Assembly: GCF_021887715.1 (NCBI RefSeq) | Contig: NZ_JAIQXX010000001.1 | Span: forward strand, 248,001-312,000 | DNA from: Winogradskyella immobilis | Lineage (GTDB): Bacteria > Bacteroidota > Bacteroidia > Flavobacteriales > Flavobacteriaceae | DNA length: 64,000 nt | Direction of reading: 5' to 3' | Shown here: positions 1 through 64,000 of the stretch, one piece after another | Position numbering within the stretch: position 1 is the stretch's first letter | Layout of the letters: each line of letters begins with the position of its first letter | Position numbers and translations under genes: made by a program | Notes under the pieces: generated by a model | What the model was told of the DNA's origin: nothing | The model's database searches: none | The model's input: the letters and a program-made list of their open reading frames with translations, nothing else

Positions 1-1
1 A

Positions 2-916
2 GAAGATTTAAGCCCAGTGAGTAACGATTTACTATTTCGTTACGAAGGCGAAGGTGGATTAAACAAAGTGTTTTTGGGTACAGGTTATCAAATTAATAAC
101 AATTTAAGAGTAGGTGTAGATGTAAATTATAACTTCGGAAATATTCAAAACAGTGCTATAGAATTTGTTTATGATGATGAAGGGAATTTGGTTCAATTTC
201 AAACTCGAGAGAATAATAGATCAGATTTAACAGGGGTTAATTTTAACCTTGGTATTGCGTACAATAAAAAAGTTACTGAAAAGCTAGAATTATCAGCTAC
301 AGCAGCTTTCTCACCAGAAAGTAATTTAACATCGACAAACGATCGCTCCCTATCTACAATAGTAATAAACGGTTTTACAGGAGCTGAGGTTGTGCAAAAC
401 ACTATAGATTTAAACCTAAATAATACAAATTTGGCAGAAACAGATTTAACTTTGCCATCTCGCTTGTCTTTTGGAGCTGGTATAGGAGAATCAAAACACT
501 GGTTTGTTGGAGCTGAATACATAGCGCAAAACACAAGCGAATTTGATAACCCTATTTTTAGTACCACGAATTCTTCTTTTGAAGATGCATCTTCAATTTC
601 TATAGGAGGGTTTTATATCCCAAATTATAATTCTTTCTCTAAATACTTAAGTAGAGTAGTTTATAGAGCGGGTTTTAGAGTAGAAAACACAGGTTTAGTT
701 GTAAATAATGAGTCCATAGACGAGTTTGGCATATCTTTTGGTTTAGGTTTACCGGTTGGCAAGCCTACGGGAGGATTATTCTCAGAGATAAATCTCGGAT
801 TTGAATATGGAGAACGTGGTACAACAAACCAGAATTTAATAAGAGAGAAATTTTTTAATTTCAACGTCAGTCTATCTTTAAGTGATAGATGGTTTCAAAA
901 ACGAAAATATAACTAA
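2..916 (+). CDS. Outer-membrane beta-barrel protein, 5' end outside window
   Basis: The frame is open from the first bases of the window, so the N-terminus and any signal peptide are missing; a GTG at 17 is only an internal codon. The visible 305 residues alternate polar and hydrophobic residues and are rich in Gly, Asn, Ser and aromatics (for example GTGYQINNNLRVGVDVNYNF near the start), and end in a strand with a C-terminal aromatic/Asn end, which fits a transmembrane barrel. It resembles FadL/OmpP1-like barrels of Bacteroidota, but the exact family and substrate cannot be named. It lies 15 bp before the TPR protein gene and reads with the envelope genes that follow, so a shared transcript with the TPR/LptC genes is likely. 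Family placement is inference; the reading frame is certain. Confidence 0.75.
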   Translation, partial: EDLSPVSNDLLFRYEGEGGLNKVFLGTGYQINNNLRVGVDVNYNFGNIQNSAIEFVYDDEGNLVQFQTRENNRSDLTGVNFNLGIAYNKKVTEKLELSATAAFSPESNLTSTNDRSLSTIVINGFTGAEVVQNTIDLNLNNTNLAETDLTLPSRLSFGAGIGESKHWFVGAEYIAQNTSEFDNPIFSTTNSSFEDASSISIGGFYIPNYNSFSKYLSRVVYRAGFRVENTGLVVNNESIDEFGISFGLGLPVGKPTGGLFSEINLGFEYGERGTTNQNLIREKFFNFNVSLSLSDRWFQKRKYN

Positions 917-931
917 CAAAAATTAAAAACG

Positions 932-2314
932 ATGAAGACGAAAGTTACTTTACTATTGTTAGCACTATGTGCAAGCTTTACTATGAGTTATGGACAGGAA
1001 GAAGAAGGCGGTCAAAATGAAGACTGCGCAAATAACCTATCTATTTTTGATACTAATGTCAAAAGCAAAAAATTAGATGATGCTTATGGTCCTTGGATGG
1101 AAGTCAGAGAAAAATGCCCTAAATTTCATGAAGCTATATACTCTAGAAGTAGAGGACAAGCTATTTTAAAAAATAAAATTACTAAAAGTAACGGTACGGA
1201 AAAAGTTACATTTATCAAAGATCATCTAAAATTATATGAGCAGTATAATCAATATTACCCTTCTAAGGAATCTAAAGGTAAAATGTTAGTAGATAAAGGA
1301 TTGATGACCTATAAATACAAAAAAGATTTAGGCGCTACTAATGATGATGTTTACAAACTTTTTGATGATGCCTTTCAAAATGATCGTAAAAATTTTACTG
1401 ATGCCCAAGCACTATATATTTATTTTTCTATAGAAGTAGATTTATTTGATGCAGGTAAAAGAGAAGCACAGCAATTATTTGACAAGTATGATGATGTTAA
1501 AGAAAAAATAGAGTTAGAGATTGAGAATCATACAGGTAAGTTAAATAAATATGTAGCTAAGGAAGAAGCAGGCACTACATTGTCTAAAAGAGAAGCTAGC
1601 CTTAAAAGGTTTTCTGAACAAAACTTAGTTGCATATGATAAAGTTTCAGGGAGTATAGATACAAAAATCGGTAATAGAGCAACTTGTGAAGTTTTAATTC
1701 CATTATACCAAAAAGATTTTGATACTAATAAAAATGATGCCCAATGGTTACAACGTGCTATGAATCGTATGTTTAATAAAGGTTGTAAAGAAGATCCATT
1801 ATTTGTGAAATTAGTAGAGCAAAAGAATACTATAGAGCCTACAGCAAATACAACATTTTATCTGTATACTATTACTGGTGAGCAAAAGTATTTGGATCAG
1901 ACAATCGCTTTAGAAAAAGATCCATTAAAAAAAGCTAAATTATATAAAAACCTAGCTAACGAATTTAAATCTAAAGGAAGTTACGGTAAGGCAAGACAAT
2001 ATTATAGAGAGGCTTTAAAGTTAAATCCTTCAGATGGTTCTCCTTATTTGAGAATAGCCTCTATGTATGCCAATAGTGCTAAAAATTGTGGAGATTCTCC
2101 ATTTAATCAAAGAGCTGTATTTTGGTTAGCAGCTAGTGAAGCACGTAAAGCTGGTAGAGCAGATACTCGTTTAAAGAAGGTAGCAGCTCAAAATGCAGAA
2201 AGTTACTCAGCAAAAGCACCTTCTAAAAGTGATATATTTAGTGCAGATATGGGAGGTAAAACCATAAAAGTTGGTTGTTGGATAGGCAGTTCTGTAACCG
2301 TGCCTAAAAGCTAA
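932..2314 (+). CDS. Secreted TPR-repeat protein
   Basis: A 460-residue protein with a Sec signal peptide (charged MKTKV, hydrophobic LLLLALCASF, cleavage after about SYGQ), so it acts in the periplasm or at the outer membrane. The clearest tetratricopeptide unit is at about residues 335-380 (LYKNLANEFKSKGSYGKARQ followed by YYREALKLNPSDGSPYLRIA), with more helical, Lys-rich repeats before it. TPR proteins serve as protein-binding scaffolds; the partner here is unknown. The gene sits 15 bp after a barrel gene and its stop is one base before the lptC start, so the three are probably cotranscribed. A terminator-shaped hairpin lies just inside lptC and may end part of this transcript. Confidence 0.8.
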   Translation: MKTKVTLLLLALCASFTMSYGQEEEGGQNEDCANNLSIFDTNVKSKKLDDAYGPWMEVREKCPKFHEAIYSRSRGQAILKNKITKSNGTEKVTFIKDHLKLYEQYNQYYPSKESKGKMLVDKGLMTYKYKKDLGATNDDVYKLFDDAFQNDRKNFTDAQALYIYFSIEVDLFDAGKREAQQLFDKYDDVKEKIELEIENHTGKLNKYVAKEEAGTTLSKREASLKRFSEQNLVAYDKVSGSIDTKIGNRATCEVLIPLYQKDFDTNKNDAQWLQRAMNRMFNKGCKEDPLFVKLVEQKNTIEPTANTTFYLYTITGEQKYLDQTIALEKDPLKKAKLYKNLANEFKSKGSYGKARQYYREALKLNPSDGSPYLRIASMYANSAKNCGDSPFNQRAVFWLAASEARKAGRADTRLKKVAAQNAESYSAKAPSKSDIFSADMGGKTIKVGCWIGSSVTVPKS

Positions 2315-2315
2315 A

Positions 2316-2873
2316 ATGAATACAACGTATTTACATACAATAAAAAACATAGTCATAGCTTTTGCTGTGACTATGTTTTTTTCATGTAAAAACAATTTTG
2401 ATGATGTGCAAAAAATAGGTGTTTTACAAAATGAACCTATTGGCATTGCGGATACCATTAATTTAAAGTATTCAGACTCTATAGGTATATTAGCAGCTAA
2501 CCTTATAAGTCCTAAAATGCTAGATTATTCTAATCGTATTTTTGGATTTTCAGAATTTCCTAAAGGTATAGAGCTTATTATATATGATAAAGATAGAAAC
2601 GAAAGTAAAATCTTTGCAGATTATGCTATAGCATATAATAAAACAGATCTTATAGATCTTAGAGGTAATGTTATTTTAGCAACGCATAAAGGCGATTCTA
2701 TCTTTGCTCCTCAAATGTATTATGACCAAAAAACAGAATGGGTTTTTACTAATGGTGATGTAAAATTTTCTTTAGATGGTAGTTTAAGCTTTGGGAGGTT
2801 TTTTGATTCAGATCGTAACTTCGATGAATGGACAATTTTGGAACAATCTGGCGATTTTGAATTCGATAATTGA
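2316..2873 (+). CDS. lptC: LPS export ABC transporter periplasmic protein LptC
   Basis: 185 residues with a lipoprotein signal (hydrophobic segment, then FFSC with Cys24 as the lipidation site) and a C-terminal LptC/OstA-type beta-jellyroll (KIFADYAIAYNKTDLIDLRG, then YYDQKTEWVFTNGDVKF). In the Lpt system LptC hands lipopolysaccharide from the LptBFG transporter to LptA at the periplasmic side of the inner membrane. Bacteroidota LptC proteins are commonly annotated as lipoproteins of this length. The ATG follows the TPR gene stop by one base, which suggests translational coupling. The codons for the signal peptide contain a 14-bp hairpin plus T-run (2342-2381) shaped like an intrinsic terminator. 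Other lpt genes are not in the window. Confidence 0.85.
   Translation: MNTTYLHTIKNIVIAFAVTMFFSCKNNFDDVQKIGVLQNEPIGIADTINLKYSDSIGILAANLISPKMLDYSNRIFGFSEFPKGIELIIYDKDRNESKIFADYAIAYNKTDLIDLRGNVILATHKGDSIFAPQMYYDQKTEWVFTNGDVKFSLDGSLSFGRFFDSDRNFDEWTILEQSGDFEFDN
2342..2381 (+). terminator. Terminator-like hairpin inside lptC signal-peptide codons
   Basis: AAAAAACATAGTCA (2342-2355) pairs perfectly with TGACTATGTTTTTT (2368-2381) around a 12-nt loop, and the right arm ends in a run of seven T. The stem is 14 bp and begins 26 nt after the lptC ATG. It has the form of a Rho-independent terminator but lies in coding sequence, so it would work only when ribosomes do not cover it. Confidence 0.5.
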
Positions 2874-2889
2874 GAAATAGTTACCTTTG
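2857..2889 (+). promoter_or_regulatory. Promoter, TTG-N22-TACCTTTG
   Basis: TACCTTTG at 2882-2889 matches the Bacteroidota -7 consensus TAnnTTTG exactly, with TTG at 2857-2859 at a spacing of 22. It overlaps the 3' end of lptC and would start transcription about 16 bases before the 61-residue gene and the CorC-like gene behind it. Confidence 0.6.
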
Positions 2890-2911
2890 TAGTCCATTAG
2901 ATATTTAATAA

Positions 2912-3097
2912 ATGAAAATTTTAAAATTCTTTCAATACGCTTACATAATTTTTGCAGCTTTATTCTTTTGGGATGCTATTACAAAATGGTCAACAGATAG
3001 AAATCGCGCATATATCTCATTATTATTTACTGCATTAGCTATATTTATGTTTTTCTTTCGTAAACGTTTTAGGAAAAAATTTGAAAATCGTAACTAA
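2912..3097 (+). CDS. Small membrane protein, unknown function
   Basis: A 61-residue protein with two hydrophobic segments (about residues 7-21 and 34-50) separated by a short polar loop (TKWSTDRNR) and a strongly basic end (FRKRFRKKFENRN), which predicts a hairpin in the inner membrane with both ends in the cytoplasm. No family is recognised. It sits 3 bp before the CorC-like gene and has its own promoter-like TACCTTTG, so the two are probably one unit. Position between lptC and the CorC-like gene supports a real gene, since it is compactly spaced and has an ATG. Confidence 0.65.
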   Translation: MKILKFFQYAYIIFAALFFWDAITKWSTDRNRAYISLLFTALAIFMFFFRKRFRKKFENRN

Positions 3098-3100
3098 ACA

Positions 3101-4390
3101 ATGGTTACAAACGTAGTTATAATTATAACTTCACTTTTTTTATCGGCATTCTTCTCAGGGATGGAGATCGCTTATGTTTCGTCTAATAAAATCCATATTG
3201 AGTTAGAAAAGAAGCAAGGAGGTTTTTTAGGAAATATTCTTTCAAAACTAACCGCCAAACCTTCTAAGTTTATTGCCACTATGCTTATTGGTAATAATAT
3301 AGCTTTAGTAATTTACGGTTTTAAAATGGGAGATGTGTTAGTCAATTGGCTACAGAGTTTTTTGCCTTCAGATAGTACATTTGTAAATTTAATAACGGGA
3401 GACTTCTTGTTGTTTTCTCAAACCGTTATTTCTACCCTAATTATTTTATTGACGGCAGAGTTTTTACCTAAAGTGTTTTTTCAAATGTATTCTAATACAC
3501 TTTTAAAGGTATTGGCATTACCAACATATCTATTCTATATTTTATTTTCAATCATTTCAAATTTTGTAATCTGGATTTCAGATTTTGTTTTAAAAACCTT
3601 TTTTAAAACAGAAGGAGATATGGTGGAGTTGGCATTAACTAAAGTAGAATTAGGTAATTTTATTACAGAGCAGATGGAGTCTGTAGAAGATGATGATGAA
3701 GTGGATAGCGAAATACAAATCTTTCAAAATGCTTTAGAGTTTACAGAGGTAAAAGCAAGAGAAGTAATGATACCTCGTACAGAAATTACTGCTATTGACA
3801 TCTCTGATTCTGTTGAAAACCTAAGTAAATTATTTATAGAAACGGGTTATACTAAAATCATAGTCTATAAAAACTCAATTGATGATATTTTAGGCTATGT
3901 GCATTCATTTGAATTATTTAACAACCCAAAGACTATAAAATCAATTTTAATACCAGTTGGTTTTGTGCCAGAAACCATACTTATTAAAGATGTTTTAAAT
4001 ATTTTAACTAAAAAACGAAAAAGTATAGCAGTAGTTATTGATGAATACGGCGGCACTTCAGGTATTATGTCTGTAGAAGATATTATTGAAGAATTATTTG
4101 GCGAAATTGAAGATGAACACGACTCTATTGCGCTAATAGAAGAGCAAATAGGAGAGAATAACTACAGATTTTCTGCACGTTTAGAAGTTGATTACTTAAA
4201 TGAAACGTATAAACTTAATTTGCCAGAAAGTGATCAATACGAAACTTTAGGTGGTTTAATTGTAAACCACACAGAAGGTATTCCTCAATTAGATGACACT
4301 ATTAAAATAGATAATTTTATGTTTAAAATCATAGAAGTGTCTTCTACAAAAATAGATACAGTGCGTCTTAAAATTTTAGAAGTAGAATAA
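3101..4390 (+). CDS. CNNM/CorC family transmembrane CBS protein
   Basis: 429 residues in the order expected of the hemolysin-III-unrelated CorC/CNNM family: an N-terminal DUF21 membrane domain of four segments (about 1-160), a pair of CBS domains (about 210-340; EVMIPRTEITAIDI begins the first, VIDEYGGTSGIMSVEDIIEE marks the end of the second) and a C-terminal CorC_HlyC transporter-associated domain (about 350-429). Family members are linked to magnesium or cobalt export or tolerance and are held at the inner membrane; in Bacteroidota they are often annotated as gliding or hemolysin proteins without direct proof. Length is normal. It follows the 61-residue gene by 3 bp, and the PPIase gene starts 97 bp downstream from what looks like a separate promoter. 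Confidence 0.85.
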   Translation: MVTNVVIIITSLFLSAFFSGMEIAYVSSNKIHIELEKKQGGFLGNILSKLTAKPSKFIATMLIGNNIALVIYGFKMGDVLVNWLQSFLPSDSTFVNLITGDFLLFSQTVISTLIILLTAEFLPKVFFQMYSNTLLKVLALPTYLFYILFSIISNFVIWISDFVLKTFFKTEGDMVELALTKVELGNFITEQMESVEDDDEVDSEIQIFQNALEFTEVKAREVMIPRTEITAIDISDSVENLSKLFIETGYTKIIVYKNSIDDILGYVHSFELFNNPKTIKSILIPVGFVPETILIKDVLNILTKKRKSIAVVIDEYGGTSGIMSVEDIIEELFGEIEDEHDSIALIEEQIGENNYRFSARLEVDYLNETYKLNLPESDQYETLGGLIVNHTEGIPQLDDTIKIDNFMFKIIEVSSTKIDTVRLKILEVE

Positions 4391-4446
4391 TCGTATTAAA
4401 TGCTATAAAAACTAGAGTGTTACTTTTATTATTTATAAGAAAACGC

Positions 4447-4454
4447 TATTTTCG
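4447..4454 (+). promoter_or_regulatory. Possible -7 element TATTTTCG before the PPIase gene
   Basis: TATTTTCG differs from TAnnTTTG at one base and lies 33 bp before the ATG at 4488. No clear -33 TTG is seen at the right spacing. Confidence 0.35.
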
Positions 4455-4487
4455 CACACTTAATAAAAATGACTTTAATACCTTAAA

Positions 4488-6635
4488 ATGGCAGTTTTAA
4501 ATAAAATCAGACAGCGTTCGTTAGTTTTAATCTTAGTTATTGCATTAGCATTATTTTCTTTTGTAATCGGAGATTTGTTTAAAAATTCTGACGCTTTAAC
4601 AGGAACACCGCAAGATATCATTGCAACTGTAAATGGAGAAGATATTAAACGCGATGCGTTTATGTTTAGTGTACAAAACATGCAACAACGAGTTGGTCCT
4701 ACAACAACTGAAACCCAAGTTAAAAATAGCGTTTATAGTAATGAGCTAAGACGTATTATTTTAAATACAGAGTTAGATAAACTTGGTTTGTCTGTTGAAA
4801 AAGATCAGATGCGTGAGTTGTTAAAAAACAGCTTTGAATCGTATCCAGAATTTCAAAATAGCGATAGTATTTTCGATGTTAATCGATTAAATGCATTTAT
4901 ATCTAATTTAAAAGATATACAGCCAGAAAGCGCACCTTTAGGTAATTTGCTAGTTAATTATGCAAGTTGGACAGATAATGAACAGTCTCTTGCTAATACA
5001 GCGATGACGCAATCTTATTATAATTTAATTAAAGCTGGAGTTGGTGCTACTATTGCTGAAGCAGAAGACGAATATGAAGCAGATGCAAAAACTCTAGATA
5101 TAAATTACGTTCAAATTCCTTATACATCAATAGCTGATAGTTTAGTTACGGTAACTAAATCTGAGATTGAAGCGTATATGAAAGCGCATGAAGATGAATA
5201 TAAAGTAGAAGCTACAAGAGAAATTCTTTTTGTAGAGTTTAGAGAAGATGCATCAAAAGAAGATGAAGATGCAATAAAAGAAGAGCTTTTGACATTGAAA
5301 AATGATAAAGTAGAGTTTAACGAAAATACAAAAAAGGCTGATACAATTTTAGGTTTTGATAATACTAAAAACATAGAAGCTTTTGTAAACTCTTATTCTG
5401 ATATAAAATATGCTGATGAATTTTCTAGAGCATCTCAATTAGGTGTTGCAAAAGATAGTTTGTTAAATGCAGAAGTTGGTTCTTATTATGGCCCATACAA
5501 AGATGGTATTTATTATAAGTACTCTAAGGTTTTAGCTAAGGCAAGTTTGCCAGATTCGGTAAAAGTGCGTCATATTTTAATTCCTTATGTAGGTGCTCAA
5601 GCTGCTGGTCCAGATATTATACAAACTGCTGATGAGGCAAAAGTTACAGCAGATAGTATTTATAACGTGGTAAGACGTAGCCGTTCTAAGTTTAAAAATT
5701 TATTAGAGTTGTCGTCAGATAAAGTGAGTAATGAAAATGATGGTGTTATAGAATTTGCATATAATCAATCTTTTGCGCCAGAATTTAAATCGTATTCTTT
5801 TGATAATAAGAAAGGAGATATGGGTGTTGTGGAAACATCTTTCGGGTATCATATTGTTGAAATTTTAGATCAAACAGAGTTTAATAATACGGCTAAAGTA
5901 GCTACAATTGCTCGTAAAATTGAAGCTTCTGAAAAAACGATTGATGATGTATTTAATGCAAAATCTAAGTTTGAAATAGCAGCGGAAACTACTGAGTTTA
6001 ACGATTTGGCTAAAGAAAAAGGATTAACAGTAAGAACATCAACGTTTAAAGAGTTAGAAGAAAACATTCCTGGTTTAGGAAGCCAAAGACAAGTAGTACG
6101 TTGGGCTTTTGAGGACGATATTAAAGTTGGTGACTATAAAAGTTTTCCAATTTCTGGAGTTGGTTTTATTGTAGCTAAATTGGTTGATATTAATAAAGAA
6201 GGTTTAATGAGTGTTGAAAATGCAACAACTCCAGTTTTAGTGGAAGTAAGAAAAGAAAAGAAGGCAGAAATGATACGTGCTAAAATTTCTGCATCAACTT
6301 TAGCTGATATTGCTAACAATCAAGGTCAAACTGTAAGAACAGCAGCTGCATTAACTGAGAAAAACACAACATTATCTGGTGCTGGTATAGAACCTAAAGT
6401 TGTAGGTGCTGCATTTGGTTTAGCTCAAGGAGCAATATCAAAACCTATAGATGGAGAAAGAGGAGTTTATATTTTGCAAGTCAATAAAATTACAGAAGCA
6501 CCTAAATTAGAAAACTATGCTGCAATTATTGCACGTTTAGGGAATGCACTTAAAAACACTGTGCAAAATAAAGTGTATACTGCACTTGAAGCTGCTGCTG
6601 AAATAGATGATAATAGAGCAAAAACAGTTTACTAA
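4488..6635 (+). CDS. PpiD/SurA-like peptidylprolyl isomerase, membrane-anchored
   Basis: 715 residues. An N-terminal membrane anchor (about 11-29, LVLILVIALALFSFVIGDLF) is followed by a SurA_N-like chaperone region (about 35-220) and a parvulin rotamase domain at about 355-465 (starts VRHILIPYV; ends with FGYHIVEILD), then a C-terminal chaperone region. Such proteins help fold outer-membrane and secreted proteins leaving the Sec channel. The order anchor-chaperone-parvulin-chaperone matches PpiD more than soluble SurA. Size is typical of Bacteroidota members (about 700 residues). A strong bidirectional-type hairpin follows the stop. It fits its surroundings of envelope genes. Confidence 0.88.
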   Translation: MAVLNKIRQRSLVLILVIALALFSFVIGDLFKNSDALTGTPQDIIATVNGEDIKRDAFMFSVQNMQQRVGPTTTETQVKNSVYSNELRRIILNTELDKLGLSVEKDQMRELLKNSFESYPEFQNSDSIFDVNRLNAFISNLKDIQPESAPLGNLLVNYASWTDNEQSLANTAMTQSYYNLIKAGVGATIAEAEDEYEADAKTLDINYVQIPYTSIADSLVTVTKSEIEAYMKAHEDEYKVEATREILFVEFREDASKEDEDAIKEELLTLKNDKVEFNENTKKADTILGFDNTKNIEAFVNSYSDIKYADEFSRASQLGVAKDSLLNAEVGSYYGPYKDGIYYKYSKVLAKASLPDSVKVRHILIPYVGAQAAGPDIIQTADEAKVTADSIYNVVRRSRSKFKNLLELSSDKVSNENDGVIEFAYNQSFAPEFKSYSFDNKKGDMGVVETSFGYHIVEILDQTEFNNTAKVATIARKIEASEKTIDDVFNAKSKFEIAAETTEFNDLAKEKGLTVRTSTFKELEENIPGLGSQRQVVRWAFEDDIKVGDYKSFPISGVGFIVAKLVDINKEGLMSVENATTPVLVEVRKEKKAEMIRAKISASTLADIANNQGQTVRTAAALTEKNTTLSGAGIEPKVVGAAFGLAQGAISKPIDGERGVYILQVNKITEAPKLENYAAIIARLGNALKNTVQNKVYTALEAAAEIDDNRAKTVY

Positions 6636-6664
6636 TAATATAGTAAGCCCATAAGTTATAAATT

Positions 6665-6691
6665 AAAGCTTTGCATTTGCAAAGCTTTTTT
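6665..6691. terminator. Bidirectional terminator between PPIase and GHMP kinase genes
   Basis: AAAGCTTTGC (6665-6674) and GCAAAGCTTT (6679-6688) form a perfect 10-bp stem with a 4-nt loop, followed by T on the plus strand. It stands between two convergent genes and can serve both. Confidence 0.8.
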
Positions 6692-6694
6692 CTT

Positions 6695-7600
6695 TTAGAT
6701 GAATTGAGAATAAGGGATTACAGTAGAATACCCTTTAGATATAAAATAAGCTTCAGGGTTTATGTCAGATGCTACTAAAATAAAATCACCTCCCCAAGCG
6801 CCAAGACTTTTTATAGCTCCATCAAAGTCATTAAAAAGTAAATCTTTTACAGGTTTCTGATCTATAACTTTAGAAATAATAACCTCATGGGTGCTTATTA
6901 AAGTTTTAAAATCAGCTAAAGAATTGCATGTAATTATAGATTGTGTGATTGCATTAATAGCATCAATACTATGAGATAAATCACCTTTATGAGCTTTGTA
7001 TTTAGCAATACCTTCTCTACTATTCTGTTTTTTGTTTAGATAAACAAAGTACAGATGGTTTTTAAAAACAGGATTAAAATCAACATTAGAAACTAAAGGT
7101 TTAGTATTAGTCCGTTGGTAAAGAATTGCAGATCTCTGTTGCGCGCAAGCAATATCGTAACCGCTACCGCCAAATGTTTTTTCTAATAAAGCGTATGCAT
7201 CAATTTTAGCCCATTGCGCCATATTATTGATTAGAGTAGAAGATGTGCCTAATCCCCAAAACCTATTAAAATCTTGTTGTGTAGTGAAAGAATAACCTTT
7301 ATGTTCCTCTAAAGCATTAGGATTCAATTCCAAAACGGCATTAAAAATTTGAAGCAACCGCTCAGAAATAGGATTCGATGCATCGTGTTTTGCAATTTTA
7401 ATTTTATCAATAAAAAACTGATCTTCATACCATAGTTGGTTAGCCTCATCATAGCTTTTCCACTGTAAATGGTTAGAATCGTTTGCGTCCACAGTTAAGC
7501 TTTGCCCAAGTTTTGTTGGTAATGCTAGAGCTTTAGCACCATCAAGCACAAGATACTCTGCAGTTAATAATAATTTACCGTTGCTTTTAAAGTGTTGCAT
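6695..7600 (-). CDS. GYDIA-type GHMP kinase (mevalonate-pathway-like kinase)
   Basis: 301 residues. GHMP-kinase signs are the N-terminal substrate region (SNGKLLLTAEYLVLDGAKAL, as in mevalonate and phosphomevalonate kinases), the ATP-binding motif variant WGLGTSSTLI at about 115-124, and GGSGYDIACAQ at about 144-154, which gives the GYDIA name used for this Bacteroidota family. The exact substrate is not proved; the 1-bp overlap (TAATG) with the HMG-CoA reductase gene directly upstream points to phosphorylation of mevalonate or its phosphate in isoprenoid synthesis. No other mevalonate-pathway gene is in the window. Confidence is high for the family and moderate for the reaction. Confidence 0.8.
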   Translation of the reverse strand: MQHFKSNGKLLLTAEYLVLDGAKALALPTKLGQSLTVDANDSNHLQWKSYDEANQLWYEDQFFIDKIKIAKHDASNPISERLLQIFNAVLELNPNALEEHKGYSFTTQQDFNRFWGLGTSSTLINNMAQWAKIDAYALLEKTFGGSGYDIACAQQRSAILYQRTNTKPLVSNVDFNPVFKNHLYFVYLNKKQNSREGIAKYKAHKGDLSHSIDAINAITQSIITCNSLADFKTLISTHEVIISKVIDQKPVKDLLFNDFDGAIKSLGAWGGDFILVASDINPEAYFISKGYSTVIPYSQFI

Positions 7601-8919
7601 TAGTGATTTCTTAATGCTTTTATAGCTTCAACAACAGCGCTATGAGTTACTGTGTTGGTCTTAAAATGATTGACTATAGCATCTTTTTCCGCATTAGTAG
7701 CTTCAAATTGATTAAGTATATTCATAAGATGCATTTTCATATGACCTTTTTGAATTCCTGTGGTGGTAAGAGACTTTAGTGCAGCAAAATTTTGTGCTAA
7801 ACCTGCAACAGCAACAATTTTCATAAGATCCTTTGCGGAAGGATTTCCTAATAATTGTAATGCAAATTTAACTAAAGGATGTAATGTGGTTAAACCACCA
7901 ATGGTTCCTAAAGCTAAAGGAATTTCCATCGAAAATGTAAATGTATCTTCAGTAAGCTTACAATGTGTTAAACTGCTATATCTTCCGCTTTTTGAAGCAT
8001 AAGCATGTACACCAGCTTCTACAGCTCTAAAATCATTTCCTGTAGCTAAAACAACAGCATCGATACCATTCATTATGCCTTTGTTATGGGTTACAGCTCT
8101 ATGAGGCTCTACTTCAGCAATAGAAACAGCCTGTTTAAATTTCTCTACAAAAGCCTTTGGATTAGGGATATCTTTATCTTTTAAATCTTCAATTTTACAA
8201 CTAACTTCTGCTCTAACAATACAATCAGGAACGTAATTAGACAAAATGCTCATTACAATATGAATATCTTTTTCTACAGAAGTAAAGGTTTTAAACTCTT
8301 GAGCTTCATTAGTAAGCGTTTTTGCAAATTGTTCAAGACAAGAGTTAATAAAATTAGCACCCATAGCATCTAAAGTTTCAAACGTAACATGCAATTGATA
8401 ATAGTTGTCTAATTCATTCGTTTTATCCTTTAATTCAATATCTAAAATGCCACCTCCTCGACGTTCCATATTTTTGGTAATGTGAGAAGTTTCATTGATT
8501 AATTTAGGTTTAATAATATTAAAAAAGCGACGTAACCGTTCAGTATCTCCATGATAAGTAAAATGAACCTGACCGATTTTTGTAGTCGATAATACTTTAG
8601 CTTTAAAGCCACCACGATCAAACCAAAACTTAGCAGATTTACTGGCTGCTGCAACAACAGAACTTTCCTCAATAGCCATTGGTATGGTATAGACTTGGTC
8701 GTTGATTAAAAAATTAGGGGCAACACCAAGAGGAAGATAGAAGTTAGAAATGGTATTTTCTATAAACTCATCATGAAGTTTTTGTAACTTCTCATCTGTA
8801 TTCCAATACTGTGTTATTGTCGTTCTAGAATTAACATTGTCACTAAAATAGGTGGAAAGTAACCAGTCTATTTTTTCAGCTTTTTTAAGCTTAGAAAATC
8901 CCGAAATGGTATTTTGCAT
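7600..8919 (-). CDS. Hydroxymethylglutaryl-CoA reductase, class II type
   Basis: Converts HMG-CoA to mevalonate (or the reverse). It carries the expected signs: a catalytic Glu region (ENTISNFYLPLGVAPNF), DAMGANFINSCLE, NKGIMNGIDAVVLATGNDFR with the catalytic Lys, and a C-terminal GHMKMH with the catalytic His. It resembles the bacterial NAD-type (degradative) class II enzymes, here probably used for isoprenoid synthesis since a GHMP kinase follows with a 1-bp overlap. An ATG at 8931 gives four more residues (MIKI), but a -7 element at 8940-8947 would put the transcript start almost on it, so the ATG at 8919 (439 residues) is preferred. Confidence 0.88.
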   Translation of the reverse strand: MQNTISGFSKLKKAEKIDWLLSTYFSDNVNSRTTITQYWNTDEKLQKLHDEFIENTISNFYLPLGVAPNFLINDQVYTIPMAIEESSVVAAASKSAKFWFDRGGFKAKVLSTTKIGQVHFTYHGDTERLRRFFNIIKPKLINETSHITKNMERRGGGILDIELKDKTNELDNYYQLHVTFETLDAMGANFINSCLEQFAKTLTNEAQEFKTFTSVEKDIHIVMSILSNYVPDCIVRAEVSCKIEDLKDKDIPNPKAFVEKFKQAVSIAEVEPHRAVTHNKGIMNGIDAVVLATGNDFRAVEAGVHAYASKSGRYSSLTHCKLTEDTFTFSMEIPLALGTIGGLTTLHPLVKFALQLLGNPSAKDLMKIVAVAGLAQNFAALKSLTTTGIQKGHMKMHLMNILNQFEATNAEKDAIVNHFKTNTVTHSAVVEAIKALRNH

Positions 8920-8939
8920 TATTTTAATCATTTAAAAAG

Positions 8940-8947
8940 CAAAGATA
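8940..8947 (-). promoter_or_regulatory. -7 element TATCTTTG of the HMG-CoA reductase operon
   Basis: On the minus strand TATCTTTG fits TAnnTTTG exactly. The expected start of transcription is near 8933, which argues for translation from the ATG at 8919 instead of 8931. No convincing -33 TTG is visible. Confidence 0.55.
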
Positions 8948-9067
8948 CTAGGATTGGTATAAAATATATTGCATATCTAACACTATTGCGGATTTACTGT
9001 TAATAATAGCGGTTTTTTGTATTATTTTTAGTAAACTTGACATTACTTTATTAAATAAAAACTATTA

Positions 9068-11299
9068 ATGAAATTTACACGATTAATAGCCGTTATTGGC
9101 TTCTTTGCAACAACAGTCTTAGTTGCACAGAATAAACAAATTAGCTTAGAAGATATATGGAATGGAACATTTAGAACAGAAGGCATGCAAGCCTTACATT
9201 CTATGAATAATGGAAAACAATATTCCGTGCTTAATTTTAGCAGATCAGATCGATCAGCTTCAATAGATATTTACGATTATAAAACTTTAGAAAAGGTAAA
9301 CACAATCTTGAATTCATCAGATTTATCTGAGATTCAAGGTTTTTTTAATTATAGCTTTAGTAAAGACGAATCTAAGGTGCTACTAACTACAAATTCTAAA
9401 CCTGTATTTAGACGTTCTACACTTGGTGAATATTACATTTATGACATTGCATCTAAGAAATTGACTAAACTTTCAGACGATTTAGTACAAGAGCCAACAT
9501 TTTCACCAGATGCATCTAAGGTTGCCTATGGTTATCAAAACAATTTGTATGTTAAAGATTTAAACTCTGGTGCTGTTACTCAAATGACTTCAGATGGTGA
9601 GAAGAATAGAATTATAAACGGAATTACGGATTGGGTATACGAAGAAGAATTTAGCTTTGTTCGTGCTTTTGATTGGAATGCATCTGGAGATAAAATTGCA
9701 TTTATTCGTTTTGATGAGAGTGAAGTACCACAATTTTCTATGGACGTATTCGGAACCGATTTATATCAAACACAGCAAGTGTTTAAATACCCTAAAGCGG
9801 GCGAAGCTAATTCTAAAGTGTCATTGCATTTGTACGATTTAAACTCTGGGAATTTAGAAGAGCTGAAAGTGAATAAGACATATAATGATTTTTATATTCC
9901 GAGACTACAATGGACAAATGAAGCCAATGTTTTGAGTGTTCAATATATGAATAGACACCAAAATGAACTCGATTTATGGATGATTGATGTAGATGCAAAT
10001 TCATCTAAAGTTGTCATAGCAGAGAAAGATAATGCCTATATAGATGTAACCTTTAATCTTACATTTTTAAAAGATAATAGTTTTATCTGGACAAGTGAAA
10101 AAGATGGATTTAATCATATCTACCACCATACTAAAGATGGGAGTTTAATAAGCCAAGTAACGCAAGGAGATTGGGAAGTGACTAACTATTATGGTTTAGA
10201 TGAAAAAACAAATACTATTTTTTATCAATCTGTAGAGAATGGTTCTATTAATCGCGATGTATATTCTGTAAAACTAAACGGAAAAAACAAAAAACGATTA
10301 TCTAAAACTGAAGGTACAAACAGTGCTGCATTTAGTGCAGATTTCACATATTTTATAAACACGCACTCAAGCGCAACATCACCACAAGAATATACACTTA
10401 ACGATTCTAAAAGTGGTAGTGTAATTAAGAGTATTATAGATAATGACAAACTAGCAAATAAAGTAGCAGGTTATGTAACGTCTAAAAAAGAATTTAGTAC
10501 AATTAATATTAATGGAAACGATTTAAACATGTGGATGATTAAACCTGCTAATTTCGATCCTAATAAAGAGTATCCATTATTTATGTATCAATATTCAGGT
10601 CCAGGATCACAACAAGTGGCTAATCGCTGGAATGCAGCTAATGATTATTGGTATCAGCATTTAGCACAGCAAGGCTATATTGTAGCATGCGTCGATGGAC
10701 GAGGAACAGGTTTAAAAGGAGCAGCGTTTAAAAAAGTAACACAGAATGAATTAGGGAAATATGAAGTTGAAGACCAAATCGCTGCGGCTAAAAAGCTAGG
10801 AGAACGCTCATACATAGATGCTGAGCGTATTGGTATTTGGGGTTGGAGTTTTGGTGGTTTTATGAGTAGTAATGCCTTGTTTAAAGGGAATGATGTTTTT
10901 AAAATGGCTATAGCAGTAGCACCAGTAACAAGTTGGAGATTTTACGATACTATTTATACTGAGCGCTACATGACAACACCACAAGAAAATGCTAGTGGTT
11001 ATGATGAAAACTCACCAATAAACCATGTCGATAAATTAAAAGGAGATTTTTTATTAATTCATGGTTCAGGTGACGATAATGTGCATTTACAAAACACTAT
11101 GCGTATGGTTGAAGCTTTGGTGCAAGCCAATAAGCAATTTGATTGGATGATATATCCAGATAAAAACCACGGCATTTTTGGAGGAAATACAAGGTTGCAT
11201 TTATATAGTAAAATGACCAATTTCATTAACGAAAAACTTGGAGACAAACGTGAGAATGATGAAATGAAAAAAGAAATGCAATCTAAAATAAAAGGATAA
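9068..11299 (+). CDS. DPP-IV type S9 serine peptidase, secreted
   Basis: 743 residues with a Sec signal peptide (about 1-20), a DPP-IV N-terminal beta-propeller (about 80-440; the Glu-rich DWVYEEEFSF motif that binds the substrate amino terminus is present) and a C-terminal alpha/beta hydrolase domain. The catalytic triad is visible: Ser594 in GWSFGG, Asp670 in GSGDDNVH and His701 in DKNHGI. Such enzymes release X-Pro or X-Ala dipeptides from peptides in the periplasm. Length is typical. Two POT peptide transporters follow directly (19 bp to the first), so the block looks like one for breaking down and importing dipeptides. Confidence 0.92.
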   Translation: MKFTRLIAVIGFFATTVLVAQNKQISLEDIWNGTFRTEGMQALHSMNNGKQYSVLNFSRSDRSASIDIYDYKTLEKVNTILNSSDLSEIQGFFNYSFSKDESKVLLTTNSKPVFRRSTLGEYYIYDIASKKLTKLSDDLVQEPTFSPDASKVAYGYQNNLYVKDLNSGAVTQMTSDGEKNRIINGITDWVYEEEFSFVRAFDWNASGDKIAFIRFDESEVPQFSMDVFGTDLYQTQQVFKYPKAGEANSKVSLHLYDLNSGNLEELKVNKTYNDFYIPRLQWTNEANVLSVQYMNRHQNELDLWMIDVDANSSKVVIAEKDNAYIDVTFNLTFLKDNSFIWTSEKDGFNHIYHHTKDGSLISQVTQGDWEVTNYYGLDEKTNTIFYQSVENGSINRDVYSVKLNGKNKKRLSKTEGTNSAAFSADFTYFINTHSSATSPQEYTLNDSKSGSVIKSIIDNDKLANKVAGYVTSKKEFSTININGNDLNMWMIKPANFDPNKEYPLFMYQYSGPGSQQVANRWNAANDYWYQHLAQQGYIVACVDGRGTGLKGAAFKKVTQNELGKYEVEDQIAAAKKLGERSYIDAERIGIWGWSFGGFMSSNALFKGNDVFKMAIAVAPVTSWRFYDTIYTERYMTTPQENASGYDENSPINHVDKLKGDFLLIHGSGDDNVHLQNTMRMVEALVQANKQFDWMIYPDKNHGIFGGNTRLHLYSKMTNFINEKLGDKRENDEMKKEMQSKIKG

Positions 11300-11318
11300 C
11301 TAACTAAATTAAATATAT

Positions 11319-12710
11319 ATGTCAGCAATAACAAAACAACCACACGAAAAAGAATTATTTGGGCATCCAGTAGGTTTGTATGTCTTATTTTTCACAGAAA
11401 TGTGGGAGCGATTTTCATATTATGGAATGCGTGCATTATTAGTACTGTATTTAACATCTAAGACAACAGATGTAAATCCTGGTGTAGGATGGACTCAAGG
11501 TGAAGCATTAGCACTATATGGATGGTATACAATGTTAGTTTACGTGATGTCTATACCGGGAGGTATTTTAGCAGATAAGTTTCTAGGACAAAAGAAATCA
11601 GTAATTCTAGGTGCTATACTTTTAGTTATTGGACATAGTGTTTTAGCTATTGAGGCTATGTGGGCTTTTTATACAGGACTCGCTTTTATAATTCTTGGTG
11701 TAGGATGCTTAAAGCCTAATATTTCTACAATGGTAGGTGGACTTTATAAAAAAGGAGATGTTAGAAGAGACAAAGGTTTTACTATATTCTATATCGGTAT
11801 TAATATTGGTGCTTTTTTATCTGGATTAGTTGTAGGCTATGTTGGAGAAGTTCATGGTTGGCATTATGGATTTGGATTAGCAGGAATACTTATGGTTTTA
11901 GGATTAATACAATTTTTAACTGGTCAAAAATACCTAGTGCATGTTGGTAATTATTTAGGTAAATCAGATAAAGTTGAAGATCAAGAAGCTTATAAAAAAC
12001 CACTTACTAAAATTGAAAAGGATAGAGTTATTGTTTTACTTATTTCTTTTTTATTGATAATTGCTTTTTTCGCAGCATTTGAACAAGCAGGTGGTTTGAT
12101 GAATATTTATGCAAGTGAAAAGACAGATAGAATTTTAATGGGTTGGGAAGTTCCAGCTACTTGGTTTCAATCCTTAAACTCTTTTTTTATAATAACTCTT
12201 GGAGTTGCAATAGCAGCATTTTGGGCTAAACGCAAATTAAAAGGAACAGAAGCTTCATCATTGTATAAAATGATTATAGGATTAGGTTTAGTTGGTATTG
12301 GATTCTTATTTATGTCTGCAGCTTCTTCAGAGTACGATAGTACAGGAAGTTCAATGATGATTTGGTTAGTTTTAGCTTATTTATTTCATACGGTTGGAGA
12401 ATTATGTTTATCTCCAGTTTCACTATCATTTGTAACAAAGTTAGCTCCTGCTAAATATGCTTCAATAATGATGGGTATTTATTTTGCTACTACTGGACTG
12501 GGGAATAAGGCAGCAGGTTTATTAGGTGAGTCCTCTTCATTGTTTGGTGAATTTAAGGTGTTTACTGGTATTGCAATTTTCTGTGTAGTGTTTGCTCTTT
12601 TAGTGTTTATGTTCTTTAAAAAACTAAAAGCTCTTACGCATGGTGCTGAGGATAACGAAACGGATTTTAATACTAAAGAAACCGAAGGTTTTGAATTAGC
12701 CGATAATTAA
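11319..12710 (+). CDS. POT/PTR2 family proton-dependent peptide transporter, first copy
   Basis: 463 residues, about 12-14 membrane segments. The POT signature ExxERFxYY is present (FFTEMWERFSYYGMRALLV, about residues 23-41), as are the second PTR2 motif region (FTIFYIGINIGAFLSGLVVG) and the conserved late motif GELCLSPVSLSFVTKLAP. These carriers import di- and tripeptides with protons through the inner membrane. The gene follows the DPP-IV gene by 19 bp and ends at a strong hairpin terminator. A second, longer paralogue follows; the two are clearly diverged, so this is not a recent duplication. Confidence 0.92.
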   Translation: MSAITKQPHEKELFGHPVGLYVLFFTEMWERFSYYGMRALLVLYLTSKTTDVNPGVGWTQGEALALYGWYTMLVYVMSIPGGILADKFLGQKKSVILGAILLVIGHSVLAIEAMWAFYTGLAFIILGVGCLKPNISTMVGGLYKKGDVRRDKGFTIFYIGINIGAFLSGLVVGYVGEVHGWHYGFGLAGILMVLGLIQFLTGQKYLVHVGNYLGKSDKVEDQEAYKKPLTKIEKDRVIVLLISFLLIIAFFAAFEQAGGLMNIYASEKTDRILMGWEVPATWFQSLNSFFIITLGVAIAAFWAKRKLKGTEASSLYKMIIGLGLVGIGFLFMSAASSEYDSTGSSMMIWLVLAYLFHTVGELCLSPVSLSFVTKLAPAKYASIMMGIYFATTGLGNKAAGLLGESSSLFGEFKVFTGIAIFCVVFALLVFMFFKKLKALTHGAEDNETDFNTKETEGFELADN

Positions 12711-12719
12711 TATATTATA

Positions 12720-12747
12720 GCCTCACAATTAAAAATGTGAGGCTTTT
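12720..12747 (+). terminator. Terminator after first POT transporter
   Basis: GCCTCACA (12720-12727) and TGTGAGGC (12736-12743) make an 8-bp stem with an 8-nt loop, then TTTT. It stands only 22 bp before the next ATG with no visible promoter in between, so read-through probably feeds the second transporter gene. Confidence 0.75.
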
Positions 12748-12769
12748 CTTTTAATAAAAATTTATTTTT

Positions 12770-14554
12770 ATGAATACAGATATAGAAAATCTATTTAAAG
12801 ATAAGGTGCTAGGGCATCCAGCAGGTTTGTTTGTGTTGTTTTTTACCGAAATGTGGGAGCGTTTTTCTTTTTATGGAATGCGTGTTCTATTAGTTATTTT
12901 TTTAACAGCACCGCTATTTGGAGATAACCCGGGTTGGGCTGATTGGCCAAGAGAACATGCTTTGGCACTATTTGGAACTTATGCATCATTACTATATTTA
13001 ACCCCAATATTAGGTGGCTATATAGCAGATAAATTTATAGGTTATAGAAATGCAGTAGTATTAGGTTGTTTAATTATGACTTTGGGTCATGTGTCTATGG
13101 CATTTGAAACAGAATCTAGTTTGTATATAGGTTTAGCATTTCTAGTTATTGGAACAGGTTTTTTTAAACCCAATATTACATCTATTATTTCTGAGATGTA
13201 TAAAGGAAATGATGCAAAAAAAGATGGAGCTTATACTATTTTTTATATGGGTGTAAATTCAGGAGCATTTTTTGGTATCATGCTTTGTGGATATTTAGGA
13301 GAAAATTATAGTTGGTCCCTAGGTTTCGGATTGGCAGGTATTTTTATGTTTTTAGGATTAATTCAATTTGCTTTAGCGAAAAAATTGTTTGGCGATATTG
13401 GAGCTAAACCTAATAAAATTTATGAGGTTGAATTGCCTCAAAATGTTAATGAAAAAGCAAATTCAAAGTTTGTAGATGCTGTAAGCGAAAAACTTAATCA
13501 TTTTACATTTTTAGATAAAGTTTTAATAATAATAACATCTATAGCAGGTCTTACTTGGCTAATAAATGACCCAATGTCTAAGATTAAAGATATTAATCTT
13601 TTTGATTTTACATTATTAGGTTATGAGGGTTCCACTGTTATTATTGTATTGGCTGTACTATTATTTTTATATCTAATAAGCTCTAGAATTATAAGATACA
13701 CTCCTATCGTTAGGGATAGAATGATTGCAGTTGCTATTTTTGCTTTTTTCACAATTTTCTTTTGGGCAGCATTTGAGCAAGCCGCAGGTTCTTTAAATAT
13801 TTTTGCGAGAGATTATACAGAACGAAGTTTAACAGGATCGTCAGCAATAGTATTTAAAGTAATAGACACAATTTTAACTATTGTGCCATTGTGTATAATT
13901 ACATATGTTTTATACATGCTGTTCAAGAAAACATTTTCCAAAATAGGAATCTCTAATATTATTCTATCTATAAGTTTTTTAATTATTTGGGGTATTGTTA
14001 TATGGAAGTTGAAAAACGATTTTAGTGAAGACGCTAAGGAAGTAGGTGCAACATGGTTTGGTATTTTAAATTCATTTTTTATTATAGCTTTAGCTCCATT
14101 GTTTTCAAAATGGTGGGAAAGTAAATATAATCCAAGTGCTGCTTTTAAATATGCTTACGGATTAATACTATTAGGAATAGGGTTTGCATTATTGGCTTAT
14201 GGATCTTCGGGTATTCCACAAGGAGCAAAAACAGCATCAATAAGTATGGTTTGGCTCATTTTTGCATATCTTTTTCACACTTTAGGAGAACTTTGCTTAT
14301 CTCCAGTAGGGCTTTCATATTTAAGTAAGCTTGTACCAGGAAGAATGATTGCGTTTATGTTTGGTATATGGTATTTAGCCATTGCAATTGGCCAAAAGGC
14401 TGCTGGATCATTAGGAGGTATGATAGATAAAGTAACTGCAGAATATAGTTTGGCTACTTTCTTTTTAATTTTTACAGTTGTGCCAATAAGTGCTGGAATC
14501 TTAATAGGGATTTTAAATCCACTTTTAAAGAAACTAATGCACGGTATACGCTAA
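12770..14554 (+). CDS. POT/PTR2 family peptide transporter, second copy
   Basis: 594 residues with the POT signature (FFTEMWERFSFYGMRVLLV, about 25-43), YTIFYMGVNSGAFFGIMLCG at about 160-180 and GELCLSPVGLSYLSKLVPG near 505-523. It is 131 residues longer than its neighbour, mostly from an extra hydrophobic stretch in the middle (about 255-330 and 365-410), giving extra membrane segments between the two halves as known for several bacterial POT proteins. Function as a proton-coupled di/tripeptide importer follows from the family. It lies 59 bp after the first copy and is separated from it by a hairpin terminator. Confidence 0.9.
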   Translation: MNTDIENLFKDKVLGHPAGLFVLFFTEMWERFSFYGMRVLLVIFLTAPLFGDNPGWADWPREHALALFGTYASLLYLTPILGGYIADKFIGYRNAVVLGCLIMTLGHVSMAFETESSLYIGLAFLVIGTGFFKPNITSIISEMYKGNDAKKDGAYTIFYMGVNSGAFFGIMLCGYLGENYSWSLGFGLAGIFMFLGLIQFALAKKLFGDIGAKPNKIYEVELPQNVNEKANSKFVDAVSEKLNHFTFLDKVLIIITSIAGLTWLINDPMSKIKDINLFDFTLLGYEGSTVIIVLAVLLFLYLISSRIIRYTPIVRDRMIAVAIFAFFTIFFWAAFEQAAGSLNIFARDYTERSLTGSSAIVFKVIDTILTIVPLCIITYVLYMLFKKTFSKIGISNIILSISFLIIWGIVIWKLKNDFSEDAKEVGATWFGILNSFFIIALAPLFSKWWESKYNPSAAFKYAYGLILLGIGFALLAYGSSGIPQGAKTASISMVWLIFAYLFHTLGELCLSPVGLSYLSKLVPGRMIAFMFGIWYLAIAIGQKAAGSLGGMIDKVTAEYSLATFFLIFTVVPISAGILIGILNPLLKKLMHGIR

Positions 14555-14633
14555 TTTTCCGTTAAAAACAGTGAAAAATAAATGAAGTATATACTATTTT
14601 GTATGTTTGTTTAATAATTACGACAAAGTTATT

Positions 14634-15200
14634 ATGATGAAAAAGATAATTTTAAGTGCTATAATGTTGATGTTTGTAATAAGCATCACAGCACAAGAAA
14701 TCAATTGGGTCACTTTTGAAGAAGCTGTAGCACTTCAAAAGAAAGAACCTAGAAAAATAATTATGGATGTTTATACCAATTGGTGTGGACCATGTAAATT
14801 ATTAGATAAAAACACATTTGGGAATAAAGATGTAGCCGATTATATTAATAAAAATTATTATGCGGTAAAGTTCAATGCAGAAGGTAATTCTACAATTACA
14901 TATAAGGATAAAACATTTACAAATCCTGGATATGATGAGACTAAAGCAAATAGACGTAATAGTCCTCATCAATTTTCAAGTTTTTTACAAGTAAGAGCAT
15001 ACCCAACAATTGCTTTTTTTGATGAAGATTTAAGAATGATAACACCAGTTACAGGTTATCAAAATCCACAACAATTAGAATTGTATTTAAAATTGTTTAA
15101 AACGGATAAATACAAGGAGATGACGTCTCAAGAACATTTTAATAAATATTACGAAGCGTTTAAGCCAACATTCGGAACTACAAAAACGGCTTCTAATTAA
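14634..15200 (+). CDS. Secreted thioredoxin-like protein
   Basis: 188 residues from the ATG at 14634; an in-frame ATG at 14607 would add nine residues ahead of an otherwise standard signal peptide (MMKKIILSAIMLMFVISITA), so the later start is chosen. A thioredoxin fold follows with the active-site motif TNWCGPCKLLD at about residues 52-62 and the cis-Pro region YPTIAFFDEDLRM. It probably acts as a periplasmic disulfide reductase or isomerase. It lies 79 bp after the second peptide transporter on the same strand. Its terminator lies inside the 3' end of comEC, which runs towards it. Confidence 0.85.
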   Translation: MMKKIILSAIMLMFVISITAQEINWVTFEEAVALQKKEPRKIIMDVYTNWCGPCKLLDKNTFGNKDVADYINKNYYAVKFNAEGNSTITYKDKTFTNPGYDETKANRRNSPHQFSSFLQVRAYPTIAFFDEDLRMITPVTGYQNPQQLELYLKLFKTDKYKEMTSQEHFNKYYEAFKPTFGTTKTASN

Positions 15201-15205
15201 AATAT

Positions 15206-17242
15206 TTATTTTATAATATAAGCTCCCTTTTCATACGTGCTATGAAAAGGGATTTTTTTTGCTTCGCAAGTTAATTTCCATCGTTCAACATAAGATTTGT
15301 AATTGCTGGCATCAGCAATGATTACTTTAGGTTTTAATGTGTCGATAACGCGTTTAAGATTAAGCTGAGGCGAGTTGCGTAATAGAATATAGTCGGGTTT
15401 AAAAGATTTTATATTATAAGCACTTAAACTATCAATAACGAATACAATCTTATTTTTAAATCTAAAAACAGACGAAATGCTATCTTCTTTAATAAAATCT
15501 ATAGAATTACCAATTTTATAATTCTGAAGTGTTTTATCTTGTTTAAATAACAATGTGTCTAAGTTGTGATAAACAGATAGGCTGTTGTTTTTCTTTTCGG
15601 CCAAAATAGAATATCTACTCTTATTAAAGATTATAAACTCATGAGTAGTAGTTCTGTATTTTGAATATAATAATACTCCAGAATATAGAGCTAAACTTAG
15701 TAGAGGTAAATAAAGAGTTTTAGTGTTTTTGTTTTTCCACAAATAAAAACCAGAACATATAAAGAAGTAAGCAGAAATAACCTGAAGATAATTGAAAGAG
15801 ATGTCTCTAAATAAAAAGTTTTCAAACTGAGCAATCCAAGCTATAAAACCATTTAAAGTGTCAATAATAAACGTGTAAAAATCAACTAAAAACTCTGGTA
15901 ATTTGTTAATTAGTGCTAAACCTATTATAAAAAGCCCAAGCCCTAAAATTAATCCTAAAAAAGGAATAATAACGAGGTTAGATATAAAAAACAATCCTGG
16001 GAATTGATGGAAATAATAAAGACTAATAGGAGCAACACCGCATTGTGCAGCTATAGTTACGGTAAATATTTGCCAAAACTTATCTGTAACATAAAATCGA
16101 GGACTCCATAGTTTGTAAAGTAACGGCTGAATACTTACTATAGAAATAACTGCGAGATAACTCATTTGAAACCCAACATCAAAGACATAAACAGGTTTAA
16201 ATAAAAGTATAAAGAAGGCAGAAATAGCAATAGTATTATAGATACTTGTTTGGCGTTTTAAGTGCATGGCAATAGCAATAACACTAAACATAGTTACGGC
16301 TCTAGTTACAGATGGTGACAAACCAGCTATAATAGCAAAAGCCCACAATGCAATTACAATAACAATTGGTTTTATATAATGTCTACCGTATCTAGTTCGA
16401 TGAAGTGGTTTTAATAAAAAATTTAGAATCAGTAAAATAATACCAACATGTAAGCCCGAAACGGCTAAAATATGTATGGTGCCTGCATTAACATAGTTTG
16501 TATATAAATCGGGATCAATATCTTGGCGTTGACCTAAAAGTAAAGCATTGATTATAGAAAGTGTATCTCCTTTAAAACCATAATAAATTAATTTTGAATT
16601 TATCGTTTTTCTGAATGCATCAGCATAAGTGCTAAGTGATACCTCTTTGCCCTCGATTTTAAGAAGTGGAGATGCCCTTTTATATATCTGATAATATACT
16701 TGACGATCTTTCAGATACTTGTTATAATTAAATTGAAACGGATTTAAAGGAGTCTGTATATTTTCGAGCTTTGAAGAAATGCCATAAACAGATCCTACAT
16801 CTAGATGCTGTTGAAGTGAATCTTTCGGGATGTTTAATAAGAGCTTCCCTTCAACTTTTTCAGCATTTATAGATATAATATCAATAAAATATTTATCATT
16901 ATACAAGTCAGATTTTAACCGCTTATTGACACTAAAATGGATATTTTGAGGTTCATCTTCATTTAAATTTAAATGAGAATAATGATATTTATTTAATGTA
17001 TCATTACTTATAGCATAGGTAAAAGCTCCTAAAATAATAAAAGCAATGAGTGCAAATACTCCAAAAACTGAAGATGATTTATAGGTGTAATTTGAATAAA
17101 TATAACTGCTAATTAAAATAAAGCAAACGTTAATAAGAACAATTGAAATACTATAAAAACTAAAGTTTAAATAGTATTGAATTAATATGCCTAGAATAAG
17201 GCAAGCTGTAAGCTTTATAATGGTAAAGTTAAGTAACTTCAT
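15206..17242 (-). CDS. comEC: ComEC/Rec2 family DNA uptake channel protein
   Basis: 678 residues. Membrane segments at the N-terminus (about 5-80), a soluble OB-like part (about 95-215), then the ComEC/Rec2 membrane domain (about 225-510, with ALLLGQRQDIDPDLYTNYVN and the typical AGTIHILAVSGLHVG). The soluble C-terminal part (about 530-678) sits where other ComEC proteins carry a metallo-beta-lactamase domain, but no HxHxDH metal motif is visible. ComEC moves single-stranded DNA across the inner membrane in natural transformation. The gene is last in a run surE, small membrane protein, lpxB, NlpC/P60. Its last codons contain a terminator for the facing thioredoxin-like gene, 5 bp away. Confidence 0.85.
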   Translation of the reverse strand: MKLLNFTIIKLTACLILGILIQYYLNFSFYSISIVLINVCFILISSYIYSNYTYKSSSVFGVFALIAFIILGAFTYAISNDTLNKYHYSHLNLNEDEPQNIHFSVNKRLKSDLYNDKYFIDIISINAEKVEGKLLLNIPKDSLQQHLDVGSVYGISSKLENIQTPLNPFQFNYNKYLKDRQVYYQIYKRASPLLKIEGKEVSLSTYADAFRKTINSKLIYYGFKGDTLSIINALLLGQRQDIDPDLYTNYVNAGTIHILAVSGLHVGIILLILNFLLKPLHRTRYGRHYIKPIVIVIALWAFAIIAGLSPSVTRAVTMFSVIAIAMHLKRQTSIYNTIAISAFFILLFKPVYVFDVGFQMSYLAVISIVSIQPLLYKLWSPRFYVTDKFWQIFTVTIAAQCGVAPISLYYFHQFPGLFFISNLVIIPFLGLILGLGLFIIGLALINKLPEFLVDFYTFIIDTLNGFIAWIAQFENFLFRDISFNYLQVISAYFFICSGFYLWKNKNTKTLYLPLLSLALYSGVLLYSKYRTTTHEFIIFNKSRYSILAEKKNNSLSVYHNLDTLLFKQDKTLQNYKIGNSIDFIKEDSISSVFRFKNKIVFVIDSLSAYNIKSFKPDYILLRNSPQLNLKRVIDTLKPKVIIADASNYKSYVERWKLTCEAKKIPFHSTYEKGAYIIK
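15224..15260 (+). terminator. Terminator of thioredoxin-like gene inside comEC 3' end
   Basis: TCCCTTTTCATA (15224-15235) and TATGAAAAGGGA (15241-15252) form a perfect 12-bp stem with a 5-nt loop, then eight T. It lies wholly inside the comEC codons for the last 18 residues on the other strand. Confidence 0.85.
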
Positions 17243-17268
17243 TACAGAAAGTTACTAAAAAAAAATAA

Positions 17269-17772
17269 TTAGAGATACCTCCGAGCTTGTACAAAAGCAA
17301 AGTACCAGTATTTTTCAGATAATTTAGAGATAATAACACCTTTACTAGAAGACGCATGTATAAAAGAAACATCGCCATTATAAGATTTGGTAACAATGCC
17401 TACATGGTTTACTTTTCGGCTGTTTTTTTTAGTAGCAAAGAACACTAAATCTCCAGGGACTACTTTTTTTAAATCAACCCAATCACCAGTAATAACTAAA
17501 TCTTTTGTAGTTCTAGGCATACTAATATCATGAGCTTTAAAACTGGTGTAGATTAAGCCAGAGCAATCCATGCCTTTTTTAGAATCACCTCCGTATTTAT
17601 ATTTTGTGCCTCTAAATGTTTTGGCATAATCAATAATAGCAGCAGTTTTTCGAGGAATAGCTCTTGTTGTTTTCGTTTCTGTTTTTTTTGTAGAGATTTG
17701 AGATCTATTTCGTGCAGATTTACAACTGCTTAATGCTAATAAAATAATAAGTACACGTAATATTTTTTTCAT
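17269..17772 (-). CDS. NlpC/P60 (C40) peptidase lipoprotein
   Basis: 167 residues with a lipoprotein signal (LALSSC, Cys17) and a C-terminal NlpC/P60 domain (about 45-167). The catalytic Cys70 is in GMDCSGLIY, with His in NHVGIV and a second His in FIHASS. These enzymes cut cell-wall peptides, usually the gamma-D-Glu-diaminopimelate bond. It starts 3 bp after the lpxB stop and ends 26 bp before comEC, so it belongs to the same transcript. Spr/NlpC-like lipoproteins of this length are common; the precise cell-wall role is not known. Confidence 0.88.
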   Translation of the reverse strand: MKKILRVLIILLALSSCKSARNRSQISTKKTETKTTRAIPRKTAAIIDYAKTFRGTKYKYGGDSKKGMDCSGLIYTSFKAHDISMPRTTKDLVITGDWVDLKKVVPGDLVFFATKKNSRKVNHVGIVTKSYNGDVSFIHASSSKGVIISKLSEKYWYFAFVQARRYL

Positions 17773-17775
17773 TAA

Positions 17776-18888
17776 TTAAGTTGTAATAGCGCTATAAATA
17801 AGTTGCGCTGTGTTTTCGCTAGCTCCTTTTCCTCCTAGCTTTTCTTCTAATTCATAATAATCCAAAAACAATTGTTCTCGTTTTGGGCCATTTATAATCT
17901 GTTCTAATTCTTTTTGCAAACGTTTTTTATTAAAATCATTCTGAATTAATTCTGTAACTACTTCACGATCCATAATTAAATTCACTAAAGAAATATATTT
18001 TAATGTGATAATGCGTTTTGCAATTTGATAAGAAATAGCATTCGCTTTATAACACACAACTTGCGGAACTTTAAATAATGCAGTTTCTAAAGTTGCAGTC
18101 CCAGAAGTTACCAATGCAGCAGTAGCAATATTGAGCAAATCGTAGGTTCTATTAGATATTAATGCGATGGCTTTAGATTGTATGATAGATTGATAGAAAC
18201 TCTCATCTTGGCTTGGAGCACCAGCAATAACAAATTGATGATTAGGAAAACGGTCTACCATACTCAACATTATGCTCAGCATTTTTTTAATTTCTTGTTT
18301 ACGACTTCCAGGCAATAATGCTATTATGGGTTTATCACTAAGATGATGTGTTTTTCTAAAAGCAGTTTCATCAATTATTTTTTCTTCAGAAATGGCATCA
18401 ATTAATGGATGTCCTACAAAATGCACATCGTAATTATAAGTTTTATAAAATGCTTTTTCAAAAGGAAGAATGACGTACATAGCATCTACATCACGTTTTA
18501 TTTTCTCTACACGTCCAGCTCTAGATGCCCAAACTTGTGGGGAGATATAATAATGAGTTTTATAATTCTCTAGTTTTGCCCACTTGGCAATACGTAAATT
18601 AAATCCTGAATTATCAATGAGTATAATTACATCTGGATTAAAACTTAAAATATCTTTTTTACAGAATTTTATAAATCCAAGAATAGTATTCAAATTCATA
18701 AGCACTTCGGCAAATCCCATAAAAGAACGCTCTTTGTAGTGTTTTACTAAAGTGCCTCCTACAGCTTGCATTAAATCACCGCCCCAAAATCTAATATCAG
18801 CATCTGCATCTTCTGTATACAATGCTTTCATTAAGTTAGAACCGTGTAAATCGCCAGAGGCTTCACCTGCTATGATGTAATATTTCAT
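17776..18888 (-). CDS. lpxB: Lipid-A-disaccharide synthase
   Basis: 370 residues, the normal size. Family motifs are at the start (IIAGEASGDLHGSNLMKAL), in the middle (FIKFCKK, FVGHPLIDAI) and in ALLPGSRKQEIKKML and VTSGTATLETALFKVPQVVC. LpxB joins UDP-2,3-diacylglucosamine and lipid X to make the lipid A disaccharide at the inner face of the inner membrane. It is in an operon-like run with surE upstream and an NlpC/P60 lipoprotein 3 bp downstream. Together with lptC elsewhere in the window it shows that the organism makes lipopolysaccharide or a lipooligosaccharide. Confidence 0.95.
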   Translation of the reverse strand: MKYYIIAGEASGDLHGSNLMKALYTEDADADIRFWGGDLMQAVGGTLVKHYKERSFMGFAEVLMNLNTILGFIKFCKKDILSFNPDVIILIDNSGFNLRIAKWAKLENYKTHYYISPQVWASRAGRVEKIKRDVDAMYVILPFEKAFYKTYNYDVHFVGHPLIDAISEEKIIDETAFRKTHHLSDKPIIALLPGSRKQEIKKMLSIMLSMVDRFPNHQFVIAGAPSQDESFYQSIIQSKAIALISNRTYDLLNIATAALVTSGTATLETALFKVPQVVCYKANAISYQIAKRIITLKYISLVNLIMDREVVTELIQNDFNKKRLQKELEQIINGPKREQLFLDYYELEEKLGGKGASENTAQLIYSAITT

Positions 18889-18955
18889 CTTTTAATTTTA
18901 TTGTCTTTTATAGTTCAGATGTAATTCGCCAATAATCATTTTGATAGATATCGAC

Positions 18956-19240
18956 TTAAAATTTATTGACTATAAATATAACCGCAATTATCATAGTGGC
19001 TATTAATACGCCACGTGCATGGTATTCCTTTTTCTTATTTAAAAAGAAATAAAAAACAGGTAAATTTATTAACGCACCTATACTTACACGTTTTCCTAAA
19101 AATCGTGCACTACGTGAACGCTCTAAAATATCCATAATAGCATCTCCATTATATAAACCAATAATAATATCAAAAAGTAAAATGCCAATTATAGCTGAAA
19201 TAATACCTGTAATAAAGCCTATAAGTATTTGTTTTTTCAT
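18956..19240 (-). CDS. Small membrane protein between surE and lpxB
   Basis: 94 residues with three hydrophobic segments (about 5-30, 54-67 and 75-91) around a polar loop ERSRSARFLGKRVS. No family is recognised. It is 25 bp after surE and 67 bp before lpxB on the same strand, with an ATG start and no overlap, so it is likely a real member of that operon. A role cannot be assigned. Confidence 0.65.
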   Translation of the reverse strand: MKKQILIGFITGIISAIIGILLFDIIIGLYNGDAIMDILERSRSARFLGKRVSIGALINLPVFYFFLNKKKEYHARGVLIATMIIAVIFIVNKF

Positions 19241-19265
19241 TTATGCTGAATTTTTAATTCAGTAT

Positions 19266-20039
19266 CTATTTTAAATCCCATGTGTTTAAATCCTGAATGG
19301 CATGATGCGCTGTTAAATCGAACTGAACAGGAACAACAGAAACATAACCATTTTCTAAAGCCCATTCGTCTGTATCCTCACCATGATCTAAATTTACAAA
19401 TTTTCCTGTAAGCCAATAGTAATCTCTTCCCATAGGATTAGTACGTTTGTCAAATTCCTCTTTCCAATTGGCTTTAGCTTGCCTACATATTTTAATGCCT
19501 TTTATATCTTGCTGAGCTAAATTCGGTAAATTAACATTTAGTACAACACCATTAGGTAAGCCATGTTCTAAAACATTTTCTGCTATGGTTTTAATGTAAG
19601 ATTTACAATGTTCAAAATTAGCATTCCAATTGTAATCTAAAAGCGAAAATCCAATGGCTGGGATGCCTTCTATGCCAGCTTCTAGGGCAGCACTCATTGT
19701 ACCAGAATAAATAACATTGATTGAAGAGTTAGAGCCATGATTAATCCCCGAAACACAAAGATCAGGTTTACGGTCTAAAACTTCATTGACTGCTAATTTT
19801 ACACAATCAGCAGGTGTTCCAGAACAACTGTATTCAGATTGTGAGCCATCATCTATAGTAATTTTTTCAACATATAATGTAGAGTTTATGGTAATAGCAT
19901 GTCCCATGGCACTTTGTGGACTGTCCGGTGCAACAACAACAACATCACCAATGCTGCGCATAACGTCAATAAGTGTGCGTATTCCAGGTGCAGTTATACC
20001 ATCATCATTTGTAACTAATATTAAAGGGCGATTAGACAT
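19266..20039 (-). CDS. surE: 5'/3'-nucleotidase SurE
   Basis: 257 residues. The N-terminal metal-binding signature LVTNDDGITAPG (Asp12, Asp13) and the later motifs SGINHGSNSSINVIYSGTMS and VLNVNLPN are those of SurE. It removes phosphate from nucleoside monophosphates and acts in stationary-phase survival in the species where it was studied. Length is typical (about 250-260). It heads the run that continues with a small membrane protein and lpxB, and is divergent from prc across 266 bp. Confidence 0.95.
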   Translation of the reverse strand: MSNRPLILVTNDDGITAPGIRTLIDVMRSIGDVVVVAPDSPQSAMGHAITINSTLYVEKITIDDGSQSEYSCSGTPADCVKLAVNEVLDRKPDLCVSGINHGSNSSINVIYSGTMSAALEAGIEGIPAIGFSLLDYNWNANFEHCKSYIKTIAENVLEHGLPNGVVLNVNLPNLAQQDIKGIKICRQAKANWKEEFDKRTNPMGRDYYWLTGKFVNLDHGEDTDEWALENGYVSVVPVQFDLTAHHAIQDLNTWDLK

Positions 20040-20184
20040 ATTTAAACGTTGAAATTTGATTTAGCTAAAATACTAAAATCCGTATGAAAAGAATGTGTTA
20101 TAATTTCTATCATTAAGACAAATGAGTTAATTAAATAGTAACATATTATAGATGAAATAATAGCTAGTAATAAATGAAATCAAT

Positions 20185-20192
20185 TATATTTG
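20185..20192 (+). promoter_or_regulatory. -7 element TATATTTG before prc
   Basis: An exact TAnnTTTG match 114 bp before the prc ATG; no -33 TTG is clear. If used, it gives a leader of roughly 105 nt. Nothing else recognisable was seen in the 266-bp divergent region. Confidence 0.45.
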
Positions 20193-20305
20193 GCTTTAAC
20201 AAAAAATTAGTAGCAGCCTTTTTTATGGCACGATTTTTTCATCTATTTTAGTAAAAAAATGATGAACTACCATATTAAGGTTGAAAAAGAAATAAATTCA
20301 TACAA

Positions 20306-22423
20306 ATGAAAGGGAATTACAAATTTTTACTGTTAGCGTTATTAATAGCATTTGCATCATGCAGTTTTACGACTAAAAAAGTTGAAGAAGATCCGCAAAA
20401 AGATAAAATTCTTATAGAATTAATAACAAATATTTTACGTCAGGGACACATAGCTCCTCAAGATATAAATGACGATTTTTCAAAACGTGTTTTTGATGAT
20501 TATATTGAGCAATTAGATCCATTAAAACGTTATTTCTATAAATCAGATATCAAAGAATTTGAAGTATACAGAACACAATTAGATGATCAATTTAAATCGT
20601 CAGACTTAACATTTTTCGATTTAACAAATGCAAGATATTTACAGAGAATAGAAGAATCTAAACCTGTAATTGAAGCTATTTTATCAAAACCATTTGATTA
20701 TTCAATTGATGAAACTTATGAGGTTAATAATGATAAAATAGATTTTGTTAAAAATAAAAGAGAATTAAAAGAGCGTTGGAGACAACAGCTTAAGTTTTCT
20801 ACCATTGCTAATTATGATGAAGCTATTGATAATAATGAAACACTAGACGAAAATAAAACGGAGAAAGAATTAGAAATAGAAGCGAGAGAAACGACAAGCC
20901 TTAGCTTCGACCAGTTGTATTCTAATATTGGAGATATGATTCGTAAAGATTGGTTTTCTATATATATCAATGCCATACTCGCCGAGTACGATCCGCATAC
21001 TTCTTATTTTGCACCAGAAGCTAGAGAGCGTTTTACGACAGAAATGGAAGGTAAATTTGAAGGTATAGGCGCGAGATTACAAAAACAATTGAATGTCATT
21101 TCTGTCAGTGAAGTCATAAGTGGTGGGCCAGCATGGAGGTTAAATGAATTGCAAGCAGGAGATCAAATACTTAAAGTAAGACAAGAGAATGAAGAAGAAG
21201 CTGTTAATATTGTAGGAATGCGTCTAGAGGATGCTATTAAATTTATAAAAGGTCCAAAAGGGACAAAGGTTATTCTAACCTTAAAAAAAGAAGACGGGTC
21301 TATAGAGGATATAGAAATTACTAGAGATGTTGTAGTTCTTGAAGAATCTTATGTAAAATCAGCTTCGGTAAATAAAGATGGTAAAAATTATGGGGTTATC
21401 AACTTACCGCGTTTTTATGATAATTGGAATAAAGATAACAGAGAGAATTGTGCTATTGATGTTAAAAAAGAAATAGAACGTTTTAAAGAAGAAGAAGCAG
21501 AAGGTTTAATTATTGATTTACGTAATAATGGTGGTGGATCTCTTGCTGCAGTTGTAGATTTAGCAGGCTTATTCATTAAAGATGGCCCTATAGTACAAGT
21601 TAAAACAACTGGGCAGCCAAAACAAGTATTGTCCGATACGGATAGCTCTTTAATTTGGGATGGTCCTTTAGTTATTTTAGTTAATGAACTATCAGCTTCA
21701 GCGTCTGAAATATTAGCTGCTGCAATGCAAGATTATAAACGTGCAATAATTATTGGTAGTGAACAAACCTATGGAAAAGGAACAGTTCAAAATGCATTGC
21801 CTTTAAATCGTTTTGTTCGTAATAGTTCTGTCGGAGAGCTGGGAGCGCTACATTTTACAACAGACATGTATTATAGAATAGATGGTGGATCTACACAATT
21901 AGAAGGAGTTAAGAGCGATATCGTAGTTCCGGATCGTTTTAAATATAGAGGTTTTGGAGAACGAACTTATGATAATCCTTTGCCATGGAATAAAATTGAC
22001 GCTGCCGATTATGAGGTTTGGGAGAATTATTACGATTACGATAATGCAATTGAAAAGAGCAAGCAACGTATGGCAAATAATGAACAAATAAAGCTTATCG
22101 ATGAATATGCAAAGTGGGTTAATGATGTAAGAGAAGATAATGAATATTCTTTAAATTATGATGCATATAGAAAACGCTTAGAACTTAACGAAGAAGATGC
22201 CAAACGCTTTGAGAAAATCAATGATTATAAAACAGATTTAACCTATAAATCACTGCCTTATGAGTTAGAACTAACAGCAATAGACTCTGTATTAAAACAG
22301 AAAAGAGAACGTTGGCATGTGAGTTTAAGTAAAGACGTTTATGTAGAAGAAGCGCTTAATGTACTTAAAGATCTAAGGTTGTCGTATAGTATTAAAAATG
22401 ATGTGGCAAACATTAAGAATTAA
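20306..22423 (+). CDS. prc: Carboxy-terminal processing protease Prc/Tsp (S41)
   Basis: 705 residues with a lipoprotein-like signal (IAFASC, Cys19). The N-terminal Tsp region (about 30-230) is followed by a PDZ domain (about 245-330), then the S41 catalytic domain: the Ser lies within SASAS at 463-467 and the Lys is Lys491 in TYGKGTVQ. The C-terminal DUF3340-like part (about 560-700) is also present, as in E. coli Prc. The enzyme trims or degrades periplasmic proteins, including cell-wall hydrolases in E. coli. Length is close to E. coli Prc (about 680). The permease gene follows after 5 bp. Confidence 0.92.
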   Translation: MKGNYKFLLLALLIAFASCSFTTKKVEEDPQKDKILIELITNILRQGHIAPQDINDDFSKRVFDDYIEQLDPLKRYFYKSDIKEFEVYRTQLDDQFKSSDLTFFDLTNARYLQRIEESKPVIEAILSKPFDYSIDETYEVNNDKIDFVKNKRELKERWRQQLKFSTIANYDEAIDNNETLDENKTEKELEIEARETTSLSFDQLYSNIGDMIRKDWFSIYINAILAEYDPHTSYFAPEARERFTTEMEGKFEGIGARLQKQLNVISVSEVISGGPAWRLNELQAGDQILKVRQENEEEAVNIVGMRLEDAIKFIKGPKGTKVILTLKKEDGSIEDIEITRDVVVLEESYVKSASVNKDGKNYGVINLPRFYDNWNKDNRENCAIDVKKEIERFKEEEAEGLIIDLRNNGGGSLAAVVDLAGLFIKDGPIVQVKTTGQPKQVLSDTDSSLIWDGPLVILVNELSASASEILAAAMQDYKRAIIIGSEQTYGKGTVQNALPLNRFVRNSSVGELGALHFTTDMYYRIDGGSTQLEGVKSDIVVPDRFKYRGFGERTYDNPLPWNKIDAADYEVWENYYDYDNAIEKSKQRMANNEQIKLIDEYAKWVNDVREDNEYSLNYDAYRKRLELNEEDAKRFEKINDYKTDLTYKSLPYELELTAIDSVLKQKRERWHVSLSKDVYVEEALNVLKDLRLSYSIKNDVANIKN

Positions 22424-22428
22424 TATGA

Positions 22429-23520
22429 ATGCCTAATAATAATTCATTAACACAATTAGCGCTTCAAAAATTCAAAAAGAATTTTTGGGGCGTTTTTAGT
22501 TTAGGAGTTATTGTATGTATTGGTTTAATGTCGGTATTTGCTTATTTTTTTGCTCCTGATGCGTCCAAGAATGCCAACCAGATGCATTTGTCTATCCACT
22601 CTAAAAAGCCTGGGTTTGATGTAAAAATGTTAGTGTTACCATCTTCAATTGAAGAAGATCAATCCGTTTTAAACAAAATATTTTTTGGGTCTGTAAATAC
22701 ATCTACAGAAATACCTGTTCAATCTTATAAAATTGAAGATGAATTTTTAGTGTATACGGAATATGCTTTAGATGGATTAATAGGTCAAGAAAAGAAGATT
22801 GCATTAGATCGATTTCCAAATAAAGATTACAAATCATTTATAGAAAACCGAAACTTTGTTTTTGGAACCGATAAATACGGAAGAGATTATCTGAGTCGTA
22901 TTTTAATCGGGTCAAGAATTTCATTTTTTATTGGCTTTATAGCGGTGTTTATATCTCTTGTAATTGGCATTTTTATGGGAAGTATTGCAGGATATTATGG
23001 AGGAAAAATAGATGCTTTTATTATGTGGATTATTAATATCACATGGTCCATTCCTACACTGCTTTTGGTAATTGCTATTACACTTGCTTTAGGAAAAGGG
23101 TTCTGGCAAGTTTTTATCGCTGTTGGCCTTACCATGTGGGTGGAAGTGGCGAGAGTTGTCCGAGGGCAAATAATTAGTGTTAAAGAGATGCAATACGTAA
23201 CTGCAGCAAGAGCGCTTGGATTTACTGACTTCAGAATTATCACCAAACATATATTACCAAATATTCTAGCTCCATTGATTGTAATATCTGCTGCTAATTT
23301 TGCTGCAGCTATTTTAATAGAAAGTGGATTAAGCTTTTTAGGTATTGGTGCGCAGCCACCAATGGCAAGTTGGGGAGCTATGATTAAAGATCATTATAAT
23401 TATATTATACTTGGTAAACCTTATCTGGCTTTAATACCTGGGTTTTGTATTATGCTATTAGTTATGGCATTTATGCTTATAGGAAATGCACTGAGAGATG
23501 CTTTGGATGTAAAAAGTTAA
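22429..23520 (+). CDS. OppC/DppC-like ABC transporter permease
   Basis: 363 residues, six membrane segments. After the first (about 20-42), a periplasmic insert of roughly 100 residues precedes the motif FGTDKYGRDYLSRILIGSRI that marks OppC/DppC proteins. The EAA loop that contacts the ATPase is at about 262-285 (AARALGFTDFRIITKHILPN). Such proteins form half of the channel of peptide or nickel ABC importers. No OppB, ATPase or binding protein is next to it, so partners must be encoded elsewhere. The prc gene is 5 bp upstream. Confidence 0.87.
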   Translation: MPNNNSLTQLALQKFKKNFWGVFSLGVIVCIGLMSVFAYFFAPDASKNANQMHLSIHSKKPGFDVKMLVLPSSIEEDQSVLNKIFFGSVNTSTEIPVQSYKIEDEFLVYTEYALDGLIGQEKKIALDRFPNKDYKSFIENRNFVFGTDKYGRDYLSRILIGSRISFFIGFIAVFISLVIGIFMGSIAGYYGGKIDAFIMWIINITWSIPTLLLVIAITLALGKGFWQVFIAVGLTMWVEVARVVRGQIISVKEMQYVTAARALGFTDFRIITKHILPNILAPLIVISAANFAAAILIESGLSFLGIGAQPPMASWGAMIKDHYNYIILGKPYLALIPGFCIMLLVMAFMLIGNALRDALDVKS

Positions 23521-23531
23521 ATAATTTATAT

Positions 23532-23915
23532 ATGAAAATTCCATATCAAAAGAAAAGAGATTATCTGAGTCTAGTAGTAGCTATATCATGGGGTTTGTAT
23601 GCTTTAGGAATGCTTAGTGATGGCGAACATAATTGGAAAGATTATGTGAGTATACTTAGTGTTATTTATTTTTTAAATTTCTTTTTCGAAAAACGTACTT
23701 ACTATTTAAGATTTAAAGAAGGAGTTGTTACAACAAGAAAATTCTTTGGTAAAAAGATACATACCTCAGAAATTAAAGAAGCTATAAAAACGAATAACAA
23801 TTATATTTTAAAGGCAGGAATGGCAGAAATAATAATTGATGCTAAAGTTATAGATGAAGATTCACTAAAAAACTTAAATACTAAGTTAAAAGAGTTAAAT
23901 TTAGAATGGGATTAA
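23532..23915 (+). CDS. Small membrane protein, unknown function
   Basis: 127 residues from the ATG at 23532; an in-frame ATG at 23445 lies inside the permease gene and gives a Cys-rich, unlikely N-terminus, so it is not used. Two hydrophobic segments (about 13-30 and 41-55) are followed by a soluble part of about 70 residues with alternating strands (YYLRFKEGVVTTRKFF), similar in form to a small PH-like bacterial domain. No firm family is recognised. It follows the permease by 11 bp and faces engB, whose stop is 7 bp away. Confidence 0.65.
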   Translation: MKIPYQKKRDYLSLVVAISWGLYALGMLSDGEHNWKDYVSILSVIYFLNFFFEKRTYYLRFKEGVVTTRKFFGKKIHTSEIKEAIKTNNNYILKAGMAEIIIDAKVIDEDSLKNLNTKLKELNLEWD

Positions 23916-23922
23916 TTGAGTT

Positions 23923-24537
23923 TTAGTTATTTCGTAAACCTTCTATTTCAGTATTTGTATCCCCAATAAAATCTAAAAGCTCATCTTTTCCTATAGTCTT
24001 ACTCGACGAGGTTACAAAATAATTTGGTAACTCTTCCCAAAACTCAAGCAACTCTTGGCAATAGTCATTAACATAATTTTCAATTGCTTTAGGCTTTAAT
24101 TTATCTGCTTTGGTAAAAATTATTGAAAACGGAATTTCACTTTCTCCCAAATACTGCATAAATTCTAAATCTATGGGCTGAGGTTTGTGACGTATGTCTA
24201 CTAAAACAAAAGCAGAAACTAATTGTTGACGTTGCTCAAAATAATTAGTAATAAATTTTTGAAATGTCTTTTTTGAAGACTTAGAAACACAAGCATAACC
24301 ATAGCCGGGTAAATCCACTAAAAACCAATTTTTATTAATAATAAAATGATTAATAAGCTGAGTTTTTCCAGGGCGACCAGAAGTTTTAGCTAAACTTTTT
24401 CTGCTGGTTAACATGTTAATTAATGAAGATTTACCAACATTACTTCGTCCAATAAACGCATATTCAGGAATGAGATGCTTTGGACATTTAGCCACATCAG
24501 AATTACTCATTACAAATTCAGCAGATTTTATTTTCAT
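23923..24537 (-). CDS. engB: Ribosome biogenesis GTPase EngB (YihA/YsxC)
   Basis: 204 residues with all GTPase motifs: GRSNVGKSSLINML (G1, about 30-43), SGRPGKTQLINHF (G2), DLPGYGYA (G3) and TKADKLKP (G4). EngB helps assemble the large ribosomal subunit and is essential in many bacteria. Length is normal. The start codon lies just after a 7-bp hairpin (24543-24560). It sits downstream of the alpha/beta hydrolase gene on the same strand with a 39-bp gap. Confidence 0.95.
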   Translation of the reverse strand: MKIKSAEFVMSNSDVAKCPKHLIPEYAFIGRSNVGKSSLINMLTSRKSLAKTSGRPGKTQLINHFIINKNWFLVDLPGYGYACVSKSSKKTFQKFITNYFEQRQQLVSAFVLVDIRHKPQPIDLEFMQYLGESEIPFSIIFTKADKLKPKAIENYVNDYCQELLEFWEELPNYFVTSSSKTIGKDELLDFIGDTNTEIEGLRNN

Positions 24538-24542
24538 GATAC

Positions 24543-24560
24543 TTCCCGTGAAAACGGGAA
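24543..24560. repeat. Palindrome directly upstream of engB
   Basis: TTCCCGT and ACGGGAA arms with a GAAA loop, 7 bp, ending 6 bp from the engB ATG. It has the form of the short dispersed hairpins seen between genes in many Flavobacteriaceae. It lacks a T-run on the minus strand, so it is a poor terminator; it could affect access to the engB start. Confidence 0.55.
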
Positions 24561-24576
24561 TATTAAGGTTAAACTC

Positions 24577-25341
24577 TTAAAAGTTACGACTTTCAAGCCA
24601 TTTATTCAAAATACTATTAAACTCATCAGGATGTTCCATCATTGCTGCATGACCACATTTATCTATCCAAAACAAGTCAGAATCAGGCAATAGGTCGTGG
24701 AATTCATCGGCAACTTCGGGTGGTGTAACATTATCATTTTTACCCCAAATAATACATGTTGGAGTGTTCATATTAGGTAAATCCTTTGCCATGTTATGGC
24801 GTATTGCACTTTTGGCAATTGCTAAGGTTTTTATTAGCTTGTTTCTATCATTTACAGTTTCGTAAACTTCATCTACAATTTCTTTAGTGGCAACTGCAGG
24901 ATCGTAAAATACGTCTTGTGCTTTTTTCTTGATAACCTCGTAATCACTTCGTTTTGGGTAACTTCCGCCCATGGCACTTTCGTATAAACCAGAACTTCCA
25001 GTAATGATTAGCGCTTTCACTTTTTCGGGATATAACTTGGTGTGATATAAGCCAATATGCCCGCCAAGCGAATTTCCTAATAAAATAACGCTATCTAAAC
25101 CTTTAAAATCAATAAAATCTTTAAGATACTTGGCAAAACTTTTTACATTGGTTTTTAGAAGCGACATGCTATAAATCGGTAATTCCGGAATGATAACCTT
25201 ATAACCTTTTGTGCTGAAAAAAGAAGTCACAGAGTCAAAGTTACTAAGGCCTCCCATGAGTCCGTGTAGTACAATTATTGGTGTGCCTTCGCCTACTTCT
25301 ATATATCTATAATCCTTTTCTTTTCTTAAAAGGTGCGCCAT
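24577..25341 (-). CDS. Alpha/beta hydrolase
   Basis: 254 residues with no signal peptide, so cytoplasmic. The oxyanion-hole motif LHGLMGG is at about 25-31, the nucleophile Ser in LLGNSLGGHIG at about 92-102, an Asp in WGKNDNVTPPE and the His in CGHAAMMEHPDEF near the end. The fold is that of small esterases and epoxide-hydrolase-like enzymes; the substrate is unknown. It lies 39 bp before engB and has a TATATTTG promoter element at 25373-25380. Confidence 0.88.
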   Translation of the reverse strand: MAHLLRKEKDYRYIEVGEGTPIIVLHGLMGGLSNFDSVTSFFSTKGYKVIIPELPIYSMSLLKTNVKSFAKYLKDFIDFKGLDSVILLGNSLGGHIGLYHTKLYPEKVKALIITGSSGLYESAMGGSYPKRSDYEVIKKKAQDVFYDPAVATKEIVDEVYETVNDRNKLIKTLAIAKSAIRHNMAKDLPNMNTPTCIIWGKNDNVTPPEVADEFHDLLPDSDLFWIDKCGHAAMMEHPDEFNSILNKWLESRNF

Positions 25342-25372
25342 GTAATAGTTAGTCCTTTAATAATGTTAAAAA

Positions 25373-25380
25373 CAAATATA
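25373..25380 (-). promoter_or_regulatory. -7 element TATATTTG of alpha/beta hydrolase gene
   Basis: Exact TAnnTTTG on the minus strand, predicted start of transcription near 25366 and a leader of about 25 nt to the ATG at 25341. Confidence 0.5.
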
Positions 25381-25545
25381 ACTAAATCCATGGGATTATA
25401 ACTTTAATATTTCAATCTCCTCTTTTTAATAACAATATGCTGTAAAATACAGAAAAGTTAGCCTTCTGTTACTTAAACTTTTAAGAGTATTGTTAATAGC
25501 GATTTTGTAACCTTTTGTCGAAAAAATTAAAACTTATTAACAAAA

Positions 25546-25570
25546 GTGGTATTTTGTGGTAAAATGTGGG
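25546..25570 (+). promoter_or_regulatory. Probable MraZ operator, three TGGKN repeats
   Basis: TGG occurs at 25547, 25557 and 25567 in the units TGGTA, TGGTA and TGGGT, each separated by exactly 5 nt. This is the spacing reported for the E. coli MraZ site (three TGGGN repeats with 5-nt spacers before mraZ). The block ends 12 bp before the -7 element of mraZ, where a bound repressor would block RNA polymerase. Confidence 0.65.
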
Positions 25571-25581
25571 TAATTTTTCAA

Positions 25582-25589
25582 TATATTTG
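25582..25589 (+). promoter_or_regulatory. -7 element TATATTTG of the dcw operon
   Basis: Exact TAnnTTTG; TTG at 25554-25556 stands 25 bp upstream (a little far) within the TGGKN repeats. Start of transcription is expected near 25596, giving a leader of about 31 nt. Confidence 0.6.
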
Positions 25590-25626
25590 AATTTAAAATT
25601 TTGTTAAATAAACAAGTTAAATACAG

Positions 25627-26094
25627 TTGAACGCACTAATAGGAACATATGAAGTTAAAGCAGATGCCAAAGGAAGGTTGATGCTTCCTGCTATTTTAAA
25701 GAAACAGCTGTCTTCAGTTTTGCAATCTGGGTTTGTGTTAAAGCGTGCTGTTTTTCAACCTTGTTTAGAGTTGTATCCTATGCATGAGTGGGAAAAGCTA
25801 ATGCAAAAAGTAAATAAGTTAAATCGTTTTAATAAAAAGAACGATGCTTTTATAAGACGTTTTACAGCTGGTGTAAAAGTTGTTGAAGTTGATGCTACAG
25901 GGCGCCTATTAGTTCCGAAAGATTTATTGGCTTTCTCTGGTATTACAAAGCAAACGGTTTTGGCATCTGCGGTAAATATTATAGAAATCTGGGATAAAGA
26001 TAAATACGAACAAGCTATTGATGATGCGGCGTTAGATTTTGCAGATTTAGCAGAAGAAGTAATGGGACAAGATGGAGACGATGGAGTATCATAA
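25627..26094 (+). CDS. mraZ: Transcriptional regulator MraZ
   Basis: 155 residues from a TTG start (no nearer ATG gives the conserved N-terminus NALIGTYEVKADAKGRLMLP). Two AbrB-like SpoVT/MraZ domains are seen, each with the D-x-K/T-GR-L-P core: about 12-22 and at about 82-92 (VDATGRLLVP). MraZ binds DNA before its own operon and represses it. Three TGGKN repeats lie directly upstream. It is the first gene of the dcw cluster and overlaps rsmH by 14 bp. Confidence 0.95.
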   Translation: MNALIGTYEVKADAKGRLMLPAILKKQLSSVLQSGFVLKRAVFQPCLELYPMHEWEKLMQKVNKLNRFNKKNDAFIRRFTAGVKVVEVDATGRLLVPKDLLAFSGITKQTVLASAVNIIEIWDKDKYEQAIDDAALDFADLAEEVMGQDGDDGVS

Positions 26095-26977
26095 TGCGGT
26101 GTTGTTAAAAGAAACAGTTGATGGATTGGCAATAAAGCCAGATGGAATATATGTTGATGTCACTTTTGGCGGCGGCGGCCATAGTAGAGAAATCTTAAAT
26201 CAATTAGGTGCAGAAGGAAAGCTTTATGCTTTTGATCAAGATACAGATGCGTTAACAAATGCAATAGATGACGATCGTTTTACATTAATAAATGAAAATT
26301 TCAGATACATAAAACGATTTTTAAGATTTTATGGAGTTAAACAAGTTGATGGAGTTTTAGCAGATTTTGGAGTGTCTTCACATCAATTTGATGTTGCTGA
26401 ACGAGGATTTTCAACACGTTTTGAAGCAGATCTAGATATGCGGATGAATCAGAATAGTTTGCTTTCTGCATATGAGGTTATTAATAATTATACTGAAGAA
26501 CAGCTTAAGGAAGTATTGTTGCAATATGGCGAATTAAGGCAAGCACCTGCAATGGCAAGGGTTATTGTAGAAGCTAGAACGCAGCAAGACATAAAAACAA
26601 GCGAGCAATTAAAATTGGTTTTAAAACGGTTTTTGCAACATAAAAAAGAGAATAAGGTTTTGGCACAAATCTATCAAGCAATTCGTATAGAAGTTAACCA
26701 AGAGCTAGAGGTGCTTAAAGAATTATTACAACAAACACCAGAAGTTTTAAAACAAGGAGGGAGATTAAGTTTTATATCCTATCACTCATTAGAAGATCGA
26801 TTGGTTAAACGATTTATCCGTAATGGTCTTTTTGAAGGTGAACCAGAACGGGACATGTTTGGCAATTTTGAAGTGCCTTTAAAAAAAGTAGGAGGATTAA
26901 TTGTTCCGTCGCAAAATGAAATAAAAGTTAATAGTAGAGCGCGCAGTGCAAAATTGCGAATTGCTGAAAAAATATGA
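26081..26977 (+). CDS. rsmH: 16S rRNA (cytosine1402-N4)-methyltransferase
   Basis: 298 residues from the ATG at 26081 (MEYHNAVLLKETVDGL is the usual beginning); an ATG three codons earlier at 26072 is possible. The SAM-binding motif is VDVTFGGGGHSREIL at about 25-39, and GVSSHQFDVAERGFS is the second typical block. RsmH adds the N4 methyl group to C1402 of 16S rRNA. The start lies inside the end of mraZ and the stop overlaps ftsL by 4 bp (ATGA), so translation is probably coupled. Confidence 0.95.
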   Translation: MEYHNAVLLKETVDGLAIKPDGIYVDVTFGGGGHSREILNQLGAEGKLYAFDQDTDALTNAIDDDRFTLINENFRYIKRFLRFYGVKQVDGVLADFGVSSHQFDVAERGFSTRFEADLDMRMNQNSLLSAYEVINNYTEEQLKEVLLQYGELRQAPAMARVIVEARTQQDIKTSEQLKLVLKRFLQHKKENKVLAQIYQAIRIEVNQELEVLKELLQQTPEVLKQGGRLSFISYHSLEDRLVKRFIRNGLFEGEPERDMFGNFEVPLKKVGGLIVPSQNEIKVNSRARSAKLRIAEKI

Positions 26978-27291
26978 AAAAAGGAATTTACGGCATATTA
27001 AGAGGAACGTTTTTAATCAGTAATGATTCATTTAAAAATTGGCGAATCATTCTTTTTATATCAGGTCTTGCTGTAGTTATGATTGCTAGTGCGCATAGTG
27101 CAGATCAAAAAGTATATGAGATTGCACGAATGACTAATGAGGTAAAAGAATTAAGATCCGCATTTGTGGATGGACGTTCAAAGTTAATGCGATTGAAAAT
27201 GGAATCTACGATTATAGAAAAAGTATCGAGTAAAGGAATAGAAACCTCTGAGATTCCACCAAAAAAAATAAAAGTAAAAGCGCAAGAATAA
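26974..27291 (+). CDS. ftsL: FtsL-like cell division protein
   Basis: 105 residues: short cytoplasmic N-terminus, one membrane segment (about 25-42, ILFISGLAVVMIASA), then a periplasmic helical part with heptad-like Leu/Val/Met spacing (about 45-90). This is the FtsL shape, and the position between rsmH and ftsI is the standard one. FtsL joins FtsB and FtsQ and helps switch on FtsWI. Sequence alone is weak, as usual for this family; synteny carries the call. It overlaps rsmH by 4 bp and is 3 bp before ftsI. Confidence 0.85.
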   Translation: MKKGIYGILRGTFLISNDSFKNWRIILFISGLAVVMIASAHSADQKVYEIARMTNEVKELRSAFVDGRSKLMRLKMESTIIEKVSSKGIETSEIPPKKIKVKAQE

Positions 27292-27294
27292 ACT

Positions 27295-29310
27295 GTGGCA
27301 ACAACGGAAACTAACATATTGCACCGATTGTATTTTATAGCAGGCTGTATGTTTGTCTTTGTGCTTGCGGTAGTGTTTAAATTATGCACTATTCAGTTTG
27401 TGCAAGGAGATAAATATCGCGCAATGGCTCAAAAAAGAACCATTAAAGAAATGGAAATTCCTGCTAATCGTGGTAATGTATATTCTGCAGATGGAAGTTT
27501 ATTAGCGACATCTATTCCAAAATACGATATCCGTATTGATGCAATCCAGCCTAGAGATCAATTTTTTCAGTCTAACATAAAAGCATTGGCAGATTCATTG
27601 TCAAATTATACGGGTAAGTCGTCATCTTTTCATGAGCAAACGATAAGAAAAGCACGTAAAAATAAAAATAGATATTTCCTTTTAGCGCGTAATATTAGCT
27701 ATTCAGATTACATACGTTTACGGAGTTTTCCAATTATAGAAAAAGGAGCGATTAAAGGAGGCTTAATTGTAGAGCAAACTACAAAAAGAGAGCATCCAAT
27801 GGGTGGTATTGCAGAGCGCTCTATTGGTTACGAAAAGATTGATGAAAACGAGTATGCTACACGAGTAGGTATTGATGGGGCTTTTGGGAAAAAATATTTA
27901 AGAGGAGAAAGTGGAAGACGCTTAAAGCAAAAAATAGGAAACGGTAAGTGGAAGCCCATTAGAGATGTTAATGAAGTAGAACCAAAAGATGGTTTAGATA
28001 TATATACAACTATAGATGTTAACATTCAAGACATAGCTCATCATTCTTTATTAGGTCAATTAGAAAAGTATGAGGCCGAACACGGTTGTGTTGTGGTAAT
28101 GGATGTAAAAACAGGAGAAATAAAAGCCATTTCTAATTTAGGGAGAAATACAAATGGTAAATACTATGAGCGTTTAAATTATGCTGTAGGAGAAAGCCAT
28201 GAGCCTGGTTCTACATTTAAGGTTATGGCAATGATGGCTGCTTTAGAGGATAAGGTTATAGATACATCTAGTGTTATAGATACTAAGAATGGACGTAAAA
28301 TGTTTTATGGGCGACCAATTAATGATTCGCATCGTGGTGGCTATGGTAAAATTTCTGCAGCTCGTACTTTGGAGGTGTCTTCAAACATTGGTTTAGCAAC
28401 TATAATTGATGATAATTATTCTAAAAATCCTGAGAAGTTTTTAAAGCGTTTACGACAATGGAAGTTAGATCAACCGTTAGGTGTTTCTATTATAGGTGAA
28501 GGCAAGCCTGTAATTCCAAAACCAGGAGATAAAATATGGAGTAAAAATGCATTGCCGTCTATGGCTTATGGGTATAATATGCAATTAACTCCATTACAAA
28601 CATTAGCATTTTATAATGCCATTGCTAATGATGGCGAATTAATAAAACCGCGTTTTTTAAAAGCGGTTAAAAAATTTGATGAAAATATTGAGGTTTTTGA
28701 AAAAGAAGTTTTAGTCAATAAAATCTGTTCAGATAAAACGTTAAGCGAAATGAAAGCTATACTCAAAAACATTGTTGAGCGTGGCACAGGCGAACGTTTG
28801 TATTCTAAAACATTTTCAATGGCTGGAAAAACAGGTACAGCAAGAACCGATTATGCCAACAATGAAGAATGGCAAAAAAACAAGAAATATATTTCTTCTT
28901 TTTCGGGGTATTTTCCTGCTGAAAACCCAAAATACTCTTGCATCGTTGTTATACATAAACCAAGCTTAGATGTTGGGTATTATGGAGCAGATGTTTCAGG
29001 GCCAGTTTTTAAAAGAATAGCACAAAAAATATTTACGGACACACCATTAATTGATGAGTTAGAATCTTTGGATTATGAGAATTCTCTTGTTGAAGAAGAT
29101 TTTGAAAAATTCAATACGTTTTCAAATACATATAAAACGATTATGCCAAACCTAGTAGGTATGCCTGCAATGGACGCTATGGCTATGCTCGAAAATATGG
29201 AGATTGATATTAAGGTGAAATTAAATGGGAGTGGAGTAGTAAAGAAACAATCCGTGGCAAAAAATATAAAGCTAAAATCTAATCAAACAATTGTTTTAGA
29301 AGCTTCATGA
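27295..29310 (+). CDS. ftsI: Division transpeptidase, penicillin-binding protein with PASTA domain
   Basis: 671 residues from a GTG start. N-terminal membrane anchor (about 13-34), PBP dimer domain (about 50-230), transpeptidase domain (about 265-590) with Ser306 in STFK, SSN at 362-364 and KTGT at 512-515, and one C-terminal PASTA domain (about 615-671). It crosslinks septal cell wall together with FtsW. A PASTA domain on FtsI is usual in Bacteroidota and Gram-positives but absent in E. coli FtsI. It overlaps murE by 4 bp. Confidence 0.93.
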   Translation: MATTETNILHRLYFIAGCMFVFVLAVVFKLCTIQFVQGDKYRAMAQKRTIKEMEIPANRGNVYSADGSLLATSIPKYDIRIDAIQPRDQFFQSNIKALADSLSNYTGKSSSFHEQTIRKARKNKNRYFLLARNISYSDYIRLRSFPIIEKGAIKGGLIVEQTTKREHPMGGIAERSIGYEKIDENEYATRVGIDGAFGKKYLRGESGRRLKQKIGNGKWKPIRDVNEVEPKDGLDIYTTIDVNIQDIAHHSLLGQLEKYEAEHGCVVVMDVKTGEIKAISNLGRNTNGKYYERLNYAVGESHEPGSTFKVMAMMAALEDKVIDTSSVIDTKNGRKMFYGRPINDSHRGGYGKISAARTLEVSSNIGLATIIDDNYSKNPEKFLKRLRQWKLDQPLGVSIIGEGKPVIPKPGDKIWSKNALPSMAYGYNMQLTPLQTLAFYNAIANDGELIKPRFLKAVKKFDENIEVFEKEVLVNKICSDKTLSEMKAILKNIVERGTGERLYSKTFSMAGKTGTARTDYANNEEWQKNKKYISSFSGYFPAENPKYSCIVVIHKPSLDVGYYGADVSGPVFKRIAQKIFTDTPLIDELESLDYENSLVEEDFEKFNTFSNTYKTIMPNLVGMPAMDAMAMLENMEIDIKVKLNGSGVVKKQSVAKNIKLKSNQTIVLEAS

Positions 29311-30770
29311 TAGTATTAAAAGACATATTATATAGAGTAACTATTAATGCCGTAGTAGGTAGTACTAGTATTAATGTTAATAAAGTTGAATTCGACTCTA
29401 GAAAAATAAAGTCTAATGATGTTTTTGTAGCTATTGTGGGTTCGATTAGTGATGGACATAACTATATTTCTAAAGCCATTGAAGATGGTGCAAAAGCAAT
29501 AATTTGTGAAGAATTACCCAAAGCATTAATTGATGATATCACTTATGTTAAGGTTGATGATTCTAATAAAGCTTTGGCTTTTATAGCGGCTAATTATTAC
29601 GAAAATCCTTCTGAGAATTTAAGATTGGTAGGCACAACCGGTACTAATGGTAAAACTACAGTAAGCTCATTATTATATAAACTGTTTAAAAAAGCAGGTT
29701 ATAAAGTAGGTTTATTATCCACGGTTAAAATCATGGTAGATGATAAATTTTATACAACGACACATACAACACCAGATTCCTTGACGATAAACAAGTATTT
29801 AAAGGAAATGAACGATGAAGGTGTAGAGTTTTGCTTTATGGAAGTGAGTTCTCATGGTATTCATCAAAGCAGAACAGAAGGCTTGCAGTTTGAAGGTGGA
29901 ATATTCACCAATTTATCTCATGATCATTTAGATTACCATAACACATTTGCAGAATATAGAGATGTTAAAAAAACATTCTTCGATCAGTTATCTAAAACAG
30001 CTTTTGCGTTGGTAAATGTAGACGATAAAAATGGTTTGGTAATGTTGCAAAATACCAAGGCCAAAAAATACACTTATGCATTAAAAACTTATGCAGATTA
30101 CAAAGCTCAGATTTTAGAAAATCAATTTAGTGGTTTGTTATTAAAGTTAAATGATAATGAATTGTGGAGTAAACTTATCGGTAATTTTAATGCATACAAT
30201 CTTTTGGCAATATACGCTACTGCGGAATTGTTAGGCTTAGAACGTGTTGAAAGTTTAAAATTAATTAGTGAATTAGAAAGTGTAAATGGTCGTTTTGAGT
30301 ATTTAGTTTCAGATGAAAAGATTACAGCAATTGTAGATTATGCGCATACGCCAGATGCTTTAAAAAATGTATTAGAAACGATTAATACCATTCGTACTAA
30401 GAATGAAGAATTGATTACTGTTGTAGGATGTGGAGGAGATAGAGATGTTGCTAAGCGTCCAAAGATGGGTTATATAGCTTCGGCATTAAGCTCTAAAGTT
30501 ATTTTTACTAGCGATAATCCACGTAGTGAAGATCCGCAATCTATTATTGAAGCTATTGAAGCTGGTGTAGAACCTCAAAATTTCAAAAAAGTTGTATCAA
30601 TAACTGATCGTAAGCAAGCAATAAAAACTGCTTGTCAAATGGCGCAACCTAAAGACATTATTCTTATTGCAGGAAAAGGACATGAAACTTATCAGGAAGT
30701 TAATGGAAAACGAACAGATTTTGATGATTACAAAATTGTACAAGAATTTTTAAAACAATTACAGAAATGA
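29307..30770 (+). CDS. murE: UDP-MurNAc-tripeptide synthetase, diaminopimelate-adding
   Basis: 487 residues, three-domain Mur ligase. The ATP motif GTTGTNGKTT is at about 109-118. DNPRSEDP begins at Asp403; this DNPR sequence is the mark of enzymes that add meso-diaminopimelate and not lysine, so the cell wall should contain diaminopimelate. The start overlaps the ftsI stop by 4 bp (ATGA). After murE there is a 90-bp gap without a recognisable element before mraY. Confidence 0.95.
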   Translation: MIVLKDILYRVTINAVVGSTSINVNKVEFDSRKIKSNDVFVAIVGSISDGHNYISKAIEDGAKAIICEELPKALIDDITYVKVDDSNKALAFIAANYYENPSENLRLVGTTGTNGKTTVSSLLYKLFKKAGYKVGLLSTVKIMVDDKFYTTTHTTPDSLTINKYLKEMNDEGVEFCFMEVSSHGIHQSRTEGLQFEGGIFTNLSHDHLDYHNTFAEYRDVKKTFFDQLSKTAFALVNVDDKNGLVMLQNTKAKKYTYALKTYADYKAQILENQFSGLLLKLNDNELWSKLIGNFNAYNLLAIYATAELLGLERVESLKLISELESVNGRFEYLVSDEKITAIVDYAHTPDALKNVLETINTIRTKNEELITVVGCGGDRDVAKRPKMGYIASALSSKVIFTSDNPRSEDPQSIIEAIEAGVEPQNFKKVVSITDRKQAIKTACQMAQPKDIILIAGKGHETYQEVNGKRTDFDDYKIVQEFLKQLQK

Positions 30771-30860
30771 GCATTTACAGAATACTCATATTAACAAAAA
30801 TGTTTAATGGCGAATTACATCTGTCCATTAGTAATAATATAAAACACCAGATGAATTAAT

Positions 30861-32102
30861 ATGCTATACTACCTATTTGAATATTTAGAGCAGCAGTTCC
30901 AATTTCCTGGAGCAACACTTTTTGGTTACTTAACTTTTAGGGCAGCTATAGCTATGATTTTGTCTTTGTTGATTTCTATAGTCTATGGGAAACGTATTAT
31001 ACGATTTTTGCAAAAACAACAAGTTGGTGAAACCATTAGAGATTTAGGTTTAGAAGGTCAGGCAGAAAAAGCAGGTACGCCAACTATGGGTGGAATTATC
31101 ATCATTTTAGCAACGTTGATTCCTGTTGTTTTATTAGCTAAGCTGGAAAATATTTATATCATCCTACTTATTGTAACAACCCTATGGATGGGAGTTATTG
31201 GGTTTATAGATGATTATATTAAAAAGTTTAAAAATGATAAAGAAGGCTTAAAAGGAAGATTCAAAATTTTAGGACAAGTAGGTTTGGGAGTAATTATAGG
31301 TACAACTTTATTTTTTCATCAAGATGTAACGATGAAAGAAAAATTACCAATAGAAGAGCAACAGGTGTTATTAGCTCAAGACCCAAATATTGCTCCTTCA
31401 AAATTATTTAAGGCTGAAGAAAAATCTACAAAAACAACGATTCCTTTTGTTAAAAATAATGAGTTTGATTATGCAGACTTAGTAACGTGGATTAGTCCAG
31501 ATTTAGAAAAGTACGCTTGGATTATTTTCATTTTAGCAGCCATAATCATCATTACTGCAGTTTCAAACGGTGCCAATTTAACAGATGGTATTGATGGTCT
31601 CGCAGCTGGGACTTCTGCTATAATAGTGCTTACGCTAGGGATTTTTGCTTGGGTTTCAGGTAATATCATTTTTTCTGAATACTTAGATATTATGTATATC
31701 CCACGTGTAGAAGAAATCACAATATATATCGCAGCCTTTGTAGGAGCTTTAATCGGATTTTTATGGTACAATACATATCCAGCTCAAGTTTTTATGGGTG
31801 ATACAGGAAGTTTAACTATAGGAGGCATTATAGCAGTAATAGCTATTGCAGTCCGTAAAGAATGGTTAATACCAATTCTATGCGGCATTTTCTTAGCAGA
31901 GAATTTATCTGTGATTATGCAGGTGAGTTATTTTAAATATACACGAAAAAAATTCGGTGAAGGCAGACGCATATTTAAGATGTCTCCATTGCATCATCAT
32001 TATCAAAAATCAGGATATCACGAGAGTAAAATAGTAACACGATTCTGGATTGTAGGAATTCTGTTGGCCATCTTAACCATTGTGACATTGAAAATTAGAT
32101 AA
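30861..32102 (+). CDS. mraY: Phospho-MurNAc-pentapeptide transferase
   Basis: 413 residues, ten membrane segments. Family motifs are [11 protein letters not shown] (about 72-82), [14 protein letters not shown] (about 113-126) and [13 protein letters not shown] (about 236-248, catalytic Asp residues), with [14 protein letters not shown] near 375-388. It makes lipid I at the inner membrane. Compared with E. coli MraY (360 residues) it has a soluble insert of about 50-60 residues at about 155-210 ([13 protein letters not shown] onwards), which Bacteroidota forms are known to carry. A REP-like palindrome separates it from murD. Confidence 0.95.
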
Positions 32103-32108
32103 TGTTTT

Positions 32109-32135
32109 CCTGCGAGGTTTTAAAAACCTTGTAGG
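32109..32135. repeat. REP-like palindrome between mraY and murD
   Basis: CCTGCGAGGTTTT and AAAACCTTGTAGG arms, almost perfect if two G-U pairs are allowed, 27 nt. It has the form of the AGGTTTTTAAAACCT dispersed repeats common between genes in Flavobacteriaceae. As RNA it could be a weak terminator or an mRNA-stabilising hairpin inside the dcw transcript. The rest of the 142-bp gap shows nothing recognisable. Confidence 0.55.
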
Positions 32136-32244
32136 TATAAAATAAAGAGATAAAGTGAAACATTCATGACTAAAATATAATTATATAAGGAAATGATTAT
32201 GTGGATGTTACATGTGAAAAATAAAGAACAATAGGTAGAAACAC

Positions 32245-33576
32245 ATGAAACGATTAGTCATTTTAGGAGGTGGAGAAAGTGGAATCGGTACAGCGCTTTT
32301 AGGAAAAGCAAAAGGATTTGAAGTTTTTGTTTCTGATAATGGGAACATAAAGCAAAATTACAAGGACGTTCTTATACATAATGAGATTGAATGGGAAGAC
32401 GAAAAACATACAGAATCAAAAATTCTGAATGCCGATTTGGTGATGAAAAGTCCAGGAATACCAGATTATGTAACACTAGTTAAGAAATTAATAGAAAAAG
32501 GTATTTCGGTTATTTCAGAAATTGAATTTGCATCAAAGTATACTAATGCAACACTTATAGGAATAACAGGAAGCAATGGTAAAACAACTACAGCAAGTTT
32601 AACACATCATTTACTTAAACAAGATTTAGATGTTGGATTGGCAGGTAATATCGGAGACAGTTTTGCAAAACAAATGCTAGATCATAACCACCAAAACTAT
32701 GTATTGGAGATTAGCAGTTTTCAATTAGATGGTATTAAAAATTTTCAACCACATATTGCTGTTTTAACCAATATTACACCAGATCATTTAGATCGCTACG
32801 ATTACAACTTTGACAATTATATAGCTTCAAAATTCAGAATCGTAGAGAATCAAACAAAGGATGATTATTTCATCTATGATGCCGATGATCCTGTTATAGA
32901 AAATAGGATGAATACGCATCCTATTCAATCAAAAAAACTACCATTTTCATTAACTAAACGTATTGAGAATGGAGCTTATATAAATAAAGAAACAATAATA
33001 ATAACAATTGATAATAATCAAATAACTATGCCAATAAAAAAACTCGCACTAGACGGAAAACACAATATAAAGAATGCCATGGCGGCATCTACCGTTGCGC
33101 ATTTGCTTAAAATTAGAAAGCAAACCATCCGGGAAAGTTTAGAAAACTTTCAAGGAGTAGAACATCGATTAGAAAATGTACTTCGTATTAATAAAGTGCA
33201 ATACATAAACGATTCAAAAGCTACTAATGTTAACGCAACTTATTTTGCTTTAGAAAGCATGGATGCACCTACTGTTTGGATTGTAGGAGGTGAAGATAAA
33301 GGCAATGATTATAAAGAATTATTTCCTTTTGTAAATGAAAAAGTAAAAGCGATTATTTGTCTGGGTGTTAATAATGAAAAATTAATGAATGCTTTTGGTA
33401 ATATGGTTGATGTTATTATTGAAACTCAGTTTATGAGCGAAGCAGTTAAAGTAGCATATAAGGTAGCTTCGGCAGGTGACAATGTGTTGTTGTCGCCAGC
33501 ATGTGCAAGTTTTGATTTGTTTGAGAATTATGAAGATAGAGGACGTCAATTTAAAGATGCAGTACGCAATTTATAA
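32245..33576 (+). CDS. murD: UDP-MurNAc-L-alanine:D-glutamate ligase
   Basis: 443 residues. N-terminal Rossmann motif LGGGESGIGTALLG, ATP motif GITGSNGKTTT at about 106-116, and NDSKATNVNATYFALESMD at about 318-336 typical of MurD. It adds D-glutamate in cytoplasmic cell-wall precursor synthesis. Length is normal. It is 142 bp after mraY, the largest gap in the dcw cluster, and 17 bp before ftsW. Confidence 0.95.
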   Translation: MKRLVILGGGESGIGTALLGKAKGFEVFVSDNGNIKQNYKDVLIHNEIEWEDEKHTESKILNADLVMKSPGIPDYVTLVKKLIEKGISVISEIEFASKYTNATLIGITGSNGKTTTASLTHHLLKQDLDVGLAGNIGDSFAKQMLDHNHQNYVLEISSFQLDGIKNFQPHIAVLTNITPDHLDRYDYNFDNYIASKFRIVENQTKDDYFIYDADDPVIENRMNTHPIQSKKLPFSLTKRIENGAYINKETIIITIDNNQITMPIKKLALDGKHNIKNAMAASTVAHLLKIRKQTIRESLENFQGVEHRLENVLRINKVQYINDSKATNVNATYFALESMDAPTVWIVGGEDKGNDYKELFPFVNEKVKAIICLGVNNEKLMNAFGNMVDVIIETQFMSEAVKVAYKVASAGDNVLLSPACASFDLFENYEDRGRQFKDAVRNL

Positions 33577-33593
33577 TACATATAGTTAAGTAA

Positions 33594-34787
33594 GTGCAAA
33601 CATTGTTTCAACAAATAAAAGGGGATCGGTTAATATGGGCAATAGCAGCGTTATTGGCTATTTTTTCATTTTTACCTGTGTATTCTGCAGCTAGTAATTT
33701 GGCATATACTGGCGGTTCAGGTAATACATTCACTTATTTTGTAAAACACTTTATGCATTTATTTCTTGGCTTCTCAATTATGTATGGAGTACATAAAGTA
33801 CCCTATAAATATTTTAGAGGTTTATCAATGGTAATGTTACCAATTGTATTTGTATTGCTTATACTAACAGCACTTCAGGGGAATACAATTGGTGGTGCAA
33901 ATGCTAACCGTTGGATTAGAATTCCGTTGGTTAATATGTCTTTTCAAACTTCGACTCTAGCTTCAGTAGTTATAATGGTTTATGTAGCGAGGTATTTATC
34001 AAAGATTAAAGATAAACAGGTTAGTTTTAAAGAAACCATATTACCACTTTGGATTCCAGTATTTATTGTATTAGGTCTTATTCTTCCGTCAAATTTTTCA
34101 ACAACAGCTATTATCTTTTCAATGGTAATGATGTTAGCTTTTATAGGAGGTTACCCAGTGAGGTATTTAGGTTTAATAATTCTTATGGGTATTGTCGGTT
34201 TGGTGTTTTTCGTTTTAATCGCTAAATCTACTACAGGAGCATTAAACGTTAAAGTAACGACTTGGGAAAATAGAATTTTAAATTTCTCTAATGGTGAGGA
34301 TTCAGAAGAAGATTACCAAATAGAGTTAGCAAAAATTGCAATAGCTTCAGGAGGAGTCAATGGTTTAGGGCCAGGAAAGAGTATGCAGAAAAATGCATTA
34401 CCACAATCTTCCTCGGATTTTATTTTTGCAATTATAGTAGAAGAGTATGGGCTTATTGGCGGTTTGTTTTTGCTGATTATGTATTCTTGGTTGCTATTTA
34501 GATTGGTCATTGTATCTCAAAAATCAGATACTATTTTCGGAAAATTATTAGTGTTAGGAGTAGGTTTGCCAATTGTTTTTCAAGCTTTAATTAATATGGC
34601 AGTTGCGGTAGAGCTGTTTCCTGTTACAGGGCAAACATTGCCTTTAATTAGTAGCGGAGGAACCTCTATTTGGATGACATGTCTTGCTATAGGAATTATT
34701 TTAAGTGTCAGCGCTAAGCGCGAAGAAATAAAAGGAAGAGAATTTGAGGAAGATAGTCCTCTAGAAATTTTATCTGAAGCCCAATAA
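33594..34787 (+). CDS. ftsW: Septal peptidoglycan polymerase FtsW
   Basis: 397 residues from a GTG start, about ten membrane segments (SEDS family). Key blocks are [17 protein letters not shown] (about 102-118), [19 protein letters not shown] (about 266-284) and the late [13 protein letters not shown] (about 343-355). FtsW polymerises lipid II at the septum in complex with FtsI. It shares one base with murG (TAATG). Confidence 0.93.
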
Positions 34788-35887
34788 TGAGTAACTATAA
34801 AATTATATTATCAGGTGGTGGAACAGGAGGTCATATTTATCCAGCTATTGCTATAGCCAATGAGATTAAATTACGCTATCCGGGTTCAGATTTTCTTTTT
34901 GTTGGCGCTAATGATCGTATGGAAATGGACAAAGTTCCTGAAGCAGGTTATAAAATAGAAGGACTTTGGATTTCAGGATTTCAAAGGAAATTGACGTTAA
35001 AAAACATGATGTTTCCGTTTAAGCTTATTATGAGTTTAATGCGCTCTCAAAAGATTATTAAAACCTTTAAGCCTAATGTGGTGATAGGTACAGGTGGTTT
35101 TGCTAGTGGTCCATTGTTACAAGTGGCAAATTCAAAAAAAGTGCCAACACTTATACAAGAACAGAACTCTTACCCTGGTATTACTAATAAATTATTGAGT
35201 AAAAAAGCAGATACTATTTGTGTAGCGTATGAAGGTTTAGAGCGTTTCTTCCCAAAAGAGAAAATTGTTTTAACGGGTAACCCAATTCGTAAAGATCTAT
35301 TAGAAACAGAGAATAAACATATTGAAGCTAAAGATACATTTGGACTTATACATAGTAAGCATACACTTTTAGTTTTAGGCGGTAGTTTAGGAGCAAGACG
35401 CATTAATATGCTAATAGAAGAAAAACTTGATTTTTTTAAAGCAAATAATGTGCAGCTTATATGGCAATGTGGAAAACTTTATTACGATCAATACAAGCAG
35501 TACAATGCTCTAGAAAATGTTCAAGTACATGCATTTTTAAACACTATGGACATGGCGTATGCATCTGCAGATTTTATAATATCTAGAGCAGGTGCAAGTT
35601 CAGTTTCTGAGTTATGTGTTGTTGGTAAACCTGTGTTTTTTATACCATCACCAAATGTAGCTGAAGATCATCAAACTAAAAATGCTCAAGCGATAGTAGA
35701 TAAAGGTGCAGCGGTACTTATAAAAGAAAAAGATTTAGATACAGTATTTGATGCCACTTTTTTAGAAGTATTAGAATCTGAAGAAAAACAAAGCACACTG
35801 CGTAAAAACATAAAGAAATTAGCATTAATTAATGCAACAAAAGATATCGTAGACGAAGTTGAAAAACTTTTAAAAATAAATGACTGA
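34787..35887 (+). CDS. murG: UDP-GlcNAc:lipid I N-acetylglucosaminyltransferase
   Basis: 366 residues, GT-B fold. The start [17 protein letters not shown] (about 10-26) and the later [17 protein letters not shown] and [17 protein letters not shown] are the family motifs. MurG adds GlcNAc to lipid I to form lipid II on the inner side of the membrane. Length is normal. It overlaps ftsW by 1 bp and murC by 8 bp. Confidence 0.96.
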
Positions 35888-37229
35888 CACAAAAAATAAT
35901 ATTTACTTTATAGGTATCGGTGGTATCGGTATGAGTGCATTAGCGCGTTATTTTGTGGCTAAAGGAAATACAATAGCAGGTTATGATAAAACACCTTCAG
36001 GTATTACAAATGTATTAGAAGACTTAGGGATTGCGATCTGTTATGAAGATACTATAGATACTATTCCTGAGTTGTATAAAAATGTTGAAACGACTACAGT
36101 TGTTTATACACCAGCAATTCCCGAATCACACATACAGTTAAATTATTTTAAAACCCACAATTTTAAAATACAAAAACGATCAGAAATTCTTGGAGATATT
36201 ACACAAGATACTTTTTGTTTTGCCATTGCTGGTACGCACGGAAAAACAACAACAACAAGTATATTAGGGCATCTTCTTAATAAATGTAATGTAGATATGA
36301 CAGCATTTTTAGGAGGAATTAGTGAGAATTACAATTCTAATTTAATTATCAATGGCACTGAAGTTTCCGTTGTTGAAGCTGACGAATTTGATCGCTCATT
36401 TTTAACCTTATCTCCAGATTTTGCTTGCATTACATCTATGGATGCAGATCATTTAGATATCTATGGAGATGCTTCAGAATTAATTAAAACTTTTGAAGAA
36501 TTTTCAAAAAAAATAAAACCTAACGGGAAACTATTTGTTAAAAATGGTTTGCCAATACAGGGAATAACTTACGGTATAGAAGACGATTCAGACTATACTG
36601 CTAAAAATATTAGAATAGAAAATGGTACTTATATTTTCGATGTAAAAACACCAAAAACTATTCTTAAAAACTTTCAATTTAACCTGCCTGGTAGACATAA
36701 TTTGTCGAATGCATTAATAGCCTTGGCGATGTCTGTAGAATATGGTCTCCCTCAGCCGCAGCTCGCCAACGCTTTAGCATCTTATAAAGGTGTTAAACGA
36801 CGATTTACTTACCAAATTAAAACAGATGAATTGATTTTTATTGATGACTATGCGCATCATCCAGAGGAAATTAATGCAGTGCATCAAGCTGTAAGAGAAA
36901 TGTATCCTAATGATAAAGTCTTGGCTATTTTTCAGCCACATTTATTTACAAGAACGAAAGATTTTGTTGAAGGATTTGCTGAAGCACTTTCGCAATTCGA
37001 TGAAGTTATGCTATTAGACATCTACCCAGCTAGAGAACTACCGATTGAAGGAGTGAATTCTCAGTGGTTATTAGATAAAATTTCTAATGAAAATAAACAA
37101 TTAGTAAGTAAAACGGAATTAATAACTAAATTAAAAGAAATCGATACTAAAATTATAATCACTATAGGTGCCGGAGACATAGGAGAAGAAGCTAAAAAAA
37201 TCAAAAAAGCGTTAAGTATTGCAAGTTAA
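35880..37229 (+). CDS. murC: UDP-MurNAc:L-alanine ligase
   Basis: 449 residues. N-terminal [17 protein letters not shown] motif [10 protein letters not shown] (Lys122), [10 protein letters not shown] and [10 protein letters not shown] are clear MurC motifs. It starts the peptide stem of the cell-wall precursor. It overlaps murG by 8 bp and ftsQ by 11 bp. Confidence 0.96.
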
Positions 37230-37938
37230 TTACGGATATATAAAAGTAGTTGTTTTACTAATGTTAGTCGTGTTTTTGTATGCGTTTACAAATACAAAAA
37301 ACAAGCGAAGACTTATAGGCGACCCTAATGTAAAATTTATGGGGACAGACAATTTATTTATAACACATGAGAATGTTAGTAAATTGTTAATACAAAATCA
37401 AGAAGGTCTTAAAAATAAGAACAAAGATATTATAGATTTGAGTTTATTAGAATCTGCCCTGAATTCTAATGCAATGGTGAAGAAGGCTGAAGTCTACATG
37501 TCAATAGATGGTACGCTTTCAGCAGAAATTGAACAAAAAAAACCTATAGCAAGAGTACATACTAATGCATCGTATTATATTGATGATGAAGGTTCGTTTA
37601 TGCCTTTGTCAACAAATTATTCGGCAAGAGTGCCTCTGGTAACTGGTACAGTTTATAAAAATAAATTAGAAACTGTATTTAAAATGGCTAAGACTATTAA
37701 TGAAGATGACTTTTTAAAAAAACATGTTATAGAAATTCATCAAAATGATGATAGAAGTATAGAATTGAAATTGAGAAAGTATGATTTTAATGTTCAATTA
37801 GGACATTTAAATCAGCTTAAAAAAAAGATAAACAACTTTAAAGCTTTTTATCAAAAGGCCATAAAAGATAAAACGATTAACACGTATAGCAGTGTAAACT
37901 TAAGGTTTGATAACCAAGTGATATGCACCAAAAAGTAA
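37219..37938 (+). CDS. ftsQ: Cell division protein FtsQ
   Basis: 239 residues from a TTG start that lies inside murC (11-bp overlap). One N-terminal membrane segment (about 7-22, VVLLMLVVFLYAF), then a POTRA-like region (about 35-110) and a beta domain (about 110-235). The sequence is divergent, as usual; the call rests on form and on position between murC and ftsA. FtsQ scaffolds FtsL and FtsB in the divisome. Confidence 0.88.
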   Translation: MQVNYGYIKVVVLLMLVVFLYAFTNTKNKRRLIGDPNVKFMGTDNLFITHENVSKLLIQNQEGLKNKNKDIIDLSLLESALNSNAMVKKAEVYMSIDGTLSAEIEQKKPIARVHTNASYYIDDEGSFMPLSTNYSARVPLVTGTVYKNKLETVFKMAKTINEDDFLKKHVIEIHQNDDRSIELKLRKYDFNVQLGHLNQLKKKINNFKAFYQKAIKDKTINTYSSVNLRFDNQVICTKK

Positions 37939-37941
37939 ATT

Positions 37942-39267
37942 ATGGAAAAGCATAATATTTCGGTAGGATTAGATATAGGAACCACAAAGATTGTGGCTAT
38001 GATCGGTCGTAAAAACGAATACGGAAAACTAGAGATTTTAGGTGTTGGTAAATCTAAAAGCCTTGGTGTACATCGTGGAGTAGTTAACAATATTACACAA
38101 ACCATTCAATCTATACAGCAAGCTGTACAAGAAGCAGAAACAGAAGCTTCAGAAAAAATTGAAGATGTTACTGTAGGTATTGCAGGTCAACATATAAGAA
38201 GTTTACAGCATAGTGATTATATCACTAGAGAAAACTCTGAATTAGTTATTGATGAAAACGATATAGACCGCTTAATCAACCAGGTCCATAAATTAGTTAT
38301 GTTGCCAGGTGAAGAGATTATTCATGTACTTCCGCAAGAATTTAAAGTCGATGGGCAAGCAGAAATAAAGGAACCGATTGGTATGTATGGCGGTCGGCTT
38401 GAAGCCAATTTTCATGTTGTAGTTGGTCAAGTGTCTTCAATTAGAAATATTGGGCGTTGTGTCAAAAGCTCAGGTTTAGATCTAGAAGGAATTACGTTAG
38501 AGCCTTTAGCATCTGCAAATGCAGTATTAAGCCAAGAAGAGAAAGAAGCTGGTGTAGCATTGATAGATATTGGTGGTGGAACCACAGATTTAGCCGTATT
38601 TAAAGATGGTATTATTCGTCATACAGCTGTGATTCCTTTTGGAGGAAATGTAATTACGGAAGATATTAAAGAAGGCTGTTCTATTATTGAAAAGCAGGCT
38701 GAGTTATTAAAAATGAAATTTGGTTCAGCTTGGCCAGGAGAAAATAAAGATAACGAGATTGTATCCATACCAGGATTAAGAGGTAGAGATCCTAAAGAGA
38801 TTACACTTAAAAACCTGTCTAAAATTATTCATGCACGTGTTGTAGAAATTATAGAACAAGTCTATGTAGAGATCAAAAACTACGGACATGAAGAACAAAA
38901 GAAAAAATTAATTGCGGGTATTGTTTTAACAGGTGGAGGCAGTCAACTAAAACACTTAAAGCAATTAGTAGAATACATAACAGGTATGGATACCAGAATA
39001 GGTTATCCAAATGAGCATTTAGCTGGAGGAAGTGATGAAGATATAGCGAGTCCATTATTTGCTACGGCTGTAGGTTTAGTAATGGATGGGTTAAAACGAC
39101 AAGATAGAAAATCAGCTGAAGCAGAAGAATTGGAAGAAGAGATTAAAACTGTAGAAACTGAAAATGCAGAGACAGAAACTATCGTTAATCCTCCTCAAAA
39201 AGAGAGACGTTCCTTTTTAGATAAGTTAACGGAACGAGTTAAAGATTTTTTAGATAACGCAGAATAA
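37942..39267 (+). CDS. ftsA: Cell division protein FtsA
   Basis: 441 residues, actin-like ATPase: VGLDIGTTKIVAMIG at about 7-21, the SHS2 1C region, VALIDIGGGTTDLAVF at about 209-224 and GIVLTGGGSQLKHL. After an acidic linker (about 390-418) comes an amphipathic helix (FLDKLTERVKDFLD) that would bind the membrane. FtsA tethers FtsZ to the membrane. It starts 3 bp after ftsQ and is 45 bp before ftsZ. Confidence 0.95.
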   Translation: MEKHNISVGLDIGTTKIVAMIGRKNEYGKLEILGVGKSKSLGVHRGVVNNITQTIQSIQQAVQEAETEASEKIEDVTVGIAGQHIRSLQHSDYITRENSELVIDENDIDRLINQVHKLVMLPGEEIIHVLPQEFKVDGQAEIKEPIGMYGGRLEANFHVVVGQVSSIRNIGRCVKSSGLDLEGITLEPLASANAVLSQEEKEAGVALIDIGGGTTDLAVFKDGIIRHTAVIPFGGNVITEDIKEGCSIIEKQAELLKMKFGSAWPGENKDNEIVSIPGLRGRDPKEITLKNLSKIIHARVVEIIEQVYVEIKNYGHEEQKKKLIAGIVLTGGGSQLKHLKQLVEYITGMDTRIGYPNEHLAGGSDEDIASPLFATAVGLVMDGLKRQDRKSAEAEELEEEIKTVETENAETETIVNPPQKERRSFLDKLTERVKDFLDNAE

Positions 39268-39312
39268 ATAATAATTAATTAACCAAAAATATAACCCCAT
39301 AATAAAGTTAAT

Positions 39313-41226
39313 ATGAGCAACAACAACGAATTTGGGAACATTTCTTTCGACTTGCCAAAAAACCAATCCAATGTTATTAAAGTTATTGGTGTTGGAGGTG
39401 GAGGAAGTAATGCCATTAATCATATGTTTCAACAAGGCATTAAAGGTGTTGACTTTGTCATTTGTAATACAGATGCACAAGCACTTCAAAATAGCGGAGT
39501 ACCTAATAAAATTCAATTAGGAGTTCACTTAACAGAAGGGCTTGGTGCTGGTGCAAATCCAGAAGTAGGCGAACAATCTGCCGTAGAAAGTCTAGAAGAC
39601 ATTCGTCGTATGCTAGATACCAATACCAAAATGATTTTTATCACTGCTGGTATGGGTGGAGGTACAGGAACTGGTGCCGCTCCAATTATTGCTAAAATGG
39701 CAAGAGAGTTAGATATACTTACTGTTGGAATTGTGACTATGCCTTTTCAGTTCGAAGGAAAAATGCGTAATGAACAAGCGCAAAAAGGAGTGGAGAATTT
39801 GCGTCAACATGTAGATTCGTTAGTCGTAATCAATAATAATAAACTTAGAGAAGTTTATGGTAATCTAGGTTTTAAAGCAGGTTTTTCTAAAGCCGATGAA
39901 GTGTTGTCAACAGCATCCCGTGGTATAGCAGAAGTAATTACGCATCATTATACACAAAATATTGATTTACGTGATGCAAAAACAGTATTAAGTAATAGTG
40001 GTACTGCAATTATGGGTTCTGCGACATCATCAGGGCAAGCTAGAGCACAAGATGCTATTATGAAAGCCTTAGATTCACCATTATTAAATGATAATAAAAT
40101 TACTGGTGCCAAAAACGTATTGTTGCTTATCGTTTCTGGTTCTCAAGAAATTACTATTGATGAAATAGGTGAAATTAATGATCATATACAAACTGAAGCA
40201 GGTTTTGGAGCCAATATAATTATGGGTGTTGGTGAGGATGAATCGTTGCAAGAATCCATTTCTGTAACAATTATAGCCACTGGTTTTGATATTGATCAAC
40301 AAAACGAAATTTCTAATACTGAAGCCAAGAAAGTAGTTCATGCCTTAGAAGAAGATAATACTGAAGAGATTAGTGTACAAGAACGCGATCCGGCAATTAT
40401 AACACCAGATATTGTTTTAGAAAACGAAGAGGAAGCACCAATCATTCATACATTATTAGAAGATGATTTTGAAGAAGAACAATTGCCAGAAAATGAGCTT
40501 ATAAAAACTACGGAAGCTATTAAAAACATCAATATTGTTTATGACGAAGTTTTAGATGTAAATACGGTTGAAGAAGATGATTTTGTAATTACTCCAATTG
40601 AAAATAAAGAGGTTGAAACTAAACCAGAAGAAGTAGAAGAAGAGCAAATTACATTAACATTTAATTTACCTTTATCTGACATAGATAATGATAAAATAGA
40701 AGAACCAGAAACCAACGATGAAAAAATGCTGTTTCATTTAGATGAAGAGGTTAAAGAAATGGATGTTACAGATCCTGTAGAATTAATTTCAGTTACAGAA
40801 GTTAACGAAGAAGGTGAGAAGCGTTATGCTTTAGAAGAATTTACAACAGCAGATTCTTCAATTAATACAAATACAGAAACAGAAGTTAAAGAAGAGATTG
40901 TTTTTGAAAAGAAAGTTCTGCCAGCTGAAGAAACAGAGGAAGTTCTTGAAGAAGAAATAGATCCAATTAACAGTCCAATTTCTGAAATCTTAAAAGCTAG
41001 AGCAGACGAGCGTCGTAAGAAAATGAAAGACTTTAATTATAAATTTAATAATGCTAAGATTGATGAGATTGAAAAGGAGCCAGCATATAAACGGCAGGGT
41101 GTAAATCTAGAAGATAGTCAACATTCTTCTGAGATAAATACGTCTCGTACATCTGTTGGTACTGATGATAATGATGATATTCAATTAAGAAGTAACAATT
41201 CTTTTTTACACGATAATGTTGATTAA
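39313..41226 (+). CDS. ftsZ: Cell division protein FtsZ with long acidic linker
   Basis: 637 residues. The GTPase core (about 15-330) holds the tubulin signature GGGTGTG at 115-121 and the NTDAQAL block at about 56-62. Beyond it is an unusually long, Glu/Asp-rich linker (about 335-560) that has few hydrophobic residues, then a basic stretch (ARADERRKKMKDF) and a C-terminal end (NNSFLHDNVD) that should contact FtsA. E. coli FtsZ has 383 residues; long linkers are usual in Flavobacteriaceae. A strong terminator follows and ends the dcw operon. Confidence 0.95.
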   Translation: MSNNNEFGNISFDLPKNQSNVIKVIGVGGGGSNAINHMFQQGIKGVDFVICNTDAQALQNSGVPNKIQLGVHLTEGLGAGANPEVGEQSAVESLEDIRRMLDTNTKMIFITAGMGGGTGTGAAPIIAKMARELDILTVGIVTMPFQFEGKMRNEQAQKGVENLRQHVDSLVVINNNKLREVYGNLGFKAGFSKADEVLSTASRGIAEVITHHYTQNIDLRDAKTVLSNSGTAIMGSATSSGQARAQDAIMKALDSPLLNDNKITGAKNVLLLIVSGSQEITIDEIGEINDHIQTEAGFGANIIMGVGEDESLQESISVTIIATGFDIDQQNEISNTEAKKVVHALEEDNTEEISVQERDPAIITPDIVLENEEEAPIIHTLLEDDFEEEQLPENELIKTTEAIKNINIVYDEVLDVNTVEEDDFVITPIENKEVETKPEEVEEEQITLTFNLPLSDIDNDKIEEPETNDEKMLFHLDEEVKEMDVTDPVELISVTEVNEEGEKRYALEEFTTADSSINTNTETEVKEEIVFEKKVLPAEETEEVLEEEIDPINSPISEILKARADERRKKMKDFNYKFNNAKIDEIEKEPAYKRQGVNLEDSQHSSEINTSRTSVGTDDNDDIQLRSNNSFLHDNVD

Positions 41227-41262
41227 TGATTAGTTAATCTTAAGTGCTTTAGCACAACAATT

Positions 41263-41297
41263 AAAACCCGAAAATCCCTCTAACTTTCGGGTTTTTT
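41263..41297 (+). terminator. Terminator of the dcw operon after ftsZ
   Basis: AAAACCCGAAA (41263-41273) and TTTCGGGTTTT (41285-41295) form a perfect 11-bp stem, followed by T. It lies 37 bp after the ftsZ stop. Confidence 0.85.
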
Positions 41298-41346
41298 AAT
41301 ACCCTATTTTTTGTTTACTATCCAAACATCAAATCAAATTCTTTAG

Positions 41347-41354
41347 TATCTTCG
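41347..41354 (+). promoter_or_regulatory. Possible -7 element TATCTTCG before yqeY
   Basis: One mismatch to TAnnTTTG, 23 bp before the yqeY ATG. Since no terminator is seen until 42261, this promoter may also drive the GIY-YIG gene and tRNA-Arg. Confidence 0.4.
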
Positions 41355-41376
41355 CAGTTCAATAAATGAAAGTAAT

Positions 41377-41829
41377 ATGAGTTTACAAGTAGATATTATG
41401 ACTGCTATGAAAGCAGCAATGAAAGATAAAGATCAAACAGCATTAGCAGCATTGAGAGCTGTAAAATCTGAGATTTTATTAGCGCAGACGGCTTCTGGTA
41501 CTAAAGAAGATTTATCTAAAGATGATGAAATTAAAATTTTATCTAAGCTTGTGAAACAACGTAAAGATAGTGCTACTATTTTTTTAGATCAAAATAGAAC
41601 AGATTTAGCAGAACCAGAATTGGCACAAGCTAAAATAATCAGTCAGTTTTTACCAGAACAATTAGATGAAGTTGCGATAACAGAAGTCGTTGTTAAAACG
41701 ATAGCAGATCTTGGCGCATCAGGTATGAAGGATATGGGGAAAGTTATGGGAATTGTAAACAAACAATTAGCTGGTAAAGCAGATGGAAAAACAATTTCTA
41801 CTATTGTAAAAACACAATTAATGCTGTAA
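41377..41829 (+). CDS. GatB/YqeY domain protein
   Basis: 150 residues, helical, with the YqeY blocks ALRAVKSEILLAQ (about 24-36) and EPELAQAKIISQFLPEQLDE (about 74-93), plus the C-terminal GKVMGIVNKQLAGKADGK. It resembles the tail domain of the tRNA amidotransferase GatB, which touches tRNA, but stand-alone YqeY proteins have no proved activity. Length is typical. It follows the dcw terminator and is on the same strand as, and 54 bp before, the tRNA half copy. Confidence 0.88.
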   Translation: MSLQVDIMTAMKAAMKDKDQTALAALRAVKSEILLAQTASGTKEDLSKDDEIKILSKLVKQRKDSATIFLDQNRTDLAEPELAQAKIISQFLPEQLDEVAITEVVVKTIADLGASGMKDMGKVMGIVNKQLAGKADGKTISTIVKTQLML

Positions 41830-41847
41830 TTATACTTAAGAAATGTT

Positions 41848-41869
41848 ACCTTGAGCGCAGTCGAAAGGT
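41848..41869. repeat. Short dispersed-repeat-like hairpin after yqeY
   Basis: ACCTT and AAGGT arms enclose GAGCGCAGTCGA. The core GAGCGCAGTCGAA is a sequence I know as a recurrent intergenic repeat in Bacteroidota genomes; only one copy was noticed here. It lies 14 bp before the tRNA half copy. Confidence 0.5.
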
Positions 41870-41883
41870 CTTTCATTTCATTA

Positions 41884-41935
41884 GGCCTCGTAGTTCAACT
41901 GGATACCTGCCTGCCGCAGGCAGGGAATATCAGAT
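41884..41935 (+). pseudogene. 5' half copy of tRNA-Arg, split by a palindrome
   Basis: Bases 41884-41905 equal nt 1-22 of the intact tRNA-Arg at 42175, and 41925-41935 equal nt 23-33, so 33 of 33 bases are kept. Between them lies a 19-nt palindrome (41906-41924) in the D-arm position. The copy ends at the first base of the anticodon loop; the 3' half is absent, so it cannot make a tRNA. Confidence 0.9.
41906..41924. repeat. Perfect 19-nt palindrome inside the tRNA half copy
   Basis: CCTGCCTGC and GCAGGCAGG around a single C. It is exactly absent from the intact tRNA, where nt 22 and 23 adjoin, so it is a clean insertion with no lost base. It is much richer in GC than its surroundings and looks like a small mobile or REP-like sequence of Flavobacteriaceae. 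Confidence 0.8.
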
Positions 41936-41941
41936 ATATAA

Positions 41942-42184
41942 ATGTATTATGTTTATGTAATAAAAAGTAAAGTAGATGATCGCCTATATAAAGGTATGAC
42001 TAAAAGGTTAGGAGAACGTATAAAAGAACATAATTCAGGTAAAACAAAATCAACTAAAGGTTACATGCCTTGGGAATTAGTATATAAAGAAATATTAAAT
42101 ACAAGAAAAGAAGCTAGACAGCGTGAAAAATTTTTAAAATCAGGTAAAGGAAGAGATTTTTTAAAACAAATATTGGCCTCGTAG
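41942..42184 (+). CDS. Small GIY-YIG endonuclease domain protein
   Basis: 80 residues, nearly all a single GIY-YIG nuclease domain of the UPF0213/YhbQ-like kind. The two sheet motifs are YYVYVIKS (2-9) and LYKGMTK (15-21, YKG in place of YIG); Arg26 in RLGERIKEHN is the expected catalytic Arg, and Glu57/Glu62 in the EARQREKFLK helix supply a metal-ligand candidate. There is no added DNA-binding domain. Stand-alone proteins of this type are found in several copies in many Flavobacteriaceae genomes, with unproved function. Its last sense codons (Ala79, Ser80) and the TAG stop are nt 2-10 of tRNA-Arg, so gene and tRNA overlap by 10 bp. Confidence 0.85.
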   Translation: MYYVYVIKSKVDDRLYKGMTKRLGERIKEHNSGKTKSTKGYMPWELVYKEILNTRKEARQREKFLKSGKGRDFLKQILAS

Positions 42185-42248
42185 TTCAACTGGATAGAAT
42201 ATCAGATTTCGGCTCTGAGGGTTGGGGGTTCGAATCCCTTCGAGGTCA
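42175..42248 (+). tRNA. tRNA-Arg (anticodon TCG)
   Basis: 74 nt with full cloverleaf: acceptor GGCCTCG/CGAGGTC (one G-U), D stem GTTC/GAAT, anticodon stem TCAGA/TCTGA with loop TTTCGGC, T stem GGGGG/CCCTT with loop TTCGAAT, discriminator A. The 3' CCA is not encoded. It is preceded by the GIY-YIG gene, whose stop codon lies inside it, and followed by a very strong terminator. A half copy lies 291 bp upstream. Confidence 0.93.
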
Positions 42249-42260
42249 CTACTATATTAA

Positions 42261-42307
42261 AAAGTTGTACATACAAATTTATTTTAATTTGTATGTACAG
42301 CTTTTTT
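42261..42307 (+). terminator. Strong terminator after tRNA-Arg
   Basis: A 19-bp stem (42261-42279 with 42286-42304, one T-G pair) with the 6-nt loop TATTTT and a T-run. It is the first terminator after the one behind ftsZ, so yqeY, the GIY-YIG gene and the tRNA can share a transcript. The remaining 185 bp up to 42492 are AT-rich with no clear element. Confidence 0.85.
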
Positions 42308-42491
42308 GATTTAGAAAACAATATTATAGAGATAATGATTTTTTACTTTTAAATTAATTCTCTATACATTATTACTCATTTATTCATTGCACTTTATCGT
42401 TATGATATGTATTGATTTGTAATTTAACCTATATTCTGGCGTTTCATTTATTTAAAATAGTCTAGGGTTTTAGTTTTTATATATTTATCTT

Positions 42492-43349
42492 ATGATAGTA
42501 GCCATATGTCTTGAAGCAGAAATGAATCCAAAATTGCGATTAGCATTTTTAATGATCTTTTTTGTTGGTATGGCTATAATAATACTAAGTCGTTTTTATG
42601 TGTATTTTGAGCAGGTTTATGCTTCAAAAAAGAAAAGACCATTCTTTTTGAATTTCTTTATTTTTAGAAATAAGTTAAAGGATGAACAAGAGTGTGTTTT
42701 AGAAAATCAGTTTACATTTTATCAACGTTTAACAGATAAGGAGAAAGCTGTTTTTAAGCATCGTGTAGCAAGATTTATAAAAGAAAAAGAATTTATTGGT
42801 CGGCAAGATTTAATCGTTACAGATGAAATTAAGACTCTTATTTCTGCTACAGCAGTTATGCTAACTTTTGGTTTTAAAAACTATTTATTAAACATTATAA
42901 ATACAGTAATTATTTACCCTGAATCTTTTTATTCAAAAATTAATGATGCCAATCATAAAGGGGAAATAAACCCTAGGTTAGGATTAATTGCTTTATCATG
43001 GAAAGATTTTAAACGCGGTTTTGATATTAGTAACGACAATCTTAATCTTGGAGTTCATGAGTTTGGGCATGCACTGCATTTAAATAGTTTTAAAAACGAC
43101 GATATAAGTGCTATGATTTTTAGTGAAGGTTTTAGTGACTTAAAGACCTATCTCAGAGAAAATGAGTCTATAAGGCAAAAGCTAATTAAATCACATTATT
43201 TTAGAGCATATGCATTTACTAATGAGTTTGAATTTGCGTCTGTACTTATTGAATGTTTTATAGAAACGCCCAAAATATTCAAATCACAGTTCCCTAAATT
43301 ATATCTGTTAACCAAACAGATGTTAAATTTTAATTTTGCGGGATATTAA
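42492..43349 (+). CDS. MtfA/M90-like zinc metallopeptidase, membrane-anchored
   Basis: 285 residues. A membrane segment (about 15-38) is followed by a cytoplasmic or periplasmic metallopeptidase domain with the zinc motif HEFGH at 189-193 within GVHEFGHALHLNSF; a Glu-rich stretch (FSEGFSD) after it may provide the third ligand. It resembles the DUF980/MtfA family: E. coli MtfA cuts peptides and binds the Mlc repressor, but the Bacteroidota proteins carry an anchor and their targets are unknown. An ATG at 42522 would remove the first ten residues and cannot be excluded. Confidence 0.78.
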   Translation: MIVAICLEAEMNPKLRLAFLMIFFVGMAIIILSRFYVYFEQVYASKKKRPFFLNFFIFRNKLKDEQECVLENQFTFYQRLTDKEKAVFKHRVARFIKEKEFIGRQDLIVTDEIKTLISATAVMLTFGFKNYLLNIINTVIIYPESFYSKINDANHKGEINPRLGLIALSWKDFKRGFDISNDNLNLGVHEFGHALHLNSFKNDDISAMIFSEGFSDLKTYLRENESIRQKLIKSHYFRAYAFTNEFEFASVLIECFIETPKIFKSQFPKLYLLTKQMLNFNFAGY

Positions 43350-43422
43350 TCTATAAAATAATGATTGCAAAATTTGAAAGGAAACTAAATCGTATTTAAA
43401 TCTCAATTATCGGGTAAAAGTG

Positions 43423-43430
43423 TAAATTTG
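43423..43430 (+). promoter_or_regulatory. -7 element TAAATTTG before the wecB remnant
   Basis: Exact TAnnTTTG match 22 bp before the ATG at 43453, so the remnant may still be transcribed. Confidence 0.45.
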
Positions 43431-43452
43431 AATTTATTATAATTATAATTTA

Positions 43453-43923
43453 ATGTATACGATTACTATTGTTGCTGGAGCAAGACCAAATTTTATTAAA
43501 ATTGCGCCAATCATTAACGCCATTAAAAAATCTAATAACAATATTACTTATAGATTAGTGCATACAGGTCAACATTATGATAAAAACATGTCAGGCAGTT
43601 TTTTTGAACAACTAAATATTTCTGAACCAGATATAAATTTAGGATGTTCAGGAGGTACACAAGCTGGGCAAACAGCAAGTCTTATGTTAGCTTTTGAAAA
43701 AGATCTTATAGAAAATCCTACGAATTTAGTTTTAGTTGTTGGTGATGTAACTTCAACTATGGCTTGTGCTATAGTGACTAAAAAACAAAACACTAAACTA
43801 GCACATTTAGATGTGTTATATACTGACCAATGGAAAAAAGGACAAAATATACCTTTATGGGATGGAAAAGCAACCGAACGAATAGTTAATGTAATTATAG
43901 AAAAACTTGAGGTTAAGAGTTAG
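43453..43923 (+). pseudogene. wecB: UDP-GlcNAc 2-epimerase (wecB) with large internal deletion
   Basis: The frame is open for 156 residues, but a complete epimerase has about 370-380. Residues 1-118 are the N-terminal half of the first Rossmann domain (VAGARPNFIKIAPI, TGQHYDKNMSG, VVGDVTSTMACAI, ending KLAH where the family goes on with the VEAG motif). From about 127 the sequence is the C-terminal end of the family (WKKGQNIPLWDGKATERIV). About 220 residues with the catalytic Glu and His are missing at the join near 43807, while the frame is kept. The remnant cannot be a working epimerase. No polysaccharide genes adjoin it, and it overlaps the facing rpe by 11 bp. Confidence 0.85.
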
Positions 43924-44575
43924 CCAGGTATTTCAAATTTTTTATTGTTTCAGGTTGATTATCACTTTTAAATACATGGCTTCCGGCAACAAAAACATTG
44001 GCTCCCGCATCTGCTAATTGCTTTATGTTTTTATCCGTAACTCCTCCATCAATTTCTATTAAAGTATCTAATCCTTGCTCATCTATCATTTTGCGAAGCT
44101 TTTTTACTCTTTTATATGTAATGTCTTCAAATTTTTGTCCACCAAACCCAGGATTAATGGACATTAATAAAATCATATAACATTCTGGTAAAATATCTTC
44201 AAGTACAGAAACAGGAGTCGTTAAATTTAAAACTATACCAGCTTTACAGCCTACATCTTTTATTTGTCTAAGTGTTCGATGTAAATGTACTGTAGATTCA
44301 TGATGAACAGTAATGATATCTGCTCCAACTTTTGCAAATTCCTCGATATAACGTTCAGGTTTTTCTATCATTAAATGCACATCTAATGGTTTTGTTGCAT
44401 GCTTTTTAATAGCTTGTATTACAGGCATTCCGTATGAGATATTTGGAACGAAGTGACCATCCATAACATCGATATGAAACCAATCGGCATCACTATTATT
44501 AACCATTTCAGTATCACGTTGAAGGTTGCCAAAATCGGCAGCTAGCATTGAAGGTGCAATTAAGTTTGAAGCCAT
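43913..44575 (-). CDS. rpe: Ribulose-phosphate 3-epimerase
   Basis: 220 residues, TIM barrel. Family signatures are PSMLAADFGNLQRD, HIDVMDGHFVPNISYG (metal-binding His and Asp), SINPGFGGQKF and EIDGGVTDKN. It interconverts ribulose-5-phosphate and xylulose-5-phosphate in the pentose phosphate pathway. Length is standard. A TACATTTG element at 44601-44608 is its likely promoter. Its end overlaps the wecB remnant by 11 bp. Confidence 0.96.
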   Translation of the reverse strand: MASNLIAPSMLAADFGNLQRDTEMVNNSDADWFHIDVMDGHFVPNISYGMPVIQAIKKHATKPLDVHLMIEKPERYIEEFAKVGADIITVHHESTVHLHRTLRQIKDVGCKAGIVLNLTTPVSVLEDILPECYMILLMSINPGFGGQKFEDITYKRVKKLRKMIDEQGLDTLIEIDGGVTDKNIKQLADAGANVFVAGSHVFKSDNQPETIKNLKYLANS

Positions 44576-44600
44576 TATAGAGTGTTGTGTTTTGTTTGTG

Positions 44601-44608
44601 CAAATGTA
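44601..44608 (-). promoter_or_regulatory. -7 element TACATTTG of rpe
   Basis: Exact TAnnTTTG on the minus strand, about 26 bp before the rpe ATG at 44575. Confidence 0.5.
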
Positions 44609-44654
44609 AATAAAAAAGAGGTTTGATGTTCTTTTTTAGATGTAGTAAAGTAAT

Positions 44655-44690
44655 ATAAAAAGTGAACCCACGGTAATCAGCCGTGGGTTC
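44655..44690 (-). terminator. Second hairpin downstream of the sigma factor gene
   Basis: GAACCCACGG (44664-44673) and CCGTGGGTTC (44681-44690), a perfect 10-bp stem with a 7-nt loop. On the minus strand it is followed by ACTTTTTATATTA, so it is a good terminator in that direction. Confidence 0.75.
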
Positions 44691-44701
44691 TTTCATCAAT
44701 C

Positions 44702-44732
44702 AAAAAACGAACAGTTATGTTTTGTAACTGTT
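44702..44732 (-). terminator. First hairpin downstream of the sigma factor gene
   Basis: AACAGTTA (44710-44717) and TAACTGTT (44725-44732), 8 bp, 7-nt loop, with a T-run on the minus strand at 44702-44707. It and the hairpin at 44655-44690 make a tandem pair. A weaker GCTCA...TGAGC pairing lies at 44759-44793. Confidence 0.65.
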
Positions 44733-44803
44733 GTTACCTTTATTAGGTCGTAAATATGCTCAAACCTTACGTTAAAGAGTTTGGTGACTGAGCATAATTA
44801 AGG

Positions 44804-45667
44804 TTAACCTAAATATGTTTTTAATATTTTACTTCGAGAGGTATGTTTCAACCTACGAATTGCTTTTTCTTTAATTTGTCTAACACGCTCACGAGTTAAG
44901 TCGAAAGTCTCGCCTATTTCTTCTAATGTCATAGGATGTTGATTTCCTAATCCAAAGTAAAGACGAATCACATCTGCTTCACGAGGTGTTAATGTTTCTA
45001 GAGCACGTTCAATTTCAGTACGTAAAGATTCATGTAATAAATCTCTATCTGGATTTGGTGATTCTCCACTTCGTAATACATCATATAAATTAGAATCTTC
45101 TCCTTCTACTAAAGGGGCATCCATTGAAACATGACGGCCAGAATTCTTCATAGATTCTTTTACGTCATTGATAGTCATATCCAATTCTTTTGCAATTTCT
45201 TCTGCAGAAGGTGGACGCTCATGACTTTGCTCTAAAAATGCAAATGTTTTATTTATTTTATTAATAGAACCAATCTTGTTTAGTGGTAAACGTACTATAC
45301 GAGATTGTTCTGCTAATGCTTGTAAAATAGATTGTCTAATCCACCATACCGCATAAGATATAAATTTAAAACCACGAGTTTCATCAAAACGTTGCGCCGC
45401 TTTAATTAACCCCAAATTACCTTCATTAATTAAATCTGGTAGTGTTAAACCTTGATTTTGGTATTGCTTAGCCACAGATACAACAAAACGTAAATTTGCT
45501 TTTGTTAACTTCTCTAAAGCAATCTGGTCTCCAGCTTTAATTCGCTGTGCCAATTCAACCTCTTCGTCTGCTGTGATAAGATCTACCTTACCAATTTCTT
45601 GTAAATATTTATCTAATGAAGCAGTTTCTCTGTTGGTTACCTGCTTGGTTATTTTGAGTTGTCTCAT
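44804..45667 (-). CDS. rpoD: Primary RNA polymerase sigma factor
   Basis: 287 residues, the size of the Bacteroidota primary sigma, which lacks region 1.1 of E. coli RpoD. Region 1.2 is at about 15-45 ([20 protein letters not shown]), region 2 at about 50-130 ([29 protein letters not shown]), region 3 at about 135-205 and region 4 at about 220-285 ([20 protein letters not shown] is the helix-turn-helix for the upstream element). It directs the TTG/TAnnTTTG promoters seen throughout the window. Two hairpin terminators follow it. Confidence 0.95.
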
Positions 45668-45683
45668 GTATTTCCGATTTGTG

Positions 45684-45691
45684 CAAATTTA
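45684..45691 (-). promoter_or_regulatory. -7 element TAAATTTG of the primary sigma gene
   Basis: Exact TAnnTTTG on the minus strand, start of transcription expected about 10 nt before the ATG at 45667. A small dyad CAACA/TGTTG lies just upstream (45697-45710). Confidence 0.5.
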
Positions 45692-45779
45692 TTTAACAAC
45701 ACTAATGTTGCTGTATAGTTATACGTAGCATTGCACAAAATGTTACAATAAATATAAAATATTTTTTGGTTTCATAAAA

Positions 45780-46748
45780 CTATTCAAAGTCTAACTGTGC
45801 TTTAGCTTCGATTAAGTGTATTAAAGCGTCTATTTTTGACTGTATTTTATTAAAAAACATATTCCGTTCTTTTTCGCCAGATGTGTTTAACAATTTTGAG
45901 TTTTGTAATTGTTTTTCTAAAAATGTTTGAGCTTCATTACAAGTATATTTATCATCTGTTTTGTAGTAAGATAATAATGTAAATGGGACATACAATAACT
46001 GTGAGTTTGGAGTGCTAACTAATACATTATTGTTCATTAAATGTAGCTCATTATAATACAATTTAAAGACTCTACTATTTTCAATAAGTTTATTAGATAT
46101 GTTACTGATTAGATCATTTAGTAATTGACATAAACTTAAAGCAGTTTCTGTTTTAAGCTGCCCAGCTTGATGATAATAATGAATCTGTTTTAATGTGCTG
46201 TTTACTGATGTAATGTCCCATATTTCGCTAACATTTAAATTATTATAAAGCTCGCCTAAGCGTTTGCCCATTTCTATTAGAGTAGTACTTGGTGCATAAT
46301 CTTCGAAACTTTTTGAAGCTAATTTAGGGTTTAATAGTTTTAACCATACATAATATTTAAAACAACTTAATTGATCCCCATTAAGGTTATAAAATATTGG
46401 AATGTCTTTAGCAGAATATAAAATATGACATCCTTTTTGCTTTAATAGAGGTAAAAGCGAATTGTAAGAATCTTCAAAATATAACTGAAGTTGATCTTCA
46501 GTTTCTATATGTTTTGTCTTTTCAATGGTAACTAACTCAGTGTCCGAGATTGCAAATAAACGGTCTAAAGATATATTAAAGTACTTAGCAATAATAATTG
46601 TTTCTTCTATTGAAAACTTACTTTTTAAACTTACACGTCGATGTGCAGCATCATAACTAATATCTAAAGCAGTAGCTATAGCTTCAATTGTAGATGCATT
46701 AGTTGCTAATTCTTGCTTTATTGCCTTAAGAAATTCGGTTTGATACAT
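45780..46748 (-). CDS. Helix-turn-helix transcription regulator, family not recognised
   Basis: 322 residues from the ATG at 46748 (a TTG two codons upstream overlaps a promoter element and is not preferred). Residues about 15-60 form a helix-turn-helix: TIEAIATALDISYDAAHRRV gives the recognition pair, then SIEETIIIAKYFNISLDRLF. The remaining 250 residues are helical, Leu-rich, and without a known domain; they may form a sensor or dimer part. Such proteins are common in Flavobacteriaceae and uncharacterised. It is divergent from a small exported protein, and two similar dyads with a TGTGATTAT core lie on the two promoters, so it may control both genes. Confidence 0.75.
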   Translation of the reverse strand: MYQTEFLKAIKQELATNASTIEAIATALDISYDAAHRRVSLKSKFSIEETIIIAKYFNISLDRLFAISDTELVTIEKTKHIETEDQLQLYFEDSYNSLLPLLKQKGCHILYSAKDIPIFYNLNGDQLSCFKYYVWLKLLNPKLASKSFEDYAPSTTLIEMGKRLGELYNNLNVSEIWDITSVNSTLKQIHYYHQAGQLKTETALSLCQLLNDLISNISNKLIENSRVFKLYYNELHLMNNNVLVSTPNSQLLYVPFTLLSYYKTDDKYTCNEAQTFLEKQLQNSKLLNTSGEKERNMFFNKIQSKIDALIHLIEAKAQLDFE

Positions 46749-46751
46749 GGT

Positions 46752-46759
46752 CAAACATA
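46752..46759 (-). promoter_or_regulatory. -7 element TATGTTTG of the HTH regulator gene
   Basis: Exact TAnnTTTG on the minus strand just 4 bp before the ATG at 46748, so the mRNA would be nearly leaderless. It touches the dyad at 46760-46790. Confidence 0.45.
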
Positions 46760-46790
46760 ATTATTATTTGTGATTATCGCAAATAATAAT
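46760..46790. promoter_or_regulatory. Operator-like dyad 1, ATTATTATTTG-N9-CAAATAATAAT
   Basis: 11-bp perfect arms (46760-46770 and 46780-46790). The TGTGATTAT core is at 46769-46777. It lies directly upstream of the regulator's -7 element. Confidence 0.6.
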
Positions 46791-46816
46791 TTAAATACTC
46801 TTATAATTCAAAATAT

Positions 46817-46838
46817 AATATGTGATTATAACAATATT
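46817..46838. promoter_or_regulatory. Operator-like dyad 2 with the same TGTGATTAT core
   Basis: AATAT and ATATT arms around a core with TGTGATTAT at 46821-46829, the same place in the dyad as in site 1. The two cores are 52 bp apart, about five helical turns. It overlaps the -7 element of the divergent gene. Confidence 0.55.
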
Positions 46839-46842
46839 TTTG
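46835..46842 (+). promoter_or_regulatory. -7 element TATTTTTG of the small exported protein gene
   Basis: Exact TAnnTTTG, 25 bp before the ATG at 46868, overlapping dyad 2. Confidence 0.5.
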
Positions 46843-46867
46843 AATTGAATTTAAAACATAATTAATT

Positions 46868-47491
46868 ATGAAATCATTTTTCACAGTTTGCCTTATACTA
46901 TTTACATGCTCAATTTCCTTTAGTCAAAAGTCAATTATTGACAAAGATTCACTGAAGATTAAGAATATAGTAGGTTTCTCTCCATCTAAAACTAATTCAA
47001 TTAATGGGTTAACAATAAAATATTGGTATGATTTAGATTATTCAGTTAAAACCAATGGGTTAGAGTTAGATGTCAACCCTTTAAATATATTCTTTCCGTT
47101 TCTAGCTGCTGTACATTTTTCTGAAATATTAAAAGAAGGACCGCCTTCAGATGATATTAATAATATAAACACAGTAACGTTTGATAAGATTAATGGAATT
47201 CGTTTAGGTTTAGCATCTTTAGAGCCAGCAACTGTTAATGGACTAGAAGTTAATATGAGTGGTAGTTTTGAAACATTGCTTAATGGTGTTTCAGTGACTC
47301 CTTTAGTTAACAAGCATTACAAAGTTAATGGTATTGGTGTTGGAATTTTAGGCAATGCAGATACACAAGTTAGCGGAATGCAAATTGGTCTTTTTAATAC
47401 GTGTAGAAAGCTAAGAGGCATTCAGTTAGGACTTTGGAATAAAAACGCTAAACGGTCTTTACCATTTATTAACTGGCAATTTAAAGATTAA
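46868..47491 (+). CDS. Exported protein with LA_2272-like surface repeats
   Basis: 207 residues with a clear Sec signal peptide (MKSFFTVCLILFTCSISFSQ, cut after about 20). The mature part has Gly/Asn-rich short strands of the kind NGLxIGLxN, as in VSGMQIGLFN and LRGIQLGLWN near the end and VNGIGVGIL before them; this resembles the LA_2272 surface-repeat family, but the match is by eye and the function of that family is unknown. It is divergent from the HTH regulator, with paired dyads between them. A bidirectional terminator follows it. Confidence 0.7.
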   Translation: MKSFFTVCLILFTCSISFSQKSIIDKDSLKIKNIVGFSPSKTNSINGLTIKYWYDLDYSVKTNGLELDVNPLNIFFPFLAAVHFSEILKEGPPSDDINNINTVTFDKINGIRLGLASLEPATVNGLEVNMSGSFETLLNGVSVTPLVNKHYKVNGIGVGILGNADTQVSGMQIGLFNTCRKLRGIQLGLWNKNAKRSLPFINWQFKD

Positions 47492-47497
47492 ATAATA

Positions 47498-47531
47498 AAA
47501 AAACCGTTTCATAATTATGAAACGGTTTTTT
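47498..47531. terminator. Bidirectional terminator between the exported protein gene and pnp
   Basis: A perfect 34-nt palindrome whose half is AAAAAACCGTTTCATAA, with A-run and T-run ends, so it is able to stop transcription from both sides. It lies between two convergent genes. Confidence 0.85.
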
Positions 47532-47547
47532 AATTTCCACAAAAGAA

Positions 47548-49782
47548 TTAATCTTCTTTCTTATCTTCTCTAGGTTTACGATTATCGCGTCCGCGATTAT
47601 CTCTACCTCTATTATCACGTCCACGGTTATTATCTCTTGGTGGTCTCGCAACATAACCTTCTGGTTTAGGTAAAATTGCTTTACGAGATACTTTTTCCTT
47701 ACGTGTTCTAGAATCTACACCAAAGTATTTTACATCAAATACATCTCCCATGTTAACGACATCAGACACATTTTCTGTACGTTCCCAAGCCAATTCAGAT
47801 ACATGTAATAACACTTCGTTTCCTGGTGCATCTATGTATTCTACAACAGCACCAAAATCTAACATTTTAATCACTTTTACTTCGTAAACGCTACCAACTT
47901 CTGGCTTAAATAATAAAGAATCTATTTTTGCCATTACAGCATCAATACCTGTACTACCAACACCAAGAACTTCTACAATACCTTCTTCAGTAACAGGATC
48001 TTCATTAATTACAATAGTAGTCTCAGTTTCTTTTTGTAATTCTTGAATCACTTTTCCACCAGGACCAATTAATGCTCCAATAAATTCATTAGGAATTCGT
48101 CTTGTAATCATTGTTGGAGCGTGCTCCTTAACTTCTGCATTTGGTTGCGCAATTGTATCTGTTAACTTCTCTAAGATATGTAAACGACCATCACGAGCTT
48201 GTTGTAGTGCATTCACTAAAATCTCGTATGATAATCCTTTTACTTTAATATCCATTTGACAAGCCGTAATACCGTCTGCAGTACCAGTTACTTTAAAATC
48301 CATATCACCTAAGTGATCTTCATCACCTAAGATATCAGATAATACAGCATACTTTCCTGAATCAGCATCTGAGATTAATCCCATTGCAATACCAGAAACT
48401 GGCTTTGTCATTTGTACACCAGCATCCATCATTGCCATTGTACCTGCACAAACTGTTGCCATAGAAGACGAACCGTTAGATTCTAATACTTCAGACACAA
48501 CCCTTACAGTGTAAGGACAATCGTCAGGTACCATACCTTTTAAAGCACGTTGTGCTAAATTACCATGTCCTACTTCTCTACGAGATGTTCCACGGATTGG
48601 TCTTGCTTCACCTGTACAAAATGGTGGGAAATTATAGTGTAAATAGAAACGTTCTTCACCTTCGTAAGAAGGCATATCTATTTGGTTTGCATCTCTAGAT
48701 GTTCCTAAAGTTACAGTAGCTAAGGCTTGAGTTTCACCACGTGTAAATACTGAAGATCCATGAGTTGAAGGCAAGTAATCTACTTCACACCAAATTGGTC
48801 TTATATCTGTAGTCTTACGGCCATCTAAACGTAAACCTTCATCTAAAGTTAAATTTCTAATTGCTGCTTTTTCAGCTTTAGCATAATATTTAGATACTAA
48901 TCCGCCGTAATCTTCTAATTCCTCTTCAGAGAAAGTTGCTTTAATTTCTTCTTTTATTTCAGAAAAAGCCATACCACGTTCTTTCTTAGAAGAACCTGCT
49001 TTTGCTACAGCATACACTTTGTCGTATGCCATATCATAAATTTTCTTTGCTAAATCGTCATCAGATCTTTCTGGATCGTACTCACGTACTTCTTTTTTAC
49101 CAACAGCTTCAGCTAAACGTACTTGAGCAGCACATTGTACTTTAATTGCTTCGTGAGCAAATTTAATCGCATCAGCCATTTCTTCTTCAGAAATTTCATC
49201 CATTTCACCTTCAACCATCATTACAGAATCAGCTGAAGCACCAATCATCATATCAATATCAGATTCTTCTAATTGCTCTCTTGTTGGGTTAATTACAAAT
49301 TCGCCATTTACACGCGCAACTCTAGCTTCAGAAATTGGGCATTCAAACGGGAAATCTGATAACTGTATCGCAGCAGAAGCAGCTAAACCTGCCATGGCGT
49401 CTGGCATAACATCATCATCATGAGACATTAATTGAATCATTACCTGTGTTTCAGAGTGATAATCTTTAGGGAATAATGGACGTAATACACGATCCACCAA
49501 ACGCATTGTTAATACTTCACCATCACTTGGTCTTGCTTCTCTTTTAAAGAAACCACCTGGGTAACGTCCTGCGGCTGCAAATTTCTCTCTGTAATCTACA
49601 GTTAGTGGTAAAAAGTCCACATCTGCCTGTTTGTAATTGGAAACTACTGTACATAATAACATACATTTCCCTGATTGCACAACAACGCTACCATGCGCTT
49701 GTTTTGCTAATTTTCCGGTTTCGATAGAAATTTCTCTACCATCACCTAGGTCAATGACCTCTTTGTAAGTCTTTGGAATCAT
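47548..49782 (-). CDS. pnp: Polyribonucleotide nucleotidyltransferase (PNPase)
   Basis: 744 residues. Two RNase PH domains (about 1-230 and 310-550; [20 protein letters not shown] and [20 protein letters not shown] are typical), then KH ([20 protein letters not shown]) and S1 ([20 protein letters not shown]) RNA-binding domains, and a tail with three RGRDN repeats (about 715-735) that may add RNA affinity. PNPase degrades RNA from the 3' end with phosphate. Gene order rpsO-pnp is the same as in E. coli. A hairpin (49801-49821) lies in its leader. Confidence 0.96.
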
Positions 49783-49800
49783 AATTTTTTTTAATTCACG

Positions 49801-49821
49801 CTTTGATATTAAAAATCAAAG
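49801..49821 (-). promoter_or_regulatory. Stem-loop in the pnp leader
   Basis: CTTTGAT and ATCAAAG, 7 bp around a 7-nt loop, 19 bp before the pnp ATG. In E. coli pnp is autoregulated through an RNase III-cut leader hairpin; whether this one has that role is open. No TAnnTTTG element was found in the 216 bp between rpsO and pnp. Confidence 0.4.
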
Positions 49822-49960
49822 TCTTGTTAAACAATGGTCGCTGTGTTGTTGTGCACTGAAATAAATTCAGCATAAATTGTAGTTGTTGTGTGACCAATGA
49901 AAAACTGTATAAGCTTCTTCAATTCGAATTTTAGACGCTTTCGATTGCGTTATATAAAAT

Positions 49961-49985
49961 AAAAAACCACGCTATTAGGCGTGGT
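49961..49985 (-). terminator. Terminator between rpsO and pnp
   Basis: ACCACGC (49966-49972) and GCGTGGT (49979-49985) with the loop TATTAG; on the minus strand the stem is followed by a run of T. It lies 14 bp after the rpsO stop. Since pnp has no evident promoter, part of the transcripts probably read through. Confidence 0.8.
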
Positions 49986-49998
49986 CTTTATATTGAGA

Positions 49999-50268
49999 TT
50001 ATTTTCTTAATCCTAATTCTTTAACAATTGCACGATATCTTAAAATATCTTTCTTAGTTAAGTAATCTAATAGAGATCTTCTTTTACCTACTAGTTTTAC
50101 TAATGAACGCTCAGTGTTATAATCTTTACGATTGTTTTTTAAGTGTTCAGTTAAGTGGTTAATACGTTCTGTAAATAATGCAATCTGTCCTTCTGCAGAA
50201 CCAGTATCGTTTGCTCCTTTACCGTGTTTTGAGAAGATTTCTTCTTTAGCTTCTTTTGATAAATACAT
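49999..50268 (-). CDS. rpsO: Ribosomal protein S15
   Basis: 89 residues, standard length. S15 motifs are TGSAEGQIALFTERINHLTE (about 22-41) and LVKLVGKRRSLLDYL (about 57-71). It binds 16S rRNA early in small-subunit assembly. The gene is followed by a hairpin terminator and pnp, as in many bacteria. Its leader holds a 7-bp stem-loop (50301-50319) near the presumed transcription start. Confidence 0.97.
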   Translation of the reverse strand: MYLSKEAKEEIFSKHGKGANDTGSAEGQIALFTERINHLTEHLKNNRKDYNTERSLVKLVGKRRSLLDYLTKKDILRYRAIVKELGLRK

Positions 50269-50300
50269 GCTAATATTATTGTAAATGATTTTTATGTATA

Positions 50301-50331
50301 CTGAAAGTCTTTCTTTCAGGCGGCAAATATA
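50301..50331 (-). promoter_or_regulatory. rpsO promoter element and leader hairpin
   Basis: TATATTTG on the minus strand at 50324-50331 fits TAnnTTTG exactly. Just behind it CTGAAAG (50301-50307) and CTTTCAG (50313-50319) can pair around 5 nt, placing a stem at or near the 5' end of the mRNA. S15 controls its own mRNA in several bacteria through leader structure; a like role here is only possible. Confidence 0.5.
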
Positions 50332-50367
50332 GTAATTTTTAAGAATTTAAAGAGAGTTTTTAACTTT

Positions 50368-50389
50368 TTAAACTTTAGTTAAAGTTTAA
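50368..50389. repeat. Dyad TTAAACTTTA-GT-TAAAGTTTAA
   Basis: 10-bp perfect arms with a 2-nt spacer in the 239-bp gap between rpsO and the AraC-type gene. It could be a protein-binding site; no gene is assigned to it. The rest of the gap is AT-rich and without a clear element. Confidence 0.35.
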
Positions 50390-50507
50390 TGACTTTTTTC
50401 CATTTTATTATTTATATTTAGACTTCCCTATATTTAATAATGCAGATTATGATTAATTATAAACTCGATTATGCTTTTATTTAGGTTAAACATAATAGGA
50501 TTTTTAA

Positions 50508-51629
50508 ATGGGCATTACATTCTTCAATTATATATTAATAGCAGGAGTTATTCAAGGCTTTGTTTTTAATGTTGTTACTTTATTTAACAAGAAGAGTTTG
50601 GTTAAGGTTATTATATACTTAAACTTAACTGTTTTGTTTCTTTCATTAAATAATTTACAAGCTTGGTTAATTGATGTAGGTTTTTCTTCTAACCTATTTT
50701 TTATTAAAAATTTACTTATACCATGGTATATGATGATGTTTCCTATGTTTTATTTGTTTTTAGTCAATTATCTAAGAGTAAAAAAACAAATAAAAAACAT
50801 ATTAAAAGGTTCGATTTTATTTTTTTTATTACAAATACTAATTAGAATTTCTTTGATTCTTTATGTGTTATATACTAAAGAGGGGAGAAGTACTCTTATT
50901 ATAGAAAATTATACCTCAATTGAAGAGATTTGTAATGCTGCATTTGGTTTGTTTATAATTTTTAAATCCTCATATCTCGTTTTTAAACAAAGAGAATTAT
51001 ATAATCATATACAAACTTATGATGATATAAAATGGATAAAGTTTTTTTTGATTTTAGGAGGTGTTATATTCCTTTTCTGGATTTTTGCTATAATAATGAA
51101 CTCTATGGGAGATAAATGGGCTTATTATTTACTTAGGTTAGGTACTTCTTTTTTGTTATATTGGATAGGTTATCAAGGGTTTTATAGATATAATATTCTA
51201 AGAAATAGAATTTTATTACGTCGTTCTATTACAAATAATACCAGACAAGCTAATGGGAGTCGAAAAGACATATCAAGTCAATTATTAGAAAAATATCAAG
51301 ATGATTTCAATACAATTAATAATTATATACTAAAAAATAATAGATTTTTAGATCCTCACTTTAGTTTAGATAAACTTTGTGAGGAATTGAATATGAGTTC
51401 TAGTCATATTTCTAAGATAATTAACAATTATAATGATTTTAATTTTTCAGATTATATAAATGCTTTGCGGATTGAACAAGCAAAAAAACTACTGTCTGAT
51501 GATAGTTTTAATAAATACACAATTGTAACTATTGGATTAGAATGCGGTTTTAATTCTAAATCAACATTCTATACAGCATTCAAAAAATTCACGTTTCTTA
51601 CGCCTTCTCAATTTAGATCAAAAAATTAA
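50508..51629 (+). CDS. Membrane-bound AraC-family regulator
   Basis: 373 residues. The N-terminal 230 residues hold about seven membrane segments (first at about 5-25, last near 220), as in the 7TM-AraC group of Bacteroidota. The C-terminal domain (about 270-373) is AraC-type: FSLDKLCEELNMSSSHISKI is the first helix-turn-helix and VTIGLECGFNSKSTFYTAFK the second, ending with the typical TPSQFR. It should bind DNA near the membrane in response to an unknown signal. The next genes (lipoprotein and T9SS protein) on the same strand are candidate targets by position only. Confidence 0.85.
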   Translation: MGITFFNYILIAGVIQGFVFNVVTLFNKKSLVKVIIYLNLTVLFLSLNNLQAWLIDVGFSSNLFFIKNLLIPWYMMMFPMFYLFLVNYLRVKKQIKNILKGSILFFLLQILIRISLILYVLYTKEGRSTLIIENYTSIEEICNAAFGLFIIFKSSYLVFKQRELYNHIQTYDDIKWIKFFLILGGVIFLFWIFAIIMNSMGDKWAYYLLRLGTSFLLYWIGYQGFYRYNILRNRILLRRSITNNTRQANGSRKDISSQLLEKYQDDFNTINNYILKNNRFLDPHFSLDKLCEELNMSSSHISKIINNYNDFNFSDYINALRIEQAKKLLSDDSFNKYTIVTIGLECGFNSKSTFYTAFKKFTFLTPSQFRSKN

Positions 51630-51733
51630 AATTTCATAGTATATCTGCCACTTTCCACGCTTTTTATTAGGATTTCAGCTTCATGTTAACATTAACAACA
51701 TCAAATTTAATAAAGATTAATCTTCAAAAATAA

Positions 51734-51776
51734 TGTCCAGATTTATATAATTTAGAGAATCTTGGACACCTTTTTT
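51734..51776 (+). terminator. Imperfect hairpin with T-run after the AraC gene
   Basis: TGTCCAGATT (51734-51743) pairs with AATCTTGGACA (51758-51768) with one bulged T, followed by CC and TTTTTT (51771-51776). It could be the terminator of the regulator gene or an attenuator before the lipoprotein gene 40 bp on. Confidence 0.4.
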
Positions 51777-51816
51777 AAGAGCATAACTAATTTTAACTAG
51801 CTAAAAAAATATAATT

Positions 51817-52425
51817 ATGAGAGTAACACTTTTAGTTTTTTGTATATACAGTATATTATTTAATAGCTGTAGTAATACTGATGATGAACCAGAACTTAGA
51901 TTACCTCCAATTACACAAACGGGAGCTAATACCTTTGGGTGTCTTATAGATGGACAGTTATTAATACCAAGAGATGGCTCAGGATCTACTTTGGGGCCAG
52001 ATTCTGGGATGAGCTTTATTTCTTTAGGGGAGTTCCCAAATTACTTATATAATGAAATTTCTGTTAGAGATTTTAAATCGGGAAATGGAGAACTACTGGA
52101 TATTCATTTTGTTGATTTGCATCAAAATGGAGAAGGAATATATAATGTTAAAGAAAGTAACTGTCAAGATAATGTGGATGCTAACCCAAGTTTAAATATT
52201 AGATCTCGTATTTGGGATGAGAATGAACAAATTTTTAGATGGTATTGTTCTATTGAGGATAGTGGGACATTAACCATAACACGTTATGATTCCGAAAATA
52301 GAATTGTTTCAGGGACATTTAATTGTATTGTGCAAAATAGAGATGATCCTAACGACTTTATAGAAATTACCCAAGGACGTTTTGATATTAAGTGGGATAC
52401 GTTAGCAGACACCTCATTTCCTTAA
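51817..52425 (+). CDS. Lipoprotein, unknown function
   Basis: 202 residues with a lipoprotein signal (LFNSC, Cys18) followed by an acidic linker (NTDDEPE). The mature part is predicted to be mostly beta strands; it has two conserved-looking Cys (in TFGCLIDG, near 45, and ESNCQDNV near 130) and ends with VSGTFNCIV and ITQGRFDIKW. This pattern (FGCLIDGQ...GTF.C...ITQGRFD) is common in Flavobacteriaceae lipoproteins of the DUF6252-like kind, with no known role. The Glu/Asp after Cys18 at only +3 to +5 does not settle whether it is surface exposed. The next gene codes for a T9SS-secreted protein. Confidence 0.75.
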   Translation: MRVTLLVFCIYSILFNSCSNTDDEPELRLPPITQTGANTFGCLIDGQLLIPRDGSGSTLGPDSGMSFISLGEFPNYLYNEISVRDFKSGNGELLDIHFVDLHQNGEGIYNVKESNCQDNVDANPSLNIRSRIWDENEQIFRWYCSIEDSGTLTITRYDSENRIVSGTFNCIVQNRDDPNDFIEITQGRFDIKWDTLADTSFP

Positions 52426-52432
52426 AAAAAAT

Positions 52433-52454
52433 GGGTGCTACGCCAATAGCACCC
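52433..52454. terminator. Stem-loop after the lipoprotein gene
   Basis: GGGTGCTA and TAGCACCC, 8 bp with the loop CGCCAA. The plus-strand side lacks a T-run (it reads TCATAAAT), while a run of A precedes it, so it is a weak terminator in the plus direction. Confidence 0.4.
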
Positions 52455-52508
52455 TCATAAATAAAACTTTTAAATAAAAAATGCTTCATCTATTAACACT
52501 TCAAAATT

Positions 52509-55500
52509 ATGAAAAACTTTATTACTTACACCTCTCTTTTACTATTTATTAACTTATTTTATGCTCAAGAAATCAATGTGCCAGAGCCAGATATTGATAG
52601 TATGCTTATAAACATAGACAAAAAAACATTAAAGTCTTCTTTTCTTTATGAGAGGACTACTCCCTTAGCCAATTTAGTTGGCTTTAATAATGAGACTAGG
52701 AATGAAAGCACTTTAAGTTTTTTTGAGCAAGCATTGCAAGAGTTATATAAATCTTCAAAAAAAGATAAATATAAACCAGCAAAACAGGCTAGGAAAGATT
52801 ACAAAGAAGAAGCTGATTTAAGCATAGTAGATATAGGTGTAATACATAATACACTATATAGACTTAACTATAATAGTGAAGATGAATCATTGGGAGCATT
52901 AAGCTTTAATGGTAATATTTTTACTCAAATTAATGACAATCCTCCGTTCCTTAGTGAGGATCTATTAATTATTTCACCACTTTTAAAATATGCTGTTGGA
53001 TCTTTAATAACATTTAAGTTTAAAAAGAAATTATTTTTTGAAGACCACAATAATAAAATAGAATCTATAAAAGCAAATTTTGATACTAACGAAAATTATA
53101 TTATATACTCTAAAAACAACTATAAACAAAATGAATTAGTTATACAGTATGCTGAAAGTGGTTATAAAAAAATAACCTTTGAAGCAACTTATGAAGACGG
53201 TACTACCAAGATTACTTATGGGAAATTTCATGTAAAAACGAATTCATCTATAGTAAATAAAACAAGTGTATTAAATAGAACAGATCCCCTCGTTGAAGAT
53301 GTAAAAGGCTTTGTGTCTACAATACCATTTCAAGGTTATGATGAAACATCTCCAATTTTTGGGGAGCTAGACTATAGAGTGTTTTATCATACTAATGGAG
53401 GTAATGCCCAACGTACCCTTTTAAAGCCTATTATAATAATTGATGGGTTCGACCCTGGCGATAAACGAAAAATACAAGATGAAGATTCTCCACTGCCTTC
53501 AGGAGAGCATACATCTATAGAAGAATTCATGATTTATTTTGATAACCAAGGAACTAAACAAGAACTAATTCCTGTTTTAAGAAATCTTGGTTATGATGTC
53601 ATTTTAGTCAATCAGCCTACTTATACAAGAGGGACTAAGGTAATAGACGGCGGTGCAGATTATATAGAGCGTAATGCATTAAGCCATGTTTCACTTTATC
53701 AGCACCTAAATAATACATTGTTTACAAATAATAGCAGTGAAGAATTAGTTATTGTTGGTCCTAGTATGGGCGGACAAATAAGCCGTTATGCGCTTGCTTA
53801 TATGGAGAAACACAATATTAATCATAATACACGTTTATGGGTAAGTATTGATAGTCCACATTTAGGGGCTAATATACCAATGGGTATTCAGTCTATGATA
53901 AATTTGTTAGATGTCTTTGGTGATAGCGTTGCTGCTGAAGATTTTTATTTTAATCAATTAAAATCTACAGCATCTAATCAACAATTAATAGAACAACATT
54001 TAATTAATCATTTACCAGATTATTTAAATGGAGGCTCACCAGTTCATCAACAGTATTATAATAATATGGAATCAAATGGTTTGCCAAACTCTAATGGGTA
54101 TCCACAAAATTTAAGAAAAATAGCAATAGTTAATGGATCATTAGAAGGTGTAAAAGTTGGTGTTGAAGCAGAAGAAGATTTTAGAGTACACGGTTTTGTA
54201 GATCAACTTTGGTGGACTATTAAAGTTGCTGAAATGAATACCAATTATATGCCATCTATTGGAGTTAATAAACAAGTTGCAAGATTATGGAGAGAATTAA
54301 AGCCCTTAAGAACAGCTTCTTATACTAATAACAATCCTAGAGGTAGTCTAGATGTATTGCCAGGAGGTTTGTTTAATAGCGAAGATCAGATTCATAACTC
54401 AGTTATTGGTCAAAGTGTAGGTATTTCAAATTGGGATAATGGATTAAACTTTGGGGAATTTGCACTTGGTCTATTTGGTATTTGGGGAGATCATTTTGAG
54501 TCTCGTACTAATAAGCAAGTGCACTCTTTTATACCTACAGTTAGTGCATTAGGTTTTAATAATCCTAATTTTAATTGGGGACAAAAGCTAGATAGAAATT
54601 TAGTTTGCTCTAATGAAATTCCTTTTGATAGTTATTTTGGACCTAAAGTAAATGAACAACATACTTCTTTTACAGAAAATAGTGTTAATTGGCTATTGCA
54701 AGAATTAGCTGGTAATACACAAGATCCTTATTTTCCAGTTAATTCGAATAACTTAATTGGAGAAGAAATAATTTGCAGTGGAGAAATAGAAACTTATACA
54801 TTTAATAATTGTAAAGTACCGGGAAATGTTGCTACTTGGGAAGTTTCTAATAATATACAAATTTTGAGTAGTACAGGTAATTCAATTACTATCAGAACAA
54901 ATTCTGACCATAGAAGTTTTGGTACAATAAAAGCGATTTTTGAAAATAATATAGAAGTTGAAAAAGAGGTATGGTTAGGTAAACCAACAAATCCAAATGG
55001 GTTTTCAGGACCAAGACAAGTTTTAACAGGAAGTGTTGTTAATTATTTATCAGGAAATATAGATGGAGCTACATCCTATATGTGGGATTTGCCTCTTCCT
55101 TATTCTACAGTAAGTTCATTTAATTTTTCTTCATTTAATTGGCAACAATTGCAAACTTCTAGTTCTGTTAATGGAATAGTAGCTTTTACAGGCACAGGTG
55201 GTATCAATGGATATGTTAGATTAAAAGGTCAAAACAAATGTGGTGTTGGTTCAACATATTCTGATTACATAACACATGATTCATCAGGTGGCAAAGGTGG
55301 GATTGGGATAACTCCTTCTCGTTCTTCAGAAATATTAGATGAAAAGTTTATAAATGTCTACCCTAACCCTTCCGATGATTTAGTTAATATTTCATTAAGA
55401 TCTAGAAAAACTAATGTTAAAAAAGAATTTTTAAAAATAGATAAAGTTTTAATATTTGACCAATTAATGGTGAAAGTAAAAGAAATTTCTTATTTAAAAG

Positions 55501-55607
55501 ATTCAGATAAAGTACAAATTAACCTTAAAGGGTTGAGTGCAGGAATTTACTATATTAAAGTTAGCACTAACGAAAGGGATTTCAATTTAAAAATCATAAA
55601 GAAATAA
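52509..55607 (+). CDS. T9SS-secreted alpha/beta hydrolase-like protein
   Basis: 1032 residues with a Sec signal peptide (about 1-19), a long N-terminal region (about 20-300) and an alpha/beta hydrolase domain (about 305-560): IIIIDGFDPGDKR is the first strand with the oxyanion loop, and IVGPSMGGQISRYALA has the nucleophile Ser419, followed by WVSIDSPHLGANIPMG, as in PGAP1/lipase-like enzymes. A region of beta domains follows (about 745-930), and the C-terminus (about 950-1032, FINVYPNPSDD to NERDFNLKIIKK) is a type A T9SS sorting domain. It should be exported to the cell surface or outside. The substrate, probably an ester or lipid, is unknown. Confidence 0.85.
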   Translation: MKNFITYTSLLLFINLFYAQEINVPEPDIDSMLINIDKKTLKSSFLYERTTPLANLVGFNNETRNESTLSFFEQALQELYKSSKKDKYKPAKQARKDYKEEADLSIVDIGVIHNTLYRLNYNSEDESLGALSFNGNIFTQINDNPPFLSEDLLIISPLLKYAVGSLITFKFKKKLFFEDHNNKIESIKANFDTNENYIIYSKNNYKQNELVIQYAESGYKKITFEATYEDGTTKITYGKFHVKTNSSIVNKTSVLNRTDPLVEDVKGFVSTIPFQGYDETSPIFGELDYRVFYHTNGGNAQRTLLKPIIIIDGFDPGDKRKIQDEDSPLPSGEHTSIEEFMIYFDNQGTKQELIPVLRNLGYDVILVNQPTYTRGTKVIDGGADYIERNALSHVSLYQHLNNTLFTNNSSEELVIVGPSMGGQISRYALAYMEKHNINHNTRLWVSIDSPHLGANIPMGIQSMINLLDVFGDSVAAEDFYFNQLKSTASNQQLIEQHLINHLPDYLNGGSPVHQQYYNNMESNGLPNSNGYPQNLRKIAIVNGSLEGVKVGVEAEEDFRVHGFVDQLWWTIKVAEMNTNYMPSIGVNKQVARLWRELKPLRTASYTNNNPRGSLDVLPGGLFNSEDQIHNSVIGQSVGISNWDNGLNFGEFALGLFGIWGDHFESRTNKQVHSFIPTVSALGFNNPNFNWGQKLDRNLVCSNEIPFDSYFGPKVNEQHTSFTENSVNWLLQELAGNTQDPYFPVNSNNLIGEEIICSGEIETYTFNNCKVPGNVATWEVSNNIQILSSTGNSITIRTNSDHRSFGTIKAIFENNIEVEKEVWLGKPTNPNGFSGPRQVLTGSVVNYLSGNIDGATSYMWDLPLPYSTVSSFNFSSFNWQQLQTSSSVNGIVAFTGTGGINGYVRLKGQNKCGVGSTYSDYITHDSSGGKGGIGITPSRSSEILDEKFINVYPNPSDDLVNISLRSRKTNVKKEFLKIDKVLIFDQLMVKVKEISYLKDSDKVQINLKGLSAGIYYIKVSTNERDFNLKIIKK

Positions 55608-55624
55608 AAGTTAATTTATAAATG

Positions 55625-55653
55625 AAAAGCGACCACATTGGGTCGCTTTTTTT
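55625..55653. terminator. Terminator between the T9SS protein gene and accD
   Basis: AAAAGCGACC (55625-55634) and GGTCGCTTTT (55641-55650), a perfect 10-bp stem with a 6-nt loop and a T-run on the plus strand; A-run on the other side lets it act for accD too. Confidence 0.85.
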
Positions 55654-56509
55654 ATGCTCTTATTGGTTGATTAGTTACTAAATCGATATATTGATTTACT
55701 TTATCTTTAAGGTGTTTTCTATGCGTGATAAAATCTAAAAACCCGTGTTCTAATAAAAATTCAGAAGTTTGAAACCCTTCTGGTAATTCCTTACCTGTGG
55801 TATCTCTTACCACACGTGGTCCAGCAAAACCAATTAAAGCTCCAGGTTCAGAAATATTAATGTCTCCTAACATTGCAAATGAAGCTGTTGTACCTCCAGT
55901 AGTAGGGTCTGTACATAATGAAACGTAAGGTATGCCAGCATCAGCTAACTGTGCTAATTTTACAGAAGTTTTTGCTAATTGCATTAAAGACAATGCCGCT
56001 TCCATCATACGAGCACCACCAGATTTACTAATAATCATAAATGGTAGCTTTTTCTTTAAAGCATAATCAGCTGCACGTGCAATTTTTTCTCCGACAACAC
56101 TTCCCATAGATCCACCTATAAAAGTAAAATCCATACAAGCAATAACTAAATCTTTGCCTTTAGATTTTCCTATGGCGGTTCTTACAGCATCTTTAAGGTT
56201 GGTTTTAGCTTGAGCAGCTTTTAAGCGGTCAGGATATTTTTTAGTGTCTTCAAATTTTAAAGGATCTTTAGACGTTAATCCAGTATCTAACTCCTTAAAT
56301 TTATTATCGTCAAAAAGAATTTCAAAGTACTCTTTACTTCCAATTCTTACGTGGTAACCATCTTCAGGACTAACATAGAAATTCTGTTCAAGCTCTTTGG
56401 TATCTATAATTTTTCCGGTAGGAGATTTATACCAAAGTCCTTTGGGAGTATCTTTTTTTTCTTCAGTAGCGGTTTGTATGCCTTTATCTTTTCTCTTAAA
56501 CCAAGCCAT
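55652..56509 (-). CDS. accD: Acetyl-CoA carboxylase carboxyltransferase subunit beta
   Basis: 285 residues. The crotonase-like core is clear ([61 protein letters not shown]). It moves the carboxyl group from biotin to acetyl-CoA as the first step of fatty acid synthesis, together with AccA. The N-terminal zinc ribbon of E. coli AccD (four Cys) is replaced: the matching sequences WYKSPTGK and YVSPEDGYH have no Cys. The TAAATTTG element at 56544-56551 overlaps the fbaA stop, so accD may have its own start besides read-through from fbaA. Confidence 0.95.
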
Positions 56510-56543
56510 CCTATTTGTATTTAGTTCGTATAGTTAGTGGATG

Positions 56544-56551
56544 CAAATTTA
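56544..56551 (-). promoter_or_regulatory. -7 element TAAATTTG of accD, on the fbaA stop codon
   Basis: Exact TAnnTTTG on the minus strand, including the fbaA stop codon (56549-56551), 34 bp before the accD ATG. Confidence 0.45.
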
Positions 56552-57616
56552 TAAAGTATTTACATTATTTAGGTCTTCAAATGCCTTTTTTAAACGTTCA
56601 ACAAAAGTGTTCTCACCTTTACGTAACCAAACACGCGGGTCGTAATGTTTTTTATTCGGAGAATCAGGACCATCAGGCGAGCCAATTTGAGTCTGTAAAT
56701 AGGCTGTTTTATCAGCCATATAATCTCTAACACCAGACATAAATGCGTATTGCATATCAGTGTCGATGTTCATTTTTATAACACCATAACCTATAGCTTC
56801 TCTAATTTCTTCAACCGTAGAACCAGAACCACCATGGAATACAAAATCGATATGATTATGTTCTACACCATATTTTTCTGATATATATTCTTGCGAGTTT
56901 TTAAGAATCTTTGGGGTTAATTTTACATTTCCAGGTTTATAAACCCCATGTACATTTCCAAATGCAGCAGCAATAGTAAATTGATCGCTAACTTTACTTA
57001 ATTCTTCATAAGCATATGCTACTTCTTCAGGTTGTGTATACAATTTAGATTCATCAACATCACTATTGTCAACTCCGTCTTCTTCGCCACCTGTAATGCC
57101 AAGTTCAATTTCTAAAGTCATTCCCATTTTACTCATACGCTCTAAATACGCTTTACATATTTCAATATTCTCTTCAAGTGGTTCTTCACTTAAATCAATC
57201 ATATGAGAGCTATATAAAGGTTTTCCTGTTTCGGCAAAATGTGTTTCACTAGCATCTAATAACCCATCAATCCAAGGTAAAAGTTTTTTTGCACAATGAT
57301 CTGTGTGCAAAATAACAGGCACGCCATAAACTTCTGCCATTTGATGAACATGTTTTGCTCCTGCAATACTACCAGCAATAGCTGCTTTTTGATTTTCGTT
57401 ACTTAAACCTTTACCAGCGTTAAAAACGCCACCTCCATTTGAAAACTGAATAATTACAGGCGCATTTAAAGCAGCAGCAGTTTCTAAAACTCCATTGATA
57501 GAGTTAGAGCCTACAACATTTACTGCGGGTAATGCAAACCCTTTTGCTTTAGCTAAATTAAAAATAGCTTGTACTTCTGTGCCTGTAGCAACTCCTGGTT
57601 TTATAGAATGACTCAT
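56549..57616 (-). CDS. fbaA: Class II fructose-bisphosphate aldolase
   Basis: 355 residues, the size of the class IIA enzymes. Zinc ligands lie in ILHTDHCAKKLLPW (His110 region) and in NVHGVYKPGNVKL and FVFHGGSGSTVEEI; the latter is the dihydroxyacetone phosphate site. It splits fructose-1,6-bisphosphate in glycolysis and joins the products in gluconeogenesis. It lies 39 bp before accD. TATTTTTG at 57645-57652 is the likely promoter. Confidence 0.96.
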   Translation of the reverse strand: MSHSIKPGVATGTEVQAIFNLAKAKGFALPAVNVVGSNSINGVLETAAALNAPVIIQFSNGGGVFNAGKGLSNENQKAAIAGSIAGAKHVHQMAEVYGVPVILHTDHCAKKLLPWIDGLLDASETHFAETGKPLYSSHMIDLSEEPLEENIEICKAYLERMSKMGMTLEIELGITGGEEDGVDNSDVDESKLYTQPEEVAYAYEELSKVSDQFTIAAAFGNVHGVYKPGNVKLTPKILKNSQEYISEKYGVEHNHIDFVFHGGSGSTVEEIREAIGYGVIKMNIDTDMQYAFMSGVRDYMADKTAYLQTQIGSPDGPDSPNKKHYDPRVWLRKGENTFVERLKKAFEDLNNVNTL

Positions 57617-57644
57617 GTTTTTATTTATTGCGATTATAAGATAT

Positions 57645-57652
57645 CAAAAATA
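57645..57652 (-). promoter_or_regulatory. -7 element TATTTTTG of fbaA
   Basis: Exact TAnnTTTG on the minus strand, 28 bp before the ATG at 57616. Confidence 0.5.
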
Positions 57653-57737
57653 CATAAAAATAGAGAGTAAGTCTATATCTCATTAGACTATATGCTCAAT
57701 ATTTTTACGAAAACGATTTAGTCTTTTAAGAGTAATA

Positions 57738-60341
57738 TTAGAAAGGATAGTTAATTCCTATGTTATATGTGGCATTTCCGAAATTGTAATCTCTAAACCA
57801 TCGATTACTTTGATTTAATGAAGGATCATAGGTTCTAAAACCAATATCTCCACGTAATACGAAGAGATCAAAATCATATCTTATACCAAAACCGCTACCG
57901 ACTGCAATGTCTTGTAGATCTTCTAGATTATTAAATGTTGAATCAGGGTCATCATCTACATTTCCAAATGCATTCCAAATATTACCAGCATCAATAAAAA
58001 TAGCTCCGTCAATACTTCCAAAAAGATTAAAACGTTGTTCTAAACTAAAATGTAACTTTAGATTGGCTTCATTAAATTCTTCAATATTTTGAGAACGACC
58101 AGGACCTAAATCGTAAGCAGTCCAAGCTCTATTATCGTTTGGGCCACCAGCGAAATAACTTTCAGCAAAAGGAATATTATCTGAGTTTCCATACGGAATA
58201 GCAACGCCAAAAAAGCTACGCATAGCTAAAATGTTTTTACCGCCAAAGTCCCAATATTTAATATAATCGAATTCCGTTTTAAAATATTGAGAGAATGTTA
58301 CGCCTAAAGCTTCGAAACGTCCATCTTCATTCCTTTGACTTCCTGTTAAATTATATATAGAAGATAAAATATTTCCTGCAAGCTCAACATGAAATTTAAA
58401 TGAAGAAAATTTATTGGTATTATTAGTTCTCCAATCTTTCTTATAATCAAAATTTGTAGATATAATAAGGTTGTCTTCTGTTAATCGTTGTCTTCGTTCT
58501 TCAATATTACTGACGGCAATAAAATCGTTATCATCAGGTGTTAATGATGTATTTCCATCGATTACTTCTTGTATAAATGTATTGGCAGGTTCAAAAGATC
58601 TAGGATCATCTATTAATAGAATTTCATCACTGCCTATAAAACCAATATCTTGAGCGATTGTGTTTAGTCGATTAAAGGAATTTGCATAAACATCAAAGTA
58701 ATTGCCAACGTTTAAGTTTCGTACATATTGAATATTAAATAATTCAAGATTGTTAGTCACAGCATTTGAAGGAAACCAATTATAAGCAAAAACAGAGGAT
58801 AAGGTTTGTCTATCCAACCCAATATTCTGTTGTCCAGTGGCTGTAATATTGATTTTGGTAGTAGGAGACATAAATTTTGGTATAATTCTGTCTGTATTGA
58901 AAGGAATGTAAAAGCGTGGAATAGTTAGCGCAGCTGTGATTCCAAATTCGTTAATGTCAAAAAATACACCACTATCATTTGCATTACTATTTCTTGAAGC
59001 TCCAATAGACCCTAAAAATGAAATATCTAAAGTCTCTGCACCTTTAAAAGCGTTTCTAATTTTTAAGCCTGTACTCAGAGCTACACCAGCAGTTTGGATA
59101 TTACTTTGGGATAAATTGACTTCATTTGTCCAAGAATATTTTTTATCTGGAGATAAATAAATATTAGCTGTTAAAGTCGTGTCTTGTTCATTAGGAATAT
59201 AATCTATACCTAAGGATTTAAACATTTGTAATTGGTTAAGATAACGAGATGTTCTTGTACGATCAATATCTCTGTAGAGACTGCCTTCTTCAATAAAAAC
59301 AGCGTCAGTTAATGCTTGAGGTTTAAATTTAAGTTGATCGTAGCTGTACAGACGATATCCGTTACTAGTAATACTATCTGTAATTTTTTTATTAGCTATT
59401 CTGTTCTCATTAGTAGCATCTGTAAAAATATTTACATCTTTAATTTTATAGACTTTAAAAGGCTCTGTGCGCGTATTATTGTTGTCATCTCTTATAACTC
59501 TGTCAGTTATAAAGAGTTCTGCATTAAAAGTATTTGTTGTCTTAAATGTATCAATCTCAACACGTAAATAATCTTGTGTAAAATGATAGACTCCAGAATT
59601 ACGCATTAAATTATTAATACGTCCAATCTCTTTAATGTAATTGTCTTCATCATATTGTTGTCCTTTTTTAATAAAAGAGGTATTTGTATTTCTATTATAT
59701 ATAGAATCAATTATTGGAGTTTTAATGTTGGTTATCAATGAATCTAATGTATATGGGGCGTTTTTGTTTACAGTGTATTTTACCTGAGCACGTTTGTTGG
59801 AGTCACGTTGTATTTCAAAATCAACAGTATTATCTATAAAACCACGTTTGTAATAATATTTTCGTAACCGTTCACTAGTTCTTTCAGTACGGTCTTCACT
59901 TAATATGGTTGGTGCTTCTCCGCTTCTTTTTAACCAAGCATTAAATTTTTTACGAGATAAGATTTCTTTATCTAATTGTTTTCTAGACAGCAATTTTGTT
60001 TTGCGTCTCACTTTAGAAGAATCATCATACACTTTAGTTTGAAGAATAGAGTCTATATTAGGTCTTGCGAGATTGTGTATGTGCAGTCTAAAAGGAATAT
60101 TTGTAAACGGAATAGGTAATGTTGTATTTGGTTTTTGAAGCGGAATATTATTAACACGTTCTTCAGTGTTAACTTTACCGTCAACTTCAATAGTGTTTTT
60201 AGTTAATAAATGCTCGCCGTCTTTAACATGCTTTACAGCGTTGCAAGAAAATATAAATACCAGCAATAGCAGAGCTAAACTCTTATGTATTGCCGATACA
60301 TAACTTATATTAGTTGTTGTTTTGCTGTACTTAGAATTCAA
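57738..60341 (-). CDS. Lipidated Omp85 (BamA/TamA) family outer-membrane protein, TamL-like
   Basis: 867 residues from a TTG start at 60341; an in-frame TAA lies just upstream and no ATG follows before the signal sequence, so TTG is the only reasonable choice. The signal ends in FIFSC with Cys33, a lipidation site, as in the Bacteroidota TamL form. POTRA domains follow (about 60-440, with ITDRVIRDDNNN), and a 16-strand barrel of the surface-antigen (Omp85) kind (about 450-867) ending in NATYNIGINYPF, an aromatic C-terminus expected for Omp85 barrels. It likely acts in outer-membrane assembly or lipid transport. Confidence 0.85.
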   Translation of the reverse strand: MNSKYSKTTTNISYVSAIHKSLALLLLVFIFSCNAVKHVKDGEHLLTKNTIEVDGKVNTEERVNNIPLQKPNTTLPIPFTNIPFRLHIHNLARPNIDSILQTKVYDDSSKVRRKTKLLSRKQLDKEILSRKKFNAWLKRSGEAPTILSEDRTERTSERLRKYYYKRGFIDNTVDFEIQRDSNKRAQVKYTVNKNAPYTLDSLITNIKTPIIDSIYNRNTNTSFIKKGQQYDEDNYIKEIGRINNLMRNSGVYHFTQDYLRVEIDTFKTTNTFNAELFITDRVIRDDNNNTRTEPFKVYKIKDVNIFTDATNENRIANKKITDSITSNGYRLYSYDQLKFKPQALTDAVFIEEGSLYRDIDRTRTSRYLNQLQMFKSLGIDYIPNEQDTTLTANIYLSPDKKYSWTNEVNLSQSNIQTAGVALSTGLKIRNAFKGAETLDISFLGSIGASRNSNANDSGVFFDINEFGITAALTIPRFYIPFNTDRIIPKFMSPTTKINITATGQQNIGLDRQTLSSVFAYNWFPSNAVTNNLELFNIQYVRNLNVGNYFDVYANSFNRLNTIAQDIGFIGSDEILLIDDPRSFEPANTFIQEVIDGNTSLTPDDNDFIAVSNIEERRQRLTEDNLIISTNFDYKKDWRTNNTNKFSSFKFHVELAGNILSSIYNLTGSQRNEDGRFEALGVTFSQYFKTEFDYIKYWDFGGKNILAMRSFFGVAIPYGNSDNIPFAESYFAGGPNDNRAWTAYDLGPGRSQNIEEFNEANLKLHFSLEQRFNLFGSIDGAIFIDAGNIWNAFGNVDDDPDSTFNNLEDLQDIAVGSGFGIRYDFDLFVLRGDIGFRTYDPSLNQSNRWFRDYNFGNATYNIGINYPF

Positions 60342-60446
60342 ATTTTATATCAATTTTTTTGATATTGTTTTATCTAAACAAAAATTAGTCCAAAAAAGTA
60401 TTAATTTTTAAACTATTATTGCGTTAACAAATGTAAAGACATTTTA

Positions 60447-61175
60447 ATGTTATCAAAGAATCAGATAAAGTTAATTAAAAGTTTAACTCAAAAAAAATTC
60501 CGAGAGCAACACGGATTATTTACGGTAGAAGGTGTAAAAGGGATTACAGAGTTTTTAAATTCTAAAATAGAATTACAACATATTTATACAATAACTTCAA
60601 TCTTTGATACGGATGAAAGTCGTACAACTGTAATTTCTGAAGCAGAATTAAAAAAAATAAGCCAATTAAAATCACCAAATACAGCTTTAGCTATTTTTAA
60701 GATACCTGTTAGTAAACCGATAGAAGATTCAAAACTTATAATTGCACTAGATGCTGTTAGAGATCCAGGAAATTTGGGGACTATTATTAGGCTTTGCGAT
60801 TGGTTTGGTGTTAAAGATTTAATCTGTAGTAAAACAACAGTAGATTGTTATAATACTAAAGTAGTACAAGCATCAATGGGCTCTTTAACTCGAGTTAATG
60901 TTAGTTATATAGAGTTGGAAGATTTTTTAAAGGCATCTAAAATCGAAAAATTTGGCACTTTTTTAGAGGGTGAATCTATTTATGAATCTGTTTTGCCTGA
61001 AGAAGGTATTTTAATTTTAGGAAATGAAGCAAATGGTATTTCAAAAACCATAGAAACATTAGTAGATACTAAATTGACAATCCCAAGGTTTGGAAACTTA
61101 AAAGCAACTGAAAGTTTAAATGTAGCTACAGCAACTTCAATTTGCTTAAGTGAATTTAAACGTTCTTTTATCTAA
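60447..61175 (+). CDS. SpoU/TrmH-type RNA 2'-O-methyltransferase
   Basis: 242 residues. An N-terminal substrate-binding domain (about 1-90) is followed by the SPOUT domain with motif 1 DAVRDPGNLGTIIRLCDWFG (about 107-126), motif 2 ILILGNEANGIS and motif 3 TIPRFGNLKATESLNVATAT. It is a methyltransferase for tRNA or rRNA; the position modified is not evident from the sequence. It faces porT with an 8-bp overlap at the 3' ends, and tamL diverges from it. Confidence 0.92.
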   Translation: MLSKNQIKLIKSLTQKKFREQHGLFTVEGVKGITEFLNSKIELQHIYTITSIFDTDESRTTVISEAELKKISQLKSPNTALAIFKIPVSKPIEDSKLIIALDAVRDPGNLGTIIRLCDWFGVKDLICSKTTVDCYNTKVVQASMGSLTRVNVSYIELEDFLKASKIEKFGTFLEGESIYESVLPEEGILILGNEANGISKTIETLVDTKLTIPRFGNLKATESLNVATATSICLSEFKRSFI

Positions 61176-61881
61176 AAGTGAAATTAATAAAGATGCCTCT
61201 TGTTTTCATTGATCTAACATTGCCAGTCCATGGACTATTAGGATCTTCATCTCTAACCAGTTCGTCATTAAGTCCAAACACTCCACGGATTGATGGTGTA
61301 AATTTAAAATAAGTAAGGTATAGATCTATACCAAAGCCTATTTCATAAAAGTAGTTGCTATTTGTCGTTCTAAATTCGCCTGAACTATTATCATCTGGAT
61401 TGTTTTCATTACTAGATAAATTTATAGCTGTAGATAATCCACCTACAATAAAAGGCCTAAAATTATTGATGCGATTGGCAGAAAACTTTAATAATAACGG
61501 AACATGTATATACGTTGACTTTACCTCTCTAATTAAGTCAGAAGCCCTAAAATCTATACCTCCAAAAGCACTTTCATTGTATTGTAAATTACGTGTCGTA
61601 AAAAACACACCTGGCTCTAGACGCAAGTTAAGATGGTCATTTAATCTTAAATCACCGGTTAAACCAACTTGAAAACCAACTGTAGTGTCAACTAAGATAT
61701 CATCTAAATCTTGCTCGTAATTAAACTGAAAATCGTAACTATTAAAACCTAAAAAATAACCCCAAGACAATATTTTTTTGTCCATGTTTTCTAGGTTAGG
61801 TATTTTTTCTTTAGTGAATAGTTGTGCAAAACTATTACTAGAGATTAATAAAATGATTACAACACTAATTAATTTTTTCAT
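61168..61881 (-). CDS. porT: PorT-family outer-membrane beta-barrel protein
   Basis: 237 residues with a Sec signal peptide (about 1-19) and an eight-stranded-like barrel (GYFLGFNSYDFQFNYEQDLD, FQVGLTGDLRLNDHLNLRLE, then YIHVPLLLKFSANRIN), ending in the aromatic strand RGIFINFTFR. PorT is needed for gliding and type IX secretion in studied Bacteroidota; this call rests on the form and on the position directly after ubiE, a known neighbourhood. It starts 1 bp after the ubiE stop. A T9SS cargo protein is also in the window. Confidence 0.85.
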   Translation of the reverse strand: MKKLISVVIILLISSNSFAQLFTKEKIPNLENMDKKILSWGYFLGFNSYDFQFNYEQDLDDILVDTTVGFQVGLTGDLRLNDHLNLRLEPGVFFTTRNLQYNESAFGGIDFRASDLIREVKSTYIHVPLLLKFSANRINNFRPFIVGGLSTAINLSSNENNPDDNSSGEFRTTNSNYFYEIGFGIDLYLTYFKFTPSIRGVFGLNDELVRDEDPNSPWTGNVRSMKTRGIFINFTFR

Positions 61882-61882
61882 A

Positions 61883-62614
61883 TTATGCTTTAGATGCTGT
61901 GTAAATTGTAGCTACACCAAATGTTTGAGGTTTGTCCTCGACATTTATAAACCCAATTTGTTTTAAAATATTGTTTAAAGCTTCTCCATATGGAAAAACA
62001 GAAGCAGATTCACATAAATATTTATAAGCACTTCGATCTTTAGAAAACACCTTGCCTATAGTTGGTAATATATATTTTGAATAGAATTTATACCCTTGTT
62101 TGTAAAAAGGTTTTGTAGGTACTGAAGTTTCTAAAATAACAAAGACTCCGTTAGGTTTTAAAACTCTTAAAATTTCGGATAACCCTTTGTCTAGATTCAT
62201 GAAATTTCTAACACCAAAAGCTACTGTTATAGCATCAAAACTATTGTCTTCAAATGGTAAGTCTTCAGAATCTCCGATAACCATATCAATAATACCATCT
62301 AAATTTTTAGATTTAACTTTTTGACGCCCAACCTCAAGCATGCCATCACTAATATCTAAACCAATAATTTGCTTAGCGTTAGTACTAGTTAAGTTTATAG
62401 CAAGATCACCAGTTCCTGTGGCTATATCTAATATGGTTTCTGGGTTTTTATCAGCAACAATTTTAACAACCTTATTTCTCCATTTAACATCAATGCCAAA
62501 AGAAATCACACGATTTAACCCATCGTATTCTTTAGAAATGGTGTCAAACATTTTAGTGACCTGTTGCTTTTTGTTAAGCGCGCTGTCTTTATAGGGTTTA
62601 ACTTTTTCGGTCAT
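61883..62614 (-). CDS. ubiE: Demethylmenaquinone methyltransferase UbiE/MenG
   Basis: 243 residues from the ATG at 62614. A TTG at 62629 would add MQKKL but lies within a promoter -7 element, so it is rejected. SAM-binding motif [15 protein letters not shown] (about 58-72), [12 protein letters not shown] and the UbiE signatures [17 protein letters not shown] (about 29-45) and [13 protein letters not shown]. It methylates demethylmenaquinone (in Bacteroidota the quinone is menaquinone). It is followed by porT after 1 bp. Confidence 0.95.
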
Positions 62615-62626
62615 TAATTTTTTTTG

Positions 62627-62634
62627 CAAATATA
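62627..62634 (-). promoter_or_regulatory. -7 element TATATTTG of ubiE-porT
   Basis: Exact TAnnTTTG on the minus strand, 12 bp before the ATG at 62614. It decides the ubiE start, since the alternative TTG (62629) would overlap it. Confidence 0.55.
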
Positions 62635-62712
62635 ACCTATTATTAGATTTTTACAGATGTTGTTTAAATATTATATTGGTTTAAAAATCAATGTTTCACT
62701 CAAAAATAAATG

Positions 62713-62720
62713 TATATTTG
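62713..62720 (+). promoter_or_regulatory. -7 element TATATTTG before trkA
   Basis: Exact TAnnTTTG, 23 bp before the ATG at 62744. A TTTC at 62692-62695 has suitable spacing as a weak -33. Confidence 0.5.
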
Positions 62721-62743
62721 TATGTTTTTGGAAATAAGAAATA

Positions 62744-64000
62744 ATGAAAATTATTATTGCAGGCGCTGGTGAAGTAGGGTTTCATTTGGCTAAATTATTA
62801 TCATTCGAGTCGCAAGAAATCACTTTAATTGATAATAAAAAAGATGGACTTACTTATGCGGGAGAACATCTAGACATTAAAACAATAAAAGGCGATGCAA
62901 CTTCTATAACTACATTAAGAGAAGCTCGTATAGAAATAGCAGATTTATTTATTGCTGTAACCTCATCCGAAACTACAAATATTACAGCTTGTGCTTTAGC
63001 CAAACAATTATTAGCTAAAAAAACAATCGCAAGAATTTCTAATACAGAATTTATAGATAATAAAGAAACGGTAAGCTTCTCTAAGTTTGGTATAGATGAG
63101 TTAATTTCACCAGAGTCACTTGCTGCTTCAGAAATAGAGTTGTTATTAAATCAGTATGGGTTTAATGATACTTATGAATTTGAAGAAGGAGCACTTACAA
63201 TGCTAGGTTTGCGTATATCGCGTACTGCGGCTTTTGTTGGAAAAACAGTAAAGGAAGCTGCAGAATTGTACTCTGAACTTCATTTTATTCCTATAGCAAT
63301 TCAACGTTTTGGCACACAGTATACGATAATTCCTAGAGGTGACACTATTTTTAAAGAAGGTGATAAGGTTGTTTTTGTAACTTCTAAAGGAGGTGATCAA
63401 GAGTTGTTTGATTTATCAGGGAAAGTTAAAGTTGAAATAAAAGATGTTATGATTCTTGGCGGTAGTCAAATAGGTTATAAAACTGCAAAAGACCTTGGCC
63501 AGAGTAAAAATGTTAAAATTATAGAAAGTAGAAAAGATATTGCTGAAGAATTGGCTGATGATTTGCCTAATGCTTTGGTTATATGTGGTGACGGAAGAAA
63601 TGTAGATATTTTAGAAGAAGAAAATATTTCTGATATGGATGCCTTTATATCTGTAACAGGAAACTCAGAGACAAATATTATGTCTTGTCTTTTAGCAAAA
63701 TCTAAAGGAGTAAAAAAAACCATTGCTTTAGTTGAAAATATGGATTATTATCAACTGTCACAGTCTATAGGTATAGATACTTTAATAAATAAAAAACTCC
63801 TTGCGGCCAACAATATTTTTAGATATATACGTAAAGGCGAAGTGGTTGCTATGACCAAGTTGACAAATATGAATGCAGAATTATTAGAGTTTGTTGTAAA
63901 ACCAAACTCTAAGATTACTAACAAAATAATTAAAGAACTTAATTTTCCGCGTTCGGCCATTTTTGGAGGCGTTATAAGAAGCGGAATAGGATTAATCCCG
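62744..64000 (+). CDS. trkA: Trk potassium uptake regulatory protein TrkA, 3' end outside window
   Basis: The reading frame is open to the window edge: 419 codons with no stop. Two RCK units are seen: the first Rossmann fold starts with MKIIIAGAGEVGFHLAK (NAD-binding) and its TrkA_C domain is at about 140-225; the second fold starts with DVMILGGSQIGYKTAKDLG at about 232-250 and its C domain begins near 380. TrkA gates the TrkH potassium channel in response to nucleotides. A full protein has about 450 residues, so about 30 are missing. It is divergent from ubiE. Confidence 0.93.
   Translation, partial: MKIIIAGAGEVGFHLAKLLSFESQEITLIDNKKDGLTYAGEHLDIKTIKGDATSITTLREARIEIADLFIAVTSSETTNITACALAKQLLAKKTIARISNTEFIDNKETVSFSKFGIDELISPESLAASEIELLLNQYGFNDTYEFEEGALTMLGLRISRTAAFVGKTVKEAAELYSELHFIPIAIQRFGTQYTIIPRGDTIFKEGDKVVFVTSKGGDQELFDLSGKVKVEIKDVMILGGSQIGYKTAKDLGQSKNVKIIESRKDIAEELADDLPNALVICGDGRNVDILEEENISDMDAFISVTGNSETNIMSCLLAKSKGVKKTIALVENMDYYQLSQSIGIDTLINKKLLAANNIFRYIRKGEVVAMTKLTNMNAELLEFVVKPNSKITNKIIKELNFPRSAIFGGVIRSGIGLIP

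Follow-up and report, generated by a model that had tools for sequence, protein, structure and literature searches.

A GIY-YIG nuclease gene between a split and an intact tRNA-Arg copy

The window analyzed here is a stretch of 64,000 nt from Winogradskyella immobilis. The locus described lies on its plus strand, next to a conserved open reading frame (41377..41829) that we take to be yqeY and that forms the left neighbor of the insertion site. Downstream of this frame, the 5' part of a tRNA-Arg is present as an interrupted copy (the relic), in which tRNA positions 1-22 (41884..41905; 22/22 identical to 42175-42196) are separated from positions 23-33 (41925..41935; 11/11 identical to 42197-42207) by a hairpin, the 19-nt near-perfect palindrome CCTGCCTGCCGCAGGCAGG (41906..41924), which splits the relic at tRNA position 22|23. 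In total, 33 tRNA nucleotides are spread over 52 bp (41884-41935). Six bases after the end of the relic, the reading frame of an 80-aa GIY-YIG nuclease begins (41942..42184), and its TAG stop codon (42182-42184) coincides with bases 8-10 of an intact tRNA-Arg(TCG), called by ARAGORN at 42175..42249 and matched over the same stretch by Rfam RF00005 (61.1 bits; L004). Relic and tRNA are spaced 291 bp from start to start. An inverted repeat followed by a T run (42259..42306) is probably the terminator of the tRNA transcript.

An earlier note on this DNA had described a repeat of the first 33 nt of tRNA-Arg at a spacing of 291 bp. The copy and its spacing stand; its contiguity does not, as the copy consists of 22 nt, the 19-nt hairpin and 11 nt, and the 239 bp given as the distance between the copies is right if the insert is counted into the first copy. 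The second copy is complete, as stated, and the 80-residue GIY-YIG protein was confirmed by Pfam (PF01541, E 2.5e-16, residues 1-69 of 80), with no other Pfam family found. That this protein should be the only one encoded, without an integrase, agrees with its gene being the sole ORF of at least 50 aa in the 239 bp.

The hairpin was absent from that description. It has one site in the window (both strands, up to 3 mismatches) and none in 100 shuffles, and is therefore not a chance occurrence. It also has a single site in the whole 3.0-Mb genome at up to 2 mismatches, which led us to reject it as a genome-wide repeat here; relics at other tRNA genes are split by the same or similar palindromes. 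A group I intron with a homing gene was rejected as well, since no intron family matched the locus at Rfam gathering scores and the tRNA was the sole match. Just 5' of the relic lies an imperfect palindrome, ACCTTGAGCGCAGTCGAAAGGT (41848-41869), similar copies of which occupy the same place in some relatives with an empty site (L083, L086, L117, L125) and are absent from others. Further downstream, a 156-aa ORF at 43453-43923 resembles, by eye, a UDP-GlcNAc 2-epimerase minus its middle.

Ten GIY-YIG matches were found in the genome of the window, eight of them in short reading frames. One (L008:1436-1863, G000:C8) is a second element with the plan of the first, situated at tRNA-Asn in the order tRNA bases 1-14, hairpin TCCCGATAACTATCGGGA (in the D-loop of the relic), GGTTAGAG, nuclease and intact tRNA-Asn. 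A further match lies beside tRNA-His (L005) with no visible relic, L006 sits at a contig end, and no tRNA was called in the fetched stretches of L001, L002, L003 and L007. The small GIY-YIG genes of L001, L002 and L003 are flanked, by eye, by dispersed repeats of the CTTCGACAAGCTCAGTGTGACA and GTCATTCCTGCGAAGGCAGGAATC types, so an association with different repeats may exist in other GIY subfamilies. The palindrome paired with the tRNA-Asn element, TCCCGATANCTATCGGGA, occurs at 20 exact sites of this genome. Six of the 19 that were read (L042-L060) lie by eye in tRNA-like sequence (Val, Asn, Leu, Met, Ala-like and Leu), one of these being the tRNA-Asn element itself, and at L042, L047, L052 and L058 the gap between relic and tRNA is too small for a gene. 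The tRNA-Ala(GGC)-like sequence at L054:1440-1530 has the palindrome in its D-loop and, by eye, a poorly paired acceptor stem; ARAGORN called no tRNA there and it is apparently a pseudo-tRNA.

Empty and occupied sites within the genus

The yqeY gene was located in 58 of 60 same-genus genomes and the stretch after it was read in all 58; G026, in which the contig ends inside the tRNA, was set aside, leaving 57 assessable genomes. The earlier note had predicted that relatives would show empty sites, and this is what was observed in 53 of the 57, each with one uninterrupted tRNA-Arg beginning within 70 nt of yqeY. The four occupied sites are those of the window, G050, G012 and G044. In G050, the hairpin differs from that of the window, is placed 7 nt earlier and is accompanied by a nuclease from elsewhere in the nuclease tree. 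Two tandem units of 301 bp are present in G012, with a nuclease that groups loosely with that of G050. In G044, the hairpin sits at the position seen in the window and the relic is kept, with the nuclease gene shrunk to a short spacer. The nucleases of the window and of G050 and G012 thus occupy the same tRNA gene from different parts of the tree and with different hairpins and hairpin positions, so that two or more nuclease lineages seem to have invaded the tRNA-Arg gene after yqeY.

This tRNA-Arg(TCG) gene itself occurs as very different alleles within the one genus, GTTCAACTGGATAGAAT versus GCTCAGCTGAATAGAGC, with a third form at L121 (L081-L137). In G012 (L062), the relic has the GTTCAACTGGATAGAAT form and the tRNA the GCTCAGCTGAATAGAGC form, with differing acceptor stems, as if the tRNA had been replaced on arrival of the element.

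Homologues beside tRNA genes of many bacteria

Nine such proteins, of which eight came from relatives, were combined into a profile. Searches with this profile covered 299 family genomes, 140 of which had a match at E 1e-12, and GTDB contigs. The best 80 of at least 538 loci were kept from the GTDB contigs, and family-genome matches were taken in score order down to E 2.6e-23, skipping two broken fragments, which yielded 145 distinct loci (L145-L293) with protein score as the sole criterion. At 137 of these 145 loci, a tRNA was found on the strand of the nuclease; its distance was always between -66 and 150 nt, and it lay downstream of the nuclease at 114 loci and upstream at 23. ARAGORN called no tRNA at the remaining eight; three are contig ends (L209, L216, L292) and the others hold a tRNA-Arg split by a hairpin (L271), a tRNA-Met 3' half plus relics (L287), a tRNA interrupted by a group I intron (L192), a tRNA-Leu of which part was masked (L233) and a tRNA slightly below the Rfam threshold (L293). 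In contrast, only one of 18 lower-scoring GIY loci of the genus (L024-L041) had a tRNA in the fetched stretch (L028). At L192:1730-2185, a single tRNA gene, probably tRNA-His (anticodon loop CTGTGG), is preceded on its 5' side by a GIY element and also contains, in its anticodon loop, a group I intron identified by Rfam.

A larger set of 163 loci joined 19 genus loci to the score-chosen ones. Because six of the 19 (L062, L069, L071, L072, L073 and L075, from 20 stretches) were picked for having a tRNA, the headline counts above were limited to the 145. Of the 14 stretches left out, two repeat L018 and L019 and the rest (lower-scoring GIY genes and the L061 array) had no called tRNA; as duplicates, five loci were removed for the 163-locus set and two for the relic test below. 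In the larger set, loci were typed by the position of the tRNA, which lies on the 3' side at 129 loci (5'-type, the form with a duplicated 5' part) and on the 5' side at 26 (3'-type, the form with a duplicated 3' part). It is more than 200 nt away at L019 and L021, and the tRNA-Gly called at L018 has a palindrome for an anticodon arm. The stop codon of the nuclease falls inside the tRNA at 89 of the 129 5'-type loci. More than one GIY reading frame was present at 25/163 loci, many of them tandem units of about 290-490 bp, the others a single frame broken in two or separate genes. The maximum is an array of up to eight GIY frames at L287 (G232), whose units, read in two stretches, contain a copy of the terminator and a 3' tRNA-Met relic split by a hairpin; outside this set, a tandem array of seven GIY frames was found at L061 (G011).

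Hairpin-split relics across loci

Relics were identified by a two-segment match to a tRNA copy split by 10-74 nt, a test that favors well-kept relics. A split relic was detected at 110/132 5'-type and 17/26 3'-type loci (127/158 overall), leaving 22 and 9 loci, respectively, where this test found none; within the score-chosen set it was detected at 96/114 loci with the tRNA downstream and 17/23 with the tRNA upstream. Controls on the 132 5'-type loci gave no match with the reversed tRNA, none with shuffled upstream sequence and two with a tRNA of another isotype. Homologues thus adjoin duplicated tRNA parts at many other tRNA genes, a recurrence that the earlier note had named as support for its model. 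The insertion at the anticodon loop that it had proposed is not general, as the end points of matched relics range over tRNA positions 14 to 62 (L186 was left out of the comparisons of relic identity and end point).

Among 5'-type loci, the split site 22|23 was the commonest (39/110), and relics also carry hairpins at 9|10, 11|12, 14|15, 24|25, 32|33 and elsewhere; a few split positions were misparsed (L022 and L073, where the true hairpin is in the T-loop). At 3'-type loci, a mirror-image form that goes beyond the earlier 5'-half model, a second copy of the tRNA 3' part lies downstream of the nuclease and is split mostly in the T-loop region or at the anticodon loop. Relics split at 22|23 were identical to their own tRNA over bases 1-22 in 29 of 38 cases, with a test that favors good matches, and the repeat begins some 4 nt before the tRNA, with an identity of 0.52-0.64 at positions -4 to -1 compared with a background of 0.33. 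The insert is usually a hairpin starting CCTGCC or CCCGCC, and the commonest one, the 20-mer CCTGCCTGCCGGCAGGCAGG, accounts for 15 of 108 distinct inserts. At L139 (G043; minus strand, ~655-770), a second tRNA-Leu copy with two hairpins, one in the D-loop and one in the T-loop, lies downstream of the intact one.

The nuclease is conserved and follows tRNA isotype

Y5, Y16, R26 and K66 are invariant in 147/147 aligned homologues, and H30 and E62 are present in 146/147; Y5, Y16, R26 and E62 are presumably the catalytic residues. Most of 120 homologues listed are 77-100 aa long, and where names are shown they read "GIY-YIG nuclease family protein", "putative endonuclease" and the like. Among 15 pairs compared, one (L013-L168) was misaligned and dropped, and dN was lower than dS in all 14 usable pairs, by 2.6 to 39 times and mostly by 4 to 15, indicating that the nuclease gene is under purifying selection.

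On a short tree of 147 nucleases with poor resolution (70 of its 142 inner branches are open), tRNA isotype required 17 changes, compared with a mean of 64 (minimum 59) after shuffling, and isoacceptor required 36 compared with 102. Isotype follows the tree more closely than hairpin position (40 changes vs 64 shuffled), which does so only partly, or 5'/3' type (16 vs 23). A clade of 27 nucleases, all beside tRNA-Leu (support 98), is spread over Bacteroidota (Chitinophagaceae, Cyclobacteriaceae, Sphingobacteriaceae and members of the family of the window), Nomurabacteria, Gracilibacteria and Saccharibacteria. The 68 rows with a phylum label cover ten such labels; many of these rows are metagenome-assembled, so single ones may be misplaced. 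At E 1e-3, the window protein matched one phage record (of 50,697) and two plasmid records (of 72,556), and a phage or plasmid origin was rejected. Five loci were on viral contigs, with a tRNA called in one, and the PHROGs gave a weak homing-endonuclease match (phrog_314, E 3.1e-5). PADLOC defence models gave no match, and a defence gene was rejected on that basis.

A candidate homing cassette of tRNA genes

We consider it probable that the locus is a very small mobile cassette of roughly 290 bp, specific to tRNA genes, which acts like a free-standing homing endonuclease gene and keeps its tRNA intact. Nuclease clades that follow isotype, empty sites, repeated entry and tandem arrays are the traces that a tRNA-specific homing nuclease would be expected to leave; cleavage, mobility and a role for the hairpin are inferred. 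The unit would comprise the hairpin, the rest of the tRNA 5' part, the GIY-YIG gene and a fresh tRNA 5' part. Placed inside a tRNA gene, it would leave the old 5' end upstream as the hairpin-interrupted relic, and a complete tRNA would be re-formed downstream of the nuclease gene; in the mirror form, the intact tRNA would be kept on the upstream side. In an empty genome, the nuclease would cut the cognate uninterrupted tRNA gene, and the break would be repaired from element-bearing DNA, in which the relic would align with the 5' side of the break and the intact tRNA with its 3' side. Since tRNA sequence makes up both homology arms, homing could take place between species with unrelated flanking DNA. 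The minimal element with a preserved host tRNA that the earlier note had envisaged is in keeping with both the empty sites and the homologue loci. The repeated 5' half may be carried by the element, or the target may be duplicated upon insertion.

By turning the relic into a non-gene and shortening the direct repeat, the hairpin would hinder re-cutting and loss by repeat deletion, and cutting of the re-formed intact tRNA would give rise to the tandem arrays observed. The hairpin may protect the relic from cutting, lower recombination between repeats or be the mobile unit itself. A hairpin marking the cut site was not supported, since its position follows the nuclease tree only partly (40 vs 64 changes).

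As in homing genes, a GIY-YIG domain with intact active-site residues is encoded outside any intron or intein (the group I intron of L192 is separate, lying inside the tRNA after the nuclease), and element-free alleles occur alongside recurrent invasion (53 empty and 4 occupied of 57). Several observations count against the homing reading, among them the loci at which no relic was detected and the partial agreement of hairpin position with the tree. The re-formed tRNA is itself an uncut target, so something must restrain self-cutting. The acceptor-stem mismatch in G012 is not predicted by a simple 5'-half model. Characterized GIY-YIG homing enzymes of the SegB and I-TevI type have a separate C-terminal DNA-binding part, which the bare 80-aa domain lacks.

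The presence of relatives in many tRNA genes of distant bacteria suggests that a whole family of very small mobile elements has been overlooked. A large group of homologues with generic GIY-YIG names would gain a genomic niche and a testable role, and the arrangement illustrates a way in which a tRNA gene could house a selfish nuclease with no intron involved, by leaving a complete tRNA behind. As tRNA genes are conserved, the homology arms of such a cassette would serve in different species and phyla; this could account for its spread and perhaps for the replacement of some tRNA alleles. A partial tRNA copy next to such a gene is not necessarily an assembly error.

Alternative explanations

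A different arrangement of roles, which we regard as improbable yet worth weighing, would make the hairpin the mobile unit and the GIY-YIG protein its mobilizer, comparable to RAYT for REP palindromes. Hairpins would then be inserted into stem-loop DNA, chiefly tRNA loops, and tRNA duplication would be a by-product or a condition of survival, a version we likewise think unlikely. The 20 letters of CCTGCCTGCCGGCAGGCAGG favor this idea in that they are unchanged in relics of different phyla (Bacteroidota, Uhrbacteria at L200, Nomurabacteria at L241 and Margulisbacteria at L240) and occur at different tRNA positions. The exact 20-mer was found in 19 of 120 family genomes at up to 18 copies and is dispersed in some (12 copies in G133, 18 in G153, 10 in G165). 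Genomes with it hold a close GIY homologue more often than those without (14/19 vs 40/101, hand-taken counts; Fisher p 0.011). Hairpin-split tRNA copies also exist without an intervening GIY gene (L298, L306, L307, L042, L047, L052, L058, L131). When one dispersed site per genome was read, 5/19 touched tRNA sequence (L295, L298, L304, L306, L307), three of them (L298, L306, L307) lacking a GIY gene (partly by eye). However, 14/19 had neither a called tRNA nor a GIY gene nearby. Moreover, the genome of the window holds just one such hairpin, hairpin families vary between loci (TCCCGATANCTATCGGGA, TCCGCC..GGCGGA), and the clades of the nuclease agree better with the tRNA than with where the hairpin sits.

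We also entertain, as a tentative view, that GIY-YIG nuclease and mobile hairpin form a new class of mobile element that cuts and rebuilds structural-RNA genes across phyla. Such a class, put forward with the same reserve, would have no transposase, integrase or intron, the tRNA serving as target, homology arm and rescue gene; if true, it would be a natural cut-and-rescue drive of about 300 bp.

Domestication, by which the nuclease and the split half-tRNA would regulate or protect the tRNA (processing, defence) without mobility, is very unlikely. Purifying selection on the nuclease gene would fit such a host function, as would co-transcription with the tRNA, which is probable because the nuclease gene ends inside it. 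These points are countered by the patchy presence at the tRNA-Arg site (4/57), the different nuclease lineages at that site, the many isotypes, the decayed and gene-less copies, the tandem arrays and the lack of a PADLOC match. Slightly less credible still is a tandem duplication of the tRNA followed by decay, in which a GIY-YIG gene happened to land between the copies. Duplication of tRNA genes and decay of relics both occur, but the same three-part order at 127 of 158 tested loci and many isotypes, the recurrent hairpin positions, the empty sites and the 29/38 relics split at 22|23 that match their own tRNA over 22 nt speak against it. Finally, genomic islands use tRNA genes and carry restoring pieces, but the scar of a tyrosine-integrase island with the tRNA as attachment site can be practically dismissed: 239 bp are too small for an integrase gene, the GIY-YIG gene is the only ORF of at least 50 aa in the window's element, the hairpin splits the repeat, and the duplicated part, judged by the position of the tRNA, is 5' in 129 and 3' in 26 of 163 loci.

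Comparison with known systems

We return to the homing cassette as the preferred reading and set it beside systems with which it shares parts. In sequence, the bare domain is related to UPF0213 (presumably YhbQ-like) and Slx1 GIY-YIG proteins (PDB 1zg2, 1ywl, 6seh), although these matches are weak (E 8e-5 to 0.03) and silent on mobility. REP palindromes with their RAYT transposases and Rickettsia palindromic elements are short dispersed hairpins, some of them inside genes, and like the window element they pair short hairpins with a candidate partner enzyme. The RAYT partner is an HUH (Y1) transposase, which was not found here, where the partner is GIY-YIG and relics stand beside an intact tRNA.

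GIY-YIG proteins are also encoded by non-intron insertions in CPR rRNA genes, with Patescibacteria among the hosts and most insertions at the top or base of stem-loops; the survey regarded its GIY-YIG insertions as falling outside homing-driven spread (PMC11270868). Like the window element, they place a GIY-YIG ORF in a structural-RNA gene without a group I or II intron. In contrast to the window element at its tRNA, they interrupt the target rRNA gene, and the words "tRNA" and "palindrom" are absent from the main text as consulted (PMC11270868). No description of a hairpin-split tRNA relic or a re-formed tRNA was found in open-licence full texts, including the consulted parts of a survey of the GIY-YIG superfamily (PMC1564403), and the letters of the hairpin as a query found no paper there.

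In action, the closest system is SegB of phages T4/T6. This GIY-YIG enzyme is free-standing, belongs to a tRNA region and cuts within tRNA genes; it causes its own tandem amplification together with a tRNA and is found near many isotypes (PMC13096335, PMC2988022). Both have a GIY-YIG nuclease outside introns, between tRNA genes and with tandem amplification, and by our own reading the SegB motif RAWTSGAAC matches the T-loop read backwards. SegB has been described from phages, and the consulted parts of these papers mention neither a hairpin-interrupted tRNA relic nor a re-formed tRNA, nor a stop codon in the tRNA or the tracking of one isotype per clade (PMC13096335, PMC2988022). Unlike SegB, the window protein is a bare 80-aa domain. 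By analogy, the element would work like SegB while not being a member of the SegB family.
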